From Streptomyces sp. ATexAB-D23 (GTDB lineage Bacteria > Actinomycetota > Actinomycetes > Streptomycetales > Streptomycetaceae): a stretch of 64,000 bases of DNA. Where the stretch lies: positions 450,667 through 514,666 of the forward strand of contig NZ_KB892001.1 of NCBI RefSeq assembly GCF_000373645.1. Reading direction: 5' to 3'. The notes beneath the pieces are model-generated. The model did not search any database. It saw only the letters and a list, made by a program, of their open reading frames with translations, and was not told where the DNA came from. A program made the position numbers and the translations under genes. This document shows, piece by piece, positions 1-64,000 of the stretch; position 1 is the first letter of the stretch; every line of letters starts with the position of its first letter.

Positions 1-1
1 C

Positions 2-1114
2 ACCCTCGCCCAACAACACCCCGCCGCCTTCCTCCCCAACCTCGCCGGCTCCCTCAACAACCTCGCCACCCACCTCGCCAACACCGGAAACCCCAGAGCC
101 GCAGTCCAGGCATACGAGCAAGCCATCGCCGATCTCGGCGCCGAGCGGCCTGAAGTCGGCCGGGCTCTCACCTTCGAACGGGACACGTTCCTGACCCAGA
201 GGCCGGAGTGTTCGACCACGGCGGGGCTGCGAGGACTCGCTCAACTGGCAAGCACCCCAACCGCCGAAGCGTCGGACCGAGTGACGTTGCAAGCCCGGAG
301 CGCCCTCCGCGATTACGCGCAAGAGAACGCGGCGCACCACAACGAACTGGCAACCGTCTGGCACGACGAGACCACCACACCGCTCCCCGCCTGGCTGGCC
401 CTCGCCCCTCAGACGCTGGCCACAGTCAGCGCATGGCTGGAATCGCCCACCTGGTCCGACTCGTACGCCCACTGGACCGACCACACCGAGCTCCTGAGCA
501 GCCCCGAAGCCACCGTCGTTCTCGCCGAGTACGCGCTCCTCGGCCCGGAAGTCGCAGCCGAACACCAGGCGCTCCGCGAGGAAATACTCACCGAAGGCGC
601 AACCAGCGCCTACCGCCCCCTCATCCTCGGCGAGCAGTTCGCCGACTGGGCGGCCCTCACCACCTGGGACGAGTCCGAGCAGTTCCTCCGCGCCCACCCG
701 GACCTCCTCGAACTCGACCCGCCGGACTCGGTCCCCGGCGCCCTCCTTCACGCAGCCCGCACCCACGACATCCCCACGGCCTACGCCCTCGTACGCGACC
801 GCACCGCCCTCCAGCAGTACATCGCCAACGCCCTCACCAGCGGCGACGCCGAAGCCCTCCGCCACGCGGCCGCCATCGAGTACGAGGTGTTCGACGACCA
901 GCTCTCCGGCCTCACCCACCGCCAGGCCGCCCTGCTCCTCGCAGGCACCCCCGACGAGGCCGACCCCGAAAGCCTCGCCCCCCTCGTCGCCGACGCCTCA
1001 CCCGACACCCGCAACCGGCTGATCTCCGAGACCGCCGCCCTGAGCGCGGCGCACGCGACCCAGCACGCCGCGCACTGGGTGCGGATTATTCAGGCACTGG
1101 CCGCCACCGGGTGA
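2..1114 (+). CDS. TPR-repeat protein, C-terminal part (5' end outside window)
   Basis: The gene is already open at base 2 and runs to TGA at 1112-1114, so only about the last 370 residues are visible. The first ~50 residues are TPR-like (SLNNLATHLANTG, then AAVQAYEQAI). The remaining ~275 form a domain that aligns clearly with the last ~280 residues of the large caspase/NACHT/TPR protein at 3789-8846. Shared blocks include AY-PLIL-EQ, AL--AAAIE-EVF-DQLS-LTH and a QALA ending. The missing N-terminus may hold a sensor, NTPase or protease module. The stop overlaps the next gene's GTG by 4 bp, so the CHAT-like protein is translationally coupled to it. I infer that the two act together; the biochemical role is unknown. 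Confidence 0.8.
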   Translation, partial: TLAQQHPAAFLPNLAGSLNNLATHLANTGNPRAAVQAYEQAIADLGAERPEVGRALTFERDTFLTQRPECSTTAGLRGLAQLASTPTAEASDRVTLQARSALRDYAQENAAHHNELATVWHDETTTPLPAWLALAPQTLATVSAWLESPTWSDSYAHWTDHTELLSSPEATVVLAEYALLGPEVAAEHQALREEILTEGATSAYRPLILGEQFADWAALTTWDESEQFLRAHPDLLELDPPDSVPGALLHAARTHDIPTAYALVRDRTALQQYIANALTSGDAEALRHAAAIEYEVFDDQLSGLTHRQAALLLAGTPDEADPESLAPLVADASPDTRNRLISETAALSAAHATQHAAHWVRIIQALAATG

Positions 1115-1806
1115 CGACCGCCGTCTGTCTCGTGCTCGCCGCCTCGCCCGAGGCCGGCCGGGCGCCCGCGCTCCATGAGGAGCACCGGGACGTGCAGCGC
1201 AGCGTCACGCACGCCCGGTTCGGGCACCTGTTCCGGCTCGACGTCCTGCCGGCCGCTCGGGCCGAGGACCTGGTGCAGTACCTGGCGGCCACCGTGCCGC
1301 ACGTCCTGCACTTCGCGGGGCGCGGGACGCCCGACGGCGGGCCCCGCTTCGTCACCGACGACGGCGGCGAGGCGCCCGTAACCCTGGACGGGTTACGCGA
1401 CTGCGTCGGCGACGCCGCCCCGGTCGGGCTGCGGCTGGTGGTGCTCAACGCGTGCTGGACGGAGCCGTTGGCCAAGGAGATGGCCGGCCTCGTCCCCGTA
1501 GCCATCGGGTGGGAGGGTCAGGTCCCCGACGCGCACGCGTGTGCGTACGCCCGGGTCTTCTACCGCAACCTCGCCGAAGGCGACTCCGTGCTGAGCGCCC
1601 ACGCCACCGCCTGCAAGCTGCTCGCGCTCATCGGCTGCACGGAGATGCCCGTGCTGCACAGCACCCCCGGGCACCTCCCCGAGGCCCACTTCCTGATCGC
1701 CGCCTCGGACCGCCCCGTCCCGCCGGGCAAGCCGCTCAAGCCTCGCTGGTACCGGCCCCCGGGGCCGCCGCGCAAGCCGTGGTTCCCTCGTCCTCCAGAG
1801 ACGTGA
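1111..1806 (+). CDS. CHAT-domain (caspase-like protease fold) protein with altered His motif
   Basis: About 231 residues; GTG start at 1111 inside the upstream stop (GTGA). It matches the CHAT pattern: VLHFAGRG near residue 67-74, VVLNACWTE near 109-117, then a cAYARVFYRNLAEGDSV-type block and an A-C-K helix. CHAT proteases use the His of HG and a later Cys as a dyad. The Cys is present, but the expected HG reads RG, so the protein may be a pseudo-protease or use another His. The last ~30 residues are Pro/Arg/Lys-rich. Codon 95 is TTA (1393-1395), which in Streptomyces implies bldA dependence. The 3' end overlaps the convergent gene at 1736-2101 by 71 bp. Function is inferred only. Confidence 0.75.
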   Translation: MTTAVCLVLAASPEAGRAPALHEEHRDVQRSVTHARFGHLFRLDVLPAARAEDLVQYLAATVPHVLHFAGRGTPDGGPRFVTDDGGEAPVTLDGLRDCVGDAAPVGLRLVVLNACWTEPLAKEMAGLVPVAIGWEGQVPDAHACAYARVFYRNLAEGDSVLSAHATACKLLALIGCTEMPVLHSTPGHLPEAHFLIAASDRPVPPGKPLKPRWYRPPGPPRKPWFPRPPET

Positions 1807-2101
1807 GGGCCGGGGCCAGCCGGTACCCCCGGCTCTCCGCGATCCGCAGGGTGTCCCGCAACGACTCCGCCAGCCGCACCCCGGTGAACCGCAACTCGCG
1901 TTCCCCCACGCCTGTTTCGGCCAACAACGCCCGCGCCTCGGTCAGGACGTACTGGGCCGAGTCGAGCAGGTCCGTCTCCACCTCGTCGGCCAGCCGCGAC
2001 ATCCGGCCGCCCGGGTCGTCGGTGCTCAGGTAGCACGGCGCCCCGCTCTCGCCGACCCATGGGAGCAACCTCATCGGGCTCCCCTGCGCGTCGAACATCA
2101 T
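1736..2101 (-). CDS. Conserved hypothetical protein
   Basis: A 121-residue soluble protein beginning MMFDAQGSP. I chose the ATG at 2101 because GGAGGCGGAG lies just upstream; more upstream starts would run into the divergent promoter region. The protein has a helical middle (LADEVETDLLDSAQYVLTEARALL) and no membrane segment or motif I recognise. It is transcribed divergently from the XRE regulator at 2251 and overlaps the CHAT gene tail to tail. Its place beside a WhiJ-like regulator suggests that it belongs to the same regulatory neighbourhood, but no function can be assigned. Confidence 0.6.
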   Translation of the reverse strand: MMFDAQGSPMRLLPWVGESGAPCYLSTDDPGGRMSRLADEVETDLLDSAQYVLTEARALLAETGVGERELRFTGVRLAESLRDTLRIAESRGYRLAPALTSLEDEGTTACAAAPGAGTSEA

Positions 2102-2210
2102 GTCGTCTCCGCCTCCGTTCGAGGAGCACTCTGGCCCCCGGTCGCACCCGCTGGTTACGGTGTGTGCCGCAATCGTCGCGCTGCGGCGGGTCCCCCAACA
2201 GGGGCGCCGC

Positions 2211-2232
2211 GTCCCGACGTTCGACACGGGAC
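2211..2232. promoter_or_regulatory. Possible operator: inverted repeat upstream of XRE regulator
   Basis: GTCCCG (2211-2216) and CGGGAC (2227-2232) form a 6-bp inverted repeat with a 10-bp spacer, 18 bp before the regulator start. Its place between divergent genes would suit autoregulation; this is inference only. Confidence 0.3.
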
Positions 2233-2250
2233 ACACGGAAGGCCCGCTCC

Positions 2251-3078
2251 ATGACGTTCAGGCCCCAGCCGCTTTCCCCCTTCGCCTCCACGCGCCACTA
2301 CTTCGGCTCGGAGCTGCGCCGCCACCGCGAGCACGCGAAGCTCTCCCTCGTACAGCTGGCGGACATCGTCAACTCCAGCAAGAGCACGCTGGCCCGGATC
2401 GAGACGGCGGAACTGATGCCCCCGCCGGACATGCCCAGCTGCCTGGACATCGCCTTCGGGACGGACCAGTACTTCACGGGTCTCTACGAACTCACCAAGC
2501 AGGACATCCATCCCGACAAGTACAAGCGGTACATGAACTTCGAAGCCCGGGCCGAGGTCATAGAGCAGTACGGCGCGCAGGCGCTGCCCGGCTTGTTCCA
2601 GACCGAGCAGTACGCACGGGAGTTACTCCGTTGTCAGGAGCACCTGACCGCCGAAATGGTCGATGAGCGCGTCACCGCCCGCATGTCCCGGCAGGAGCGG
2701 CAGCACTCGGCGAATCCGCCGTTCCGATGGGCGATCGTCGACGAGGCCGTGCTGCGGCGGCAGGTGGGCAGCCGGTCCTGCATGCACCAGCAACTGGCCT
2801 CGCTGCTGGAGCAAGTGGATACTCCGAACAGTAAAGTTCAGGTGATGCCGTTCAGTGCGGGGCCGCACTCGCTGCTGGGGGGCGCACTGACTCTGCTGAC
2901 CCTGCCCGACGGCACCTCGGTGGCGTACGAGGAGAGCATCCAGACCGGTCACCTCTACGAGGACCCGGACGCGGTGAAGAATTGGCGGCGGCGGTACGAC
3001 GTACTGCGCGCCAACTCGCACTCCCTGGCCGAGTCGGCGGAACTGATCCGTACCGCGATGGAGGACTACCGACCATGA
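2251..3078 (+). CDS. WhiJ-like XRE-family regulator (HTH + DUF5753)
   Basis: A 275-residue protein. The start MTFRP at 2251 gives an N-terminal helix-turn-helix at about residues 20-75 (LRRHREHAKLSLVQLADIV, then SKSTLARIE). A DUF5753 ligand/partner-type domain follows (LPGLFQTEQYARELL near 110-130; FRWAIVDEAVLRR; VQVMPFSAGPHSLL). This architecture is typical of the WhiJ/Scr1 family that Streptomyces encodes in many copies, each paired with a DUF397 protein. Its stop overlaps the ATG of the first DUF397 gene (ATGA), so the pair is coupled. Codon 125 is TTA (2623-2625), suggesting that translation awaits bldA tRNA late in growth. Likely DNA-binding repressor modulated by the DUF397 proteins (inferred from paralogues). 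Confidence 0.9.
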   Translation: MTFRPQPLSPFASTRHYFGSELRRHREHAKLSLVQLADIVNSSKSTLARIETAELMPPPDMPSCLDIAFGTDQYFTGLYELTKQDIHPDKYKRYMNFEARAEVIEQYGAQALPGLFQTEQYARELLRCQEHLTAEMVDERVTARMSRQERQHSANPPFRWAIVDEAVLRRQVGSRSCMHQQLASLLEQVDTPNSKVQVMPFSAGPHSLLGGALTLLTLPDGTSVAYEESIQTGHLYEDPDAVKNWRRRYDVLRANSHSLAESAELIRTAMEDYRP

Positions 3079-3269
3079 ACCACTCCCCGGAGCTGAGTTC
3101 CGCCCGTTGGCGCCGCAGCAGCTACAGCAACACCGACGGGGGCGAATGCGTCGAGATCAGCGACGACTTCCCCGGCATCATCCCCGTACGCGACAGCAAG
3201 AACCCCACCGGCCCCGCCCTCGTCGTCCAGGCCGCAGCCTGGAACGGCTTCGTCGCATCCCTCAAGTAA
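3075..3269 (+). CDS. DUF397 small protein, copy 1
   Basis: A 64-residue protein starting at the ATG that overlaps the XRE stop. It has the DUF397 pattern: an ARWRRSSYSN-type start, GGECVEI, VPVRDSKNPTGPAL, then AWNGFVASLK at the end. DUF397 proteins are usually encoded next to XRE/DUF5753 regulators and are thought to act as their partners. A second copy (3290-3490) follows after 20 bp and differs at only a few residues, so the pair arose by recent tandem duplication. Confidence 0.88.
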   Translation: MNHSPELSSARWRRSSYSNTDGGECVEISDDFPGIIPVRDSKNPTGPALVVQAAAWNGFVASLK

Positions 3270-3289
3270 GGCCCCCAAGCGGAGGACTT

Positions 3290-3490
3290 ATGACCATGCC
3301 CCACTCCCCCGAGCTGAGTACCGCCCGCTGGCGCCGCAGCAGCTACAGCAATTCCAACGGGGGCGAATGCGTCGAGATCAGCGACGACTTCCCCGGCATC
3401 GTCCCCGTACGCGACAGCAAGAACCCCACCGGCCCCGCCCTCGTCGTCCGGGCCGCCGCCTGGAACGGCTTCGTCGCTTCCCTCAAGTAG
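3290..3490 (+). CDS. DUF397 small protein, copy 2
   Basis: A 66-residue DUF397 protein with its own ribosome site (GGAGG at 3281-3285) before ATG 3290; ATG 3296 is an alternative start. Nearly identical to copy 1 in both DNA and protein: NTDGG becomes NSNGG, PGIIPV becomes PGIVPV, and VQAAAWNG becomes VRAAAWNG. It is the last gene of the XRE-DUF397-DUF397 operon and is followed by a strong hairpin. Paired copies could give a dosage effect or distinguish two regulator partners; the sequence cannot say which. Confidence 0.86.
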   Translation: MTMPHSPELSTARWRRSSYSNSNGGECVEISDDFPGIVPVRDSKNPTGPALVVRAAAWNGFVASLK

Positions 3491-3510
3491 GGGCTCGGAA
3501 AACAGCGCAA

Positions 3511-3544
3511 CGGCCTGTCCCACACGCGGGTGTGGGACAGGCCG
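3511..3544 (+). terminator. Hairpin terminator after DUF397 operon
   Basis: Perfect 15-bp stem (3511-3525 with 3530-3544) and a 4-nt loop, followed by a T-rich stretch (TCTTCCTTTG). It lies 20 bp after the second DUF397 stop. The rest of the gap to 3789 shows no convincing gene; a short open frame from 3530 has no family resemblance. Confidence 0.8.
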
Positions 3545-3788
3545 TCTTCCTTTGCGACCTTCCTTTGCGCCCGGCACCTGGCCGAACCTCCGCACCGCCC
3601 GAACTTGCCCTTACCACCCGAGGGCTGGAAACAGCCGAGTTTGTCCGGACCGGCCCCGGGGCGCCCCATCCGTGCGTACGCTGCTTTCTTCATCGGCGTG
3701 AGTACGGAGCGGGCCCGCTTGCACACGCAGCGTGTCCGGCGGTCGGTGATGACCTCTCTGGTGCTGGTACGGGAAGGCGAAGCGAACG

Positions 3789-6700
3789 ATGGCGTATGAG
3801 GCGGGCATGGTGGACGACGAGGGACACGAGCCCGCGGGAACGGCGCTGTGTGTGGTGTGCGAGGAGTACGCCGACGAGCGGAGCTTTCCCCGGCTGACCG
3901 GGGCCGTGGCCCAGATGGAGGGCATCGCGGAGCTGCTGGAGGGGCTGGGCATCGCGGCGCGGGTGGTGGATAGCGGGAACCCGTCCTGGGCGGCCTTCGA
4001 GCAGGCCCTCACCGCCTGGAGCGAGGAGTGGCGCGGGTCGGGCGCGCCGAAGCCCGCGGTCATCGTCTGGTCGGGGCACGGCGTGCTGGTCGACGGCGAA
4101 CTGCGCCTCGCCCTGAGCGATTTGGATCTCGACGCCGATCAGGTGACGCGTGAGACACGCGCCCTCAGGCGGGGCGTCGCGGCCGAGACTCTGGTCAATG
4201 AGGCGGTGGCCTCGGGCGCCGACCAGATTCTGCTGGTCATCGACACCTGCCATGCGGGGGACGCGGTGGGCCGGGGCCTGGAGAAGGCGCTGCGGCGCTG
4301 GGAGGCCGCGTCCATGCCGCCCGGCCGGGTCCAGTGGTTCGGGATCATGGCGAGCTGCCGGCGCGGGGAGACCTCGGACGGCGACGGCCCGCTGCTCGAC
4401 GCGCTGACGGAGGTGCTGAAGGCCGGTCCGGCCACCACCGAGTACCGCTCGGCGTGGAGCGCGCACAACGCGTGGATCAGCGGCCCGGACCTGCTGGCCG
4501 CGCTGGGTGAGCGCTGGCGCGGCGAGGGGCAGACGCCGGTGCCCGCGACCGTGGGCACCGGGCGGCCGGTCTTCCCCAACCCGCGCCATGTGCCCGGGGC
4601 CCCGGCCCGGCTGGTGGAGCACCTGGTGCTCGCGGCGCGCGGGGTCGGCTACCGCGAGGAGGGCTGGTTCTTCACGGGCCGCAAGGAGGTGCTGGGCCGG
4701 ATCGTCTCCTGGCTGGAGGCGGACGAGGCCGGGCTCTTCCTGGTGACCGGTCCCGCCGGCTGCGGCAAGTCGGCCGTGCTGGGCCGGATCGCGACGCTCA
4801 CCGATCCCGTGCAGCGCGAGGAGACCGAGGCCCGGGGCGGGCTGCGCGAGGACGACCCGGACCCGGGCCCGCGCCCCGGGCGCTCCCTCGCCTCGGTGCA
4901 TCTGCGCGGACTGAGCCCGCTCCAGGCGGCCTCGGAGCTGGCCCGGCAGCTCGGGCTGCCGGAGCCCCGCAACACGGACGACTTCCGGGGTGAGCTGCGC
5001 GAGTTGCCCCGGCAGCCGGTGCTGGTGCTGGACGGTCTGGACGAGGTGCCCGCCGAGCATCTGCGCGCCATGATCGAGGAGTTGGTCTTCCCGCTCGGGC
5101 GGGCGGTCCCGGTCCTGCTCGGCTCCCGCGAACGCGCGTTCCGCAGCCGCCTGTCGGACGGCGGGCACCCGGACGAGACCCTGCCGGACGCGCTGGCCAG
5201 GCTGATCGGGGCGGGCGTCGTCACCGCGGACCTGGAGCGGGAGCCGCACACGCAGGAGGACATCGCCGCGTACGTGTTCCGCAGGTGCGCGGCGGCCGGT
5301 GTCCCGGAGGACCGGGCGCGGGAGGTGGGCGACGCGGTCGCCTCGCGGGCCACGGCGGTGGACGGCGGGTTCCTGTTCGCCAGGCTGGTGACGGGGTCGC
5401 TGCTGGCGCGGGGGCAGGCCGCCGGGGAGGACGGCTGGCAGGACGGGCTGCCGGGCTCCATCGAGGCGGCGTTCGAGGACGACCTGCGGGCGGGTCCGGT
5501 CCGGGCCCTGGCGGATGGCACCGAACTGCCGTCCGCCGCCCGGGATCTGCTGACCGCGCTGGCGTGGACGGTGGGGCGCGGGATGCCCGCCGGAGGCGTC
5601 TGGGAGGAGGTCGCCGGGGCGCTGGGCGGCCGTGACGTGCCGTACGACGAGAGCGACGTGGACTGGGTGCTTTCCGCGTACGGGCGCTACATCGTCGAGG
5701 ACTCGGAGAGCGGGCAGGCGGTGTACCGGCTGTACCACCGGGAGTTCGTGTCCCACCTCGCGGACCGGCCGGTGCCGGGGGGCGGGGAGGCCGCCGAGGT
5801 GGTGCTCGCCGCGCTCGCCGCGCACGCCGAGCGGCGCACGGCGGACGGCGGCCGGCAGTCGGTCGATCCGTACGTGGTGCGGGGGCTGTCGCGGCACGCG
5901 GTGCGGGCGGGTGAGCCGGGCATCGGGATGCTGCGGGGACTGGCGGAGCGGGTCGGGCCGAGCGCGGTGCCGGTGCTGGCCCAGGCGTTGCACGGCCTGT
6001 CCGAACGGCTCGGGAGGGAAGGGGACCTGGACGGGGCGTTGGAGGCGGCACGGGAGGCCGCGGTCCTCTACGGGGCGCTGGAGGAGGCCGCCCCCGGGTC
6101 CTGCACGACGTCGCTGGTCCACACGCTCGTCAGCGTCGCCAACCGGTGCGCCGACATCGGCGACCGTGAAGGGGCGCTGGCTCCGGCGCGCGAGGCGGTC
6201 GCGCTCCAGCGGAAGGCCGCCGAGGCGGGAGGCAGTGCGTCGTGGCCGGACCTGGCTCTCGCCCTCGCCACGCTAGGCCGCCGCGTCCACGACATCGGTG
6301 ACCGCGAGGAGGGGCTCACGCTGACGCGGGCCGCCACCGGTATCTTCCGGGAGCTGGCCGAGGAGGAACCCGCGGCCTTCCGTCCGCGGCTCGCCGCCTC
6401 GCTGACCAACCTGGCGGTGAGCCTGGCGGCCGTCGGGGAACGCCGGGCCGCCGTTGAGCCCGCGCAGGAGGCGGTACGGCTCCACACCGAACTGGCCGCC
6501 TCGCACCCGGACGAGTTCCTGGCGCCCCTCGCCTCCTCCCTGACCAATCTGGCCTACGTCCTGAAGGCCGTCGGGCGGCAGGCGGACGCGCTCCCGCACG
6601 CGGAAGCGGCGGTCCGGGTCAACCGGAAGGTCGCCGAGCGCCATCCCACCGCCCTGCGGGCCGCGCTGCAGGGCTCCCTGACCAATCTGTCCGAGCACCG

Positions 6701-8846
6701 GGCGGACACGGGCGATCTCGCGGGATCTCTCGCGCCCGCCCGGGAGGCCGTGGACATCTGCCGGGAACTCGTCTCACGGCACCCGGACGCCTTCCGGCAG
6801 GACCTGGCCGCCTCCCTCCACAACCTGGCGGAACGGATCTCCGCCACCGGGGACCACGAGGGCGCCCTTGCCCCGGCCCGGGAGGCCGCGCGCATGTTCG
6901 CCGGACTCGCCAAGGAGCACCCCGACGTCTTCCAGCCGGATCTCGCGCGCACCCTGACGTCGCTGGCCAACAAGACCGCCACCGCCGGCGACCGTGCGTC
7001 GGGGGTGCTGCTCGCCCGCGAGGCCGTCCGCATCCAGCGCGATCTGGTCCGGAACCGGCCGACGGCCTCGGCGCCGGGGCTGGCCGCGATGCTCAACAAC
7101 CTCGCGATGCATCTCGGCACCGCGGGCGAGCCCGGGGAGGCCCTGCCCCACTCCGAGGAGGCGGTCGCGCTCTACGGGCACCTCGCCACCGAGGACCGGG
7201 ACGCCTTCCTTGCGGAGTTCGCGGTGGCCCTCAACAACCTCGGCAACTTCCGCGCGACCCTGGGCGACATGTCGGGGGCGCTCGCGGCCGGCCGGGAAGC
7301 GGTCACCATCCGCCGTGAACTCGCCGCACAGCAGCCCGCCGTCTTCCGGCAGGAGCTGGCCACCTCGCTCGCCAATCTCGCCGCCCACCTCAACAGGGCC
7401 GGGGAACCGGCGGAGGGGCTGCGGGCATCGGAGGAGGGCGTCGCGCTCCTGCGGGAACTCGTCGCCGACGCACCCGTCCTCCGCTCCTCCCTCGCGGGCT
7501 CGCTCGGCACCCTGGCCCAGAACCTCGCCCACACCGGAAGCCCGCAGGAAGCCCTGACCGCGGCTGAGGAAGGTGTCCTCCTCTGGCGCGGGCTCGCGGA
7601 CGAGCAGAGCGGCGCCCACCTCCCCGATCTGGCTCTCGCCCTGCGCAACCTCGGCAAGCTCCTGGGGATGGGCCAGGACCTCGAAGGGGCGGTGGGCACG
7701 GCCCGGGAAGCGGTCACCGCCTACCGGGCCCTGGCCCTGACGGACCCCCGCGCCTTCGCGGGGGACCTGCTGCACTCCCTGGGCGACCTGGCCCACGCGC
7801 TCGCCCGCACCGACGACCACGACGCGGCGGTCGCGGCGTTCGACGCGGTCGTGGCGGAGTTCGCCACCGTCCACCCGGCGACCGCCCGGCGCCTCGGTGT
7901 CGAGCGGAGCATCTTCCTGCTGGACTGCCCCGGTACCCGCCCCTCGGACGGCGTACGGGAACTCGTTTCCTTCCTCGGCGGGGACAGCGGTGCCGAGGAG
8001 GACGACGGCCCGGACGTGGTGACCGTACGGGCCCGGCGTGCGCTTCGCGCCCATGGCGATGCCGAGGCCGTGCGCGCCGCGTGGGAAGCGGAGACCTTCG
8101 GCCCGGTGCCCGACTGGCTCGGCCTGTCGCAGGAGACGCTGGACCTGGTCAGCTCCTGGCTGTTCGCGCCCGACTGGCCCACGTCACGCGATGTCTGGTC
8201 CCGGAACACCGAGGTTCTCGGGGGCGAGGAGACCGCGACGGCTCTCGAAGAGCTGGCGCTCCTGGATGCCCGGACCGCGCAGCGGCACGCCGCGCTCCGT
8301 GAGCTCGTGCTCGCCCACGGGGTGACCGCCGCGTACGACCCGCTGATCCTCTCGGAGCAGCTGGCCGAGTGGGTGGGCTGCGAGTCCTGGGCCGAGTCGC
8401 GGGCCTTCCTCCAGGACCACCCGCGCCTCCTCGGGGTCCGGCCGTCCCCGGACACCCCGCTCTCGCACGTCGCCCTCCTCGATGTCTCCCGCGCGGAGGG
8501 GATGGACGCCGCGTACCGCCTGGTCGAGGACCGCGACGCCCTCCACGCCTATGTGGAGCGGGCGATGGCGGCCGGGGACGGCAACGCCCTGATGACCGCG
8601 GCGGCCATCGAGGGGCAGGTCTTCAACGACCAGCTGTCCTCCCTCACCCACGCACAGGCCGGCATGGTGCTCGCCGGCGCCGTCGAGGGCGTCGAACCGA
8701 GCGAACTGGCCATCCTGATCCCCCGCTCGCGCGAGGAGATCCGGGTCCGGCTGCTGAGGGAGATCGCCGGCCTCAGCGTCCAGCACGCCCACCCGCACGG
8801 CGAGCTGTGGCTCCGCATGGTCCAGGCACTCAGCGGGGCCGCCTGA
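3789..8846 (+). CDS. Caspase-like peptidase / NACHT-type NTPase / TPR protein
   Basis: A 1685-residue multidomain protein. Residues ~15-240 are a caspase-like (peptidase C14) domain with the His motif VIVWSGHG (His97) and the Cys motif LLVIDTCHAG (Cys154), so both dyad residues are present. Residues ~285-700 are a STAND/NACHT NTPase with Walker A GPAGCGKS (321-328) and Walker B VLVLDGLDE (411-419). About 13 TPR-like units of ~46 residues run from ~775 to ~1370 (pattern LA-SL-NLA---A--G). The last ~280 residues match the C-terminal domain of the truncated protein at 2-1114. Such proteins are signal-gated switches in which ligand binding to the repeats drives NTPase oligomerisation and protease activation, often in programmed death or phage defence. 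The start at 3789 has a GGAAGG site; ATG 3807 is an alternative. Confidence 0.9.
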   Translation: MAYEAGMVDDEGHEPAGTALCVVCEEYADERSFPRLTGAVAQMEGIAELLEGLGIAARVVDSGNPSWAAFEQALTAWSEEWRGSGAPKPAVIVWSGHGVLVDGELRLALSDLDLDADQVTRETRALRRGVAAETLVNEAVASGADQILLVIDTCHAGDAVGRGLEKALRRWEAASMPPGRVQWFGIMASCRRGETSDGDGPLLDALTEVLKAGPATTEYRSAWSAHNAWISGPDLLAALGERWRGEGQTPVPATVGTGRPVFPNPRHVPGAPARLVEHLVLAARGVGYREEGWFFTGRKEVLGRIVSWLEADEAGLFLVTGPAGCGKSAVLGRIATLTDPVQREETEARGGLREDDPDPGPRPGRSLASVHLRGLSPLQAASELARQLGLPEPRNTDDFRGELRELPRQPVLVLDGLDEVPAEHLRAMIEELVFPLGRAVPVLLGSRERAFRSRLSDGGHPDETLPDALARLIGAGVVTADLEREPHTQEDIAAYVFRRCAAAGVPEDRAREVGDAVASRATAVDGGFLFARLVTGSLLARGQAAGEDGWQDGLPGSIEAAFEDDLRAGPVRALADGTELPSAARDLLTALAWTVGRGMPAGGVWEEVAGALGGRDVPYDESDVDWVLSAYGRYIVEDSESGQAVYRLYHREFVSHLADRPVPGGGEAAEVVLAALAAHAERRTADGGRQSVDPYVVRGLSRHAVRAGEPGIGMLRGLAERVGPSAVPVLAQALHGLSERLGREGDLDGALEAAREAAVLYGALEEAAPGSCTTSLVHTLVSVANRCADIGDREGALAPAREAVALQRKAAEAGGSASWPDLALALATLGRRVHDIGDREEGLTLTRAATGIFRELAEEEPAAFRPRLAASLTNLAVSLAAVGERRAAVEPAQEAVRLHTELAASHPDEFLAPLASSLTNLAYVLKAVGRQADALPHAEAAVRVNRKVAERHPTALRAALQGSLTNLSEHRADTGDLAGSLAPAREAVDICRELVSRHPDAFRQDLAASLHNLAERISATGDHEGALAPAREAARMFAGLAKEHPDVFQPDLARTLTSLANKTATAGDRASGVLLAREAVRIQRDLVRNRPTASAPGLAAMLNNLAMHLGTAGEPGEALPHSEEAVALYGHLATEDRDAFLAEFAVALNNLGNFRATLGDMSGALAAGREAVTIRRELAAQQPAVFRQELATSLANLAAHLNRAGEPAEGLRASEEGVALLRELVADAPVLRSSLAGSLGTLAQNLAHTGSPQEALTAAEEGVLLWRGLADEQSGAHLPDLALALRNLGKLLGMGQDLEGAVGTAREAVTAYRALALTDPRAFAGDLLHSLGDLAHALARTDDHDAAVAAFDAVVAEFATVHPATARRLGVERSIFLLDCPGTRPSDGVRELVSFLGGDSGAEEDDGPDVVTVRARRALRAHGDAEAVRAAWEAETFGPVPDWLGLSQETLDLVSSWLFAPDWPTSRDVWSRNTEVLGGEETATALEELALLDARTAQRHAALRELVLAHGVTAAYDPLILSEQLAEWVGCESWAESRAFLQDHPRLLGVRPSPDTPLSHVALLDVSRAEGMDAAYRLVEDRDALHAYVERAMAAGDGNALMTAAAIEGQVFNDQLSSLTHAQAGMVLAGAVEGVEPSELAILIPRSREEIRVRLLREIAGLSVQHAHPHGELWLRMVQALSGAA

Positions 8847-8883
8847 CACCTGCCGCCGCACACGGGCCTGTACTGAGTCGTGC

Positions 8884-8930
8884 CGATCCGCGGGATTCGC
8901 CCTCGCCCCGGGGGCGAATCCCGCGGATCG
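8884..8930. terminator. Long hairpin downstream of caspase-NACHT gene
   Basis: Perfect 18-bp stem (8884-8901 with 8913-8930) around an 11-nt GC-rich loop, 38 bp after the stop. There is no T tract, as is common for Streptomyces terminators. It also separates the gene from the TetR remnant. Confidence 0.7.
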
Positions 8931-8959
8931 GACGGTGTGACGCGGAGCCGGTTGACGGA

Positions 8960-9212
8960 GGGAGCGAGCCGGGCAGGCCACGGCCCGGACCGCGCCGTTG
9001 AGGGGACGGCCGCGCCACGGCTTGAGCGGTGGGCTCCTCCAGGGCCCCGGCCACGTACGCCGCCGGCCCCTCGGTGCAGCGGTCGAGTGCCCTGCGGAAC
9101 AGCGCCTCCTCCTCGTCAGCGAAGACCGCGTACGGGCTGGTGCGGCTGATGCCCATGGCCTCTGTCAGGGCTGCGAGGGTGGCGCCCTCACAGCCCTGCC
9201 GGAAGGACCGCC
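8960..9212 (-). pseudogene. TetR-family regulator remnant
   Basis: Read on the minus strand from about 9212, the sequence gives SFRQGCEGATLAALTEAMG then ISRTSPYAVFADEEEALFRRAL. This is the helix-turn-helix and following helix of a TetR-family repressor, continuing to ALEEPTAQAVA. The first ~20 residues and start codon are missing, and homology shifts frame near 9010 (continuing as LNGAVRAVA). The C-terminal ligand domain is absent. Immediately upstream (9237-9263) lies a solo MITE/IS-type terminal repeat, which suggests that a transposition event removed the 5' end. Not expected to be functional. Confidence 0.7.
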
Positions 9213-9236
9213 GTCGTCACCGGCGGAAGCCGCGCC

Positions 9237-9263
9237 CCGCCAGGGATGACGGGACAGCCCTTA
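9237..9263. repeat. Solo terminal inverted repeat of the 49.5-kb MITE family
   Basis: These 27 bases match the right terminal repeat of the MITE at 49505-49670 with 3 mismatches (shared GGGACAGCCCTTA end). No partner repeat or core is visible nearby, so this is a relic. As at 49.67 kb, the terminal TTA supplies the TAA stop of a minus-strand gene, here the methyltransferase. Confidence 0.6.
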
Positions 9264-10079
9264 GCGCTTTATGCCCACGCCCGCCAGCAGGCTGATCTGC
9301 GCGTCTGTGATCTCGGTCTCGCCCTGGGCGTGTTCGGGGGCCCGCCAGCGGTGGCAGCAGCAGATTCCGGGGTCGATCAGGTCGAGTCCATCGAAGAAGC
9401 GGCCGACCGCGCTGTGCGAGCGGAACTGCACCGGAGCCCCGGACTTCGTGTAGACCTCCGCGACCTTGTTCCAGGTGGCGGGGTCGAAGTCGGGCGTGCA
9501 ATGGGTCATGGCGAGGGCGCTGCCCACCGGGAGCGGGTCGAGCAGGCGGCGGACGATGGCGTACGGGTCGTGCGGGTCGGTGATGAAGTGCATGAGTGCG
9601 TTGAGGGAGAGGGCGATGGGCCGGTCGAAGTCCAGAACCCCCGCGTCCTCCACGGCGTTCATCAGCGCATCCGCGTCGGTGGCATCGGCCTGGACGTAGG
9701 CCGTGCGGCCCTGTGCCGTGCTGCGCATCAGGCGTTCGGCGTACTTGAGGACGAGCGGGTCGTTGTCCGCGTACACGACGCGGGCGTCGCTCGCGACGGA
9801 CTGGGCGACCTGGTGCAGATTGGGCTCGGTCGGGATGCCCGTGCCGATGTCGAGCCACTGGCGGATGCCGTGATCCTGCGCCAGGACGCGCGTCGCCCGG
9901 TGCATGAACGCCCGGTTCTCGCGCGCGGTCAGGTAGATGCCGGGGTGGGCACGGGCGGCGACGAGGGCCGCTTCCTTGTCTATCTCGAAGTGGTCCTTGC
10001 CACCGAGGAAATAGTCGTACATCCGGGCCGAGTGCGCCTTGCTCGTGTCGAGTCCGTGGCCGGCCAGCCTGGTAGTCAT
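9261..10079 (-). CDS. SAM-dependent methyltransferase, DUF574 family
   Basis: A 272-residue protein with ATG at 10079 preceded by AAAGGGGAGA. It contains the DUF574 hallmarks: ARMYDYFLGGKDHFEID near residue 19-35, a SAM-binding motif WLDIGTGIPTEPNLHQVAQ near 95-113, and the acidic motif VYADNDPLVL. This family is abundant in Streptomyces and often sits beside XRE/DUF397 regulators; substrates are mostly unknown. It is the last gene of the minus-strand run starting with the XRE regulator at 11294, about 80 bp after the DUF397 gene. Its TAA stop lies inside a relic terminal repeat (9237-9263), so the natural C-terminus may have been slightly altered. Confidence 0.88.
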   Translation of the reverse strand: MTTRLAGHGLDTSKAHSARMYDYFLGGKDHFEIDKEAALVAARAHPGIYLTARENRAFMHRATRVLAQDHGIRQWLDIGTGIPTEPNLHQVAQSVASDARVVYADNDPLVLKYAERLMRSTAQGRTAYVQADATDADALMNAVEDAGVLDFDRPIALSLNALMHFITDPHDPYAIVRRLLDPLPVGSALAMTHCTPDFDPATWNKVAEVYTKSGAPVQFRSHSAVGRFFDGLDLIDPGICCCHRWRAPEHAQGETEITDAQISLLAGVGIKR

Positions 10080-10161
10080 GTTCTCCCCTTTATACGTGTG
10101 TCTGTTCGGCCGGCAGGCGGAGACGGGACCAATGCCGTCGCCCCCGCCGCGGGCCGTCGGC

Positions 10162-10431
10162 TCAACCGGCGGCCAGGTGATCGGCCAGGCCCTCCTTGAC
10201 CCCCCGGACGAACGAGGCGATCTCCTCGGGTGTGTAGATCAGCGCCGGCCCTGCGGGGTCGGTGGACTGCCGTACGGCAACGCGCCCGTCGGCGAGTCGC
10301 TTCGTCTCGACGCACTGGCCGCCGTTCGGCCCGCTCCAGGGGCGTTCCCAGCCGTGTTCCCCGAGATCGTGGGCCGGCATTCCGTTGTAGACGCCCTCGT
10401 CGGCGTGGACACTCTCGTCGGTCATCGTCAT
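10162..10431 (-). CDS. DUF397 protein
   Basis: An 89-residue protein whose ATG at 10431 overlaps the stop of the upstream XRE gene (ATGA). The DUF397 core is GPNGGQCVET, then VAVRQSTDPAGPALIY and EEIASFVRGVKEG. It carries a ~30-residue N-terminal extension that the copies at 3.1-3.5 kb lack. With the XRE regulator and the divergent ATPase gene it forms the three-part set known for WhiJ-like loci. Confidence 0.88.
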   Translation of the reverse strand: MTMTDESVHADEGVYNGMPAHDLGEHGWERPWSGPNGGQCVETKRLADGRVAVRQSTDPAGPALIYTPEEIASFVRGVKEGLADHLAAG

Positions 10432-11294
10432 GAGTACTCCTTACGCATGCGGTCCAGGAGCGCCCTGCTGTCCTCGGACGACGTCAGCAGCGCCATGCGG
10501 GAATGCGCCTCCAGATGGGAGACGACGTCTGCGCGCTGGTCCAGATAGACCGAGGCGGACAGCAGCTCGCTGTAGACGACATCGGGCAGTTCGGGTTCCT
10601 CGAACCGGAAGTACGTGAACGGGGCACAGGCTCCGACGTGCGCGCCCGCGGTGAAGGGAACGATGTCGAGGCTGATGTGCGGGAGCTCGGAGAGCTCCAG
10701 GATGCGTTCGAGCTGTTCCCGCATCACCTGCGGGCCGCCGACCACTCGGTGCAGTACGGCTTCCTCCATGACCACCCACAACGTGGGCGCGTCCTCCCGC
10801 TCCAGCAGGCTCTGGCGGCGCAGCCGCAGCTCGACACGGCGCTCCAGTTCCTCGTCGCTGCCGTGCGGCAGCCCGCCGCGCAGCACGGCGTGCGCGTAGT
10901 CGCGGGTCTGCAGAAGGCCAGTGACGTACTGGGGTTCATACGTACGAAGGGTTTTGGCGCTCGTCTCCAGGCTGACGTAGGCCGTGAACCAGCTGGGGAC
11001 GGCATCGCGGTACGAGTGCCACCAGCCGGGTTTGTTGGCCTGCTCGGCCAGGTCGACGAACTCGTCGATCTCCTCGCGGTTCGCGCCGAAGGTCTCCAGG
11101 AGCTTCTCCACGTAGAGAGGCTTCAGCGCGACGTCAGCCTTCTCCAGCCGACGGATCGTCAGGGGCGTGACCCGCAGGGCCTTTGCCGCGTTCTCCAACG
11201 AGGCACCGGCGCCGATTCGCCTGTCCTGCAGCCGTCGGCCGAGGATCATGCGCAGGACGGTGGGTGCGCTGGTGCCGGAACGGGCATCACTCAC
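10428..11294 (-). CDS. WhiJ-like XRE-family regulator (HTH + DUF5753)
   Basis: About 288 residues. The GTG at 11294 is preferred because AGGAGG (11301-11306) lies 6 bp upstream; an upstream TTG at 11300 abuts the ribosome site. The helix-turn-helix (LGRRLQDRRIGAGASLENAA, then VTPLTIRRLEKAD) occupies residues ~15-60. A DUF5753 domain follows (YVTGLLQTRDYAHAVL; LWVVMEEAVLHRVVGG; LDIVPFTAGAH). It is translationally coupled to the DUF397 gene and divergent from the RsbW-like ATPase at 11609. Second such module in 9 kb; it flanks the caspase-NACHT gene on the other side. Confidence 0.9.
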   Translation of the reverse strand: MSDARSGTSAPTVLRMILGRRLQDRRIGAGASLENAAKALRVTPLTIRRLEKADVALKPLYVEKLLETFGANREEIDEFVDLAEQANKPGWWHSYRDAVPSWFTAYVSLETSAKTLRTYEPQYVTGLLQTRDYAHAVLRGGLPHGSDEELERRVELRLRRQSLLEREDAPTLWVVMEEAVLHRVVGGPQVMREQLERILELSELPHISLDIVPFTAGAHVGACAPFTYFRFEEPELPDVVYSELLSASVYLDQRADVVSHLEAHSRMALLTSSEDSRALLDRMRKEYS

Positions 11295-11608
11295 GCCCAA
11301 CCTCCTGAGAAACCGTCAACAACACCATTGTTACAGCCATTTGATGTTGACGCCAGAGTGATAACCGCTCTGCTGAAATTATCAGGGAGTCGGTTGCAGC
11401 GTGACACCCATCACGCGCATAGTGGATGCGTGAGCGGTCAAGTCACAGCTATGACACAGCATCCGGCTGGGGGCGCGCGATACCGACGGCGTCGCCGGCA
11501 CCTCACCGCCGGGCGCCCGCCCCGGCATGTGCCTCTCACCGCTCGAGTTGCAGTTCCGCACCCCCCTCACCGCGCCTTGCCCCCAAAAGGCGCTGGAAGG
11601 CGACATCC
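11295..11608. promoter_or_regulatory. Divergent control region between XRE regulator and ATPase
   Basis: 314 bp without a supported gene and notably AT-richer near 11310-11390. GTCAACA (11315-11321) and TGTTGAC (11345-11351) form a 7-bp inverted repeat with a 23-bp spacer, just upstream of the regulator start; this is a candidate operator. No clear -35/-10 pair could be fixed. Confidence 0.4.
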
Positions 11609-12067
11609 GTGACTCTGTCCACGTCCTCGGCTCCGGCCGCGCGCCCCGTCTTAGCCGGGGCCGCGCCGCGCCGGGAGTACTGGTTCGGCGTGCCCGCCCT
11701 GCGTACCAGTGCGAGATCCGCCCGCGACACCGTGCGTGACCGGCTCCGCGCCTGGCAGCTGCCGGGCGACACGTGCTGCGACGCGGTGCTGCTGGTGTCC
11801 GAGCTGACCACGAACGCCGTGCTCCACACCGGCAGCGGTCATCTCCTGTGCGGCCTCGCACTGAGCGGCGAAGACCAGCGCCTTCGCATCGAGCTCCACG
11901 ACGAGGGCAGCACCTCCATCCGCCCGTCCGAGCACCGTGCGGGCCCCTGCGAGGAGAGCGGCCGAGGGCTGTTCATCGTTCGGCAGATCGCGGACGACTG
12001 GGGTTGCGCACGGTCGACGCGGACCCGGGGAAAGCTGGTCTGGGCGGAGTTGGCGGCCCATCCCTGA
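11609..12067 (+). CDS. RsbW-like ATP-binding protein (HATPase_c_2)
   Basis: A 152-residue protein with GTG at 11609 and GGAAGG 8 bp upstream. The GHKL ATPase boxes are visible: the N-box region VLLVSELTTNAVLHTG (residues ~62-77), the G1-type ELHDEGST (~101) and the G2-type ESGRGLFIVRQIADDWG (~121-137). Streptomyces carries dozens of these single-domain anti-sigma/kinase-like proteins, and one is a usual member of WhiJ-type loci (the AbaA-OrfA-like partner). No sigma factor lies next to it, so the target is unknown. Confidence 0.85.
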   Translation: MTLSTSSAPAARPVLAGAAPRREYWFGVPALRTSARSARDTVRDRLRAWQLPGDTCCDAVLLVSELTTNAVLHTGSGHLLCGLALSGEDQRLRIELHDEGSTSIRPSEHRAGPCEESGRGLFIVRQIADDWGCARSTRTRGKLVWAELAAHP

Positions 12068-12220
12068 TGCCGCGAGGCGGGAAGACGGAGCCGGGCCCGG
12101 CCATGACCGTACGGCTCCGTCGCGTCCCCTGCGCGCAGCGGCCCTCTCCTCCCCCTCGACCCATCCGCGGAAGGCGACCATGGCCCCCACGATGAACACG
12201 ATAAATCCGTTTCTTCCGTC

Positions 12221-12556
12221 GTGCTGTACGTGTGCGCCGACCGGGACCGGGCCGTGCCCGGGGAGGCCACGCGGCGCGCGCAGTCGGAAGGCCGGGCGTT
12301 CGCCCAGGAGCGTGGGCTGACGATCGCCGAGGTCGTCACCGACACGTACGGCGAGCCCGACCCGGCCCAGCGCCGGGGGTGGCGCCGCGTGAGGCAGCTG
12401 GCGCAGACGGGCGACGTCACGGCGGTGCTCGTCCGGTGGCCCAGCGCCATCGCCCCGGAGTGCGCACGGGACCTCCGGCACCGAGAGGCCACCTGGCTCC
12501 AGGACCAGGGCGTACGCGTCCGGTACACCTGGGCACCGCTGTCCTCACGGGACTGA
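12221..12556 (+). CDS. Degenerate serine-resolvase-like protein
   Basis: A 111-residue protein with GTG at 12221 and no clear ribosome site. It follows the N-terminal resolvase fold: LYVCADRD, a GLTIAEVVTDTYGE stretch, RRGWRRVRQLAQTGDVTAVLVRW, then an R--H-E-TWLQDQGV segment. Serine recombinases use the Ser of a YxRxS motif; here the equivalent site reads YVCAD, so catalysis is unlikely, and no C-terminal DNA-binding domain follows. It may be a relic or a re-purposed small protein. It lies 154 bp after the ATPase gene. Confidence 0.55.
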   Translation: MLYVCADRDRAVPGEATRRAQSEGRAFAQERGLTIAEVVTDTYGEPDPAQRRGWRRVRQLAQTGDVTAVLVRWPSAIAPECARDLRHREATWLQDQGVRVRYTWAPLSSRD

Positions 12557-12589
12557 GGGCCGTCTCGCGGCCGGCCTCGGCTGGTGCGC

Positions 12590-12883
12590 AGCCCCCGCAT
12601 GCGGAGCATGCCCGCACCGCCGGTATGGATGAACCTGGACCGGGCCCGTTTCGCCGCCTCGGCGATGGCGCCCTGGCATCCCACCACTGCCGAAACCGGC
12701 CGTAAAGGGTGGATCGGCGCCAATCGTTCGGGGCGACTCCCGCCGTTTCGCACCGTTCCTGAACCGCCGCGCGACGCCCTCGAAGTGCGCCCGCAGGATT
12801 TCCGGGTCCGGCCCGTACCCACCAATCGGCGGGAACGCGAAGATGAACTCTCCCTCGACATCCGAGGGTTGAGGTCGAGACAC
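12590..12883 (-). pseudogene. IS5-family transposase fragment, frameshifted
   Basis: On the minus strand from 12883 the frame reads SDVEGEFIFAFPPIGGYGP, then DPEILRAHFEGVARRFRNGAK. This resembles the N-terminus of Streptomyces IS5-type transposases (SDAEW--I-PFLPIG-YGP-P--LR--FEG--WRFRTGA-W). Similarity then jumps to another frame near 12670 (GAIAEAAKRARS, cf. EGLIAEAA-RG), after which the catalytic region is lost. No intact ends were found. Family recognition is from memory of the motif pattern. Confidence 0.65.
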
Positions 12884-12944
12884 CCCCTCGTTTTACGCCA
12901 GGACCCCAGGCCCTCCCGGGCCGGGGGACACGGGATCACCGCGA

Positions 12945-12983
12945 AGGGGCCTGTCCCGCACACTCGGTGCGGGACAGGCCCCT
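12945..12983. terminator. Hairpin terminator downstream of RND exporter gene
   Basis: Perfect 17-bp stem (12945-12961 with 12967-12983), 5-nt loop. It lies about 100 bp after the stop of the minus-strand RND gene. Its CCTGTCCCGCAC arm resembles that of the hairpin at 3511. Confidence 0.75.
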
Positions 12984-13015
12984 GTTCGTGCCGGGCGGAC
13001 CGGACAGCCGGACCG

Positions 13016-13105
13016 GATCAGGCCTTCGCCGGCTCGATCAGCCCTACGCGGGCTCCGGCCCGTCGCCCGATCAGCCCGTCGTCCGATCAGCCCTTCGCCG
13101 GCTCC
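13016..13105. repeat. Degenerate ~20-bp repeats copying the 3' end of the RND gene
   Basis: Four copies of a GATCAGCCCTTCGCCGGCTC-like unit begin at 13016, 13036, 13069 and 13085. The last one contains the real stop and final codons (EPAKG) of the RND gene. The others lie just beyond the stop, consistent with local duplication of the gene end. Confidence 0.6.
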
Positions 13106-16100
13106 AGCTCGTCGGAGGACGTTTCCTGCGACTCGGCCGGGGCCGGGAGGCCCGCCTTCCTGGCCCGCTTCGCGGCCTTCTTCGTCGCGCGCCGTTCCTT
13201 GCGGAGCTCGACCATCGCGTACAGCGTCGGCACCAGGAGGAGCGTCAGCAGGGTCGAGCTGATCAGGCCGCCGATGACGACCACGGCCAGCGGCTGGGAG
13301 ATGAAGCCGCCCTCGCCGGTGACGCCGAGCGCCATCGGGAGGAGGGCGAAGATCGTCGCCAGGGCGGTCATGAGGATCGGGCGCAGACGGTGGCGTCCGC
13401 CCTCGATGACCGCTTCGACGACGCCCAGACCCTGCGTGCGGTACTGGTTGATCAGGTCGATCAGCACGATCGCGTTGGTCACCACGATGCCGATCAGCAT
13501 CAGCATGCCGATCATCGCCGGGACGCCCATCGGGGTGCCGGTGACGATGAGCAGGCCGAGCGCGCCGGTGGCCGCGAACGGGATGGAGACCAGCAGGATC
13601 AGCGGCTGGATCAGTGACCGGAAGGTGGCGACCAGCAGCATGAAGACGATCGCGATGGCCGCCAGCATGGCCAGGCCCAGGTTCACGAAGGCGTCGTCCT
13701 GGTCCGCGGAGACGCCGCCGATGGTGGCGGTGGCACCGTCCGGGAGGTCCAGCGCGTTGATCTTCGTCTGGAGCGAGGTGCTGACCGCGCCGGTGTTGTC
13801 ACCCGTGGGGCGCGCGGTGATGGTCGCGGCGCGCTGACCGTCGATGCGGGTCATGGAGACCGGACCGGGGACCAGCTTCACCTCGGCGATCGAGCCGAGC
13901 TTGGTGCCGCCGAGCGGAAGGTCCTTCAGCTCCTGCATCGTGGTGGCCGGGTGGGCCGACTTGATGACGACGTCGCGCTCGGTGTCGTCCATGATCGCCT
14001 TGCCGGACGGGGTGCCGCGCACCGCCGCGGCGACGGCCGCGCCCAGCGTGGCCTGGTTGTATCCGGCGTCGGCCGCCTTGTCGTTGGCCTTGACCGAGAT
14101 CCGCGGGACGCTCTGCGCCAGGTCGCTCTGGACGTCGGTGACGTCCTTGAGCTTGGCGACCTCGGCGCGCACCTGCTCGGACGCCTTCTTCAGGGTGTCC
14201 CCGTCGGCCGACTTGACCACGACGCTCAGGTCCTGGCTGCCGAAGCCGTCGCCGGCGCTGATGGTGGTGTCACCGATGCCGTCGAGCTTGGCGAGGCCCT
14301 TCTCGATGCGGTCCTGGGTGGCCTCGAAGCCGGCCGAGTCCTTCAGGGTGACCTGGTAGGAGGCCTGGTTGGCGCCCGTACCGCCGCCGAAGGCCGCCAT
14401 GAAGCCGGACGAGCCGACGGTGACCTGGTAGTCCTTGACGGCCTTGTCGTCGGAGAGGAGCTTCTCGACCTTCTTGGCCGCCTCGTCGGCGGCCGCCAGG
14501 CTGGTGCCCGGGGTCAGCTTCTGCTTGATGGAAAGGACTTCCTGCTCGCCCTGGTCGAAGAAGTTCGTCTTCAGCAGCGGGGCCATGCCGAAGGTGCCGA
14601 ACAGGACGGCGACGGCGATGACGACGCTGGTGATGCGGCGCCGGGTGGCGAAGCGGAGCACCGGGACGTAGATCCGCTGGAGCCGGCTGCGGGCTTCCTT
14701 CTCCTCGGCGTCGCGGCGCGCCTTGTCCGGGTCCTCCGCGGTGCCCTTGGGGGCGCGCAGGAACCAGAACGACAGGACGGGGACCACGGTCAGCGAGACG
14801 AGCAGCGAGGCCAGCAGGGCCGCGGTGACGGTCAGCGAGAAGGAGCCGAACAGCTCGCCGACCATGCCGCCGACGAGGCCGATCGGCAGGAAGACGGCGA
14901 CGGTGGTGAGCGTGGACGAGGTGACCGCGCCCGCGACCTCCTTCACCGCGGTGAGGATCGCCGAGTGGCGCTCCTCGCCGTAGCCGAGGTGCCGCTTGAT
15001 GTTCTCCAGGACGACGATCGAGTCGTCCACGACCCGGCCGATCGCGATGGTGAGCGCGCCCAGGGTCAGCATGTTGAGCGAGAGGTCACGGGTCCAGAGC
15101 ACGATCAGCGCGAGGACCACGGACAGCGGGATGGAGACCGCGGTGACCAGGGTGGAGCGGAGCGAGCCGAGGAAGACCAGGATCACGATGACCGCGAAGA
15201 CCAGGCCGAGCGCGCCCTCGGTGGTCAGACCGGAGATCGCCTTGGAGACGGCGGGGCCCTGGTCGGAGACGACGGTCAGCTCGGCGCCGGAGCCGAGGTC
15301 CTTGCGCAGGTCCGGGAGCTTGTCCTCGACCGCGTTCGAGATGGCGACGGCGCTGCCGTCCTTGTCCATCGTCGCCATGACGGCGAGGCTCGGCCTGCCG
15401 TTGGTGCGGGTGATGGAGTCCGCGGCGGCGGGCTCCTGCTTCACCGTCGCGATGTCACTGACGCGCACCGGCTTGCCGGGCTTGCCGGACGCCGGGTCCT
15501 GACCGGTGACCCGCAGGTCCTCGATCTGCTTCAGCGAGGAGAAGGCACCGCCCACCTGGATGGTGCGGCTCTTGCCGGACTCGGAGAAGGCGCCGGCGGG
15601 GACGGTCGCGCCGCCCGCCTGGAGGGCCTGGGAGAGCGAGGACGCGTCCAGACCGGCGGCGGCGAGCTTCTTGTCGTCGGGGGTGACGGAGATCTGGAGG
15701 TCCCGCACACCGTCGACGGAGACCTGGCCGACACCGTCGATGTCCTCCAGGGCGGGGACGACGGTGCGGTCCAGCTGGTCGGCGAGCGCCTGCTGGTCCT
15801 TGTCGGAGGTGACGGCGAGGACGACGGTCGGGATGTCGTCCGTCGAGCCGGCGATGACCTGCGGGTCGACGTCGGCGGGCAGCTGGACGCGGGCGCGGTT
15901 CACGGCCTGCTGGATGTCGGCGACGAGCTGCTTGGTGCCCTCGGAACCGAAGTCGAAGGACGCCATGATGACGGCGTTGCCCTCGCTGGCGGTCGACGTG
16001 ATGCCGGTGACACCGTCGACGGCCTTGATCGAATTCTCGAGCGGTTCGACGACCTGCTTCTCGACCACATCGGGGGACGCGCCCTGGTAGGGGGCGAGCA

Positions 16101-16242
16101 CCGACACCATCGGAAGTTCGATGGTGGGCAGCAACTGCTGCTTGAGCTGCGGGATCGCGATCGCGCCGAAAACGAGCGCGACGATCGAGATCAGCCCGAT
16201 CAGGGCCCTTTGCGCGAGGCTGAATCTGGACAGCCAGGACAT
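13087..16242 (-). CDS. RND-family efflux permease (AcrB-like)
   Basis: A 1051-residue inner-membrane exporter, starting MSWLSRFSLAQRALIG at 16242. It has the usual duplicated RND layout: a first membrane helix, a large extracytoplasmic domain (~35-330), helices ~340-530 (including GRVVDDSIVVLENI with the conserved Asp pair), a second large domain (~560-840), and a second helix bundle (~850-1010, PMGVPAMIGMLMLIGIVVTNA). The C-terminal tail is basic. Actinobacteria use such pumps without an outer-membrane channel. It lies downstream of and co-oriented with a two-component system (165-bp gap), which probably controls it. Substrate unknown. Confidence 0.93.
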   Translation of the reverse strand: MSWLSRFSLAQRALIGLISIVALVFGAIAIPQLKQQLLPTIELPMVSVLAPYQGASPDVVEKQVVEPLENSIKAVDGVTGITSTASEGNAVIMASFDFGSEGTKQLVADIQQAVNRARVQLPADVDPQVIAGSTDDIPTVVLAVTSDKDQQALADQLDRTVVPALEDIDGVGQVSVDGVRDLQISVTPDDKKLAAAGLDASSLSQALQAGGATVPAGAFSESGKSRTIQVGGAFSSLKQIEDLRVTGQDPASGKPGKPVRVSDIATVKQEPAAADSITRTNGRPSLAVMATMDKDGSAVAISNAVEDKLPDLRKDLGSGAELTVVSDQGPAVSKAISGLTTEGALGLVFAVIVILVFLGSLRSTLVTAVSIPLSVVLALIVLWTRDLSLNMLTLGALTIAIGRVVDDSIVVLENIKRHLGYGEERHSAILTAVKEVAGAVTSSTLTTVAVFLPIGLVGGMVGELFGSFSLTVTAALLASLLVSLTVVPVLSFWFLRAPKGTAEDPDKARRDAEEKEARSRLQRIYVPVLRFATRRRITSVVIAVAVLFGTFGMAPLLKTNFFDQGEQEVLSIKQKLTPGTSLAAADEAAKKVEKLLSDDKAVKDYQVTVGSSGFMAAFGGGTGANQASYQVTLKDSAGFEATQDRIEKGLAKLDGIGDTTISAGDGFGSQDLSVVVKSADGDTLKKASEQVRAEVAKLKDVTDVQSDLAQSVPRISVKANDKAADAGYNQATLGAAVAAAVRGTPSGKAIMDDTERDVVIKSAHPATTMQELKDLPLGGTKLGSIAEVKLVPGPVSMTRIDGQRAATITARPTGDNTGAVSTSLQTKINALDLPDGATATIGGVSADQDDAFVNLGLAMLAAIAIVFMLLVATFRSLIQPLILLVSIPFAATGALGLLIVTGTPMGVPAMIGMLMLIGIVVTNAIVLIDLINQYRTQGLGVVEAVIEGGRHRLRPILMTALATIFALLPMALGVTGEGGFISQPLAVVVIGGLISSTLLTLLLVPTLYAMVELRKERRATKKAAKRARKAGLPAPAESQETSSDELEPAKG

Positions 16243-16407
16243 GGGTGGGTCTCTCTTCTGTGGCTTACGCGGCAGGTGGGCGGGGTAACTCGGGGACACA
16301 CCCGGCCCACCTATACGATCGCCGATCCCCGAAGGCAAAAGCGTCGGCCCCAGGGTCGCTTTCTCATGCCGCGCATACCGCAGCTGGAGTACGCCCCAGC
16401 TGCACCC

Positions 16408-17103
16408 TTACTCCACCCGAGGGCGCACCAAGCCCGATTCGTACGCAATTACCACCAGTTGTGCGCGGTCGCGGGCGCCCAGTTTCGCCATGGCCCGGTT
16501 CACATGCGTCTTGACGGTGAGTGGGCTGACGACCAGTCGCTCGGCGATCTCGTCGTTGGACAGCCCGCCCGCGACCAGGACCAGCACCTCGCGCTCCCGG
16601 CCGGTGAGGGCCGCCAGCCGCTCGGAGTACACGGCCGCCCCCGGCCCCGCCTCGGCCCCGTTCGCGCTCTGTGCGAGGAACGTGGCGATCAGGCCCTTGG
16701 TCGCGGCGGGCGAGAGCAGCGCCTCGCCCCCGGCCGCGATCCGGATGGCGTTGAGGAGTTCGTCCGGTTCGGCGCCCTTGCCGAGGAAGCCCGAGGCACC
16801 GGCGCGCAGCGACTGCACCACGTACTCGTCCACCTCGAAGGTGGTGAGCATGACCACGCGGACGTCGGCGAGATCCGGGTCGGCGCTGATCATCCGGGTC
16901 GCGGTCAGCCCGTCCGTGCCGGGCATCCGGATGTCCATCAGCACCACGTCGGGCCGCTCGGCGCGGGCCGCCTCCACGGCCTGCGCCCCGTCCGCCGCCT
17001 CGCCCACCACCCGCATGTCGGGTTCCGAGTCGACCAGCACCCGGAACGCGCTGCGCAGCAGCGCCTGGTCGTCCACGAGCAGGACCTTGATGGCAGCCGT
17101 CAT
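16408..17103 (-). CDS. NarL/LuxR-type response regulator
   Basis: A 231-residue protein. The receiver domain has the acidic pocket DD (11-12), phospho-acceptor Asp57 in VVLMDIRMPG, and a conserved Lys in GFLGKGAEP. A linker (~130-160) leads to a LuxR-type HTH (LTGREREVLVLVAGGLSNDE, then SPLTVKTHVNRAMAKLG). Its ATG overlaps the kinase stop by 4 bp. It probably activates the adjacent RND exporter gene. Confidence 0.95.
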   Translation of the reverse strand: MTAAIKVLLVDDQALLRSAFRVLVDSEPDMRVVGEAADGAQAVEAARAERPDVVLMDIRMPGTDGLTATRMISADPDLADVRVVMLTTFEVDEYVVQSLRAGASGFLGKGAEPDELLNAIRIAAGGEALLSPAATKGLIATFLAQSANGAEAGPGAAVYSERLAALTGREREVLVLVAGGLSNDEIAERLVVSPLTVKTHVNRAMAKLGARDRAQLVVIAYESGLVRPRVE

Positions 17104-18374
17104 GCGTTCTCCCCCGTCCGGTCCGCCGCGCCCGGCCGACCGGGCTCCTGCGCGCGGGCCTCGACGGGCAGGATCGCATGGACGCGGAAGCCGCCCCCGT
17201 AGCGGGGACCGGCGGTGAGGGTGCCGCCGAGCGCGGTGACGCGTTCACGCATCCCGAGCAGGCCGTGACCGCCGCCGCTCGTGGCCTGCGGGGTGCCGGC
17301 GGCGTTCCCCCGGCCGTCGTCCAGCACCATGACCTCGGCCGTGGCGCCGACCCGTACGACACTCACCTCGGCCCTGGCATCCGGGCCCGCGTGCTTGCGG
17401 GCGTTGGTCAGGGCCTCCTGGATCACCCGGTACGCGGCCAGGTCGACGGCCGCGGGCAACGGGGGCTCCTCCCCCACCGCGCAGGCCACTTCGACGGGCA
17501 GTCCGGCCTGCCGGACGCTCGCCACGAGTTCGCCCAGGAGGGCGAGTCCCGGGGCGGGTTCGGTGGGGGCCTCCGGGTCGCCGGACTGGCGCAGCAGTCC
17601 GACGGTGGCGCGGAGTTCGTTGAGCGCGGAGCGGCTCGCCTCGCGGACGTGGGCGAGGGCCTGTTTGGCCTGGTCGGGGCGTTTGTCCATGATGTGGGCG
17701 GCGACTCCGGCCTGCACGTTGACCAGGGCGATGTGGTGGGCGACGACGTCGTGCAGGTCGCGGGCGATCCGCAGCCGCTCCTCGGCCACCCGGCGGCGGG
17801 CCTCCTCCTCGCGGGTGCGCTCGGCCCGCTCGGCGCGCTCCCTGATCGCGTCGACGAACGCGCGCCGGGAGCGGACCGCGTCGCCAGCCGCCGCGGCCAT
17901 GCCGGTCCAGGCGAAGACGCCCAGGTTCTCCTGGCCGTACCAGGGCGCCGAGCCGAAGAGCATGGCTCCGGCGGTGAGCGCGGCCATGGTGAGCAGCCCG
18001 ACCCGCCAGGTGGTGGGCCGGTCGGTGCGGGCGGCGACGGTGTACAGCGCGATGACCGCGCTCATCACCACGGGCGTCGGCGGGTCGGCCGTGACCAGCT
18101 CCACGAAGGCCAGCGCGACGGTGACGGCGAGGACCGCCATGGGTTCGCGGCGGCGCCGGACCAGCGCCAGGCCCCCCAGCGTCATCAGCAGCACACTGCT
18201 CGGGGCCGGGGTGCGGGTGCCGAAGGTGGGCGGCCCGTGGTGCCCGCCCGGGTCGACGTACGACGCGACGAGCATGGCCACGAGGACGGCCAGGGCGAGC
18301 GCGCCGTCCAGCGCGAGGGGATGGGCGCGCAGCCAGTGGCGTACGCGCAGGACCCCGGTTCCGAGGGTGGTCAC
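17100..18374 (-). CDS. Sensor histidine kinase (HisKA_3 type)
   Basis: A 424-residue membrane kinase. About five or six hydrophobic segments lie in residues ~22-165 with little extracytoplasmic sequence, suggesting that it senses the membrane itself. A short coiled region (AERAERTREEEARRR) precedes the H-box RIARDLHDVVAHH with phospho-His208. The ATPase domain ends with GGGHGLLGMRERV (~366). It is the first gene of the kinase-regulator pair; the start MTTLGTG has no rival nearby. Confidence 0.94.
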   Translation of the reverse strand: MTTLGTGVLRVRHWLRAHPLALDGALALAVLVAMLVASYVDPGGHHGPPTFGTRTPAPSSVLLMTLGGLALVRRRREPMAVLAVTVALAFVELVTADPPTPVVMSAVIALYTVAARTDRPTTWRVGLLTMAALTAGAMLFGSAPWYGQENLGVFAWTGMAAAAGDAVRSRRAFVDAIRERAERAERTREEEARRRVAEERLRIARDLHDVVAHHIALVNVQAGVAAHIMDKRPDQAKQALAHVREASRSALNELRATVGLLRQSGDPEAPTEPAPGLALLGELVASVRQAGLPVEVACAVGEEPPLPAAVDLAAYRVIQEALTNARKHAGPDARAEVSVVRVGATAEVMVLDDGRGNAAGTPQATSGGGHGLLGMRERVTALGGTLTAGPRYGGGFRVHAILPVEARAQEPGRPGAADRTGENA

Positions 18375-18460
18375 GTCCAGCTACGTTACGGCGTGTCGCT
18401 CGCGGCCCGGTCCGGCTGCCGGGGAGCACGGCGCGCGGCGGGGCCGCCGCCCGTACGGCA

Positions 18461-18498
18461 CTGTGCCCCGCGTCCGGCGGGCCGGGCGCGGGGCACAG
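18461..18498 (-). terminator. Hairpin terminator of the psp operon
   Basis: An 18-bp stem (18461-18478 with 18481-18498) with one G-T wobble and a minimal loop, 30 bp beyond the pspAA stop. Confidence 0.7.
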
Positions 18499-18527
18499 AA
18501 GTGCGGGTGCTGGAGAGCCGCCGGGTG

Positions 18528-18806
18528 TCAGCCGGGGATCAGGCCGTCGTCGCTGAGCATGGCGCGTACCTCTTCGAGGGTCGCGTCGGGCGACGGCAGG
18601 ATCAGCTCGGACGGCTCCAGGGAGTCGTCGGGCAAGGGTGTGCCGAGTTCGCGCACCCGGGCCAGGAGCGCGTGGAGGGTGGTGCGGAAGCCCGGCCCGT
18701 CACCGCTCTCCATCTCGGTGAGCAGGGCGTCGTCGAGCTTGTCGAGCTCGGCGAGATGACTGTCGGCCAGGACTGCCTGGCCCTCCCCCATGATCCGTAC
18801 GATCAT
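18528..18806 (-). CDS. pspAA: PspA-associated protein PspAA
   Basis: A 92-residue acidic protein starting MIVRIMGEGQ, with a predicted beta-helix start then HLAELDKLDDALL and a Ser/Pro-rich end. It follows pspA by 9 bp on the same strand. PspAA is a small conserved companion of actinobacterial PspA. It probably adjusts PspA's membrane-stress role; its mechanism is not evident from the sequence. Confidence 0.85.
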   Translation of the reverse strand: MIVRIMGEGQAVLADSHLAELDKLDDALLTEMESGDGPGFRTTLHALLARVRELGTPLPDDSLEPSELILPSPDATLEEVRAMLSDDGLIPG

Positions 18807-18815
18807 GACGCTGCC

Positions 18816-19604
18816 TTAATTCTTGTCGAACTTGTGGGACTGACCGGTCTGCTGCTGGGCGTCCTGCGGGCCGCCCTCGATCGCCTGCTGCGAGGAGGAA
18901 CCGCCGGCCAGTTCGGCCTTCATGCGCTGAAGTTCCAGCTCCACATCCGTACCACCGGAGATCCGGTCCAGCTCGGCGGCGATGTCGTCCTTCGCCGTGC
19001 CGCTCGGGTCGTCCAGGGCGCCGGAGGCGAGCAGCTCGTCGATCGCGCCCGCGCGCGCCTGGAGCTGCTGGGTCTTGTCCTCGGCGCGCTGAATGGCCAG
19101 GCCGACGTCGCCCATCTCCTCGGAGATGCCGGAGAAGGCCTCCCCGATCCGGGTCTGCGCCTGGGCCGCCGTGTAGGTGGCCTTGATGGTCTCCTTCTTC
19201 GTCCGGAAGGCATCCACCTTGGCCTGAAGCCGCTGGGCCGCCAGAGTGAGCTTCTCCTCCTCGCCCTGCAGCGTGGTGTGCTGCGTCTCCAGGTCGGTGA
19301 CCTGCTGCTGGAGGGCGGCACGGCGCGACAGCGCCTCGCGCGCCAGGTCCTCGCGGCCGAGCGCGAGCGCCTTGCGGCCCTGGTCCTCCAGCTTCGAAGA
19401 CTGGCCCTGCAACTGGTTCAGCTGCAGCTCCAGCCGCTTGCGCGAAGTCGCCACGTCGGCGACCCCGCGGCGCACCTTCTGAAGCAGTTCCAGCTGCTTC
19501 TGGTACGAGTAATCGAGGGTCTCGCGCGGATCCTCGGCCCGGTCAAGGGCCTTGTTTGCCTTCGCGCGGAAGATCATCCCCATACGCTTCATGACACCGC
19601 TCAT
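18816..19604 (-). CDS. pspA: PspA/IM30 membrane-stress protein
   Basis: A 262-residue, mostly alpha-helical coiled-coil protein: an amphipathic N-terminus (MKRMGMIFRAKANKALD), a DPRETLDYSYQKQLELL motif, then long Glu/Gln/Lys-rich helices to ~220 and a Ser/Gln-rich tail. PspA oligomers bind and protect stressed membranes. First gene of pspA-pspAA. The start MSGVMKRMG at 19604 is kept; Met5 is an alternative. Confidence 0.94.
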   Translation of the reverse strand: MSGVMKRMGMIFRAKANKALDRAEDPRETLDYSYQKQLELLQKVRRGVADVATSRKRLELQLNQLQGQSSKLEDQGRKALALGREDLAREALSRRAALQQQVTDLETQHTTLQGEEEKLTLAAQRLQAKVDAFRTKKETIKATYTAAQAQTRIGEAFSGISEEMGDVGLAIQRAEDKTQQLQARAGAIDELLASGALDDPSGTAKDDIAAELDRISGGTDVELELQRMKAELAGGSSSQQAIEGGPQDAQQQTGQSHKFDKN

Positions 19605-19930
19605 GGGCTTCGCGCGCCCCCTTCTGACTCAACTGGGCTCCAGCACTCCAACAGAACCCACAGTACGGGCCCTGCCTCTATTACCGCACTGTTCGAGCGA
19701 GGATGGGGTCCTCCCCAAGGACGACTGTGCCCCCGTACCGCTCCGGCCCAGGGAGTAGGTGAGGGTCCGGGAAACGGTGTGAAGGCCGGGAATCGGGCGG
19801 GTGACGGTCCGGGAATCCGCGGATGACGCCCGTATCGTCCCGCTCGTACACCCACCAGGACGCAGGCCGTTGCCGGATCGTTCCCGGCCGGCCTGGGGTC
19901 GTCGCGATCGACCCCGTACCCTTGGGCCTT
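19605..19930. other. Intergenic region between pspA and DUF3043 gene
   Basis: 326 bp between divergent genes. It holds three GTCCGGGAA/GCCGGGAAT-like direct repeats near 19755-19822, but no gene or hairpin that I can support. It is the likely site of promoters for both directions. Confidence 0.3.
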
Positions 19931-20530
19931 GTGTTCCGTAGCCGCTCCAAGGAAGAGAAGGCCCCCACCGACAAGGTGACGGCGGACCTCTCCAAGACGT
20001 CCCGCGACCCACAGGCCCCCAAAGGTCGCCCCACCCCCAAGCGCAGCGAGGCCCAGTCGCAGCGCCGTCGTGCCTCCAGTGGCGCGCCGCTCGACCGCAA
20101 GGAGGCCATGAAGCGCCAGCGCGAGGCGCGGCGTGTGGACATGGCCAAGCAGCGGGAGGCGCTCGCCAGTGGTGACGAGCGCTATCTGCCCGCGCGCGAC
20201 AAGGGGCCGGTGCGCCGCTTCGTCCGCGACTTCGTGGACTCGCGCTTCTGCATCGCGGAGTTCTTCCTGCCGCTCGCCGTGATCATCCTGATTCTCAGCG
20301 TGATCCAGGTGCAGGGCATCCAGAACATCTCGCTGCTGCTGTGGCTGATCGTGATCGTGCTGATCGTGATCGACTCGATCGGGCTCGCGTTCCGGCTGCG
20401 CAAGCAGCTGAACACGCGCTTCCCGGACACCCCGAAGCGCGGCGCGGTCGCCTACGGGCTGATGCGTACGCTCCAGATGCGCCGGCTCCGTCTGCCGAAG
20501 CCGCAGGTCAAGCGCGGGGAGCGGCCCTGA
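19931..20530 (+). CDS. DUF3043 membrane protein
   Basis: A 199-residue protein, GTG start at 19931 (FRSRSKEEKAP). A highly charged N-terminal half (Lys/Arg/Glu rich, ~1-110) is followed by two close hydrophobic helices (FFLPLAVIILILSVIQV; NISLLLWLIVIVLIVIDSI) and a basic C-terminus (RLRLPKPQVKRG). This is the actinobacterial DUF3043 family, conserved but uncharacterised. The stop overlaps the proposed start of the downstream methyltransferase. Confidence 0.85.
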   Translation: MFRSRSKEEKAPTDKVTADLSKTSRDPQAPKGRPTPKRSEAQSQRRRASSGAPLDRKEAMKRQREARRVDMAKQREALASGDERYLPARDKGPVRRFVRDFVDSRFCIAEFFLPLAVIILILSVIQVQGIQNISLLLWLIVIVLIVIDSIGLAFRLRKQLNTRFPDTPKRGAVAYGLMRTLQMRRLRLPKPQVKRGERP

Positions 20531-21372
20531 GTACGGAGTCCCCCGGCTCGGCCGACGGCGTGGCCGCCGGCCGGCGGGACGGTGCGGTCACCGGTTTCGC
20601 CGGGGCCGCTCCGGCTTGGACGAAGGGGCTCTCCGGGCTGCGCAACACCGTGCGCCAGGAGCTGGTCGCCCGGCAGCTGGACGAGCAGATGGCGGCCCGC
20701 TTCCCGGTCGGGCAGCGGCTGCGCATCCTCGATGTCGGCATGGGCCAGGGCACGCAGGCGCTCCGGCTCGCCCGCGCCGGCCACACGGTGACCGGCCTGG
20801 AATCCGACCCGGAGATGCTGCGGGTCGCACGTGAGGCGCTCGGCGGCGAGCCTGCGGGCATCCGCGAGCGGGTCCGCCTCATCGAGGGCAACGGCCAGGA
20901 CACCGGGGTGCACTTCCTGCCCGGCAGCTTCGACGTGGTGCTCTGCCACGGCGTCCTGATGTACGTACAGGAGCCGGACGCGATGGTCGCGGGCCTGGCG
21001 AGGATGCTGGCGCCGGGCGGGCTGCTGTCGCTGCTCGTGCGGAACGCGGACGCGCTGGCGATGCGGCCCGGGATGGCCGGGGACTGGGACGGGGCGCTGG
21101 CCGCGTTCGACAGTGCCCGGTACACCAACCGGCTCGGGCTGTCCGTGCGCGCGGACCGGCTCGACGCGCTCACGGCGACGCTGGCCTCGATCGCGGCGCC
21201 GCTGCACGCCTGGTACGGGGTGCGGCTCTTCACGGACAACGTGAGCAACGACGTCGAGCTGCCGCCCGCGGCCGAGCTGGAACGGGTGCTCGCGGCGGAG
21301 GACCGGGCGGGGCGGACGGACCCCTATCGCGGGGGGGCCGCGCTGCTGCACCTGTGCGGGGTGCGGGGGTAG
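20527..21372 (+). CDS. Class I SAM-dependent methyltransferase
   Basis: About 281 residues, with the Rossmann motif RILDVGMGQGTQALRLARAG, the acidic motif VTGLESDPEML and the DVVLCHGVLMYV post-motif. The start is unusual: homology begins STESPGSADG, and the only codon in position is CTG at 20527, overlapping the DUF3043 stop (CTGA) with GGGGAG upstream. GTG 20560 is the fallback and would shorten the protein by 11 residues. Substrate unknown. Confidence 0.82.
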   Translation: MSTESPGSADGVAAGRRDGAVTGFAGAAPAWTKGLSGLRNTVRQELVARQLDEQMAARFPVGQRLRILDVGMGQGTQALRLARAGHTVTGLESDPEMLRVAREALGGEPAGIRERVRLIEGNGQDTGVHFLPGSFDVVLCHGVLMYVQEPDAMVAGLARMLAPGGLLSLLVRNADALAMRPGMAGDWDGALAAFDSARYTNRLGLSVRADRLDALTATLASIAAPLHAWYGVRLFTDNVSNDVELPPAAELERVLAAEDRAGRTDPYRGGAALLHLCGVRG

Positions 21373-21450
21373 GTCTCCCGTCCGGCCTCGCGGTGCCCCG
21401 GTGGATGCGCTCAACAGGCCGCTATCGGGACCGAAAGCAATAATCCGGAC

Positions 21451-22542
21451 ATGGATGCCTTTGACTCCCGCCGTCGTGCGCGCCGGCTGCTGCTGCCCCT
21501 GTCCGCCGGCCTCTGCGCCCTCGCGCTGGTGAGCGGCTGCTCCGGTTCGAACGCCTCCGCCTCGAAGCCCGACGCGACGAAGTCCGGATCGGCCCAGCCC
21601 GGCCCCGCCCCGAAGGCCGCCGGTGATCTGCAGAGCGAGTACCAGTCGGTGATCAACGACGTACTGCCGTCCGTCGTGCAGATCGACGCGTCCGACAGCC
21701 TCGGCTCCGGTGTGGTCTACGACGCCAAGGGCCACATCGTCACCAACGCCCACGTCGTCGGCGAGGAGAAGACGTTCAAGGTCACGGTGGCCACCGGCGA
21801 GAAGGTGCTGAAGGCGTCACTGGTCGCCACCTATCCCGAGCAGGATCTCGCCGTCATCAAGCTCGACGACGTGCCCGACGGGCTGCGGGCCGCGAAGTTC
21901 GGCGACTCGGAGAAGGTCGCCGTGGGGCAGATCGTGCTGGCGATGGGCTCGCCGCTCGGCCTGTCCAGCAGCGTCACCCAGGGCATCGTCTCGGCGCTCG
22001 GCCGGACCGTGAGCGAGAGCAGCTCGGGCGGCGGGACCGGCGCGACCATCGCGAACATGGTCCAGACGTCGGCCGCGATCAACCCGGGCAACAGCGGCGG
22101 CGCCCTCGTCAACCTGAACAGCCAGGTCATCGGCATTCCGACGCTCGCGGCCTCCGACCCGCAGATGGGCGACAGCGCGGCGCCCGGGATCGGCTTCGCC
22201 ATCCCCGCCTCGATGGTGCGGACGGTCGCGGACCAGATCATCAAGAACGGCAAGGTCATCGACTCGGGCCGGGCCGCTCTGGACATCACGGGCCGCACGG
22301 TCGTCAACGCCAGTTACCAGCCCGCGGGCGTCGCGATCGTCAGCGCGAAGAAGGGCGGCGCGGCCGCCGACGCGGGGCTGCGGTCCGGCGACATCATCAC
22401 CAGGATCGGCGACACCCCCGTCACCACGATCACCTCGCTCTCCGAGGCCCTGGCCGGGAACAAGCCGGGCGACAAGGTGACCGTGACCTACATGCGCGGC
22501 AACGCGGAGAAGACCGCCGATGTGACGCTCGGCGAGATCTGA
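21451..22542 (+). CDS. HtrA/DegP-like serine protease, lipoprotein
   Basis: A 363-residue exported protease. The signal peptide ends in a lipobox (LVSGC, Cys30), so it is probably a membrane-anchored lipoprotein. The trypsin-like domain carries His101 (TNAHVVG), Asp132 (QDLAVIKLD) and Ser215 (NPGNSGGAL). A C-terminal PDZ domain (~270-355, AGLRSGDIITRIGDTPV) follows. The family degrades misfolded or damaged envelope proteins. A Ser/Lys/Pro-rich spacer (~31-58) links anchor and catalytic domain. Confidence 0.94.
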   Translation: MDAFDSRRRARRLLLPLSAGLCALALVSGCSGSNASASKPDATKSGSAQPGPAPKAAGDLQSEYQSVINDVLPSVVQIDASDSLGSGVVYDAKGHIVTNAHVVGEEKTFKVTVATGEKVLKASLVATYPEQDLAVIKLDDVPDGLRAAKFGDSEKVAVGQIVLAMGSPLGLSSSVTQGIVSALGRTVSESSSGGGTGATIANMVQTSAAINPGNSGGALVNLNSQVIGIPTLAASDPQMGDSAAPGIGFAIPASMVRTVADQIIKNGKVIDSGRAALDITGRTVVNASYQPAGVAIVSAKKGGAAADAGLRSGDIITRIGDTPVTTITSLSEALAGNKPGDKVTVTYMRGNAEKTADVTLGEI

Positions 22543-22555
22543 GGGACGCGGCACG

Positions 22556-22602
22556 GCGACGGCCGCCGGGCGGGCCCGTCGGGCCCGCCCGGCGGCCGTC
22601 GC
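22556..22602. terminator. Bidirectional terminator hairpin
   Basis: Perfect 22-bp stem (22556-22577 with 22581-22602) and 3-nt loop between the convergent protease gene and the small gene at 22609. Confidence 0.85.
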
Positions 22603-22608
22603 GTCCCG

Positions 22609-22821
22609 TCAGCCGGCCTCGTCCGCCCGGAGGCTCATCGGGCCGTAGATCTTCGTCCCGTCGTCGAAGAGCGTCACCTGGTCCGCCCCGCCGTCCAGGA
22701 GTTCCTTCCAGTACTCGCCGATCCAGGACTCCGCGTCACCCTGCGTCGTGAATTCCTCCGGCTGCAGGGCCGGCTCCGTCTCCGTACCGTCGGACTTCTC
22801 GAACCGCCACGTCCACGCCAT
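22609..22821 (-). CDS. Small conserved hypothetical protein
   Basis: A 70-residue acidic protein, starting at the ATG at 22821 preceded by AGGGAGG. It begins MAWTWRFEKSDG and contains DAESWIGEYWKELLDGGADQ and a VTLFDD segment. It resembles a widespread small actinobacterial family of unknown role. It is divergent from the MBL-CobU fusion gene. Confidence 0.75.
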   Translation of the reverse strand: MAWTWRFEKSDGTETEPALQPEEFTTQGDAESWIGEYWKELLDGGADQVTLFDDGTKIYGPMSLRADEAG

Positions 22822-22948
22822 GTGCGCCTCCCTGGTCATTTGTTACGGTCCGCAGCCTAATCGCTCCGGTCCGGAACAGAAGGGGCCCGGTCCCGCCTCG
22901 TGTACCCCACGTCGCGCACCTGCCGCGTGCACGCGGGAGGATCGGAAC

Positions 22949-24151
22949 GTGGAACTGACTCTCCTCGGCACCGGAGCCCCCGACGGGCTGCCGCGGCCCG
23001 ACTGCCCCTGCGCCGCCTGCGCCACCGCCCGCGGGGCGGGCAGCCGGGCCGCGACCGCCCTCCTGGTCGACGACGCGCTGCTGCTCGACCTCACGCCCGG
23101 GGCGGTGTTCGCCGCCGCCCGCGCGGGGCACTCGCTCACCGGCGTACGCCAGGTGCTCCTCACCCATCCGCACGACGGGCCCGCCGTCGAACTGCCCGCC
23201 GGGCTGCCGCCCGCGGGCCGGGTGCCGGACGGCCGGGTGCTGACGCTGATCAGCGGACACCGGGTGCGGGCCGTGCCGATGGACGCGCCGGGGACGGGTT
23301 ACGAGGTGACGTCGCCGGAGGGCGCCCGGCTGCTCTACCTGCCGCCGGGCGGCGCACCGGCCGGCCTCACCGAGCCGGCCGCCCAGCCGTACGACCTGGT
23401 GGCGGCGGACATCGTGGGGCGGCCGGACGCGGTGGCACGGCTGCGGGCCGTCGGGGCGGCCGGGCCGGCCACCGAGCTGATCGCCGTCCATCTGGGCCAC
23501 GACGCCCCGCCGGGGCCCGAGCTGGAGCGCCGGCTCGCCGCGGCCGGGGCGCAGGCCGTCCCGGACGGCACGACCCTGACGGTGGGCGGCTACCCCGCGC
23601 CACCCGTCGTGCCCCGGCGCACGCTGGTCACCGGCGGCGCGCGCTCCGGCAAGTCGGTCGAGGCCGAACGGCGCCTGGAAACGTACCCCGAGGTCGTGTA
23701 CGTGGCGACCGGGGGCGGCCGGGACGGGGACGCGGAGTGGGCGGCGCGGGTGGGGCTGCACCGGGAGCGGAGGCCGGCGGCCTGGCGCACCGAGGAGACG
23801 TGCGAGGTGGCCGGGCTGCTGGCCTCGGACGGGCCGCCGCTGCTGATCGACTGCCTGTCGCTCTGGCTGACCGACGCGATGGACCGGGTGGACGCCTGGG
23901 ACGACGCGGCGTGGGCGCGGGGCGGTGAGCGGGCGCTGCGGGACAGGACCGGCGAGCTGGTCGCCGCGGTGCGCGGGACGCGGCGCAGCGTCGTCCTGGT
24001 GACCAACGAGACCGGCTCCGGTGTGGTCCCGGCGACGGCGGCCGGGCGGCGTTTCCGGGACGAGCTGGGGCGGCTGAACGCGGCGGTGGCCGAGGAGTGC
24101 GAGCAGGTGCTGCTGGTGGTGGCCGGACAGGTGCTGACGCTGCGCGGCTGA
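22949..24151 (+). CDS. cobU: MBL-fold domain fused to adenosylcobinamide kinase/guanylyltransferase CobU
   Basis: A 400-residue protein; GTG 22949 with GGGAGG upstream. Residues ~1-215 resemble a PhnP-type metallo-beta-lactamase domain (LGTGAPDGLPRPDCPCAACA at the start). However, the metal motif reads THPHDG rather than TH-H-DH, so metal binding may be impaired. Residues ~225-400 are CobU: P-loop VTGGARSGKS, YVATGGGRDGDAEW, the H-ERRPA-WRT-E block, LLIDCLSLWLTD, VLVTNETGSGVVP and the RFRDELGRLN region. CobU phosphorylates and guanylylates adenosylcobinamide for cobalamin nucleotide-loop assembly. cobT follows by 222 bp, cobS at 28.9 kb. Confidence 0.9.
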   Translation: MELTLLGTGAPDGLPRPDCPCAACATARGAGSRAATALLVDDALLLDLTPGAVFAAARAGHSLTGVRQVLLTHPHDGPAVELPAGLPPAGRVPDGRVLTLISGHRVRAVPMDAPGTGYEVTSPEGARLLYLPPGGAPAGLTEPAAQPYDLVAADIVGRPDAVARLRAVGAAGPATELIAVHLGHDAPPGPELERRLAAAGAQAVPDGTTLTVGGYPAPPVVPRRTLVTGGARSGKSVEAERRLETYPEVVYVATGGGRDGDAEWAARVGLHRERRPAAWRTEETCEVAGLLASDGPPLLIDCLSLWLTDAMDRVDAWDDAAWARGGERALRDRTGELVAAVRGTRRSVVLVTNETGSGVVPATAAGRRFRDELGRLNAAVAEECEQVLLVVAGQVLTLRG

Positions 24152-24373
24152 CCGTGCCGGGCGGGGCAGCCGCGCACTTCGCGGGCCCGGCCCTGCGCGC
24201 GTGGGCTCCGGGGACGGCCGTCCGGGCCGAACGGACGGGCGTCCCGGCCCGGCCGCGCGCGTGGGCTCCGGCGCACCGGCCGGGGCCGGAAAACGCGGCG
24301 GGTACTGTTCCGCAGTGAGCCCCCGCCGGGCTCCCCGGCCCACCCCACGTATCGACCCGCGAGGCAGATCCCC

Positions 24374-25462
24374 GTGAATCTGGACGACTTCTCCGACCTG
24401 ATCGAACGCCCCGACGGGGGTGTACGGCGAGACGCCGAGGAACGCCGGGAGCGGTTCAGCGTCCCTCCGGGGGCCCTCGGCCGCCTGGACGAGCTGGGCG
24501 AGTGGCTCTCGGCCGCCCAGCAGGCGGTGCCGGTGCGGGCCGTCGAGCAGCCGCGCGTGGTGCTGTTCGCCGGTGACCACGGGGTGGCGGAGCTCGATGT
24601 GTCCGGGCGCAGGGCCGGTACGGCGCACGAGCTGGTGCGGGCCACGCTGGACGGGGCTACGCCGCTGGCGGTGCTGGCCCGCCGGTTCTCCGTGCCGGTG
24701 CGGATCGTCGACGCCGGTCTCGACTGCGACCCGGAGCTGCTGCCGGAAGCGGTGGTGCGGACCCGGGTGCGCCGGGGAAGCGGCCGGATCGACGTCGAGG
24801 ACGCGCTGACGGCCGAGGAGGCCGAGGCGGCGGTCCGGCTCGGTGTCGCGGTGGCCGACGAGGAGGCCGACTCGGGCACCGACCTGGTGGTGCTCGGCGA
24901 CCTGAGCGTCGGCGGGACGACGGCCGCGGCCACGCTGATCGCGGCTCTGTGCGGCACGGACGCCTCGGTGGTCACCGGGCGCGGCGGCGCGGGGATCGAC
25001 GACCTGGCGTGGATGCGCAAGTGCGCGGCGGTGCGCGATTCGCTGCGGCGGGCCCGGCCGGTGCTGGGCGACCAGCTGGAGCTGCTGGCCACGGTGGGCG
25101 GCGCCGATCTGGCCGCGATGACCGGCTTCCTGCTCCAGTGCGCGGTGCGACGGCTCCCGGTGGTCCTGGACGGGGTGGTCGGCGCGGCCGCGGCGCTGGT
25201 CGGCCAGCGGGCCGCGTTCCGGGCGCCGGACTGGTGGCTGGCGGGGCAGCTGAGCGGTGAGCCGGCGCAGGCGAAGGCGCTCGACCGGATGGCGCTCAAC
25301 CCTGTGCTGGACCACGGCGTCATCGTCGGTGAGGGGTGCGGGGCGCTGCTCGCCCTGCCGTTCGTCCAGGCCGCGGCCGCGCTGGCGGCGGAGCTGCCCG
25401 AGCGTGAGCCGGTGGCACAGGAGGACGGCACGGACGCCGGGAAGGGCGACGCGGAGGACTGA
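24374..25462 (+). CDS. cobT: Nicotinate-nucleotide-dimethylbenzimidazole phosphoribosyltransferase
   Basis: A 362-residue CobT starting GTG (MNLDDFSDLIERPDG). Visible family features are PPGALGRLDELGEWL, VVLFAGDHGVAE with the conserved GDHG, TGRGGAGIDDLAW and the C-terminal RMALNPVLDHGVIVGEGCGALLALP segment. It makes alpha-ribazole phosphate for the lower cobalamin ligand. Same strand as the CobU fusion; no cobalamin riboswitch was recognised in the 222-bp gap, which instead has a ~26-bp direct repeat (24184 and 24246). Confidence 0.93.
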   Translation: MNLDDFSDLIERPDGGVRRDAEERRERFSVPPGALGRLDELGEWLSAAQQAVPVRAVEQPRVVLFAGDHGVAELDVSGRRAGTAHELVRATLDGATPLAVLARRFSVPVRIVDAGLDCDPELLPEAVVRTRVRRGSGRIDVEDALTAEEAEAAVRLGVAVADEEADSGTDLVVLGDLSVGGTTAAATLIAALCGTDASVVTGRGGAGIDDLAWMRKCAAVRDSLRRARPVLGDQLELLATVGGADLAAMTGFLLQCAVRRLPVVLDGVVGAAAALVGQRAAFRAPDWWLAGQLSGEPAQAKALDRMALNPVLDHGVIVGEGCGALLALPFVQAAAALAAELPEREPVAQEDGTDAGKGDAED

Positions 25463-25553
25463 CGGCAGGCTGCCGGTTCCTCGCTCCGCGGCTGCCTGAC
25501 ACCGGCCGCGGAGCAGCCCCCATGAAGTGTGATGCCCCATATGATCGCTTTTC

Positions 25554-27383
25554 ATGGGAGAGGTCCAGATGGCCGGTGAGGAATCCGGGCGGAGTGCCGC
25601 CCGCAGACCCAGCACACAGCGTTCACGGCGCGGCGCGGCCCTGGTCATCTGGTACCTGCGCGTCGTGTCGTTCATCAATTTCCTGAGCGCCGTCTGGGTC
25701 ACCTTCGGCCAGGATCTGCGCCGCCACAACACGGACAACTACTTCACCCCGTACCTGCTCACCGCGGGCTTCTCCTCGGGTGTGGTCGCGCTCTTCCTGG
25801 CCGTCACCATGCGGCGGCGCAAACGGGCCGCCTGGATCGTCAACATGGTGCTGAGCGGGCTGACGCTGCTGCTCCTCGCCGCCGTGATCGGCTTCCCGGA
25901 GGTCCGGCGGTACCCGCAGAACTGGATCTCGCTGGCGCTGACCGCCGCGTTCGTGGTCGCGCTGGCCCTCGGCAGGCGCGAGTTCTACGCGAAGGGCGAC
26001 CGGTCCAACCCGAAGCTCGCGGCGGCGGTGGCGGTCGGCGGGCTGCTGATCACCTCGCTGCTCGCGGCCCTCCTGGTCACGGTCACCAACACCGCGCACG
26101 ACGAATACCGTTCGACGTTCCTGGACCGCTGGGGCTACGGCGCGCTGCGGCTGGTGTCCGTCGCGGCCAGCGACTACCGGTTCCCCGGCATCACCGCGCC
26201 GGGCTGGGTCGACGTCGCCGTCAACGTCCTGTCCACGCTGCTGCTGATCGCCGTCGTGTACGCGGCCTTCCGCTCCCGCCGCGCGGTCGACCCGATCACC
26301 CCCGAGGACGAGACGGCGCTGCGGGCGCTGCTCGACAGGCACGGCGAGCGGGACTCGCTGGGCTACTTCGCGCTGCGCCGCGAGAAGAGCGCCGTCTGGT
26401 CGCCGACCGGGAAGGCGGCGGTCGCCTACCGGGTGGTCGGCGGGGTCTCGCTGGCGTCCGGCGACCCGATCGGGGACCCGGAGGCCTGGCCGGGGGCGAT
26501 CACACCGTGGCTGACCGAGGCCCGCGAACACGGCTGGATCCCGGCCGTGATGGGGGCGAGCGAGGAAGCCGGCACGGTCTACGCCCGGCACGGCCTCGAC
26601 GCCCTGGAGCTGGGCGACGAGGCGATCGTGGAGACCGCCGAATTCACCCTGGAGGGCCGGGCGATGAGGACGGTCCGCCAGGCCTACAACCGGGTGCGGC
26701 GCGCGGGTTACGAGGTGACGGTGCGCCGGCACGCCGACATCCCCGAAGAGGAGATGGCGGAGCTGGTGCGGCGGGCCGACGACTGGCGCGACGGGGCGAC
26801 CGAGCGCGGTTTCTCGATGGCGCTGGGCCGGCTCGGCGATCCGGCCGACGGGCAGTGCGTGATGCTGGAGTGCCGGGACGCCACCCCCGGCGAGGACGGT
26901 ACGCGGGGCGAGTTGCGGGCCCTGCTGAGCTTCGTCCCATGGGGGCCCGAGGGGCTCTCGCTCGACCTGATGCGGCGTGACCGGGACGCCGAGAACGGGC
27001 TGATGGAGTTCATGGTCATCGAACTCCTGCAACGGGCCGAGAAGATCGGCGTGACGCAGGTGTCGCTGAACTTCGCGATGTTCCGCTCGGTCTTCGAGCG
27101 GGGCTCGCGGCTCGGCGCGGGGCCGGTGCTGCGCATGTGGCGGTCGCTGCTCAGCTTCTTCTCGCGGTGGTGGCAGATCGAGTCGCTCTACCGCGCCAAC
27201 GCCAAGTACCGCCCGATCTGGGAGCCCCGGTTCCTGCTCTTCGAGAAGAGCGCGGACCTGCTGCGCATCGGCGTCGCGGCCGGCCGTGCCGAGGGGTTCC
27301 TGGAGGCTCCGGGCCTGCCCAAGTGGCTGCACCGCTCGCGGCTCGGCCGGGGCCGCGACGTCCCGTCGGGACCGCGTGGATGA
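25554..27383 (+). CDS. MprF-like phosphatidylglycerol lysyltransferase-domain protein
   Basis: A 609-residue membrane protein. About six hydrophobic segments lie in the first ~230 residues (RVVSFINFLSAVWVTF to VLSTLLLIAVVYAAF). A DUF2156/GNAT-like cytosolic domain follows (~255-590), including LGYFALRREKSAVWSP, GVSLASGDPIGDP and VSLNFAMFRSVFERG. In MprF/LysX proteins this domain moves an aminoacyl group from tRNA to phosphatidylglycerol, reducing surface charge. It lacks a lysyl-tRNA synthetase domain. Coupled by ATGA to the next membrane gene. Start ATG 25554; ATG 25569 is possible. Confidence 0.85.
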   Translation: MGEVQMAGEESGRSAARRPSTQRSRRGAALVIWYLRVVSFINFLSAVWVTFGQDLRRHNTDNYFTPYLLTAGFSSGVVALFLAVTMRRRKRAAWIVNMVLSGLTLLLLAAVIGFPEVRRYPQNWISLALTAAFVVALALGRREFYAKGDRSNPKLAAAVAVGGLLITSLLAALLVTVTNTAHDEYRSTFLDRWGYGALRLVSVAASDYRFPGITAPGWVDVAVNVLSTLLLIAVVYAAFRSRRAVDPITPEDETALRALLDRHGERDSLGYFALRREKSAVWSPTGKAAVAYRVVGGVSLASGDPIGDPEAWPGAITPWLTEAREHGWIPAVMGASEEAGTVYARHGLDALELGDEAIVETAEFTLEGRAMRTVRQAYNRVRRAGYEVTVRRHADIPEEEMAELVRRADDWRDGATERGFSMALGRLGDPADGQCVMLECRDATPGEDGTRGELRALLSFVPWGPEGLSLDLMRRDRDAENGLMEFMVIELLQRAEKIGVTQVSLNFAMFRSVFERGSRLGAGPVLRMWRSLLSFFSRWWQIESLYRANAKYRPIWEPRFLLFEKSADLLRIGVAAGRAEGFLEAPGLPKWLHRSRLGRGRDVPSGPRG

Positions 27384-28102
27384 AGGTCCTGGGCGTGCTC
27401 CGCCGGGCGGCCCGCCACGAGTGGGGCCCGCTCCGGTCCGCCGTAAGCGCCCCGCTCGCCGCCAAGGGGCCGCGGGCCGTGCCGATGACGCTGGCGGCGG
27501 TGTGCCTGACGGGGCTGCTCCAGGTGGTGCAGAACCGGCCCTGGGGCTACGGGCCGGTGCAGGCGCTCGGCGCGGTGCGGGCCCAGGACCCGCTCGGCAT
27601 GGCTCTGCTGCGTACCCCGCTGTCGCTGTTCGTACCCGCTCCGGACCTGCCGGTGTGGGGCGCGCTGGTGCAGATGCTGGTGGTGTTCGGGGCGGCGGAG
27701 ATCTGCCTCGGCCGGTGGCGGACCCTGCTGATCGCGTACGCGGCGACGCTCGCCGGGACGCTGTACGCGCGGGTCGGCATAGCGGCCGGGCCCGACGGGT
27801 TCTTCGGGCTGCCCGCTTCCGACGCGTGGATCGTGGACACCGGCCCGTCGGCGGCGGTCGTCGCGCTGGCCGTCTGCGTCTGCTGCGTCCACCGGGCCCG
27901 GGTCACCGGGGCGCTGGTGATCGCGGCGATGGCGGCCGAGACCGTGGTGAAGGACAACCTGGCGGGCCGGGAGCACCTGGCGGCCATCGTGGCGGCCGTC
28001 GCCCTGTGCGCGACCCCGGTGGTGCGCGGGAGGCGGCGGGACGGTCAGGGCTTGGGCGACGGGGCGGGGACCCGGTCCGGCGCCCCGCCGATCAGGTCCT
28101 GA
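27380..28102 (+). CDS. Rhomboid-like integral membrane protein
   Basis: A 240-residue protein coupled to the MprF-like gene (ATGA). About five or six hydrophobic segments occur between residues 35 and 215, with FGAAEICLGRWRTLLIAYAA in the middle, reminiscent of rhomboid-like folds. No GxSG active site is visible; FLPAS is not a match, so peptidase activity is doubtful. The last ~60 bases overlap the convergent gene at 28045. Function is unassigned but linked by operon to lipid modification. Confidence 0.7.
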   Translation: MKVLGVLRRAARHEWGPLRSAVSAPLAAKGPRAVPMTLAAVCLTGLLQVVQNRPWGYGPVQALGAVRAQDPLGMALLRTPLSLFVPAPDLPVWGALVQMLVVFGAAEICLGRWRTLLIAYAATLAGTLYARVGIAAGPDGFFGLPASDAWIVDTGPSAAVVALAVCVCCVHRARVTGALVIAAMAAETVVKDNLAGREHLAAIVAAVALCATPVVRGRRRDGQGLGDGAGTRSGAPPIRS

Positions 28103-28806
28103 AACCTGCGGCGCGGGCCGGCCCAGCGGAGGTCGTGGTGGTAGGCGCGCAGCACCGCGCGGGAGCGGGCGCGGTGCCGGCCGCGGTAGAACCGCCTGGC
28201 CCACACCGAGGTCGGCCGGGCCAGCCGGACGGCGCCGACCAGGGCGACGAACGGGATCAGCGTGCCGACCACGGCCATCCGCGCCTTGCCCTTGAACAGG
28301 GTGATCAGCACGAAGCAGAAGTTGACGACGACGGTGAGCACGGCGCCGAGGCGGCCCTGCTGCTGATCGTCGCTCAGGTCGTCCACGCCCAGCGGGGAGA
28401 ACCCGCCGAGCACCAGCAGCACCAGGGCCGCCGTGAGCACCACGACCTCCACGCTCTGGCGCCCCTCCTCGGTCCAGTACACGTCGTCCAGGTGCAGGAT
28501 CAGCGCGAACTCGTCCAGCACCAGCCCCGCACCCATCCCGAAGACGACCGCGCAGACCGAGGCCGTGACGCCGTGCTGCCCGCCGGCCACCGCGCCGAAG
28601 CCGCCGACCACGGTGAGCACCACGCCGGGCACCACGTGGTGGACGTGGATGCCGCCGGGTGTGATGTTGCGGAACGGTCCCTTCCCGGCCCGGATCATCC
28701 GGGTGATGACCCGGGTGATCCCGAACGTCAGCACGAAGGCGGCCAGGGCCAGGAGCAGCGGCAGCTTCCCCGGCTCGACGAAGTTCTGATCGAACCAGTG
28801 ACCCAT
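28045..28806 (-). CDS. Integral membrane protein, conserved
   Basis: About 253 residues; ATG 28806 is preferred because GGGAG lies 8 bp upstream (TTG 28824 and GTG 28815 are weaker). It has about six membrane segments. It carries a His-rich motif GGIHVHHVVPG (~55) and VLDEFALILHLDDVYW (~102), a pattern that could bind metal, and a basic C-terminal tail. I do not recognise a characterised family. Divergent from cobS. Confidence 0.75.
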   Translation of the reverse strand: MGHWFDQNFVEPGKLPLLLALAAFVLTFGITRVITRMIRAGKGPFRNITPGGIHVHHVVPGVVLTVVGGFGAVAGGQHGVTASVCAVVFGMGAGLVLDEFALILHLDDVYWTEEGRQSVEVVVLTAALVLLVLGGFSPLGVDDLSDDQQQGRLGAVLTVVVNFCFVLITLFKGKARMAVVGTLIPFVALVGAVRLARPTSVWARRFYRGRHRARSRAVLRAYHHDLRWAGPRRRFQDLIGGAPDRVPAPSPKP

Positions 28807-28894
28807 GCCACTCACTCCCGACAATCCACTTCTGCCCCGTTATGCGGTATTTCGGACAATCTAGCGGGCTCCCCCACCGATTAGCCTGCGCGCC

Positions 28895-29674
28895 GTGACC
28901 TCCCTGAACAGCCACGGCGTACGTTTCGCCTTCGGCACCCTGACCGTGCTTCCCGTCCGCGTCACCCGCTGGGACCGCGAGGCCGCGCGTGCCGGGATGC
29001 TGTGCGCGCCCCTGGCCGGGCTCGTCGTCGGCGTGCTCGCGACCGTCCCGGGCAGCCTGCTGCTGTGGGGCGGGGCGGGGCCGCTGCTCGCCGCCGTCGC
29101 CTCGGCCGCGGTGCCGGCCGCCCTCACCCGGGGGCTCCACCTGGACGGTCTCGCCGACACCGCCGACGGACTGGGCAGCGGCAAGCCGGCCGACGACGCG
29201 CTGCGGATCATGAAGCAGTCGGACATCGGGCCCTTCGGCGTGATCACCCTGCTGTTCGTCCTGCTGGCCCAGGTGGCGGTCCTTCAGCAGCTGTACGCGC
29301 GGGGCTGGACGCACGGGGCGGTGGCGGCCGTCGTCTCCGCCGTCACCGCCCGGCTCGCGCTCACCCTGGCCTCCCGGCGCGGCGTCCCCGCGGCCCGGCC
29401 CGAGGGGCTGGGCGCGGCCGTCGCCGGCACGGTCCCGGTGGCCGGCGCGGTGGCCGCCGCACTCGTGGCGCTGGCGGCGTGCGCGGGCGCGGGCACGCTG
29501 CTCGGCGGGTACGGGGCGCCGCGCTGCGCCCTGTCGGCGGTGGCCGCGCTCGTGGTCGCCCAGCTGCTGCTGCGGCACTGCGTGCGGCGGTTCGGCGGGG
29601 TGACCGGGGACGTGTTCGGCGCCCTGGCCGAGACGGCGGCGACGGTGACACTGGTGGGCCTGGCGCTCGGCTGA
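28895..29674 (+). CDS. cobS: Adenosylcobinamide-GDP ribazoletransferase (cobalamin synthase)
   Basis: A 259-residue polytopic membrane enzyme; GTG start at 28895. It carries the CobS signature RGLHLDGLADTADGLGSGK near residue 77-96, the KQSDIGPFGV motif (~109), and VLQQLY with multiple hydrophobic helices to the end (GVTGDVFGALAE). CobS joins adenosylcobinamide-GDP with alpha-ribazole, the last step of the pathway served by CobU and CobT upstream. The membrane genes at 25.5-28.8 kb separate it from cobT. Confidence 0.93.
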   Translation: MTSLNSHGVRFAFGTLTVLPVRVTRWDREAARAGMLCAPLAGLVVGVLATVPGSLLLWGGAGPLLAAVASAAVPAALTRGLHLDGLADTADGLGSGKPADDALRIMKQSDIGPFGVITLLFVLLAQVAVLQQLYARGWTHGAVAAVVSAVTARLALTLASRRGVPAARPEGLGAAVAGTVPVAGAVAAALVALAACAGAGTLLGGYGAPRCALSAVAALVVAQLLLRHCVRRFGGVTGDVFGALAETAATVTLVGLALG

Positions 29675-29683
29675 GGCGGCCCG

Positions 29684-30541
29684 TCAGCCCCGCGCGCAGG
29701 TCTCTCGCTCGGCGCCCAGCTCGTACTCCTTGCGCAGGGAGCTGAGCCCCAGCTTCCGGGACCGCTCGCAGAACCGTGCCGCGGGCAGCTCGTACTCGAC
29801 GTGGAAAACCGCCTTGCCCGCCTTCACGAACGGGGTGAGCTCCTCGCACTCCTCGTACTGGGCGCACTGCTCGTTGACCGCGAAGTCGAAGTCGGCGACC
29901 AGCTCCGGGATCTGCGGGAGGTCGTTCTTCAGGCCGACGGCCATCCCGTGGCGGTGGACCAGGCGCGCGACGAGCCGGTTGTAGCGCAGCTGGTCGGCGG
30001 CGGTCAGCGGGAAGCCGCTCTTGTTGCGGTAGCCGTCCATGTTGTCCGGCTCCACGGCGTCGAAGCCCTTCTTCGCGCACATCGCGATCCGGGTCTCCAT
30101 CAGCGGCTCCAGGACGTCGGTGCGCCGGATGTCGAGCCAGCGCTCGCCCTTCCAGCCGTTGCCCTTGCCGAGGACGGCGGTGGGGAACCGCGCCGCGTCC
30201 GGGCGGAAGTCCTCCCAGGCGCCGGTGGACAGGTAGCAGATGACCTTGCGCCCCGCGCCGTGCAGCGCCGCGACGTCGGCCGCGTCCCGGTCGAAGCCGT
30301 CGATGTCGTACACCGGGGCGTCCACCGTCGTGTCGAGCCCGCCCGACAGCTGCCACTGCCAGTCGGTGCCCGGCTCCGGCTGCCAGCGCGCTGCGGCGGG
30401 CCGCATGGAGGCGGATTCCTTGCCCTCGGGGGCCCGCTCGGACCGCGACGAGCAGCCCGTGAGCGCCACCAGCACCATCAGTACGGTGACGGCGAGAGCA
30501 CCGCGCCCCGCGGTCACCCGAGCGGCCGTCCGGTCGCGCAT
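29684..30541 (-). CDS. Endo-alpha-1,4-polygalactosaminidase-like lipoprotein (GH114)
   Basis: A 285-residue exported protein; ATG 30541 has GGGGGA upstream. The signal peptide ends in lipobox LTGC. The mature part matches the GH114/TM1410 glycosidase fold: WQWQLSGGLD, YDIDGFDRD, VICYLSTGAWEDFRPD, GFDAVEPDNMDGY and GLKNDLPQI. The family acts on galactosamine-containing polysaccharides; the substrate here is inferred. Convergent with cobS (9-bp gap). Confidence 0.87.
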   Translation of the reverse strand: MRDRTAARVTAGRGALAVTVLMVLVALTGCSSRSERAPEGKESASMRPAAARWQPEPGTDWQWQLSGGLDTTVDAPVYDIDGFDRDAADVAALHGAGRKVICYLSTGAWEDFRPDAARFPTAVLGKGNGWKGERWLDIRRTDVLEPLMETRIAMCAKKGFDAVEPDNMDGYRNKSGFPLTAADQLRYNRLVARLVHRHGMAVGLKNDLPQIPELVADFDFAVNEQCAQYEECEELTPFVKAGKAVFHVEYELPAARFCERSRKLGLSSLRKEYELGAERETCARG

Positions 30542-30798
30542 CGTTCCCCCATGCTCCCTCGGCCCCCGCCAACACCTCTGCGTCCGGGGCCCGTTCCGCC
30601 GGGACGATCTTCCCGGGACCACCACCGTACGACGCCCGCGGACGCCGGACGCCCCGCCGCCGTGATCAGGCAGCAAAGGCGCGCGTAGGCTCATTCCCGG
30701 CACATTGCGGCGGCGTCTACGATGCGCCGGGCCCGGTCGGCCACCCCTTCGACCAACACAGACCGGAAAAAACTCAACGGAAGCGAGATTTCACCACC

Positions 30799-32352
30799 GT
30801 GACTGCTCTCACTCTCAGCACTGCCGGTGCGGCGACGCTGCGCGCCGACGCCCTCGTCGTGGGCGTCGCCAAGGGCGCTGGTTCCAAGTCTGGGGACCTC
30901 GTCCTCGCACCGGGCGCCGAGGCCGTGGACAAGGCGTTCGGCGGGAAGCTCGCCGCCGTCCTGGCGACCCTGGGCGCCTCGGGTGCCGAGGGCGAGCTGA
31001 CCAAGGTCCCCGCACCCGAGGGCCTCAAGGCCCCGGTCGTCGTCGCGGCCGGTCTCGGCGCGGCCCCGGAGAAGGACGGCGCGTACGACGCCGAGGCGCT
31101 GCGCCGGGCCGCCGGTGCGGCCGCCCGCTCGCTGGCCGGCGCCAAGAAGGCCGGCTTCGCGCTGCCCATCGCCTCCGTCGAGGACGCCGAGGCCATCGCG
31201 GAGGGCGCGCTGCTCGGCGCGTACGCCTTCACCGCCTACCAGGCCGGCGAGAACAAGCTCGCCCCCAAGGACGCCAAGGCCGGCGGCCCGAAGCCGCCGC
31301 TCGCCGAGGTCGCCGTGCTCGGCGCCAAGCCGCGTGACAAGGCGTTCAAGGCCGCCGCGGAGCGCGCCCTCGCCGTGGCCGAGGAGATCAACCGCGCCCG
31401 CGACCTGGTGAACACCCCGCCGAACGACCTGTACCCCGAGTCCTTCGCCGCCGTGGCCACCGCCGCCGGCAAGGAGCACGGCGTCAAGGTGCAGGTCTTC
31501 GACGAGAAGGCGCTCGTCAAGGGCGGCTTCGGCGGCATCCTCGGCGTCGGCCAGGGCGCGGCCCGCGGCCCGCGCCTGGTGAAGCTCGCCTACACGCACC
31601 CGAAGGCGGAGAAGACCCTGGCCCTCGTGGGCAAGGGCATCACCTACGACTCGGGCGGCATCTCGCTGAAGCCGGCCGGGCACAACGAGACGATGAAGTG
31701 CGACATGGCCGGCGCCGCCGCCGTGTTCGCGACCGTCGTCTCGGCCGCCCGTCTGGGCCTGCGCGTCAACGTCACCGGCTGGCTGGCGCTCGCCGAGAAC
31801 ATGCCGTCGGGCAGCGCCACCCGCCCCGGTGACGTCCTGCGCATGTACAGCGGCAAGACCGTCGAGGTCCTCAACACCGACGCCGAGGGCCGGCTCGTCC
31901 TGGCCGACGCGCTGACCCGCGCGTCGGAGGAGAAGCCGGACGCGATCGTCGACGTGGCGACCCTGACCGGCGCGATGGTGCTGGCCCTGGGCAACCGCAC
32001 GTTCGGCATCATGGCCAACGACGACGCCTTCCGGACCTCGATCCACGAGATCGCCGACGAGGTCGGCGAGGCGTCCTGGCCGATGCCGCTCCCGGCCGAC
32101 CTGCGCAAGGGCATGGACTCGCCGACCGCCGACATCGCCAACATGGGCGAGCGGATGGGCGGCGGCCTGGTGGCCGGTCTGTTCCTGAAGGAGTTCGTGG
32201 GCGAGGGCATCGCCTGGGCGCACCTGGACATCGCGGGCCCCGCCTTCCACGAGGGCGCCCCGTACGGCTACACGCCCAAGGGCGGCACCGGATCGGCGAT
32301 CCGCACCCTGGTCAGGCTGGCGGAGCGCACCGCCGACGGCGACCTCGGCTGA
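30799..32352 (+). CDS. pepA: Leucyl aminopeptidase (M17)
   Basis: A 517-residue cytosolic di-metal peptidase; GTG start at 30799. The M17 signature NTDAEGRLVLADAL is present near residue 357-370, and metal/active-site motifs include GKGITYDSGGISLKP (~278), KCDMAGAAAV and HLDIAGPAF. The N-terminal macro-like domain is Ala/Gly/Lys rich. It removes N-terminal residues in peptide turnover. Followed by hairpins near 32345-32440. Confidence 0.95.
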   Translation: MTALTLSTAGAATLRADALVVGVAKGAGSKSGDLVLAPGAEAVDKAFGGKLAAVLATLGASGAEGELTKVPAPEGLKAPVVVAAGLGAAPEKDGAYDAEALRRAAGAAARSLAGAKKAGFALPIASVEDAEAIAEGALLGAYAFTAYQAGENKLAPKDAKAGGPKPPLAEVAVLGAKPRDKAFKAAAERALAVAEEINRARDLVNTPPNDLYPESFAAVATAAGKEHGVKVQVFDEKALVKGGFGGILGVGQGAARGPRLVKLAYTHPKAEKTLALVGKGITYDSGGISLKPAGHNETMKCDMAGAAAVFATVVSAARLGLRVNVTGWLALAENMPSGSATRPGDVLRMYSGKTVEVLNTDAEGRLVLADALTRASEEKPDAIVDVATLTGAMVLALGNRTFGIMANDDAFRTSIHEIADEVGEASWPMPLPADLRKGMDSPTADIANMGERMGGGLVAGLFLKEFVGEGIAWAHLDIAGPAFHEGAPYGYTPKGGTGSAIRTLVRLAERTADGDLG

Positions 32353-32722
32353 GGCAGCGGCCGCGCCAGGGGCGTCGCGCCGCGGCCCCGGCCACGACCG
32401 GCGAGGCGCCCCTGCGGCCCCGGGCATACGTCCGGGGCCGTACGCGTTCCCCTCACGGCACCGCGACCGGGAAAGGGACGGTTTCGCTCTCGACGAAATC
32501 CCCTGTTTCCTACCCAGCGGTAATCCACTGGGACGGACGATCATCCGTCCCGGACACGGGCCCCGCGTCCCGCCCACCGTCAACAAGTGCGAAGATGGGT
32601 TCTCGGCAGGACAGGGCCCCCACCACAGGGCCGAAGACAAAGCGGCCGCACACCAGCCGACCGGCCGGTCACACCCCGAGGACGGGGCCCGGCGTACGGC
32701 GCACATGCATGGAGGACGTGAC
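32353..32722. promoter_or_regulatory. Region between pepA and lpd
   Basis: About 370 bp. It has a 9-bp GC hairpin (32415-32423 with 32432-32440), a plausible pepA terminator, and an 8-bp inverted repeat (32530-32537 with 32544-32551), a possible operator upstream of lpd. No gene is supported. Confidence 0.45.
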
Positions 32723-34111
32723 GTGGCGAACGACGCCAGCACCGTTTTCGACCTAGTGATCCTCGGCGGTGGCAGCGGCGGGTATGCCGCGGCCCTGCGC
32801 GGAGCGCAGCTGGGCCTGGACGTCGCTCTGATCGAGAAGGGCAAGGTCGGCGGCACCTGCCTGCACAACGGCTGCATCCCCACGAAGGCCCTGCTGCACG
32901 CGGGCGAGATCGCGGACCAGGCCCGCGAGGCCGGCCAGTTCGGTGTCAAGGCCACCTTCGAGGGCGTCGACATGGCGGCCGTCCACAAGTACAAGGACGA
33001 CGTGATCTCGGGCCTGTACAAGGGTCTCCAGGGTCTCGTCGCCTCCCGCAAGGTGCACTACATCGAGGGTGAGGGCCGGCTCTCCTCCCCCACCTCGGTG
33101 GACGTGAACGGCCAGCGCATCCAGGGCCGCCACGTGCTCCTGGCGACCGGCTCCGTGCCGAAGTCGCTCCCGGGCCTGGAGATCGACGGCAACCGCATCA
33201 TCTCCTCGGACCACGCGCTGAAGCTGGACCGCGTGCCGAAGTCCGCGATCGTGCTGGGCGGCGGCGTCATCGGCGTCGAGTTCGCCTCCGCGTGGACCTC
33301 CTTCGGCACCGACGTGACGATCATCGAGGGCCTGAAGCACCTCGTCCCGGTCGAGGACGAGAACAGCTCGAAGCTCCTGGAACGCGCGTTCCGCAAGCGC
33401 GGCATCAAGTTCAACCTCGGCACGTTCTTCCAGAGCGCCGAGTACACGCAGGACGGCGTCCGGGTGACCCTCGCCGACGGCAAGACCTTCGAGGCGGAGG
33501 TGCTGCTGGTCGCCATCGGCCGCGGCCCGGTCTCGCAGGGCCTGGGCTACGAGGAGGCCGGGGTCGCCATGGACCGCGGCTACGTCCTGGTCGACGAGTA
33601 CATGCGGACCAACGTGGAGACGATCTCCGCCGTCGGCGACCTGGTCCCGACGCTCCAGCTGGCGCACGTCGGCTTCGCCGAGGGCATCCTCGTGGCGGAG
33701 CGGCTGGCCGGTCTCCAGACCGTCCCGGTCGACTACGACGGTGTTCCCCGGGTGACGTACTGCCACCCCGAGGTCGCCTCCGTCGGTATCACCGAGGCCA
33801 AGGCCAAGGAGCTCTACGGCGCGGACAAGGTCGTCGCGCTGAAGTACAACCTCGCGGGCAACGGCAAGAGCAAGATCCTCAAGACCGCGGGCGAGATCAA
33901 GCTCGTCCAGGTCAAGGACGGTGCCGTGGTCGGCGTCCACATGGTCGGTGACCGTATGGGCGAGCAGGTCGGCGAAGCCCAGCTGATCTACAACTGGGAG
34001 GCGCTGCCGGCCGAGGTCGCCCAGCTCATCCACGCCCACCCGACCCAGAGCGAGGCGCTCGGCGAGGCCCACCTGGCCCTGGCCGGCAAGCCCCTGCACT
34101 CCCACGACTGA
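32723..34111 (+). CDS. lpd: Dihydrolipoamide dehydrogenase (E3)
   Basis: A 462-residue flavoprotein. GTG 32723 is chosen because GGAGGA (32711-32716) is spaced 6 bp before it; ATG 32705 would precede the ribosome site. FAD motif LVILGGGSGGYAAALRG, redox pair in GGTCLHNGCIPTKALLH, NAD motif VLGGGVIGVEFA, and the His-Glu dyad region HAHPTQSEALGEAH. It reoxidises lipoyl groups for 2-oxoacid dehydrogenases. sucB follows by 60 bp. Confidence 0.96.
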   Translation: MANDASTVFDLVILGGGSGGYAAALRGAQLGLDVALIEKGKVGGTCLHNGCIPTKALLHAGEIADQAREAGQFGVKATFEGVDMAAVHKYKDDVISGLYKGLQGLVASRKVHYIEGEGRLSSPTSVDVNGQRIQGRHVLLATGSVPKSLPGLEIDGNRIISSDHALKLDRVPKSAIVLGGGVIGVEFASAWTSFGTDVTIIEGLKHLVPVEDENSSKLLERAFRKRGIKFNLGTFFQSAEYTQDGVRVTLADGKTFEAEVLLVAIGRGPVSQGLGYEEAGVAMDRGYVLVDEYMRTNVETISAVGDLVPTLQLAHVGFAEGILVAERLAGLQTVPVDYDGVPRVTYCHPEVASVGITEAKAKELYGADKVVALKYNLAGNGKSKILKTAGEIKLVQVKDGAVVGVHMVGDRMGEQVGEAQLIYNWEALPAEVAQLIHAHPTQSEALGEAHLALAGKPLHSHD

Positions 34112-34171
34112 CCAGTCGACCGGGCGCGACGACCGACCACTTCCGCATTTTCGTTAGGAGCAACTGAAACC

Positions 34172-35965
34172 ATGTCGGTTTCCGTAACCCTGCCGGCGCT
34201 CGGAGAGAGCGTCACCGAGGGCACTGTCACCCGCTGGCTGAAGGCCGAGGGCGAGCGCGTCGAGGCCGACGAGCCGCTGCTCGAGGTGTCGACCGACAAG
34301 GTCGACACCGAGATCCCGGCCCCCGCCTCCGGCATCCTCTCCTCCATCAAGGTCGCCGAGGACGAGACCGTCGAGGTCGGCGCCGAGCTGGCCGTCATCG
34401 ACGACGGCTCGGGCGCTCCGGCCGCCGAGGCCGCCCCGGCCGCCGAGCCGGCCGCGGTCCCCGCCCCGGCCGCCACCGAGGCCCCGGCCGCCCCGTCGAC
34501 CGAGACCCAGGCCCCGGCCCCGGCCGAGGCGCCGAGCGCCGAGGCCACCGCCGGTGCCTCCTCCGCCTCCGGCACCGACGTCACCCTGCCGGCGCTCGGC
34601 GAGAGCGTCACCGAGGGCACCGTCACCCGCTGGCTGAAGGAGATCGGCGAGGAGGTCACGGAGGACGAGCCCCTCCTGGAGGTCTCCACGGACAAGGTCG
34701 ACACCGAGATCCCGGCCCCGGTCTCCGGCGTGCTGCTGGAGATCGTCGTCGCCGAGGACGAGACCGCCGAGGTCGGCGCCAAGCTCGCCGTCATCGGTGC
34801 GCCCGGTGCCGCCCCGGCCGCCGCTCCGGCACCGGCCGCCCCCGCACCGGCTCCGGCCGCTCCGGCTCCGGCACCGGCCGCTCCGGCCGCCCCCGCACCG
34901 GCACCCGCCGCGCCCGCTCCGGCACCGGCGGCCCCCGCCCCGGCTCCGGCGCCCGCCGCTCCGGCCGCTCCGGCTCCGGCTCCGGCTCCGGCCGCGCAGG
35001 CTCCGGCCGCGACCTCCGGCGACGACGGCGCGTACGTCACGCCGCTGGTCCGCAAGCTCGCCGCCGAGAACGGCGTCGACCTGGGCTCGGTCAAGGGCAC
35101 CGGCGTCGGTGGCCGTATCCGCAAGCAGGACGTGGTGGCCGCCGCGGAGGCCGCCAAGGCCGCCGCTGCCGCCCCGGCGCCCGCCGCCGTGACCGCCGGG
35201 GGCCATGCCCCCGCCTCCAAGGCGCCGAAGCTGGAGACCTCCCCGCTGCGCGGTCAGACGGTCAAGATGACCCGCATGCGCAAGGTCATCGGCGACAACA
35301 TGATGAAGGCGCTGCACTCGCAGGCCCAGCTGACCTCGGTCGTCGAGGTCGACGTCACCAAGCTGATGAAGCTGCGCAACAAGGCGAAGGACGGCTTCGC
35401 GGCCCGCGAGGGCGTCAAGCTCTCCCCGATGCCGTTCTACGTCAAGGCCGCCGCCCAGGCGCTGAAGGCCCACCCGGTCATCAACGCCCGGATCAACGAG
35501 GACGAAGGCACGATCACGTACTTCGACTCGGAGAACATCGGCATCGCCGTGGACGCCGAGAAGGGCCTGATGACCCCGGTCATCAAGGGCGCGGGCGACC
35601 TCAACATCGCCGGTATCTCGAAGAAGACCGCCGAGCTGGCCGGCAAGGCCCGCGGTGGCGGCCTGACGCCGGACGACATGTCCGGTGCCACCTTCACCAT
35701 CAGCAACACCGGCTCGCGCGGTGCGCTGTTCGACACCGTCATCGTGCCGCCGAACCAGGCAGCCATCCTGGGCATCGGCGCCACCGTCAAGCGTCCGGCG
35801 GTCATCGAGACCGAGGAGGGCACCGTCATCGGTGTCCGCGACATGACGTACCTCTCGCTCTCCTACGACCACCGTCTGGTGGACGGCGCGGACGCCGCCC
35901 GCTACCTGACCGCGGTCAAGGCGATCCTGGAGGCCGGCGAGTTCGAGGTCGAGCTCGGCCTGTAA
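34172..35965 (+). CDS. sucB: Dihydrolipoamide acyltransferase (E2) with two lipoyl domains
   Basis: A 597-residue E2. Two lipoyl domains (~1-78 and ~132-208) each carry the lipoylated Lys in STDKVDTEIPAP. Ala/Pro-rich linkers follow each; the second (~210-285) is a long Ala-Pro run. A peripheral-subunit-binding domain (TPLVRKLAAENGVDLGSVKG, ~289) and a catalytic domain with SLSYDHRLVDGADAA near the C-terminus complete it. In actinobacteria this SucB-type E2 serves shared pyruvate/2-oxoglutarate dehydrogenase complexes. Ribosome site AGGAGC before ATG 34172. Confidence 0.95.
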   Translation: MSVSVTLPALGESVTEGTVTRWLKAEGERVEADEPLLEVSTDKVDTEIPAPASGILSSIKVAEDETVEVGAELAVIDDGSGAPAAEAAPAAEPAAVPAPAATEAPAAPSTETQAPAPAEAPSAEATAGASSASGTDVTLPALGESVTEGTVTRWLKEIGEEVTEDEPLLEVSTDKVDTEIPAPVSGVLLEIVVAEDETAEVGAKLAVIGAPGAAPAAAPAPAAPAPAPAAPAPAPAAPAAPAPAPAAPAPAPAAPAPAPAPAAPAAPAPAPAPAAQAPAATSGDDGAYVTPLVRKLAAENGVDLGSVKGTGVGGRIRKQDVVAAAEAAKAAAAAPAPAAVTAGGHAPASKAPKLETSPLRGQTVKMTRMRKVIGDNMMKALHSQAQLTSVVEVDVTKLMKLRNKAKDGFAAREGVKLSPMPFYVKAAAQALKAHPVINARINEDEGTITYFDSENIGIAVDAEKGLMTPVIKGAGDLNIAGISKKTAELAGKARGGGLTPDDMSGATFTISNTGSRGALFDTVIVPPNQAAILGIGATVKRPAVIETEEGTVIGVRDMTYLSLSYDHRLVDGADAARYLTAVKAILEAGEFEVELGL

Positions 35966-35978
35966 CCAGCCTCACGAT

Positions 35979-36017
35979 CGGCGCCCCCGTCCGGAACACT
36001 CCCGGGCGGGGGCGCCG
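35979..36017 (+). terminator. Hairpin terminator after sucB
   Basis: GC-rich stem (arms about 35979-35994 and 36002-36017, with one G-T pair and a ~7-nt loop), 14 bp after the stop. Confidence 0.7.
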
Positions 36018-36023
36018 CCGTAT

Positions 36024-36033
36024 TGTCTAGACA
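36024..36033. promoter_or_regulatory. Likely GntR-type operator
   Basis: Perfect palindrome TGTCTAGACA, preceded by T, 63 bp upstream of the GntR gene. It resembles the TNGTNNNACNA-type sites of FadR-subfamily regulators, so autoregulation is likely (inference). Confidence 0.5.
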
Positions 36034-36095
36034 CCACCGGTCGCCCCGGCCACCGTGCCGGTGCAGGCGTACCGGTCTGTCCGAAGGAGCCCGTC

Positions 36096-36719
36096 ATGAC
36101 CCCGCCCGTCGTCCACTCGCTGCGCGAACAGATCCGCGAGCACATCGTGGAGGGGATCGTCAGCGGGCGCTGGAAGCCGGGCGAGCGGATCGTGGAGCGG
36201 CGCATCGCCACCGAGCTGGAGGTCAGCCAGACGCCCGTGCGCGAGGCGCTGCGGGAGCTGGAGACGCTGCGGCTGATCGAGTCGGCGCCCAACAAGGGCG
36301 TCCGGGTCCGCAACCTCACGGCCGCCGATCTGGAGGAGAGCTACCCGGTACGGGCCGGTCTGGAGCAGATCGCCGCCGAGCTGGCGGCCCCCGGGCTCGG
36401 CGAGGACTGCTCGCTGCTGACCCCGCACGTGGCGGCGCTCTACGAGGCGGACCGGCTGGCGGACGGCGAGGCACAGGTGCGCCACACGGTCGCCTTCCAC
36501 CGCGAGATGGTGCGGGCGGCGGGCAACGCGGTGCTGCTGCACACCTGGGAGGGGCTCGGCATCGAGGTGTTCACGGCGCTGTCGATCCGCTGGCTGGGGA
36601 CGGTGCAGAAGTCCTACGCCGAGGAGCACGAGGCGCTCATCGACGCCTTCCTGCGCAAGGACCCGGACATAGGGACCCTGGTCAAGGCGCACGTGCTGGG
36701 CTGCGCGCCGCGCGCCTGA
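36096..36719 (+). CDS. GntR-family regulator, FadR (FCD) subfamily
   Basis: A 207-residue protein. The winged HTH (LREQIREHIVEGIVSGRWKPG, then VSQTPVREALRELETLRLIE) is followed by an FCD ligand domain (~75-200) with metal-site His residues in VAFHREMVRAAGN and HTWEGLG. Set between sucB and aceE, it is a good candidate for sensing a carboxylate and controlling these genes. A palindrome lies 63 bp upstream, and another inverted repeat precedes aceE. Confidence 0.92.
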   Translation: MTPPVVHSLREQIREHIVEGIVSGRWKPGERIVERRIATELEVSQTPVREALRELETLRLIESAPNKGVRVRNLTAADLEESYPVRAGLEQIAAELAAPGLGEDCSLLTPHVAALYEADRLADGEAQVRHTVAFHREMVRAAGNAVLLHTWEGLGIEVFTALSIRWLGTVQKSYAEEHEALIDAFLRKDPDIGTLVKAHVLGCAPRA

Positions 36720-36874
36720 GCCCCGCACCGGGCCGGTGACGCATCTGTCACCAGGAGTGCTCACCCGTGCAGATCGACGCCCCTTTTGCGCGCTAAATCC
36801 CGTCACTCGGTGCCCCATTTCATGGCACGGCATGCCACTTTCTTCAGATCGAGAAGTTTTTCCTTTCATCCTTT

Positions 36875-36889
36875 GATCGATCATCGATC
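36875..36889. promoter_or_regulatory. Inverted repeat upstream of aceE
   Basis: GATCGAT-C-ATCGATC, 7-bp perfect arms with a 1-bp centre, in an AT-rich patch about 100 bp before the aceE start. Candidate operator; the binding protein is unknown and differs in sequence from the palindrome upstream of the GntR gene. Confidence 0.45.
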
Positions 36890-36987
36890 GGCGACTTACA
36901 GTTCACTTCGCGGGCCCACCGGCCCCATCGCCCTGTCCTGCCAGTCAGGGACTTCTCCACCCCCCTCCTCACCGGAAGGCGGCGATC

Positions 36988-39657
36988 ATGACCGACCCCG
37001 TAGGAAAGCTTCCGAGCGAGCTCGACCAGCTCCCGGACCGCGACCCGGAGGAGACCGCTGAATGGGCGGCCTCCCTGGATGCCGTCACCAAGGCCGCGGG
37101 CCCGCACCGCGCCGCGTACCTGATGCGCCGGTCGCTCCAGCACGCCGAGGGCGCCGGTCTCGCGCTGCCCAAGCTGCTGGAGACCGATTACGTCAACTCC
37201 ATCCCGACCGCCGCGGAGCCCGCCTTCGACGGTGACCTGGAGATGGAGTCGAAGATCACCGCGTGGAACCGCTGGAACGCGGCCGCGATGGTCACCCGCG
37301 GCTCGCGCTTCGGCGTCGGCGGCCACATCGCCACCTTCGCCTCGGCGGCCTGGCTGTACGAGACCGGCTTCAACCACTTCTTCCGCGGCAAGGAGGGCGA
37401 GGGCTCCGGCGACCAGCTGTACATCCAGGGCCACGCCTCCCCCGGCATCTACGCCCGCGCCTTCCTCGACGGCCGGCTCGACGAGCAGCAGCTCGACAAC
37501 TTCCGCCAGGAGGCGGGCGGCAACGGCCTGCCGTCCTACCCGCACCCGCGGCGGCTGCCCTGGCTGTGGGAGTTCCCCACCGTCTCGATGGGCCTCGGCC
37601 CGCTCTCGGCGATCTACCAGGCGCGCTTCAACCGCTACCTGGCCAACCGCAACATCAAGGACACGTCGAACTCGCACGTCTGGGCCTTCCTGGGCGACGG
37701 CGAGATGGACGAGCCCGAGTCGACCGCCGCCCTCGCCCTCGCGGCCCGTGAGCAGCTCGACAACCTGACCTTCGTCATCAACTGCAACCTCCAGCGCCTC
37801 GACGGCCCGGTCCGCGCCAACTTCCGCGTGGTCCAGGAGCTGGAGAGTGCCTTCCGCGGCGCCGGCTGGAACGTCGTCAAGACGCTCTGGGGCACCGCCT
37901 GGGACGAGCTGTTCCAGCTCGACACCGCGGGTGCGCTGGTACGCCGGCTCCGCGAGGTCCCGGACGCGCAGTTCCAGACGTACGCCACCCGCGACGTCGC
38001 CTACATCCGTGAGCACTTCTTCGGCGCCGAGCCCGCCCTCGCCGAGCTGGCGAAGCTGCTCACCGACGCGAAGATCGCCGAGTGCTTCCACACCTCGCGC
38101 GGCGGCCACGAGGCCCGCAAGGTCTACGCGGCGTACCGGGCGGCCCTGGAGCACAAGGGCGCGCCGACGGTGATCCTGGCGCAGACCGTGAAGGGCTACA
38201 CGCTCGGCCCCGGCTTCGAGTCGCGCAACGCCAACCACCAGATGAAGAAGCTGGACGGCAAGCAGTTCCGCGCCATGCGCGACCTGCTCGACCTGCCGAT
38301 CCCGGACGCGAAGCTGGACGAGGGCCTGGTGCCCTACGCCCACCCGGGCGCCGACTCCCCCGAGGTCCGCTACCTCCAGGAGCGCCGCGCCGCCCTCGGC
38401 GGCCCCGCCCCGGCCCGCCGGGTGCACGCGGTGGCGCTGCCGACGCCCGAGGAGCGCGCGTTCGCCGCGCTGAAGAAGGGCTCCGGCAAGCAGGAGCTGG
38501 CCACCACGATGGCCTTCGTCCGCCTGGTCAAGGACCTGATGCGGGACAAGCAGACCGGCAAGCGCTGGGTCCCGATCGTCCCCGACGAGGCCCGGACCTT
38601 CGGCATGGAGGCGCTGTTCCCGTCGGCCGGCATCTACTCGCCGCTCGGCCAGACGTACGACCCGGTCGACCGCGACCAGCTGATGTACTACAAGGAAGCC
38701 AAGGACGGCCAGGTCCTCAACGAGGGCATCACCGAGGCCGGCGCCATGGCCGACTTCATCGCCGCCGCCACGTCGTACGCGACGCACGGCGAGCCGATGA
38801 TCCCGTTCTACATCTTCTACTCGATGTTCGGCTGGCAGCGTACGGGCGACCAGTTCTGGCAGCTCGGCGACCAGCTCGGCCGCGGCTTCGTGGTCGGCGC
38901 GACCGCCGGCCGTACGACGCTGACGGGTGAGGGCCTCCAGCACGCGGACGGCCACTCGCACCTGATCGCGGCCACGAACCCGGCGTCGCTCAACTACGAC
39001 CCGGCGTTCGCGTACGAGATCGCGGTGATCGTCCAGGACGGTCTGCGCCGGATGTACGGCCCCGACGCCGAGGACGTCTTCTACTACCTGACGGTCTACA
39101 ACGAGCCGAAGCCGCAGCCCGCGATGCCGGAAGGCGTCGAGGAGGGCATCGTCAAGGGCCTCTACCGCTTCAAGGAGGGCACGCCCGCCGGGGCGGACGC
39201 GCCGCGCGCCCAGCTGCTGGCCTCCGGTACGGCGATCCACTGGGCCCTGGAGGCCCAGGAGCTGCTGGCCGCCGACTGGGGTGTCACGGCCGACGTCTGG
39301 TCCGCGACCTCGTGGGGCGAGCTGCGCCGGGAGGCGCTGGAGTGCGACGAGGCGCTGCTCCGCGGCGAGCAGCGGGTGCCGTACGTGACGCAGGCGCTGG
39401 ACGGCGCGCCGGGCCCGGTCCTCGCGGTCAGCGACTGGATGCGCGCGGTGCCGGACCAGATCAGCCAGTGGGTCGAGCAGGACTGGTCCTCGCTCGGCAC
39501 GGACGGCTTCGGGATCTCCGACACCCGTGACGCGGCCCGCCGCCACTTCGGTGTCGACGCCCAGTCCGTCGTGGTCGCGGTCCTGGCCCAGCTGGCCCGT
39601 CGCGGCGAGGTCCCCGCGACGGCGGTCAAGGAGGCCCGGGACCGGTACGGTCTCTGA
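36988..39657 (+). CDS. aceE: Pyruvate dehydrogenase E1 component, homodimeric type
   Basis: An 889-residue ThDP enzyme, typical length for homodimeric AceE. Visible blocks are [17 protein letters not shown] (~112), [17 protein letters not shown] (~150), the ThDP motif [11 protein letters not shown] followed by [15 protein letters not shown] (~235-275), and [19 protein letters not shown] (~600). It decarboxylates pyruvate and acetylates the E2 lipoyl group. Start MTDPVGK with GGAAGGCGG upstream. The 268-bp upstream gap carries an inverted repeat. Confidence 0.96.
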
Positions 39658-39670
39658 TCCCGCGCACGGT

Positions 39671-39707
39671 CGAGCCCGTCCCGCGCCCCGTGCGCGGGGC
39701 GGGCTCG
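39671..39707 (+). terminator. Hairpin terminator after aceE
   Basis: A 16-bp stem (39671-39686 with 39692-39707, one G-T pair), 5-nt loop, 14 bp after the stop, followed by TCCCGTTT. Confidence 0.8.
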
Positions 39708-39736
39708 TCCCGTTTCCGTACGGCCACAATGGCCGT

Positions 39737-40717
39737 ATGCGTGCTGCCCGGCTGATCAGAATGGTGCTGCTCCTCCAGGCCCGCCCCGGTATGACCGCCG
39801 CCGGGCTCGCCGCGGAGCTGGAGGTGTCCGAGCGGACCGTCACCCGGGACGCCCAGGCCCTGTCCGAGGCCGGTGTCCCGGTGTACGCGGAACGCGGCCG
39901 GGCGGGCGGCTACCGGCTCGTCGGCGGGTACCGCACCGGGCTGACCGGGCTCGCCCGGGACGAGGCCGAGGCGCTCTTCCTGTCCGGCCTGCCGTCCGCC
40001 CTGCGCGAGATGGGCCTCGCGGACGCCGCGTCCGCCGCCCGCCTGAAGGTCTCGGCGGCCCTGACGCCCGCCCTGCGGGACGCCCCCGCCGGGGCGGGCC
40101 GCCGCTTCCACCTGGACGCGCCCGCCTGGTACCAGGAGCCGGTCGCGCCCGAGCTGCTGCCCGCCGTGGCCGAGGCCGTGTGGCGCGACCGCCTGCTCCT
40201 CGCCCGCTACCGGCGGGCCGGCCGGGAGACCGGGGCGGAACGGGAGCTGGCCCCCTACGGCCTCGTCCTGAAGGCCGGGGTCTGGTACCTGTGCGCCCGC
40301 GCGGGCGACGACTTCCGGGTGTACCGGATCGACCGGTTCACCGCCGCGGCCGTCTCGGACACGCCGTTCGTCCGGGACGAGGGCTTCGACCTGCCCTCCT
40401 TCTGGGCGGAGCGGTCGGCCGAGTTCGCCCGGTCGCTGCTGCGGGCGCGGGTGAGGGTACGGCTCTCGGAGACGGGCGTGCGTCTGCTGCCGCACGCCGT
40501 GGACCGGGCCGCCGCGCGGGAGGCGCTGGAGGCGGCGGGGCCGCCCGGCGCCGACGGATGGGTCACGGTCACCCTGCCGGTCGAGTCCCTGGACGTCGCC
40601 CGCGGCCAGCTGATGGGCCTCGGGCCGGAGTTGGAGGTGCTGGAACCCGCGGCCCTGCGCGCCGGGTTCGCGGCGGCCGCCGCCCGGCTGCACGCGCTCT
40701 ACCGGGGCACTTCCTGA
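39737..40717 (+). CDS. YafY-type regulator (HTH_11 + WYL domain)
   Basis: A 326-residue protein starting MRAARLIRMVLLLQARPGM. N-terminal HTH_11 (AAGLAAELEVSERTVTRDAQ) and a wing (YAERGRAGGYRLVGGYRTG); the WYL domain (~145-215) contains RELAPYGLVLKAGVWYLCA; a WCX-type tail ends the protein. WYL regulators often sense nucleic-acid or nucleotide ligands. Target unknown; it stands alone here. Confidence 0.88.
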   Translation: MRAARLIRMVLLLQARPGMTAAGLAAELEVSERTVTRDAQALSEAGVPVYAERGRAGGYRLVGGYRTGLTGLARDEAEALFLSGLPSALREMGLADAASAARLKVSAALTPALRDAPAGAGRRFHLDAPAWYQEPVAPELLPAVAEAVWRDRLLLARYRRAGRETGAERELAPYGLVLKAGVWYLCARAGDDFRVYRIDRFTAAAVSDTPFVRDEGFDLPSFWAERSAEFARSLLRARVRVRLSETGVRLLPHAVDRAAAREALEAAGPPGADGWVTVTLPVESLDVARGQLMGLGPELEVLEPAALRAGFAAAAARLHALYRGTS

Positions 40718-40776
40718 GCCCCGTCGCGGTGACTGGGCGTGCGTGGCCCGCCCCCAGGGCAGATGCTGGACCCGTG

Positions 40777-41295
40777 ATGGACGAGACGGAGTTCTGGGAG
40801 CTGATCGACAGCACCCGCGAGGCCGCCGACGGCGACCCCGAGGACCATGCCGACCTGCTGGTCGAACGGCTGGTGCGGCTCGATCCCGATTCCGTGCTGG
40901 ACTTCGCCCGGCACTTCGAGGCCCGCTTCAACCGCGCCTACCGCTGGGACCTGTGGGCCGCGGCAGCCGTGCTGCTCGGCGGCGCGGACGAGGACGCCTT
41001 CGACTGCTTCCGCTGCTGGCTGATCGGCCGGGGCCGGGAGGTCTTCGAGGGCGCGGTGCACGACCCGGACAGCCTGGCCGAGCTGCTGGACGACTTCGAC
41101 GAGGAGCTGGACGGGGACGCGGAGGAGCTGGGGTACGCGGCCGACGAGGCGTACGAGCAGCTCACCGGCCTGGTCGCGCCCGATCTGGGGCTGCCGCCGC
41201 AGGCCGAGGAGCCGGAGGGCACGCCGCTGGACCCCGGCGACGACGCGGCGCCGGCGGCCCGGCTGCCCGCGCTGTGGGAGCGGTTCGGCCACTGA
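40777..41295 (+). CDS. DUF4240 protein
   Basis: A 172-residue acidic protein; ATG 40777 (GTG 40774 directly before it is an alternative). The DUF4240 pattern is clear: MDETEFWELIDSTRE, LDFARHFEARFNRAY--DLWAAA, FDCFRCWLIGRGREVFE and a DPDSLAELL segment. The family is widespread in actinobacteria and uncharacterised. A Pro/Glu-rich tail. Confidence 0.82.
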   Translation: MDETEFWELIDSTREAADGDPEDHADLLVERLVRLDPDSVLDFARHFEARFNRAYRWDLWAAAAVLLGGADEDAFDCFRCWLIGRGREVFEGAVHDPDSLAELLDDFDEELDGDAEELGYAADEAYEQLTGLVAPDLGLPPQAEEPEGTPLDPGDDAAPAARLPALWERFGH

Positions 41296-41307
41296 GCGCC
41301 ACGCGGG

Positions 41308-41835
41308 TCACGGGGCGAGCGGCCGGCCCATCATCACGTCGTCCACGTACCGCCCGTCCAGGAAGAACTCGCCGCGCAGCACACCCTCGACGGTGAAGCC
41401 CTCCGCCTCGTACAGCGCGCGGGCCGGCGCGTTGTGGCCGAGGACCCGCAGGGTCATCCGGTTCGCGCCCTCGCCGCGCGCCGCGAGGCAGCCGGCCCGG
41501 ACGAGCGCGCGCCCGACGCCCCGGCCGCGCGCCCAGCCGGCGACGGCGAGGCCCTGTATCTGACGGACGTGCGCGTTGCAGGCCAGCGGGGTGGGCGGCA
41601 CCACCCGGATGTATCCGGCCAGGCCCCGGACCCCGGCCTCGTTCACCGCCTCGGCCACCAGGATGTCCTGGGGCAGGTGCCGCTCGTCGAAGAACGGCTC
41701 GTAGGGCGGCTGCGGGCGCGGCTGCACGGCGTGCAGCGTCGACCAGGTGGCGCGGTCCAGTTCACCGAGTGCGGGGCCGTCCTGCGGGACGGCGCGGCGG
41801 ACGGCGGGGGCTGCGGCGGCGGGTGACTCGGTCAT
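41308..41835 (-). CDS. GNAT-family N-acetyltransferase
   Basis: A 175-residue protein; ATG 41835 is chosen (MTESPAAAAP) because the upstream extension overlaps the divergent gene's promoter. The acetyl-CoA motif is QIQGLAVAGWARGRGVGRALV (~102-122), followed by LGHNAPARALYEAEGF. Substrate unknown. Confidence 0.85.
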   Translation of the reverse strand: MTESPAAAAPAVRRAVPQDGPALGELDRATWSTLHAVQPRPQPPYEPFFDERHLPQDILVAEAVNEAGVRGLAGYIRVVPPTPLACNAHVRQIQGLAVAGWARGRGVGRALVRAGCLAARGEGANRMTLRVLGHNAPARALYEAEGFTVEGVLRGEFFLDGRYVDDVMMGRPLAP

Positions 41836-41891
41836 GGCCGCCACTGTGCCACGGCGGTGCCGGGCGGGGTCCATGGGGCAGGATGGGTGCC

Positions 41892-42791
41892 ATGCCGCAC
41901 TCCCGTATCGCCGTCAGCGGATCGTCCGGACTCATCGGAGCGGCGCTGGTGCGCTCGCTGCGGGCCGACGGGCACGAGGTGGTCCGCCTGGTCCGCCGCC
42001 CGGCGCGGGCCGGTGACGAGGTGGAGTGGGACCCCGGGCGGGGCTACGTCGACGTGGCCGGTCTGGTGGGCTGCGACGCGGTCGTGCACCTCGCGGGGGC
42101 CGGGGTGGGCGACCACCGCTGGACCGAGGCGTACAAGAAGGAGATCCGGGACAGCCGGGTGCTCGGGACCGCCGCCGTCGCGGACGCCGTCGCCTCCCTG
42201 GACACCCCGCCCGCCGTGTTCCTGTCCGGGTCGGCGATCGGCTTCTACGGCGACACCGCGGACCGCGCGATCGACGAGGACGCGCCGCCGGGCGACGGGT
42301 TCCTGCCGTCGGTGTGCGTGGAGTGGGAGGAGGCCACGGCCGCCGCCGAGGAGGCCGGGGTGCGTACGGTGCACGCCCGCACCGGACTGGTGGTCGCCCG
42401 GGAGAGCGGCGCCTGGGGCCGGCTCTTCCCGCTGTTCCGGGCCGGGCTCGGCGGCCGGCTGGGCAACGGGCGGCAGTACTGGAGCTTCATCGCGCTGCAC
42501 GATCACATCGCGGCGCTGCGGCACATCCTGGACACCCCGGAGCTGTCCGGCCCGGTGAACCTGACCGGCCCGGCGCCCGTCACCAACGCCGAGGTGACGG
42601 CCGCGATGGGGCGGGTCCTGCGGCGGCCCACCCTGTTCACGGCGCCCGCGCCGGCGCTGCGGATCGCGCTGGGCGAGTTCGCCGGGGACGTGCTGGGCAG
42701 TCAGCGGGTGCTGCCCGCACGGCTGCTGGACTCGGGCTTCTCGTACGCCTTCCCCGGCATCGACGCCGCCATCCGCGCGGCCCTGCGCTGA
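41892..42791 (+). CDS. TIGR01777-type NAD-dependent epimerase (SDR family)
   Basis: A 299-residue SDR. Rossmann motif VSGSSGLIGAALVRSL at residues ~7-22, LAGAGVGDHRW, SGSAIGFYGD (~112), a DGFL--VC-EWE block, then FIALHDHIAALRHIL and VNLTGPAPVTNAE. The C-terminal DUF1731 ends with GFSYAFPGIDAAIRAAL. Distinctive subfamily signatures make the assignment firm, but the substrate is not known. Confidence 0.9.
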   Translation: MPHSRIAVSGSSGLIGAALVRSLRADGHEVVRLVRRPARAGDEVEWDPGRGYVDVAGLVGCDAVVHLAGAGVGDHRWTEAYKKEIRDSRVLGTAAVADAVASLDTPPAVFLSGSAIGFYGDTADRAIDEDAPPGDGFLPSVCVEWEEATAAAEEAGVRTVHARTGLVVARESGAWGRLFPLFRAGLGGRLGNGRQYWSFIALHDHIAALRHILDTPELSGPVNLTGPAPVTNAEVTAAMGRVLRRPTLFTAPAPALRIALGEFAGDVLGSQRVLPARLLDSGFSYAFPGIDAAIRAALR

Positions 42792-42970
42792 ACCTCCCGC
42801 ACCACCCGCACCAGCCTCGGACGGGTGTGCGACCCCGTGCACCGGTGCCCCCGTACGCGCGCGACTGCGCACGATCGGGCACTCTCCTAGCCTCCTGATG
42901 AACACACGCATTCCGGTGGGCGGTTGAGGGCAAGAGCCCCCCACCAATCGCGCCGAATCGGGGAGGGCAC

Positions 42971-44317
42971 GTGCTCAGCACGGCACACCACGCGGACGTC
43001 GTCGTCATCGGGGCCGGAATCGCCGGCCTGTCAGCGGCCCACCATCTGACCAGCGCGGGAGTCGGGGTCAGCGTCCTGGAGGCCGGCCCCGGCGTCGGCG
43101 GCCGGATGACGACCGACGAGGTGGACGGGTTCCGCCTCGACCACGTCGGCCCGCTGCTCAACACCGCCTACCCGGAGCTGCGCACGACGCCCGGTCTCGA
43201 CGGTCTCGTCCTGCGTACCTTCGACCCCGGCGTCCTCGTCCACAGCGAGGGCCGCCGCCACCGGACCGGGGAGACGCGCGGCACCCAGGGCCCACGCAGC
43301 GCACGGGGCGCGTTGAAAGCGGCGCGCGCCCTCGCGAGCGCCCCCAGGCCGCCACGGGCGGGCGCCCTCAGCGGAGCCATGGGCGGCGCGATCGACCACG
43401 CACGGCTCGGCGTGGCACTGGCCCGCCTCGCCGCCACCCCGCCGGCCCGCATCCTCGCCCGGCCCGAACGCGCCGCACTCGACGCCCTGTCCGGCCGGCT
43501 GTCCGCCCGTACGCTCAACGGCTTCGTACGCCCCCTGCTCACCGCGCTGCTCAGCGACCCGGACCTCGCCACCTCCAGCAGGTACGCCGACCTCGCCCTG
43601 CGCACCTACGCGAGCGGGCGGCTGTGCGTACCGGAGGGCGGGGCGGGCACCCTGCCCGAACTCCTCGCGGCTTCCCTGCCGCCCGGCACCGTACGCACCG
43701 GGGTGCACGTCACCTCCGCCGACATCACCTCGGTCCGCACCAAGGAACACGGCGAACTGGGCTGCCGCTCCCTGCTGATCGCGACCGGCGCGAGCGCCGC
43801 GGCCGAACTGCTGCCGGGCCTGCGCATGCCGTCCTTCCACCCCGTGACGGTGCTCCACCACACCGCCCCCGCTCCCCCGCCGACCGGTGCCTCACTGGTG
43901 CTGGACGCCGACCGCTCGGGGCCCGTCGCGCACACCGCGGTGATGAGCGAGGTCGACCCGGCCCGCGCCCCGCGCGGCCGGACCCTGATCAGCTCCACCG
44001 TGCTCGGCACCCCGCCTCCCGGCCTCGACCGCGCGGTCCGCGCCCACCTCGCCACGCTCTACGGCGTGCCCACCGACGACTGGGAACTGCTGGCCGCCCA
44101 CCACGACCCGGAGGCGGTGCCCGCGATGACGCCGCCGCACGACCCGGCCCGCCCGGTCCGGGTGCTCGCGGGCCTGTACGTGTGCGGGGACCACCGCGAC
44201 ACCGGCACGGTCCGGGGCGCCCTGGCGTCCGGCCGGCGGGCCGCCGTCTCGATCCTGAGCGACCTCGGCGTACGGCCGGCCGCCGGGGGCGGGGCGGTGC
44301 TCCCCCGGGCCGCCTGA
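42971..44317 (+). CDS. FAD-dependent oxidoreductase (protoporphyrinogen-oxidase/amine-oxidase type)
   Basis: A 448-residue flavoprotein; GTG 42971. FAD-binding VVVIGAGIAGLSAAHHLTSAG, then VLEAGPGVGGRMTTDEVDGFRLDHVG at the start, and near the C-terminus VCGDHRDTGTVRGALASGRRAA. The middle is Ala/Arg-rich and low in recognisable motifs. The family includes desaturases and amine oxidases; the substrate cannot be told. Convergent with the regulator at 44322. Confidence 0.87.
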   Translation: MLSTAHHADVVVIGAGIAGLSAAHHLTSAGVGVSVLEAGPGVGGRMTTDEVDGFRLDHVGPLLNTAYPELRTTPGLDGLVLRTFDPGVLVHSEGRRHRTGETRGTQGPRSARGALKAARALASAPRPPRAGALSGAMGGAIDHARLGVALARLAATPPARILARPERAALDALSGRLSARTLNGFVRPLLTALLSDPDLATSSRYADLALRTYASGRLCVPEGGAGTLPELLAASLPPGTVRTGVHVTSADITSVRTKEHGELGCRSLLIATGASAAAELLPGLRMPSFHPVTVLHHTAPAPPPTGASLVLDADRSGPVAHTAVMSEVDPARAPRGRTLISSTVLGTPPPGLDRAVRAHLATLYGVPTDDWELLAAHHDPEAVPAMTPPHDPARPVRVLAGLYVCGDHRDTGTVRGALASGRRAAVSILSDLGVRPAAGGGAVLPRAA

Positions 44318-44321
44318 CGCC

Positions 44322-45974
44322 TCAGCCCAGCGCGGCGACCCGTTCGCGGTAGCCGCGCACGGCCGCCGCGTCCCGGAAGGGCTCAAGCCGCCGCTCGAAG
44401 TCGCGCACGTACTCCGTGGCCCGTACCGAACGCATCTCGGCGGCCTGCTGGGCGGCCTCCGCGCCCAGCCGGCAGGCCTGCTCCAGCTCGCCGAGGCCGA
44501 GCCGGGCGCAGGCCAGCACCACCCGGCAGAACAGCCTGCTGCGGGCGTACGCGGGGGCGCGCAGCTGGAGCGAGCGCTCCGCGTGCTGGGCGGCGGGCCG
44601 GTACTGCTGGAGGTCGCGGTGGCAGTGGCCGAACTCGTCGGCGAGCTGCGCCTCGTCGAAGTGGCGCGCCCAGTGCGGCACCTCGTCACCGGGGCGGGCC
44701 GTCTCCAGCGCCCGTTCGGCCCGCGCGAGCGAGGCGGTGCACGCCTTGGCGTCCCCGAGCACCGCGTGGCCGCGCGCCTCGACCGCGTGCAGCAGGGCGA
44801 GGACGGCGTGGGGGGCGGCGGAGCCGATGCCCTGCTGGGCGACCCTGGCCAGCTGGACCGCCTCCCGGCCGTGCGCGAGGTAGACCGCCTGGCGGCTCAT
44901 GGTGATGAGGACGTAGCTGCCGTAGGCGCGGTCCCCGGCGGCCTGGGAGAGCCGTAGGGCCTGCACGAAGTAGCGCTGGGCGAGCCCGTGGGCGGCGATG
45001 TCGTACGAGGTCCAGCCGGCCAGCCGGGTCAGGTCGGCGGCGGCCGCGAACAGGCGCCGGCCGGTGGCCTCCGTGTACGTGCCGCGCAGCATCGGCTCCG
45101 TCTCGTGCTCCAGGTACCGGACGAGGGCCTGCCGGGCGTGACCTCCGCCGTAGGCGTGGTCCAGGGTGCGGAACAGCTCGGCGACCGAGCGCAGGGCGGC
45201 GACGTCCCCGTCGCCGACCCGCAGTCCGGAGCCCCGTTCGGTCTGCCGCTGCCGGGGAACGCCGGGGGCGCCGGGCACGGCGGCGGCCGGGGCACCGGGC
45301 GGGGCGGGCGTCCCGCCGGGCCTGGAGGGCGCGGGCCCCCGGACGCCGGGCCGGCCGCCGGTCCCCGGGGCCCCGCCCTGTTCGGGCACGCCGGGCAGGG
45401 CGCCGGGCGCGGAGCCGTGTGCCGCGTACGGCCCGGAGGCGCCGCGGGAGGCCGCGGGGGCCGGGGCGCCGCCCCCGGTCCGGACCGCGCCACCGGTCCG
45501 GACCGGGCTCACGGGGCCGCCCCGGCCGACCCACTCGTCCGCCCGGCCGATCAGCCAGTCCCGGCTGGGGACGACCAGGCCCGCCGGGGTGAAGGCGATC
45601 TTCCGCAGCTCGGCGTGGCTGCCGGAGTCCTTGCGCCACAGTCCGCTGACGATGTCGACCGCCTCGGCGGGCGTGGCGGCGAATTCGAGCCCCGCGTAGA
45701 CGGGGGCGCAGGCGTCCAGGCCCAGGTCCTGTGCGGAGAGCCGGCGGCCGAGCCGCCGGGTGAAGACCTCGGCGATCAGCGCGGGGGTGGTGCCCCGGGG
45801 CTGCTGGCCGCGCAGCCAGCGGGTCACGGAGGTCTTGTCGTACCGCAGGTCGAGGCCGTGTTCGAGGCCGAGCTGATCCACCCGGCGGGCGAGGCCGGCG
45901 TTGGAGAATCCGGCCTCGGTGATGAGTGAGGCGAGCCGACGGTTGGGGGTGCGCTGCGGGGGTCGTTCCGACAT
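44322..45974 (-). CDS. NsdA-like large regulator
   Basis: A 550-residue protein. N-terminal HTH-like region (LASLITEAGFSNAGLARRVD, then KTSVTRWLRGQQPRG, ~15-60) and a conserved block VDIVSGLWRKDSGS (~107). A Gly/Pro/Ala-rich linker (~150-240) follows, then a helical TPR-like C-terminal half (~250-545). The layout resembles Streptomyces NsdA/NsdB-type pleiotropic regulators that affect antibiotic production; that link is by resemblance. It is divergent from lipB. Confidence 0.75.
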   Translation of the reverse strand: MSERPPQRTPNRRLASLITEAGFSNAGLARRVDQLGLEHGLDLRYDKTSVTRWLRGQQPRGTTPALIAEVFTRRLGRRLSAQDLGLDACAPVYAGLEFAATPAEAVDIVSGLWRKDSGSHAELRKIAFTPAGLVVPSRDWLIGRADEWVGRGGPVSPVRTGGAVRTGGGAPAPAASRGASGPYAAHGSAPGALPGVPEQGGAPGTGGRPGVRGPAPSRPGGTPAPPGAPAAAVPGAPGVPRQRQTERGSGLRVGDGDVAALRSVAELFRTLDHAYGGGHARQALVRYLEHETEPMLRGTYTEATGRRLFAAAADLTRLAGWTSYDIAAHGLAQRYFVQALRLSQAAGDRAYGSYVLITMSRQAVYLAHGREAVQLARVAQQGIGSAAPHAVLALLHAVEARGHAVLGDAKACTASLARAERALETARPGDEVPHWARHFDEAQLADEFGHCHRDLQQYRPAAQHAERSLQLRAPAYARSRLFCRVVLACARLGLGELEQACRLGAEAAQQAAEMRSVRATEYVRDFERRLEPFRDAAAVRGYRERVAALG

Positions 45975-46251
45975 CAGCTGTAGGGTCTCCTGCCTTCTGG
46001 GCCGGGCGGGCAGCCCTCAGGGCCTCCTCTGACGAACGGCGCGAATTTAACTGTCGGCGGGGCGGCCCCGGTCTCCTTTGCTCCACATTCATCCGATCGT
46101 GTGAGGATTGCGGGCGGTGCTGACGGGAAAGACCTGCCCGTCCCCCGCTCCCCCGACGGTCGTACAGTGGCTCGGGCGCGATTCGTGCAGGGTGACGCGG
46201 TGCCGGGGAAACCCTCCGGACCACGGCACCGCGAGTAGAGAGGCTGCTGTC

Positions 46252-47064
46252 GTGACTGAGCTCCGGTTCGTCCGCCTGGGTTTCGGCGAGGATGCCGTCG
46301 ACTACCAGGAGGCCTGGCAGAAGCAGCGCGAGGTGCACGCGGCACGGTTCGAGGACACCGTCCCCGACACCTGCCTGCTCCTGGAACACCCGCCCGTCTA
46401 CACAGCGGGCCGGCGCACGGCCGACAGCGAGCGCCCCCTGGACGGCACCCCGGTCATCGACGTGGACCGCGGCGGCAAGATCACCTGGCACGGCCCCGGC
46501 CAGCTCGTCGGCTACCCGATCCAGAAGCTCCCCCGCCCGGTGGACGTCGTCGCGCACGTGCGCCGCCTGGAGGAGGCGCTGATCCGCACCGCCGCCGAGT
46601 TCGGCGTCGAGACCACCCGGGTCGAGGGCCGCAGCGGCGTCTGGGTCCTGGGCGACCCGGTCGAGCGGCGCCCCGCCGTCGGCGGCCTCACCCTCGACTT
46701 CGACCCGCGCATGCAGGACGACGAGTTCGACCCCCGGCTCAACGGCCCGGAGTACGCCCCGTCCAACGCCGGCCAGCGCCGCGAGGACCGCAAGCTGGCC
46801 GCGATCGGCATCCGGGTCGCCAAGGGCGTGACCATGCACGGCTTCTCGTTCAACGTGAACCCGGACAACACCTGGTTCGACCGGATCGTGCCCTGCGGCA
46901 TCCGGGACGCGGGCGTCACCTCGCTCGCGTACGAACTCGGCCGCGACATCACCATCGCCGAGGTCCTCCCGGTCGTCGAGAAGCACCTGCGCGACATCCT
47001 GGAGAACGCCGAGCCGGCCCCGCGCGTCGTCGCCCGCGCCGACGACGCCATGGCCACGGCGTGA
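46252..47064 (+). CDS. lipB: Octanoyltransferase
   Basis: A 270-residue LipB; GTG 46252 with AGAGAGG upstream. Signature [16 protein letters not shown] (~70-85), RSGVWV, the Lys of [20 protein letters not shown] (~183) and the acyl-Cys in [13 protein letters not shown] (~210). It transfers octanoyl from ACP to lipoyl domains such as those of SucB. lipA follows after 132 bp. Confidence 0.95.
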
Positions 47065-47196
47065 CCCACGGAACACGCCTCCGGGAATAGGCCCTGCCGC
47101 CCCCAGGTTGGGCAGACGTAAAGCCGAATGAACTACGGGCGTACCCTGGTGTTCGCCGAAGAATCCAATGCAGTGAAAGCAAAGGGGAGTGCCGGA

Positions 47197-48159
47197 GTGT
47201 CTGTCGCACCTGACGGGCGCAAGATGCTGCGCCTTGAGGTCCGGAACAGCCAGACCCCCATCGAGCGCAAGCCCGAGTGGATCAAAACCCGGGCCAAGAT
47301 GGGTCCTGAGTACAACCAGCTGCAGAAACTCGTCAAGAGCGAGGGCCTGCACACGGTGTGCCAGGAGGCCGGCTGCCCCAACATCTTCGAGTGCTGGGAG
47401 GACCGCGAGGCCACGTTCCTCATCGGCGGCGACCAGTGCACCCGGCGTTGTGACTTCTGCCAGATCGACACGGGCAAGCCGCAGGCGCTGGACCGGGACG
47501 AGCCCCGCCGTGTCGGCGAGTCGGTCGTCACGATGGACCTGAACTACGCCACGATCACCGGCGTCGCCCGCGACGACCTGGAGGACGGCGGCGCCTGGCT
47601 GTACGCGGAGACCGTGCGCCAGATCCACGCGCAGACGGCGGAGCGGGAGGGCGGCCACACCAAGGTCGAGCTGCTGATCCCCGACTTCAACGCCGAGCCC
47701 GAGCAGCTCGCCGAGGTCTTCTCCTCGCGCCCGGAGGTGCTGGGGCACAACGTGGAGACGGTACCGCGCATCTTCAAGCGGATCCGGCCCGGCTTCCGCT
47801 ACGAGCGCTCCCTGGAGGTCATCACCCGGGCCCGCGAGGCCGGTCTGGTGACCAAGTCCAACCTGATCCTCGGCATGGGCGAGACCCGCGAGGAGGTCAG
47901 CCAGGCGCTCCGGGACCTGCACGACGCCGGCTGCGAGCTCATCACGATCACCCAGTACCTGCGGCCGTCCCCGCGCCACCACCCGGTCGAGCGCTGGGTG
48001 AAGCCGCACGAGTTCGTGGAGCTGAAGGACGAGGCCGACGCGATCGGCTACTCGGGCGTGATGTCCGGACCGCTGGTCCGCTCCTCCTACCGCGCGGGCC
48101 GGCTGTTCCAGCAGGCGATGGACCGGCGCGGGGCCCAGATCGCGGCGCCTTCCGCGTAA
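47197..48159 (+). CDS. lipA: Lipoyl synthase (radical SAM)
   Basis: A 320-residue enzyme. GTG 47197 is chosen because GGGGAG sits 7 bp upstream; homology starts [15 protein letters not shown]. The auxiliary cluster Cys residues are in [14 protein letters not shown]; the radical-SAM cluster is [10 protein letters not shown]. It inserts two sulfurs into octanoyl-lysine made by LipB, completing lipoate for the E2 and other lipoyl proteins. Confidence 0.96.
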
Positions 48160-48465
48160 GCACCGCGCGACCGCCCTGTGTGAAATCGCGCACAAGCGGC
48201 TACCGCCGAGTAATGGCCGAACCGACGCGGTCCTTCCACTCCTCGCAGGTCCGAGAGGCCACCGGGGCGCGGACGGACCGCGTCGGCGTGCGCGGCGCCG
48301 ATATCAGGGTTTCATTGGTGTTTGACCGACCGGTCATGCGCTGGTAACACCGGACAGTGACGCTGGATGAACGCGCAGCGCGGTGACTTCGACCGCCACC
48401 GCCGACCCTGCGCCCCGTCTCCAGTCCGCGCAGCACACGCACATCGTTTTGAGGGGACTTCCACG
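48160..48465. promoter_or_regulatory. Region between lipA and small gene; sigma-70-like promoter
   Basis: 306 bp without a gene. TTGACC (48322-48327) and TAACAC (48345-48350), with a 17-bp spacer, form a plausible principal-sigma promoter ~115 bp before the next start. The -35 element overlaps a TGACC-N4-GGTCA inverted repeat. Confidence 0.4.
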
Positions 48466-48681
48466 ATGCAGGCCGCGCCGGTACGCGCCACCGTCATCCC
48501 GACCGTCACCGATGCCCTCCGCGCCGTCGAGTCGCTGCTGCTGAGCAGCGGCCAGCGCACCGCCCGCCGCAACGCCTGGACGGCCGTCCTGGAGGACCGC
48601 CGCCGGGCCAAGGACCGGGCCGAGTCCGGCTACGCACTGGAACGGGAGGCCGTGGCCGCCCGTCGTTCCCGGGCCACGTAA
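48466..48681 (+). CDS. Small conserved hypothetical protein
   Basis: A 71-residue protein; ATG 48466 follows GAGGGGA. Helical, with RAVESLLLSSGQRTARRNAW then TAVLEDRRRAKDRAE; basic C-terminus. No domain recognised. Its position between lipA and the DUF4191 gene is conserved in Streptomyces as far as I recall. Confidence 0.78.
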   Translation: MQAAPVRATVIPTVTDALRAVESLLLSSGQRTARRNAWTAVLEDRRRAKDRAESGYALEREAVAARRSRAT

Positions 48682-48691
48682 ACTTCCTTGC

Positions 48692-49402
48692 ATGGCGAGG
48701 AAGGCAAACACCACTGAAGGCGCGGACAGCGCCGAGAACGCGGGGCGGCTCAAGCAGATCGCCCTGACCTACAAGATGACCAGGCGGACCGACACCAAGA
48801 TCGGTCTTGTGGTCGCGGGTGTGGGAATCGTCACCTTCGGTGTCATCCTCGCGATCGGTTTCCTGATCGACCACCCGATCTACCTGGGCATCCTGGGCTT
48901 CGTGCTCGCCCTCCTCGCGATGGCGATCGTCTTCGGACGGCGCGCCGAGCGCGCGGCCTTCGGGCAGATGGAGGGCCAGCCCGGCGCCGCGGCCGCGGTG
49001 CTGGACCGCGTGGGCCGCGGCTGGACGACGACGCCCGCGGTCGCGATGAACCGCAACCAGGACGTCGTCCACCGCGCCGTGGGCAAGGCGGGCATCGTGC
49101 TGGTCGCCGAGGGCAATCCGAACCGGGTGAAGAGCCTGCTCGCGGCCGAGAAGAAGCGGATGGCCCGCATCGTCGTCGACGTCCCCGTCCACGACATCAT
49201 CGTCGGCAACGGCGAGGGCCAGGTGCCGCTGAAGAAGGTGCGCACCAAGATGCTGAAGCTGCCGCGCGTACTGACCGGCCCCCAGGTCACCGCCGCCAAC
49301 GACCGGCTGCGCGCGATGGGCGACCTGATGAGCAACATGCCGCTGCCGAAGGGCCCCCTCCCCGGCCGCGGGGGCGCCGGCCGCCCGCCCCGCGCACGCT
49401 AG
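48692..49402 (+). CDS. DUF4191 membrane protein
   Basis: A 236-residue protein. The N-terminus is charged; two membrane helices (IGLVVAGVGIVTFGVILAIG; PIYLGILGFVLALLAMAIVF, ~45-95) are followed by a cytosolic domain (DRVGRGWTTTPAVAMNRNQD, VHRAVGKAGIVLVAEG, KLPRVLTGPQV) and a Gly/Pro/Arg tail. This is the actinobacterial DUF4191 family, uncharacterised. A very strong hairpin follows. Confidence 0.87.
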   Translation: MARKANTTEGADSAENAGRLKQIALTYKMTRRTDTKIGLVVAGVGIVTFGVILAIGFLIDHPIYLGILGFVLALLAMAIVFGRRAERAAFGQMEGQPGAAAAVLDRVGRGWTTTPAVAMNRNQDVVHRAVGKAGIVLVAEGNPNRVKSLLAAEKKRMARIVVDVPVHDIIVGNGEGQVPLKKVRTKMLKLPRVLTGPQVTAANDRLRAMGDLMSNMPLPKGPLPGRGGAGRPPRAR

Positions 49403-49430
49403 CCGCGGGCTCCCGCGGCGGTCGTCTCCC

Positions 49431-49485
49431 ACATATGAAGCCTGTGACAGGGCGCCTGCGGCGCCCTGTCACAGGCTTCATATGT
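49431..49485. terminator. 26-bp perfect hairpin
   Basis: Arms 49431-49456 and 49460-49485 are perfectly complementary, with a 3-nt loop (TGC). It lies between the convergent DUF4191 and glycosyltransferase genes, so it can stop transcription from both sides. Its arm ends are AT-containing (ACATATG), unusual for this genome. Confidence 0.8.
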
Positions 49486-49488
49486 TCC

Positions 49489-49507
49489 GGATCCGGACAG
49501 GCCCTAA
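49489..49507. repeat. Relic of a second terminal repeat flanking the MITE
   Basis: GGATCCGGACAGGCCCTAA resembles the right terminal repeat of the 61.7-kb element (shared GGACAGG-GCTAA type end). It directly abuts, and partly overlaps, the left end of the MITE, suggesting nested or repeated insertion at this site. Confidence 0.45.
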
Positions 49508-49670
49508 GGGCTGTCCCGCAATTCCTGGCGGGCGCACGACGTCAGCTACGGCACCTCGCCGCGTTGTCGAAACGCCCGAATACATCCAGTATGCGGGCGC
49601 CTCTCCGCCTTGCGATGCACCGCATCTGACGCCGCGCGCTGATCCGCCAGGAATTGCGGGACAGCCCTTA
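49505..49670. mobile_element. MITE-like element A (166 bp)
   Basis: Perfect 27-bp terminal inverted repeats (49505-49531 and 49644-49670, beginning TAAGGGCTGTCCCGCAATTC) enclose ~112 bp with no coding capacity. The ends are flanked by TA, fitting a TA target duplication. The inner sequence, read on the minus strand, aligns with the inner sequence of the element at 61702-61870. Without a transposase it must be moved in trans. The right end supplies the TAA stop of the glycosyltransferase gene. Confidence 0.85.
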
Positions 49671-50441
49671 GATCCGCCTCTTGCGCAGCGAGTGCCAGGC
49701 GGCCCCTGCCAGCGCCCGCGTCGACCGGGGCACCGAAAGCTGTTCGTGCTCCCGGTACAGGGCCCAGTTGTACGGGATGAGTGACAGCTTGTTCGAGGAC
49801 AGCGATCCCGGACGCTGGGCCCTGTACACGGCCAGCGGCTCCGGGAGCCCCGCGGCATCGAACCCGTCACGCATGATGGACAGCCACAGGGCGTAGTCCT
49901 GGCGCTTGGGCATCTCCGGCATCAGCCGCGTACCCAGGACCGTGCGGTCGTACATCGCGGTCAGCGCACCGATGTGGTCCTGAAGCAGCATCGCGCGGTA
50001 GTCGACGCGTTCCTGGACGGGGACGATGCGCCCGTTCGGCTCGAAATCGGAGCTCTCACCGACGTGATCGGCGTCCATCTTGTAGTAGGCGGTGAATGTC
50101 AGAGGCACCTGCGCCGTCGCCGCGAACGCGAGTTGCCGCTCCAGCTTCTCCGGCAGCCACATGTCGTCACTGTCGAGGAAGGCGATGTAGTCCCCGTTGG
50201 CCCGCTCCATGGCGAGGTTACGAGCCCGGCCCGCGCCGCCCCGCTCCGGGGCCGTTTCCGGGCGGACGCGTTCGTCCTGCCGGGCGAATTCCTCCAGCAG
50301 GTCCATGGACCCGTCCGAGGACTGGTCATCGGTGACCAGCAGTTCCAGATCGCTGTGCGTCTGGGTGAGCACCGACCGGACCGCAGCACCGAGAGTGACT
50401 GCCGAGTTGTACACCGGCATCACGACAGACACCAAGGGCAC
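49668..50441 (-). CDS. Family 2 glycosyltransferase
   Basis: A 257-residue GT-A enzyme; GTG 50441 with CAGGGAGA upstream. N-terminal VSVVMPVYNSAVTLGAAVRS, LLVTDDQSSDGS, then YIAFLDSDDMWLPEKL with the metal-binding DSDD (~89-92). It likely transfers a sugar to an unknown acceptor; it is single and not in an operon. The stop lies inside the MITE end. It interrupts the DUF4191-RDD gene order and has hairpins on both sides, suggesting acquisition. Confidence 0.9.
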   Translation of the reverse strand: MPLVSVVMPVYNSAVTLGAAVRSVLTQTHSDLELLVTDDQSSDGSMDLLEEFARQDERVRPETAPERGGAGRARNLAMERANGDYIAFLDSDDMWLPEKLERQLAFAATAQVPLTFTAYYKMDADHVGESSDFEPNGRIVPVQERVDYRAMLLQDHIGALTAMYDRTVLGTRLMPEMPKRQDYALWLSIMRDGFDAAGLPEPLAVYRAQRPGSLSSNKLSLIPYNWALYREHEQLSVPRSTRALAGAAWHSLRKRRI

Positions 50442-50517
50442 AGCGCTTCTCCCTGATAGACCGAATTCTCATTCCGACCGGAATTTTAGTAGGAGCCGCG
50501 TCCAGCCCCGACAGCGA

Positions 50518-50557
50518 GAGGGCGGGCCGTGAACCTCGTGGTTCACGGCCCGCCCTC
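50518..50557. terminator. Hairpin between glycosyltransferase and RDD genes
   Basis: Perfect 18-bp stem (50518-50535 with 50540-50557), 4-nt loop, 18 bp past the RDD gene stop; probably its terminator. Confidence 0.8.
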
Positions 50558-50574
50558 TTCGCGCTGCGTACGGC

Positions 50575-51042
50575 TCAGAGGCGGACCTGGACCGCGCGGG
50601 CGAGGCGGTCGTGGAGGCCGCGGCCGTCGCGGTCCCAGACGAGGGCCGGGATCGCCAGGCAGAGCAGCACGCTGCGGATGAGGACGCGTACGAGGCCGAG
50701 GCGGCCGCCGTCCTCGGCGATGACGCGGATGCCCATGAGGCGCTTGCCGGGGGTGCAGCCGATGGTGCCGAGGGTGAGCACGCTCATGACGAGGAAGATG
50801 CCGAGCGCCCAGTTGCCCGCGGACTGCTGGTCACCGCGAGCGAACAGTCCGTATGCGATCAGCAGGCACAGGGCCCAGTCGATGAAGAGAGCTCCGAAGC
50901 GCCGGCCGAGCGGGGCGATGGCCCCCGGGCCCTGCTCGGGGAGGCCGAGCCGCTTGCCCCGGTAGCCGAAGTCGGCGCCCATCTCCTCGGCGGCCGCGCG
51001 CGGCCCGGAGAGCCACGATCCGATTGCTTGCCTGTTGTCCAC
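50575..51042 (-). CDS. RDD-family membrane protein
   Basis: A 155-residue protein; GTG 51042 (homology begins DNRQAIGSWLSGP). RDD pattern: LGRRFGALFIDWALCLLIAYGLF, then LGIFLVMSVLTLGTIGCTPGKRLMGIRV and a third hydrophobic segment. Ends with the charged LHDRLARAVQV. Role unknown. Divergent from glnA. Confidence 0.85.
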   Translation of the reverse strand: MDNRQAIGSWLSGPRAAAEEMGADFGYRGKRLGLPEQGPGAIAPLGRRFGALFIDWALCLLIAYGLFARGDQQSAGNWALGIFLVMSVLTLGTIGCTPGKRLMGIRVIAEDGGRLGLVRVLIRSVLLCLAIPALVWDRDGRGLHDRLARAVQVRL

Positions 51043-51191
51043 CCGACCACGGTACTGCGCCCGCCCGCGCCTCTTCCCCGGCGGGTGTCGTCCCATTCCC
51101 CGGACATCCGGGCGAGACGGCCGGGAAACCCGCCGGACCCCGGTACGAAGGCGGCCGGGGGGCTGTTCGACCGCCTGTCGCACCCGGCTCG

Positions 51192-51208
51192 GTTAACTTC
51201 GGCGAAAC
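51192..51208 (+). promoter_or_regulatory. GlnR box upstream of glnA
   Basis: GTTAAC-TTCGGC-GAAAC fits the Streptomyces GlnR consensus (GTnAC-n6-GAAAC), 119 bp before the glnA start. GlnR activates glnA when nitrogen is limiting. Confidence 0.8.
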
Positions 51209-51327
51209 AAATGGGTCATGCTTGAGAAATCCGGTCTGCCTATGGTCGGGTCCAGCGTGTGCCACCGCACTGGTCACACAACGAGCTGCAACCCCGTCCC
51301 TCCCGGGCCGGGAGTAGGAGGAGTTGG

Positions 51328-52737
51328 ATGTTCCAGAACGCCGACGACGCGAAGAAGTTCATCGCCGACAACGACGTCAAGTTCATCGATGTCCGGTTCT
51401 GTGACCTGCCCGGTGTGATGCAGCACGTCACCGTGCCGGCGGCGACCTTCAACCCGGCCGACGAGCTTGCCTTCGACGGCTCGTCGATCCGCGGCTTCCA
51501 GGCCATCCACGAGTCCGACATGGCGCTGCGCGCGGACCTGTCGACCGCCCGCGTCGACCCCTTCCGCCGCGACAAGACCATCAACATCAACTTCTTCATC
51601 CACGACCCGATCACCGGCGAGCAGTACAGCCGTGACCCGCGGAACGTGGCCAAGAAGGCCGAGGCCTACCTCGCCTCGACCGGCATCGCCGACACCGCGT
51701 ACTTCGGCCCGGAGGCCGAGTTCTACGTCTTCGACAACGTCCGCTTCCAGACGTCGGCGAACGAGAGCTTCTACCACATCGACTCCGAGGCCGGCGCCTG
51801 GAACACCGGTGCGATCGAGAACAACCGCGGTTACAAGGTCCGCTACAAGGGCGGTTACTTCCCCGTCTCGCCGGTCGACCACTTCGCCGACCTGCGCGCC
51901 GAGATGTCCCTGGAGCTGGAGAACAGCGGCCTTCAGATCGAGCGCCAGCACCACGAGGTCGGCACCGGCGGCCAGGCCGAGATCAACTACAAGTTCAACA
52001 CGCTGCTCGCCGCGGCCGACGACCTGATGCTCTTCAAGTACATCGTGAAGAACGTCGCCTGGCGCAACGGCAAGACCGCGACCTTCATGCCGAAGCCGAT
52101 CTTCGGCGACAACGGCTCGGGCATGCACGTCCACCAGTCCCTGTGGGCCGGCGGCGACCCGCTGTTCTACGACGAGCAGGGCTACGCGGGCCTCTCGGAC
52201 ATGGCGCGCTACTACATCGGCGGCATCCTGAAGCACGCCCCGTCGCTGCTGGCCTTCACCAACCCGACGGTGAACTCCTACCACCGCCTGGTCCCCGGCT
52301 TCGAGGCCCCGGTCAACATGGTGTACTCGCAGCGCAACCGCTCCGCCGCGATGCGCATCCCGATCACCGGCTCCAACCCGAAGGCCAAGCGCGTCGAGTT
52401 CCGCGCCCCGGACCCGTCGTCCAACCCGTACCTGGCCTTCTCGGCCCTCCTGATGGCCGGCCTGGACGGCATCAAGAACAAGATCGAGCCCGCCGAGCCG
52501 ATCGACAAGGACCTCTACGAGCTGGCTCCCGAGGAGCACGCCAACGTCCAGCAGGTCCCGACCTCCCTCCCGGCCGTCCTGGACGCCCTGGAGGCGGACA
52601 ACGAGTACCTCCAGGCGGGCGGCGTCTTCACGTCCGACCTGATCGAGACGTGGATCGACTACAAGCGCACCCACGAGATCGCCCCGATCCAGCTGCGCCC
52701 GCACCCGCACGAGTTCGAGCTGTACTTCGACCTCTAA
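51328..52737 (+). CDS. glnA: Glutamine synthetase type I
   Basis: A 469-residue GSI; ATG 51328 preceded by AGGAGGAG. Visible motifs are FDGSSIRGF (~50), [34 protein letters not shown] and the adenylylation site Tyr397 in DKDLYELAP. It makes glutamine from glutamate and ammonia as a dodecamer. Transcription is probably GlnR-controlled and activity controlled by adenylylation. Confidence 0.97.
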
Positions 52738-52810
52738 ATCGCGCGGCCCGAACGCGCCCGCACCGCCGGTCGGAACCTGATGGCGTACCGGCGCGGCCAC
52801 GCCGGAGCCA

Positions 52811-52848
52811 GAGCCCTGCCACTCTTCACGGAGAGTGGCAGGGCTCTT
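52811..52848. terminator. Hairpin terminator after glnA
   Basis: Perfect 16-bp stem (52811-52826 with 52833-52848), 6-nt loop; also serves the convergent GNAT gene, whose stop is 3 bp away. Confidence 0.85.
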
Positions 52849-52850
52849 CG

Positions 52851-53363
52851 CTAACTCTCTCGCAGCGTTCTGACCATGACCGCGTACAGCGGGGAGTCGT
52901 CGGAGGGCTTGGCCCCGTCCCGCTTCTCGTAGCCCCACTTCTCGTACAGGGCCTGCACCCTCGGGTGGGTGGAGTCGACCAGGAGCGTCACGAAGTCGAC
53001 CTCGACCGATCGGATCAGTGCGTCGTGGATCTGCTGCGCCCGGCCGGTCCCCTGCCACTGGGGTACCACCATCAGCTCGGACAGGGCGAAGATCCGGCCG
53101 CGCACATCCCTGGGCCGGTCCGATCCCTTCCACCAGCCGCCCGGCTTGAACCTCGAACCGTACGCGTACCCGATCGGTCCGCCGTCCTCCCAGCCCGAGA
53201 CGCACAGCCAGTTCTCGCGCCCGGACCACAGGTCGACGTAGTGCGAGAACCGCTCGCGCGAGTGAAACGGGTCGGGCTCGTCCGCGTAGACCTCGTCATG
53301 TATGTCCAGGAGCAAGGAACGCACGTCCTGCGCATCGGCGTGCGTGTGCGTCTTCAGATCCAT
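52851..53363 (-). CDS. GNAT-family acetyltransferase
   Basis: A 170-residue protein. Central FALSELMVVPQWQGTGRAQQIH (~92-113) is the acetyl-CoA loop; VTLLVDSTHPRVQALYEKWGYEK follows. It overlaps the upstream regulator by 10 bp, so the two are co-expressed. It may take part in the nearby lasso cluster or act independently; substrate unknown. Confidence 0.83.
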   Translation of the reverse strand: MDLKTHTHADAQDVRSLLLDIHDEVYADEPDPFHSRERFSHYVDLWSGRENWLCVSGWEDGGPIGYAYGSRFKPGGWWKGSDRPRDVRGRIFALSELMVVPQWQGTGRAQQIHDALIRSVEVDFVTLLVDSTHPRVQALYEKWGYEKRDGAKPSDDSPLYAVMVRTLRES

Positions 53364-54595
53364 CGGCGTGACTCCTCGATCCAGCTCACGACCTCGGCCG
53401 CCTTCGTGCCCGTGGCCTCAATGACTTGGCGAGTGACAGCGAGCGTCCTCGTCGTGCGCAGCGACCCGGACGCCGGCAGCAGCATCTCGTACGCGCGGCG
53501 TCCTGTTCCGGCGGCAAGCTCCACCTCTCCCTGCCTCGCCTGGGAAAGCGATAGGTGCGCCGTGTAGAGGGCCTTGTTCCGGACCATGTCGTCGGGGATC
53601 CCCGCAAGAGTGTGGTGGAGGCAGGACTCGGCCCGCTCGTGTTCCCCCAGTGCGGTCCAGACGTACGACGCCAGGGCGTTGTATTCGGCCCAGTCGTAGA
53701 ACGAGATCCACGCGGAGGGCCGTACATCGTCGGCGCGTCCGAATGCCTTCTCCGCGAAGCTCATGGCCCGCAGCGATTCGGTGGGCTGATGCAACCTCGC
53801 CAAGGCGTTCGCGTGCCGCATGTGTCCCAGCGACGCATACAGCGGGTCCCGCCGGGCGGTCGAGGACCGCTTCATGACCTCGGCGCCGGCCGCCGCCTCG
53901 GCGTGGTTCTCGCGTTGGCTGGAGGTGAGCATCAAGTGATCCCAAACGCGGTACATGCCCTCCCCCTCACGCGCCAGACCCGCGAGGGGGAGGGCTTTGT
54001 CGAGGTGGGAGCGGGCACGCTGTGGAGCGCTTGCGTCGATGGCGGCGAAGGCCGCCAGACACATGGCATCGGAGGCGAGCCGGTACATCTGGCGCTGCAC
54101 GCGGTCCGAGGCGCCACCGCCGGCGAGCGACGACTGGATACGTGCCGTGAGCTCGATGGCTCTGTTCTCGACCCTCCGCGCCCCGCCGAGTCGCGAGTCA
54201 TCGCGCAGCAGCTCGGTGTACTCCAGGTGAAACCGGTCGGCGTCGCACTGTCCCAACCGCGTGAGGCGTGGCGAGGTGGCAACGGCCGCGACGGTTCCGG
54301 TCGCTGCGACAAGGAAAGTACGGCGGTGCACTGGGCCCTCCGCTTGTACGGCGGTACGTGGTGGGGCGAACCCCAGATCCGCGACAGGGCAGCCGAATAC
54401 CGCCTCAAGTGCGGCACACGTGCGGCCGATCGGTCTGCGGGTGCTGCCGTTGAGAAGGTTGCGCACTGTCCGCGCGGACACATCGCCCGGCCTCCCTCCG
54501 AGCTCGTCGAGCGCGATGTTCATCCGACGTGCTAATTCGTCCTGCGTCAGACCAAGTTCGTCCATCCGGCCTCGCAGGATGACGTTCGCTCCCAT
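53354..54595 (-). CDS. XRE-family regulator with TPR-like C-terminus
   Basis: A 413-residue protein; ATG 54595 (MGANVILRGRMDELGLTQDE). HTH ~8-70 (LARRMN, SARTVRNLLNGSTRRPIG). A twin-arginine-like/hydrophobic patch (HRRTFLVAATGTVAAVA, ~98) precedes a helical repeat domain (~130-400). Codon 21 is TTA (54533-54535), implying bldA-dependent timing. It is divergent from the small genes and lasso operon; a CGTCCG-N19-CGGACG inverted repeat (54621-54651) just upstream may be its operator. Probable pathway regulator (inferred). Confidence 0.8.
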   Translation of the reverse strand: MGANVILRGRMDELGLTQDELARRMNIALDELGGRPGDVSARTVRNLLNGSTRRPIGRTCAALEAVFGCPVADLGFAPPRTAVQAEGPVHRRTFLVAATGTVAAVATSPRLTRLGQCDADRFHLEYTELLRDDSRLGGARRVENRAIELTARIQSSLAGGGASDRVQRQMYRLASDAMCLAAFAAIDASAPQRARSHLDKALPLAGLAREGEGMYRVWDHLMLTSSQRENHAEAAAGAEVMKRSSTARRDPLYASLGHMRHANALARLHQPTESLRAMSFAEKAFGRADDVRPSAWISFYDWAEYNALASYVWTALGEHERAESCLHHTLAGIPDDMVRNKALYTAHLSLSQARQGEVELAAGTGRRAYEMLLPASGSLRTTRTLAVTRQVIEATGTKAAEVVSWIEESRRWI

Positions 54596-54837
54596 GCGGC
54601 AGAACGTAGCCGGGTCGGTACGTCCGAACCAGCCGTCGGGTAATACGGACGCAAAGTTTTCCGGTTGGCTGTTGGCGCCTCGACGGCGACCTTTCCTGTC
54701 CACAGCCGCCCGACGGTCGTTGACTGGTCATACGCCCCGGAGGTTGAAGGACGCTCCGGGCGGTTCCCCCGAAGCAGCGGCCACGCCCTGTCTGTGGTAC
54801 GGCCCGCTGCACCAGCCCTCACCCGCAGGAGTGCGCG

Positions 54838-54981
54838 ATGACCACGCCCCTCCCCGCCGACGAGCAGCCGGAGTACGGCGTCCCGAGCTCCGACCTGACA
54901 GCCCGTGCCCACGAAGGGTTCGCGGTGTTCCTCGCCCAGTTCGAGGACAACGACCCGCCGGACGAGGAGGTCGCACAATGA
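54838..54981 (+). CDS. Small acidic hypothetical protein
   Basis: A 47-residue protein (MTTPLPADEQPEYGVPSSDL...EEVAQ) with GCAGGAG upstream of ATG 54838. Rich in Glu/Asp/Pro; contains AHEGFAVFLAQFEDND. Its stop overlaps the next ATG (ATGA). Such small genes often sit beside XRE/TPR regulators in Streptomyces. Function unknown. Confidence 0.65.
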   Translation: MTTPLPADEQPEYGVPSSDLTARAHEGFAVFLAQFEDNDPPDEEVAQ

Positions 54982-55190
54982 CCGCCGTCGGCATCGGATC
55001 GTTCTTCCACGAAGACGGCCACCCCTGGCTGCATCGACAAGTCCGCGACGTCGCGAGCCGGGGCGAAGGCAAGCTCACCGCGATCGTCCACGAGAGGACA
55101 AACGGACGAACTGTTCGTGTCGCGCATGTGCGGCCCGCATCCGGGGTCGAGTGGACGACGTCCGTAGACAACCTCCAGCTCATCCCGTGA
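54978..55190 (+). CDS. Small hypothetical protein
   Basis: A 70-residue protein coupled to the preceding gene (ATGA). Predicted beta-rich: MTAVGIGSFFHEDGHPWLHR, TAIVHERTNGRTVRVAHVRP, then EWTTSVDNLQLIP. No family recognised. It is about 160 bp before the lasso precursor on the same strand. Confidence 0.65.
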   Translation: MTAVGIGSFFHEDGHPWLHRQVRDVASRGEGKLTAIVHERTNGRTVRVAHVRPASGVEWTTSVDNLQLIP

Positions 55191-55353
55191 GACAGCGATT
55201 GGCAGTCCTCTCGGACACCATCCTCACCGTTCTCGCACGGCCCTCGCCGACACGTTCGGGAAGGTAGCCCACTGACTTCCGCCCCGCCGCATCACCAGCC
55301 CGGGGCGGGTGCACCACCAGGCATCACTCGCACATTTACAGGAGGGCACCACC

Positions 55354-55494
55354 ATGATCGACACCTGCAACGAGAACAGCGACACCGCTCCCGAGAAGAA
55401 ATCGGTGGCGGTCGACCTTGGCGATGTCGCTGAGCTGACCGAGGGCCAAGGCGGCGGACAGTCGGAGGACAAGCGCCGCGCGTACAACTGCTGA
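55354..55494 (+). CDS. Lasso peptide precursor (albusnodin-type)
   Basis: A 46-residue precursor; ATG 55354 has AGGAGGG 8-9 bp upstream. The ~30-residue leader ends in VAELTE, with Thr at position -2 as lasso leader peptidases require. The 16-residue core GQGGGQSEDKRRAYNC starts with Gly1, which can be joined to Glu8 or Asp9. Lys10 just after the ring is the expected acetylation site. From memory the core equals or closely matches albusnodin, an acetylated lasso peptide. The C-terminal Cys is single, so no internal disulfide is possible. Confidence 0.93.
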   Translation: MIDTCNENSDTAPEKKSVAVDLGDVAELTEGQGGGQSEDKRRAYNC

Positions 55495-55512
55495 TCCCTG
55501 TCGCACCGGGCG

Positions 55513-55538
55513 CGGCCCTGGCCCTCGGGCTGGGGCCG
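55513..55538 (+). terminator. Attenuator-like hairpin after precursor gene
   Basis: A ~11-12-bp GC stem (arms 55513-55524 and 55527-55538, two G-T pairs), followed by TTCCCCGCTTTT. It lies between the precursor and cyclase genes, where partial termination would keep precursor mRNA in excess over enzyme mRNA. Confidence 0.5.
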
Positions 55539-55566
55539 TTCCCCGCTTTTGACCCTGGAGGACACG

Positions 55567-57369
55567 TTGCCCATCGGCGGATTCAGCGCCAACCGGCCCG
55601 ACCTTCCTCGGCCGCTCGGCGCGGAGAGCATCACCACGACCTCTCTGTGGCGACTCGGCAGCGCCCCCGTCCGCACGGCCCAGCGGCCCGGCCGACGCGT
55701 CCATGTCATCGGCTTGTGCGGAGCCACGGCTGAAGAGGTGCAGTCTCTCGCCGACGGCCTTGTCCCCACCCACGCGACGTGGCAGTGGCCGGGTACCTAC
55801 GCGGTCTTGGAGGAACTGGAGCACGGCCTTGTCCTCCATACCGACCCGGCCGCCGCACTCCCCCTGTACGCGGTCGCCTGGCGCGGGACCTGGGCCTGGT
55901 CGACATCGGCGCGCCACCTTGCCGCCCTGGCGGACGCGCGCATCGACATAAGGCGCCTGGCCTGCGCGTTCCTCGCCCCATCCGTGCCCGCATTGGCTTC
56001 TGGCCGTACGTACTTCTCCGGAGTCGAACAGCTCCCACCCGGCAGCCGCATCGAACTCCCTGCCACCGGAGACCGCTACACGTGCAGCAGCATGTGGTGT
56101 CCCGACCCCCTCAATGGACCACCGCCACACCTGCGCTTGCGTAGCGCCCTCACTGCCGCCGTACGTCTCCGCGCCGACACCGACCCGGCCCTGTCCAGCG
56201 ACCTTTCCGGTGGCCTCGACTCCACCACGGTCGCCGTCCTCGCCTCCTGCGCCGTGCCGGACCCGGTCAACGCCGTCACCGTCCACCCCAGAGGCGTCCT
56301 CGACGGCGCCGACCTCCGTTACGCTCGGCTCACCGCTGCGGCCTTCCACGGCAGGCTCCGCCACCATCTCCTCCCGCTCGGCGATGAACACCGGCCGTAC
56401 ACCGGGCTCACCGACATACCCGTGACCGGCGAACCCGCGCCTTCCACGCTTACGCAGATCCGGCTCCTGGCCCAATTCCGCTGGATGCGCCGGGAACTCG
56501 GCACCCGCACCCACCTGACCGGCGACGGCGGGGACAGCATTCTCTTCCAGCCGCCGGCCCATCTTGCCGACCTCCTGCGCCATCGCAGGTACATCCGCGC
56601 CGCCCGCGACGCGCTCGGATGGGCTCGGCTTCGCCACACCGCCGTCGCCCCGCTGCTTCGCTCCGCAGCGATGATGACGACCACCACTCGCGAGCACGCC
56701 TTGACAACTGTCGCCACCGAATTGAGCAACGGAGTCAAGCAGAATCGGGAGAATGTCGGGTGGTTCTCCGCCCTCCCCGTGCCCTCATGGGCAAACCCCT
56801 CAGCCGTACGCCTCCTCACCGAGGCCACCGAGGGCTACGCTGCCGAGCCCGACCCGCTGCCGGGTCCGGACGCCTCAGTGCGCATCCTCGTGGACGAGAT
56901 CCGGGAGGTGGCGCGCACGGCGGTGGCCGATGCCGAACTGGCCGACGCCTGCGGAATCGAGCTGCACAATCCGTTCCTGGACGCCTCCGTGGTCGACGCG
57001 GTGCTACGGACCCCGCTGGGCCGGCGCCCCCCGCTCTACGCCTACAAGCCGGTGCTGACGCGGGCGTTCGCAGATCTGCTCCCCGCCGAACTAGCAGCCC
57101 GTACCACGAAGGGCGCCTTCGAGGCAGACCACTACGGCGGACTGCGCGCCGCGCTTCCCGGACTGCTCGCCACCGGGGGCATGAACCTGGCCTCGCTCGG
57201 CCTGATCGACGCGAAGCGCTTCCGTGACCAGATCCTCCGGGCCGCCGCCGGGGCGCCTATGCCACTCGCGCACATCGAGCAGGCCTTGGCCGCCGACGCC
57301 TGGTTGCACGCCCTCATCCACGCTCCCGAGCCCGTGTGGGTCGCTCGTGTCCCCGGAAAGGTGGAGTGA
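55567..57369 (+). CDS. Lasso peptide cyclase (asparagine-synthase-like, C protein)
   Basis: A 600-residue protein. TTG 55567 is chosen because CTGGAGGA (55555-55562) is spaced correctly; TTG 55549 lacks a site. The degenerate N-terminal glutaminase-like domain lacks an N-terminal Cys. The synthetase part has PP-loop LSGGLDST (~214-219), LTGDGGDSILF (~318) and ELHNPFLDASVVDAVL near the C-terminus. It adenylates the ring-forming side-chain acid and joins it to Gly1 of the core. It overlaps the next gene by 1 bp. Confidence 0.93.
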   Translation: MPIGGFSANRPDLPRPLGAESITTTSLWRLGSAPVRTAQRPGRRVHVIGLCGATAEEVQSLADGLVPTHATWQWPGTYAVLEELEHGLVLHTDPAAALPLYAVAWRGTWAWSTSARHLAALADARIDIRRLACAFLAPSVPALASGRTYFSGVEQLPPGSRIELPATGDRYTCSSMWCPDPLNGPPPHLRLRSALTAAVRLRADTDPALSSDLSGGLDSTTVAVLASCAVPDPVNAVTVHPRGVLDGADLRYARLTAAAFHGRLRHHLLPLGDEHRPYTGLTDIPVTGEPAPSTLTQIRLLAQFRWMRRELGTRTHLTGDGGDSILFQPPAHLADLLRHRRYIRAARDALGWARLRHTAVAPLLRSAAMMTTTTREHALTTVATELSNGVKQNRENVGWFSALPVPSWANPSAVRLLTEATEGYAAEPDPLPGPDASVRILVDEIREVARTAVADAELADACGIELHNPFLDASVVDAVLRTPLGRRPPLYAYKPVLTRAFADLLPAELAARTTKGAFEADHYGGLRAALPGLLATGGMNLASLGLIDAKRFRDQILRAAAGAPMPLAHIEQALAADAWLHALIHAPEPVWVARVPGKVE

Positions 57370-57926
57370 TGGAGCGGTCCGTGGACTTCGGTCACGTACA
57401 GGTCGTCATCAACTACGACACCGGCGGCGTGCGCTGTCTGATCCCTGCAGAGCCTGCCCCGTCGACCGCTCCGAAGGCGAGTTGGGGCAGCACCGAGCAC
57501 CCCGCCGGCCTCACTGTCCCCCACAGCGCATGGAGCTCCACCGCAGCCGCCGTCCTCGCCGGCGTCCTGGCGGTGAAAGCAGCGGGGAAGAAGGAAACCG
57601 CCATGCGACGCCTCATCGATGTCATACGCACAGCGACGTCAACAACCACACACCCCGCCACCCCCGAGCAGGCCGAGCGTGCTGTCCTCGCCGTGCGCCG
57701 GGCCGCCTGGTTCTCTCCCGCCCGAACCGCCTGTCTGGAAGAGTCGGCCGCCGCCGTGCTTCTCCTCGCCCTCCGGCGCCGGTCTGTCGTCTGGTGCCAC
57801 GGCGTCGCGCCGGACCCCGTACGCCTGCACGCATGGGTCCAGACTGGCGAAGGAGTTCCCGTAGCCGAACCGCCGTCCACGTTCCTCTACACGCCCGTCT
57901 TGATGATCGGAGATACCCATGACTGA
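57369..57926 (+). CDS. Lasso leader peptidase (B2-type), possible N-terminal recognition segment
   Basis: A 185-residue protein. The C-terminal ~85 residues match B2 transglutaminase-like peptidases: AAWFSPARTACLEES (Cys122), VRLHAWVQ (His154) and PVAEP (Glu167), where most relatives have Asp. The N-terminal ~80 residues (GHVQVVINYDTGGVRCLIP) may be a short recognition element, as no separate B1/RRE gene is present. It cleaves the leader so the C protein can cyclise. Overlaps the acetyltransferase gene by 8 bp. Confidence 0.85.
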   Translation: MERSVDFGHVQVVINYDTGGVRCLIPAEPAPSTAPKASWGSTEHPAGLTVPHSAWSSTAAAVLAGVLAVKAAGKKETAMRRLIDVIRTATSTTTHPATPEQAERAVLAVRRAAWFSPARTACLEESAAAVLLLALRRRSVVWCHGVAPDPVRLHAWVQTGEGVPVAEPPSTFLYTPVLMIGDTHD

Positions 57927-58491
57927 GCCGGCTCTGTGGCTGACCACCAAGACCTGCGGCCTCGGCTCCTACCGCGCCGATCTGGTCGAGACGTACTGGA
58001 AATGGGAGCAGGACCTCACCCTGATGATCGGCTACGGCCGCCAGGCCCCCGAGTCCTTGGAGGCCCGCGCCGAAGGGATGCAGCACCAGCTCCGGGGATC
58101 GAACACCCGCTTCACCGTCTACGACCTGGCCGGCACCGAGCCCGTCCCGGTCGGCGTCACCACTCTGCTGCCCGACGATTCCGTACGCACCGCCGAGTTC
58201 GTCGTCATGCTGGCGCGCGAAGCCCGTGGACGCGGCCTCGGCACCGAAGCGACTCGCCTGACCCTCGACTACGCGTTCCACGTGGCCAACCTGCGCATGG
58301 TGTGGCTCAAGGTGCTGGCTCCGAACGCGGCCGGGCTCAAGGCGTACGAGCGCGCCGGGTTCCAGCCAGCGGGAAAGCTGCGCGAGGCCGGATACTGGCT
58401 CGGCCAGGTCTGCGACGAGGTGCTGATGGATGCTCTGGCGCAGGACTTCACCGGGCCTTCGGCGGTGCAGGCGCTCCTGGGCCGTGTCTGA
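57919..58491 (+). CDS. GNAT acetyltransferase of lasso cluster
   Basis: A 190-residue protein with acetyl-CoA loop LAREARGRGLGTEATRLTLDYAF (~96-118) and LKVLAPNAAGLKAYERAGFQPAG. Tight overlap with the B2 gene indicates a dedicated tailoring enzyme; by analogy with the albusnodin cluster it should acetylate the core Lys. In that system acetylation is reported as integral to production (recall). Confidence 0.88.
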   Translation: MTEPALWLTTKTCGLGSYRADLVETYWKWEQDLTLMIGYGRQAPESLEARAEGMQHQLRGSNTRFTVYDLAGTEPVPVGVTTLLPDDSVRTAEFVVMLAREARGRGLGTEATRLTLDYAFHVANLRMVWLKVLAPNAAGLKAYERAGFQPAGKLREAGYWLGQVCDEVLMDALAQDFTGPSAVQALLGRV

Positions 58492-58610
58492 CCCAGGGTC
58501 TCGGGTCGACTCGCGGAGGGTCGCCCACCTAATTCGATTGCGGCGGCTTCCCGCCATGGACATGCTGTGCGTCGTCAAGATGCCGGCCGGCGCCTGGGGG
58601 CGGGGACTCG

Positions 58611-59888
58611 ATGACCGTACAAGCCGGCACGGGCGCGGAGGACGTCCAGGATCGAAGGACTCACGCGGCCTTCGGTCTCTTCTACACGTCGTTCGTCGTG
58701 TCGGCCCTGGGCGACGCCTTCCGGCTCCTCGCCGTCAACGTATGGATCTTCAACGCCACTTCGGGCTCCACCGGTGCCCGGCTGCTCGTGGTGCTGCTGG
58801 CGAATCTGCCCGGGATGCTGCTCGGCGGCCTGTCCGGTGTCGTCGCGGACCGCTACGACAAGTACACCGTGCTCATCGCTTCCGACCTGGTCCGTACGGG
58901 GGTGGGGCTCGGGCTCGCGTGGTGCGCGCTCGATTCCCGTACGGTTCCCGCTCTCGTTCTGATCGCGGTGGGCAACGGCGTCGGCGTCTTCTTCAACAGT
59001 TCGTCGTTCTCGCTGCTGCCGCGGCTGGTGAGCGAGGAGCGGTTGCCGCGCGCCAACGGGTTCATGGAGACCGGGCAGTGGGTCGTGCAGATCGTGGGGC
59101 CGTCCCTCGCCGCGATCACCCTGGCGACCGGCTCCGCGAGTCTCGCCTTCGCCCTCGACAGCGCGTCCTTCATCGTGTCCGCCGTGATCCTCCGGTGCCT
59201 GCGCGGGGTGCTGAGGGCGCCGGGGCCGCAGCCGGTGGACGCCGGGCGGGCGGCGGGCGAGGAGGACGAGAGGGGCGGCGGGCACTGGGCGGACTTCACC
59301 GACGGCGTCAGGATCATCCGGCGGAGCAAGGACATCCGTGCGCTGCTGCTCGCGTCCTACGGGATCGCGTTCCTGACCGCCTGCACGAGCTACGGGCTGA
59401 TCTTCGTCGTCGCACGCACCTTCGCGCTGCACGCCTCGGCTCTCGGGTACATCTACTCGCTGAACGGAGCGGTCGCCGTGATCGCCGCGGTGCTGGCCAC
59501 CGCGCTGGCGAAACAGGCGTTCCTGGGGCGGCTCATGGCACTGTCGATGCTGGGGCTGTGCGTGGCACAGGTGGTCATGGGTGTGGCGCCGAACATCTAC
59601 GTGCTGGGAGTCGGTGTCGCCATCAGCGCCCTCGCCAACGCCCCGTACAACGTGTCGGTGACGTCCCTGTACATGAGCAGGATTCCGGCCGCGTATCTCG
59701 GCCGGGTCGAGGGCATCGACACGATGATCGACAACTTCATCAGCGTCTGCGGGTTCACGGCCGCTTCGGTGATCGTGCTGTGGTGGAACCCGCAGGCGAT
59801 CTTCCTGATATCGGCCGCCGTCGCCCTTCCCAGCCTGCTCCTCGCCTTCACGCGGGTGGCCGGGGAGGGCGCGGCGGGCGCCGAGTAG
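58611..59888 (+). CDS. MFS exporter
   Basis: A 425-residue protein, ATG 58611, about 12 membrane segments. MFS loop-like RYDKYTVLIASDLVRTG after helix 2, and a cytoplasmic central loop (~205-235). It resembles drug/siderophore exporters of the ENTS type. It lies 119 bp after the acetyltransferase, same strand, and may export the lasso peptide or give immunity; membership of the cluster is inferred. Convergent with the SulP gene with a 1-bp gap. Confidence 0.88.
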   Translation: MTVQAGTGAEDVQDRRTHAAFGLFYTSFVVSALGDAFRLLAVNVWIFNATSGSTGARLLVVLLANLPGMLLGGLSGVVADRYDKYTVLIASDLVRTGVGLGLAWCALDSRTVPALVLIAVGNGVGVFFNSSSFSLLPRLVSEERLPRANGFMETGQWVVQIVGPSLAAITLATGSASLAFALDSASFIVSAVILRCLRGVLRAPGPQPVDAGRAAGEEDERGGGHWADFTDGVRIIRRSKDIRALLLASYGIAFLTACTSYGLIFVVARTFALHASALGYIYSLNGAVAVIAAVLATALAKQAFLGRLMALSMLGLCVAQVVMGVAPNIYVLGVGVAISALANAPYNVSVTSLYMSRIPAAYLGRVEGIDTMIDNFISVCGFTAASVIVLWWNPQAIFLISAAVALPSLLLAFTRVAGEGAAGAE

Positions 59889-59889
59889 C

Positions 59890-61395
59890 TCAGTGCCCGC
59901 CCGTCAGCTCTCCGCTCAGGGTGCCGTGCAGGGCGGCGCTCGGCGGGTTGAGGCCCACGATCTCGACGGTCTTGCCGCGCTGGGCGTACTTCGTCTCGAT
60001 CGCGTCCAGGGCGGCGACCGATGAGGCGTCCCAGATGTGGGTGGCGGAGAGGTCGATGACGACCTTGTCCGGGTCGGTGGCGTAGGCGAAGCGGGTGACC
60101 AGGTCGTTGGAGGAGGCGAAGAAGAGTTCGCCGGTGACGGAGTAGACGACCTGGCCGCCGTCGGGGTCGGTGACCGCGGTGACGTCCGCCAGGTGTGCGA
60201 CGCGGCGGGCGAAGATGACCATCGCGGTGACGGAGCCGACGACGACGCCGATGGCGAGGTTGGACGTGGCGACCACGATGGCGACGGTGATGACCATGAC
60301 CGTCGTTTCGCCCACCGGCAGCCGGCGGAGGGTCTTCGGGGCGATGGAGTGCCAGTCGAACGTCGCGAACGAGACCATCACCATGACCGCGACCAGCGCC
60401 GCCATCGGGATGTCGGAGACGATCGGGCCGAAGGCGATGCAGAGCACCATCAGGAAGGAGCCGGCGAGGAAGGTGGAGAGGCGGGTGCGGGCCCCGGAGA
60501 CCCGCACGTTGATCATTGTCTGGCCGATCATGGCGCAGCCGCCCATGCCGCCGAAGAAGCCGGTGACGATGTTGGCGATGCCCTGGCCGATGGACTCGCG
60601 GGTCTTGTTGGAGCGGGTGTCGGTGATGTCGTCGACCAGCTGGGCGGTCATCAGGGATTCCATGAGGCCGACCAGGGCCATCGCCAGGGCGTAGGGGGCG
60701 ACGGTCGTCAGGGTGTCCAGGGTGAACGGCACGTCGGGCAGGCCGGGGACCGGCAGCGAGGAGGGCAGGTCGCCCTTGTCGCCGACGCTCGGGACCGCGA
60801 TGCCCGCCGCCAGGGTGATGGTGGTGAGGACGGCGATGGAGACCAGGGGCGCCGGGACCACCCGGGTGACCTTCGGGAAGAACACCATCAGCAGCAGGCC
60901 GCCGGCGATCAGCGGGTACACCGCCCAGGGCACGTCGTGCATCTCGGGCACCTGCGCCATGAAGATCAGGATGGCGAGGGCGTTGACGAAGCCGACCATC
61001 ACGGAGCGCGGGACGAACCGCATCAGCCTGGCGACGCCGAGGGCCCCCAGCACGATCTGGAAGAGGCCGGCCAGGATCACGGCCGCGATCAGGTAGCCGA
61101 AGCCGTGCTCGCGGTTCAGCGGGGCGATGACCAGGGCGACCGCGCCCGTCGCTGCGGAGATCATCGCGCGCCGGCCGCCGACGACCGAGATCGTGACCGC
61201 CATCGTGAAGGAGGCGAACAGGCCGATCGCGGGGTCCACCCCGGCAATGATCGAGAACGAGATCGCCTCCGGGATCAGGGCGAGCGCGACGACCAGACCG
61301 GCGAGGACCTCCGTACGCCACACCTTGGGGTCGGAGAGCCAGTCCGGTCGGAGGGAACGCAGCCGTGCTGTGGAGGAGAGCGCAGAAGCAGACAA
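59890..61395 (-). CDS. SulP-family anion transporter with STAS domain
   Basis: A 501-residue protein. TTG at 61395 is the only start compatible with full homology; no good ribosome site is visible. Membrane part: GLVVALALIPEAISFSIIAGVDP (~34), FFGGMGGCAMIGQTMINV (~285); C-terminal STAS-like domain (~410-495, KVVIDLSATHIWDASSVAALD). Transports sulfate, bicarbonate or similar anions. Confidence 0.92.
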   Translation of the reverse strand: MSASALSSTARLRSLRPDWLSDPKVWRTEVLAGLVVALALIPEAISFSIIAGVDPAIGLFASFTMAVTISVVGGRRAMISAATGAVALVIAPLNREHGFGYLIAAVILAGLFQIVLGALGVARLMRFVPRSVMVGFVNALAILIFMAQVPEMHDVPWAVYPLIAGGLLLMVFFPKVTRVVPAPLVSIAVLTTITLAAGIAVPSVGDKGDLPSSLPVPGLPDVPFTLDTLTTVAPYALAMALVGLMESLMTAQLVDDITDTRSNKTRESIGQGIANIVTGFFGGMGGCAMIGQTMINVRVSGARTRLSTFLAGSFLMVLCIAFGPIVSDIPMAALVAVMVMVSFATFDWHSIAPKTLRRLPVGETTVMVITVAIVVATSNLAIGVVVGSVTAMVIFARRVAHLADVTAVTDPDGGQVVYSVTGELFFASSNDLVTRFAYATDPDKVVIDLSATHIWDASSVAALDAIETKYAQRGKTVEIVGLNPPSAALHGTLSGELTGGH

Positions 61396-61701
61396 GAGGG
61401 CGTACCTGTCGGTCGGGCGCGCCCGGTCGCTGGGAGCGTGCGGGCGTACGGGGGCACGTGCGGGGACGAGAGGGGTGCGGAGGCGCGGGGCGGCGTGCCG
61501 GGTGGAGCCGGGGCTCAGGGGTGACGGGTCACGGCGGGCAGGCGGCGTTGCGGGGCGTCGTCGTCATCCGCTCGCTCGCTCTCTCTCCCACCGGAATTTC
61601 GGGCGCGTTCCTCGGCTCCGCCCCGTGGGGCGTGGAATGTACACACACGCGTACGCGTGGTCCCTGGCGCCAGACAACTGTACCTGCCCCGGCCGTGGCC
61701 C
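61396..61701. other. Upstream region of SulP gene
   Basis: About 300 bp with no supported gene. It contains an alternating TGTACACACACGCGTACGCG patch near 61638-61658. Likely promoter region for the SulP gene. Confidence 0.3.
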
Positions 61702-61870
61702 TCAGGGCCTGTCCGGCGGATCTTCGTGGATCAGCCCGCGGCGTCTGGTGCGTGCTATCGGCGTGCGCCAGAATCGCCCTCGTACTGGACGTACTTGGGT
61801 GATTCGGGCGCGCGGCGAGAGTGCGTGCCAGGCGTCGCGGGCCCGCGAAGATCCGCCGGACAGGCGCTAA
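61702..61870. mobile_element. MITE-like element B (169 bp)
   Basis: 25-bp terminal inverted repeats with 2 mismatches (61702-61726 and 61846-61870; GCCTGTCCGGCGGATCTTCG) enclose ~119 bp without coding capacity. Internal blocks such as GGATCAGC-CGCGGCGTC and TACTGGACGTACTTGGGTG match the minus-strand reading of element A, although the terminal repeats have diverged between the two. Same family, different end specificity. Confidence 0.8.
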
Positions 61871-62058
61871 GATCGTGCCCGTGAACACCGGACCGGCTGT
61901 AGGCCATTCACGGAACGGCTACCCGGTGGTGGGCTGAGCCCCCTCCGGACGCGCCTCGCGGCGCGTTCCGTATGCCTGGCACGGGGACCTCCCCGGGCTC
62001 GTACAGCGTGCGTTTCCCACTGTGCCGAGCCACGAAGAGATCACGAGGTCGTTCACCC
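61871..62058. other. Gap between MITE B and VOC gene
   Basis: 188 bp. An 18-codon frame from GTG 61881 and a small GC hairpin near 61951-61969 could be a leader peptide and attenuator, but the support is weak. Confidence 0.25.
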
Positions 62059-62433
62059 ATGTCCGTTTCGTTCAATCACACCATCATCGCCTCCAAGGAC
62101 CGCCACGCGTCCGCGCGGTTCTTCCGTGAACTGCTGGAGGTCGACGAGGCTCCCTCCTGGGGGCCGTTCGTCAACATTCAGCTCCCCGACGGCGTGCTGC
62201 TCCAGTTCGCCGAGCCGCCGGTCGAGATCCAGATGCAGCACTACGCGTTCCTCATCGACGACGAACTGTTCGACCGGGCCTACCAGCGGCTCACCGAGGG
62301 CGGGATCGAGCACTGGGCCGATCCGCAGATGACGCGGCCCGGGGAGACCAACACCGGGCACGGCGGGCGGGGCGTCTACTTCAAGGACCCCGCCGGTCAC
62401 GCGATCGAGCTGATCACCCGCCCCTATCTGTAA
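62059..62433 (+). CDS. VOC-family (glyoxalase fold) protein
   Basis: A 124-residue protein; ATG 62059 (MSVSFNHTIIASKDRHASAR). Typical beta-alpha-beta-beta-beta modules with metal-ligand positions His7, Glu/Gln in VLLQFAEP, and GVYFKDPAGHAIELI near the end. Function could be isomerase, dioxygenase or resistance-like; not determinable. Confidence 0.85.
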   Translation: MSVSFNHTIIASKDRHASARFFRELLEVDEAPSWGPFVNIQLPDGVLLQFAEPPVEIQMQHYAFLIDDELFDRAYQRLTEGGIEHWADPQMTRPGETNTGHGGRGVYFKDPAGHAIELITRPYL

Positions 62434-62464
62434 GCCGGATCTGTAGGCCGGATCTGTAGGCCGG
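62426..62464. repeat. 13-bp tandem repeat x3 at VOC gene end
   Basis: Three copies of ATCTGTAGGCCGG (the first with A for G) begin at 62426, 62439 and 62452. The first copy contains the VOC stop codon; the extra copies lie beyond it. Confidence 0.75.
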
Positions 62465-62525
62465 ACGGCGGAGAAAGGGCGGCGGCGGGGTCGCGGTGCA
62501 GGGAGGATGCGCCGAAGCTGGGGGG

Positions 62526-62966
62526 ATGAGTGAGCAGGCGCCCCCCGGCAACCCGGTCCCGCCGCCGCCTCCCCCGCGGCGGATGTGGCCCTGGGTGCTG
62601 CTGATGATCGCCGTGCTGCTGGCCCTCGCCGCGGGCGCGGCCTGGGCGGTGCTCTCCGACGTGATCCGCTCGGAGGGCTCGCGGACCGTGCACATCCGCT
62701 ACGAGGTCACGGGGTCCGCCCAGGACGTGGTGCTGACGTACAGCACCTGGCGGGGCGAGGAGCTGTCGACCGGGCGGCTGGCGCTGCGGTCGCTGCCGTG
62801 GGCCGGGGAACTGGACACGAAGGGGTTCATGAGCGGGGGCTCGTTCGTCGTCAGCGTGGGCCGGGGCGGTGGGGACGTCTCCTGCGCGGTGACCGTGGAC
62901 GACGGTACGCGGCGCACGGACTCGGCCTCCGGGGCGTTCGCCACGGCCACGTGTGACGGGTACTGA
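62526..62966 (+). CDS. MmpS-like membrane-anchored protein
   Basis: A 146-residue protein; ATG 62526. A Pro-rich N-terminus, one membrane helix (WPWVLLMIAVLLALAAGAAWAV, ~21-42), then an outside beta-rich domain (VHIRYEVTGSAQDVVLTYST, SFVVSVGRGGGDVSCAVTVD, ATC at the end) with two Cys that could pair. Resembles MmpS-type accessory proteins, but no MmpL gene is adjacent. Confidence 0.75.
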   Translation: MSEQAPPGNPVPPPPPPRRMWPWVLLMIAVLLALAAGAAWAVLSDVIRSEGSRTVHIRYEVTGSAQDVVLTYSTWRGEELSTGRLALRSLPWAGELDTKGFMSGGSFVVSVGRGGGDVSCAVTVDDGTRRTDSASGAFATATCDGY

Positions 62967-62972
62967 GACGAC

Positions 62973-63010
62973 GGGCGGGCGCCCCCACGGTTGCGCGGGG
63001 GCGCCCGCCC
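62973..63010. terminator. Hairpin terminator
   Basis: Perfect 14-bp stem (62973-62986 with 62997-63010), 10-nt loop, between convergent genes. A direct repeat of CGCCCG-CCCTTCGGTC follows at 63002-63037. Confidence 0.75.
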
Positions 63011-63035
63011 CTTCGGTCGGCGCCCGTCCCTTCGG

Positions 63036-63332
63036 TCAGCGGCCGTAGCGGATGAGGGCGCGGACCATGCGGCAGGTGGTGTCGGACGGCGGGTGGATGC
63101 CGAGGCGCTCGGCGGTCGTGCGTATCCGGGCGTTGTTCGCACTGGACGGGAGGTAGACGCCGGAGTCCAGCAGGGCGATGGCCAGGCGCATCGCCTTGAG
63201 GCGGCGGTTGTGCGAGACATACCACTCGCGGGGGCGGCCGGCGGGGAGCGGCTTCTTCCTCAGGGGCTGGAACGGGGTCTTGGTCGGCGGCGTCTTGGTC
63301 AGCGGCTCGGTCGTGACTGCGGCAACGGCCAT
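63036..63332 (-). CDS. Conserved hypothetical protein
   Basis: A 98-residue basic protein; ATG 63332 with AGGAGG upstream. A Thr/Pro/Lys-rich start (TKTPPTKTPFQPL), then REWYVSHNRRLKAMRLAIALLD and SANNARIRTTAERLG...CRMVRALIRYGR. The C-terminal part may be a helical DNA- or RNA-binding segment. No known domain. Confidence 0.75.
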   Translation of the reverse strand: MAVAAVTTEPLTKTPPTKTPFQPLRKKPLPAGRPREWYVSHNRRLKAMRLAIALLDSGVYLPSSANNARIRTTAERLGIHPPSDTTCRMVRALIRYGR

Positions 63333-63473
63333 GGGCAACCTCCTGGCGCGGTGGCGGTACTCCTGGGAACCCTCACGAACTACCCCCCATTTTACCGCCG
63401 GGCACTGACAATCGCCCCTGGCCAGAGGGGTTTTCGTGGGTCTTCCGCGCGTCCGTCCCGTACCTTTGGCCCC

Positions 63474-63833
63474 ATGGAGATCTGGATCAATCCCGCCTGT
63501 TCCAAGTGCCGCAGCGCGGTGCGGCTGCTCGACGCCGAGGGGGCCGACTACACGGTCCGCCGTTACCTGGAGGACGTGCCTTCGCCCGAGGAGATCCGGG
63601 CCGTGCTCGACCGGCTCGGGCTCGAACCGTGGGACATCGCGCGGACCCAGGAGGCGGACGCGAAGGAGCTGGGCCTCAAGGACTGGCCGCGCGACGCGGA
63701 GGCCCGGGAGCGGTGGATCACCGCGCTCGCCGATCACCCGAAGCTGATCCAGCGGCCCATCATCACGGCGCAGGACGGTACCGCCGTCGTCGCCCGCACC
63801 GACGAGGCGGTCCGGGACGCGATGGGCCGCTGA
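63474..63833 (+). CDS. ArsC/Spx-family thioredoxin-fold protein
   Basis: A 119-residue protein. N-terminal INPACSKCRSAVRLLDAEGA has the CxxC thiol motif; LGLEPWDIARTQE, then HPKLIQRPIITAQDG with the Arg-Pro of ArsC-like proteins. Annotated as arsenate reductase-type in many genomes, but no ars genes are nearby, so a redox or regulatory role is equally likely. Confidence 0.87.
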   Translation: MEIWINPACSKCRSAVRLLDAEGADYTVRRYLEDVPSPEEIRAVLDRLGLEPWDIARTQEADAKELGLKDWPRDAEARERWITALADHPKLIQRPIITAQDGTAVVARTDEAVRDAMGR

Positions 63834-63843
63834 GCAGCCGCCG

Positions 63844-64000
63844 CTACTCCCCCGTGCCCGCCAGCGCCTCCGCCTCGGCCAGCAGTTCGGTGAGGCGGAG
63901 GCCGAAGCGTACGTCGCAGGGGTGGGCCTCGCCCGTGCGCACCGAGGTGATCAGCGCGTCCACCGCCGCCGCGAACGCCTCCACCGCGCCGTCCCACTTC
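63844..64000 (-). CDS. Possible Gfo/Idh/MocA oxidoreductase, C-terminal end (cut by window)
   Basis: The last ~52 codons of a minus-strand gene ending at TAG 63844-63846. The tail AAAVDALITSVRTGEAHPCD, then VRFGLRLTELLAEAEAL, is typical of the C-terminus of Gfo/Idh/MocA dehydrogenases. The rest lies beyond the window. Confidence 0.5.
   Translation of the reverse strand, partial: KWDGAVEAFAAAVDALITSVRTGEAHPCDVRFGLRLTELLAEAEALAGTGE

Follow-up and report, generated by a model that had tools for sequence, protein, structure and literature searches.

The operon described here very probably makes albusnodin, an acetylated lasso peptide, by a pathway that can be read from its four genes, albA, albC, albB and albT. 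Because the core peptide is identical to those of albusnodin and Sven-LP and the proteins match the corresponding NCBIfam families, the predicted product is an already described compound and not a new one. The cluster is thus one further genome encoding a known compound, and its interest lies in why Lys10 is acetylated. It is frequently the acetylating gene alone that related bacteria retain, as would be expected of a resistance gene, and this is the one new hint. Given the recurrent loss of precursor and cyclase genes beside an intact AlbT, orphan enzymes present in the databases could be used to test the self-resistance idea directly.

In the window (the whole 64,000-nucleotide stretch analysed, from Streptomyces sp. 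ATexAB-D23), the genes form a single plus-strand operon. The albA gene (55354..55494; NCBIfam NF033525, 68 bits, cut-off 30) encodes a 46-aa precursor and is preceded by the ribosome-binding site AGGAGG (55340..55345), with an 8-nt spacer to the ATG at 55354; its residues 31-46 are the core peptide GQGGGQSEDKRRAYNC (55444..55491). There follow albC (55549..57369; NF033561, 712 bits, cut-off 300), the macrolactam cyclase gene, with a TTG start at 55549 or 55567; albB (57369..57926; NF033537, 97 bits, cut-off 33), for a B2 leader peptidase whose N-terminal leader-binding (RRE) domain is shortened; and albT (57919..58491), for a GNAT acetyltransferase of 190 aa (Pfam PF13302, 52.5 bits, cut-off 25.4; PF00583, 43.9 bits, cut-off 20.7). 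Precursor, cyclase and peptidase all score above the cut-offs of the albusnodin and lasso families. The sequence-only reading, which had proposed an albusnodin-type acetylated lasso cluster comprising these four genes, is borne out. Its "overlapping operon" holds for albC and albB (1 nt, at 57369) and for albB and albT (8 nt, 57919-57926), whereas albA and albC do not overlap. A cyclase and a B2 peptidase, with Thr as the penultimate residue of a leader ending in ELTE, are those of a lasso peptide pathway, and the A-C-B-T order with a GNAT gene is that of the albusnodin family (PMC8498205, in excerpt). The carrier of the gene set is a soil bacterium.

The core, first taken to be the same as that of albusnodin or very close to it, proved on direct comparison to agree letter for letter (PMC12427821 Table 1); it is likewise identical to the Sven-LP core of S. 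venezuelae (excerpt of PMC5974421, Table 1). Glu8, Lys10 and Tyr14 are present in all 31 cores, but nine of these have Asn or Ser at residue 9. Of the two acceptors first suggested for the ring to Gly1, Glu8 is therefore most likely and Asp9 is disfavoured. The free C-terminal Cys that had also been predicted is doubtful: 14/31 cores have Cys at position 16, which is hence not conserved, and the sole albusnodin product detected had no C-terminal Cys, according to the part of a review that we could consult (PMC9266682). The computed monoisotopic mass of the predicted macrolactam plus acetyl is 1748.765 Da with Cys and 1645.756 Da without it. In the proposed pathway AlbB would cut the leader after its final ELTE, AlbC would activate Glu8 and join it to Gly1 around the tail, yielding an eight-residue ring and the lasso, and AlbT would acetylate Lys10. 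We infer these steps and the acetylation site for this strain; for albusnodin itself, the same excerpted review reports that Lys10 is acetylated and that albT is required (PMC9266682).

The cluster is narrower than the span of 52851-59888 initially assigned to it, which takes in a minus-strand GNAT gene and regulator as well as an MFS gene of the species backbone. Genome comparison shows that a segment of about 5.8 kb (52737..58533) is missing from the same-species genome G155, with 106 bp of other sequence instead; at this empty site, glnA is followed by MFS-SulP. The MFS transporter gene (58611..59888, plus strand) lies in the part of G155 that follows the empty site downstream and is 98% identical, and a tblastn search of the operon-bearing loci L004-L006 gave no such gene. 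Since it is kept where the cluster is absent and missing where the operon is present, we place it outside the cluster, contrary to the earlier assignment, and reject it as the cluster's exporter. Inside the variable segment are a second GNAT gene, unrelated to albT (52851..53363, minus strand; PF00583, 27 bits, cut-off 20.7), which also adjoins the cluster in L004-L006; a gene for an NsdA-family regulator (53354..54703, minus strand; NF053720, 219 bits, cut-off 75); and, upstream of the operon on the plus strand, two small ORFs of 47 aa (54838..54981) and 70 aa (54978..55190). The latter is conserved, and L004 and L006 match it only in part; as the operons of these two loci are complete, we disfavour it as a substitute RRE. 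Nor did a defence-system reading hold, four proteins of the segment being without a PADLOC match.

A complete RRE and a YxxP leader motif are usual, though not obligatory, among lasso peptides, and the window cluster displays neither. Its AlbB is without the helical half of the RRE found in relatives: in an AlphaFold2 model only the predicted strands 2-6, 11-15 and 20-24 precede the first B2 helix, while the RRE predicted for the long-form AlbB of a relative is longer. One might suppose that such a cluster is crippled, its peptidase failing to locate the leader and albusnodin being made in small amounts or not at all. The short form, present in the window and six further loci (L004-L006, L008, L013, L021) against a full RRE in 11 others, lends itself to this interpretation, as do the models and the Foldseek searches, in which the long form matched the RREs 5v1v, 6jx3 and 8t19, all with weak E-values, and the short form listed none of the three. 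The short form did, however, give one 25-column match to the sactipeptide maturase 5why. Moreover, it is common to several species with open reading frames and a nearly invariant core, so that the pathway seems maintained, and YxxP is absent from all 31 acetyl-type leaders, so that leader recognition may differ across the whole family. We thus consider a crippled cluster very unlikely. YxxP occurs in 12/12 precursors from neighbouring cyclase groups, a set from which loci without a pattern match and an additional, spurious hit in L131 are left out. The AlbB of the divergent loci L034, L036 and L037 likewise has no RRE segment, and when PDB sequences were searched with an AlbB profile, the five hits were weak (E 0.09 or worse) and included no lasso protein. 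The shortened RRE provides a natural case for how little leader-binding domain a lasso peptidase needs.

A survey of 392 genomes of the same genus, 31 of which have an AlbT match, bears on the purpose of acetylation. Being seeded by AlbT, it under-samples loci that have lost this gene; cyclase and peptidase searches of the same genomes served as controls. AlbT and cyclase are both intact at 14 loci, counting G293, whose locus is divided between two contigs, and G150, whose locus reaches a contig edge. Thirteen loci have AlbT but no intact cyclase, and 2 at most have a cyclase but no intact AlbT (sign test p = 0.007, kinship among genomes ignored). The 13 include G035 and G297, which also carry a complete cluster elsewhere, G116, whose cyclase has an internal deletion, and G056, first flagged with one TGA and read as L019, with a frame of 188 aa. 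The two are G202:C48, with a complete cyclase and a disrupted AlbT, and G225, which has a frameshifted AlbT and a cyclase-peptidase fusion in which the cyclase is about 60 C-terminal residues short. Both genes are damaged in G044; G005, G078, G158 and G171 have AlbT fragments or broken frames only. No full-length albusnodin-type peptidase without either partner was found in the 392 genomes, and no intact albusnodin-type cyclase at E <= 1e-30 in the 23 genomes with orphan or broken loci. AlbT copies are broken at L030, L038-L041, L112-L114 and G078, and at the window's own site the relatives L038 and L040 have lost AlbT along with the rest of the cluster. G155 carries, at another genomic position, an AlbT that is 77% identical.

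The stand-alone AlbT copies are under purifying selection. Their median pN/pS is 0.28, compared to 0.23 for cluster AlbT (p = 0.051), and clade-invariant residues are kept at a median of 98.8% in both. When half of the differences were simulated as neutral, 3-52% of copies kept an open frame; an open frame is therefore insufficient proof of constraint, and the case rests on pN/pS and the invariant residues. Orphan branches are interspersed among cluster-linked ones in the AlbT tree, where the cluster label is clustered hardly above chance (16 changes versus 18.3 when shuffled; 88 of 500 shuffles equally low). These orphans might be GNATs with another substrate, or an ancestral pool feeding the operon, and not immunity genes. 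GNATs are versatile, some divergent-clade orphans share no more than 60-65% identity with the closest cluster copy, and the starred branches of the tree (8 of 51) force only 5 label changes, in a tree that is blind to gain versus loss. However, nine loci retain B or C remnants beside AlbT (L011, L020, L023, L029, L033, L035, L105, L106, L121), three orphans are bordered on either side by collinear flanks of complete clusters (L032 versus L120, L019 versus L024, L015 versus L013), which points to loss in place, and the clade-invariant residues are retained. We regard this explanation as somewhat unlikely.

Acetylation could also be an obligate biosynthetic step, with AlbT modifying the linear precursor for folding and having no part in resistance. 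On expression without albT, unacetylated peptide was not detected at all (excerpt of PMC9266682), a result that fits an obligate step and counts against self-resistance, and two reviews, in the parts available, deem acetylation before folding likely (PMC9266682, PMC8498205). Yet a review of 2026 names acetylation as one of the modifications confirmed to occur after threading (PMC13352647, in excerpt), and an obligate step sits poorly with the 13 loci where AlbT is under purifying selection without an intact cyclase; we judge it unlikely. The recurrence of AlbT without the operon, its purifying selection and its kept invariant residues favour self-resistance over a purely biosynthetic role. According to the same portion of the 2026 review, Lys acetylation confers self-resistance for triculamin and lariocidin (PMC13352647), and for Sven-LP, whose core is identical, three hosts yielded no exconjugants (excerpt of PMC5974421). 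Counted on the other side are the broken AlbT copies, G202:C48, G225 and the slightly higher orphan pN/pS; we also found no report, in the partial texts consulted, of antibacterial activity of unacetylated albusnodin. On balance, the chances are about even that acetylation would mainly disarm the peptide inside cells, and that relatives would retain this enzyme by itself for immunity. The fuller proposal, that AlbT is primarily a resistance gene, that unacetylated albusnodin is toxic through a conserved target and that AlbT circulates as an immunity gene in non-producers including G155, is tentative and falls a little short of even.

Among known systems, triculamin and lariocidin are lasso antibiotics in which Lys acetylation is reported to serve self-resistance. 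The lariocidin cluster has a GNAT gene, as does the window, but lariocidin differs from albusnodin in its 18 residues, Ser1-Asp8 ring, ABC exporter and ribosome binding. To our knowledge, albusnodin has no known target. AlbT matches the GCN5-related N-acetyltransferase of PDB 9iy3/9iy4/9ubc over residues 5-186 (230 bits; phmmer E 2e-67 for 9iy3); a literature search for 9iy3 yielded, in the 20 of 228 hits listed, an unrelated abbreviation only. The closest relatives are Sven-LP of S. venezuelae ATCC 10712, with the same core, an acetyltransferase gene and a different leader (MTDLPRTEEAPAGAEVLDIGDAAELTQ versus MIDTCNENSDTAPEKKSVAVDLGDVAELTE; excerpt of PMC5974421), and albusnodin of S. albus DSM 41398 (albACBT; Zong et al. 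2018, through excerpts of reviews), which shares the core, the A-C-B-T order and the GNAT gene with the window and differs in strain and flanks.

The four-gene lasso operon of the window (55354-58491) encodes, in this order, a precursor, a cyclase, a peptidase and an acetyltransferase (albA, albC, albB and albT). The precursor gene has an AGGAGG site and encodes a 30-residue leader, ending in ELTE, and the core GQGGGQSEDKRRAYNC. Precursor, cyclase and B2 domain all score above the NCBIfam cut-off (NF033525, NF033561 and NF033537, respectively) and the fourth gene is a GNAT; this combination is no chance reading. Comparison of the core bore out the proposal, made in the sequence-only reading, that it is the same as, or very close to, that of albusnodin, under which name it is listed in Table 1 of PMC12427821. 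The same sequence is Sven-LP of S. venezuelae (PMC5974421) and is given as a predicted core in further S. venezuelae literature. Since the core is already published, the compound is a known one and the window, judged by its predicted product, is one more genome encoding albusnodin. The reviews PMC9266682 and PMC8498205 describe acetylation of Lys10 in the albusnodin of S. albus DSM 41398 and report 43 similar clusters; PMC9266682 adds that the sole product observed lacked the C-terminal Cys, and that no albusnodin product was made when albT was omitted. Identity thus being ordinary, a mild interest lies in the bearing of the relatives on the role of the acetyltransferase and in the loss of the RRE, the leader-binding domain at the N-terminus of AlbB.

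The peptide itself is evidently under strong constraint, as mean identity within the main group (15 members) is 93% over core residues 1-15, against 59% over the last 14 leader residues and 71% at core third codon positions. Precursors were compared at 31 separate loci with a cyclase of the acetyl type (albusnodin-type), duplicates from one genome having been removed; three loci (L080-L082) are identical in sequence and two (L005 and L040) are broken operons. The search pattern fixed Gly1 and the Thr of the leader and called for one acidic residue within positions 7-11, but left Glu8, Lys10 and Tyr14 free; each of these three was present in 31/31 cores. Residue 9 is Asp in 22 cores and Asn or Ser in the other 9, and Cys16 occurs in 14. 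Lys10 is not exclusive to the acetyl type: of 12 precursors belonging to neighbouring cyclase groups, 3 share it, while Glu8 was found in none. The YxxP motif, present in the leaders of all 12, was seen in none of the 31 acetyl-type leaders.

At 185 aa, the AlbB of the window is shorter than that of 11 relatives (239-248 aa), which carry an additional segment after the strands. The L010 model has strands and two helices (38-50 and 58-66) ahead of the B2 domain; the window model has strands only there (mean pLDDT of the two models, 84.8 and 86.5). Foldseek matched the long AlbB to the lasso RREs 5v1v and 6jx3, with weak E-values; neither was among the matches listed for the short AlbB.

G155, a genome labelled as the same species and lacking the cluster, matches the window up to 52736 (the end of glnA) and resumes at 58534 (MFS, SulP), with 106 bp between the two stretches. 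On this comparison the intervening segment is variable within the species, either gained in the window strain or lost in G155; besides the lasso operon it holds a second GNAT, an NsdA-type regulator and two small ORFs. The MFS gene, previously assigned to the cluster, is instead backbone, since it lies in the flank that G155 shares. G155 has an AlbT homologue (77% identity) elsewhere in its genome, next to a gene pair that we take to be XRE/DUF397; in the window genome the operon copy is the only one at E <= 1e-20. The glnA-SulP site may be a hotspot for acetyl-type clusters, as a divergent one (L034, Streptomyces sp. 130, 2466-7815; core GNTSSSVENKQTPYCG, AlbT 58%) also directly precedes a SulP gene, 93% identical to that of the window. 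Two deletion scars occur at this site: in L040, cyclase residue 92 abuts AlbT residue 143, and in L038 the AlbT C-terminus is the sole remnant. Farther along, a MITE-like element of about 170 bp (61701-61871; terminal inverted repeats of 29 nt) has ten near full-length copies in the genome at >=91% identity, this one included; 165 bp of it are missing at the matching site in G155.

AlbT is often found without the rest of the operon. Among 34 loci with nearly full-length AlbT (L004-L037), the cyclase is at least 80% covered at 17, partial at L005 and L020, and absent at 13 in a search with the window cyclase; a contig end cuts L022 and L028. C-terminal pieces of the peptidase adjoin AlbT at L011, L023, L030, L033 and L035 and, outside this set, at L105 and L106; C-terminal cyclase pieces adjoin it at L020 and L029, and L121 holds decayed ones. 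At L032, L019 and L015, AlbT lies between flanks that are collinear, on both sides, with those of the complete clusters L120, L024 and L013, respectively. Within a sample of 392 genomes of the genus, AlbT was matched in 31. There, AlbT stands without an intact cyclase at 13 loci, the reverse holds at 2 (one doubtful), and both are present at 14 (sign test on the first two counts, p = 0.007, relatedness ignored). No full-length albusnodin-type peptidase without either partner was found among the 392. Apart from the broken copies at L005 and L020, a cyclase search of 23 genomes with orphan or broken loci yielded just cyclases at 30-35% identity.

An AlbT tree was drawn from 54 rows, made up of 28 from complete clusters, 2 from contig edges, 3 whose precursor or cyclase is broken, 7 with a peptidase stub and 14 classed as alone. 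Orphans are scattered through it; as drawn it needs 16 changes, of which just 5 are forced by strongly supported branches. Orphan copies compared with the nearest cluster copy give dN/dS of 0.08-0.34 (n=23; L030 excluded because of an internal stop), and the 15 orphans of the main clade match cluster copies in how well they preserve its 82 invariant residues. That AlbT is retained under constraint when its biosynthetic partners have been lost is the pattern that would be expected of an immunity gene. Counting against self-resistance are damaged AlbT copies (L030, L038-L041, L112-L114 and genome G078) and two cases of a retained cyclase with AlbT lost (G202:C48 and G225).

Individual broken operons vary in structure. 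In L005 (G116, contig C281) the cyclase has lost about 209 codons in frame, with precursor, peptidase and AlbT intact. At G225:C1:4968120-4971053 (in L117), cyclase and peptidase are fused in one 830-codon frame lacking some 60 cyclase residues, followed by a frameshifted AlbT; the arrangement may reflect a sequencing error. An operon remnant at G044:C1:3453453-3456242 (in L119) has a cyclase without its N-terminus and an AlbT frameshifted near residue 41; a precursor was looked for there and none found. The G202:C48 locus (L073/L134; core GQGMGSSEDKRRAYN) is that genome's second acetyl-type cluster, and its AlbT, close to the end of the contig, is disrupted; on another contig, C66, the genome carries a divergent-type cluster that is complete.

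Among the matches listed from the open-licence literature, no title or opening of an abstract pointed to a paper on a stand-alone AlbT. The Sven-LP cluster gave no exconjugants, for which its authors (PMC5974421) put forward toxicity or, alternatively, an acetyltransferase effect; this failure is in line with AlbT providing immunity. Such a role for the albusnodin enzyme would also agree with triculamin and lariocidin, whose Lys acetylation is described as self-resistance in PMC13352647.
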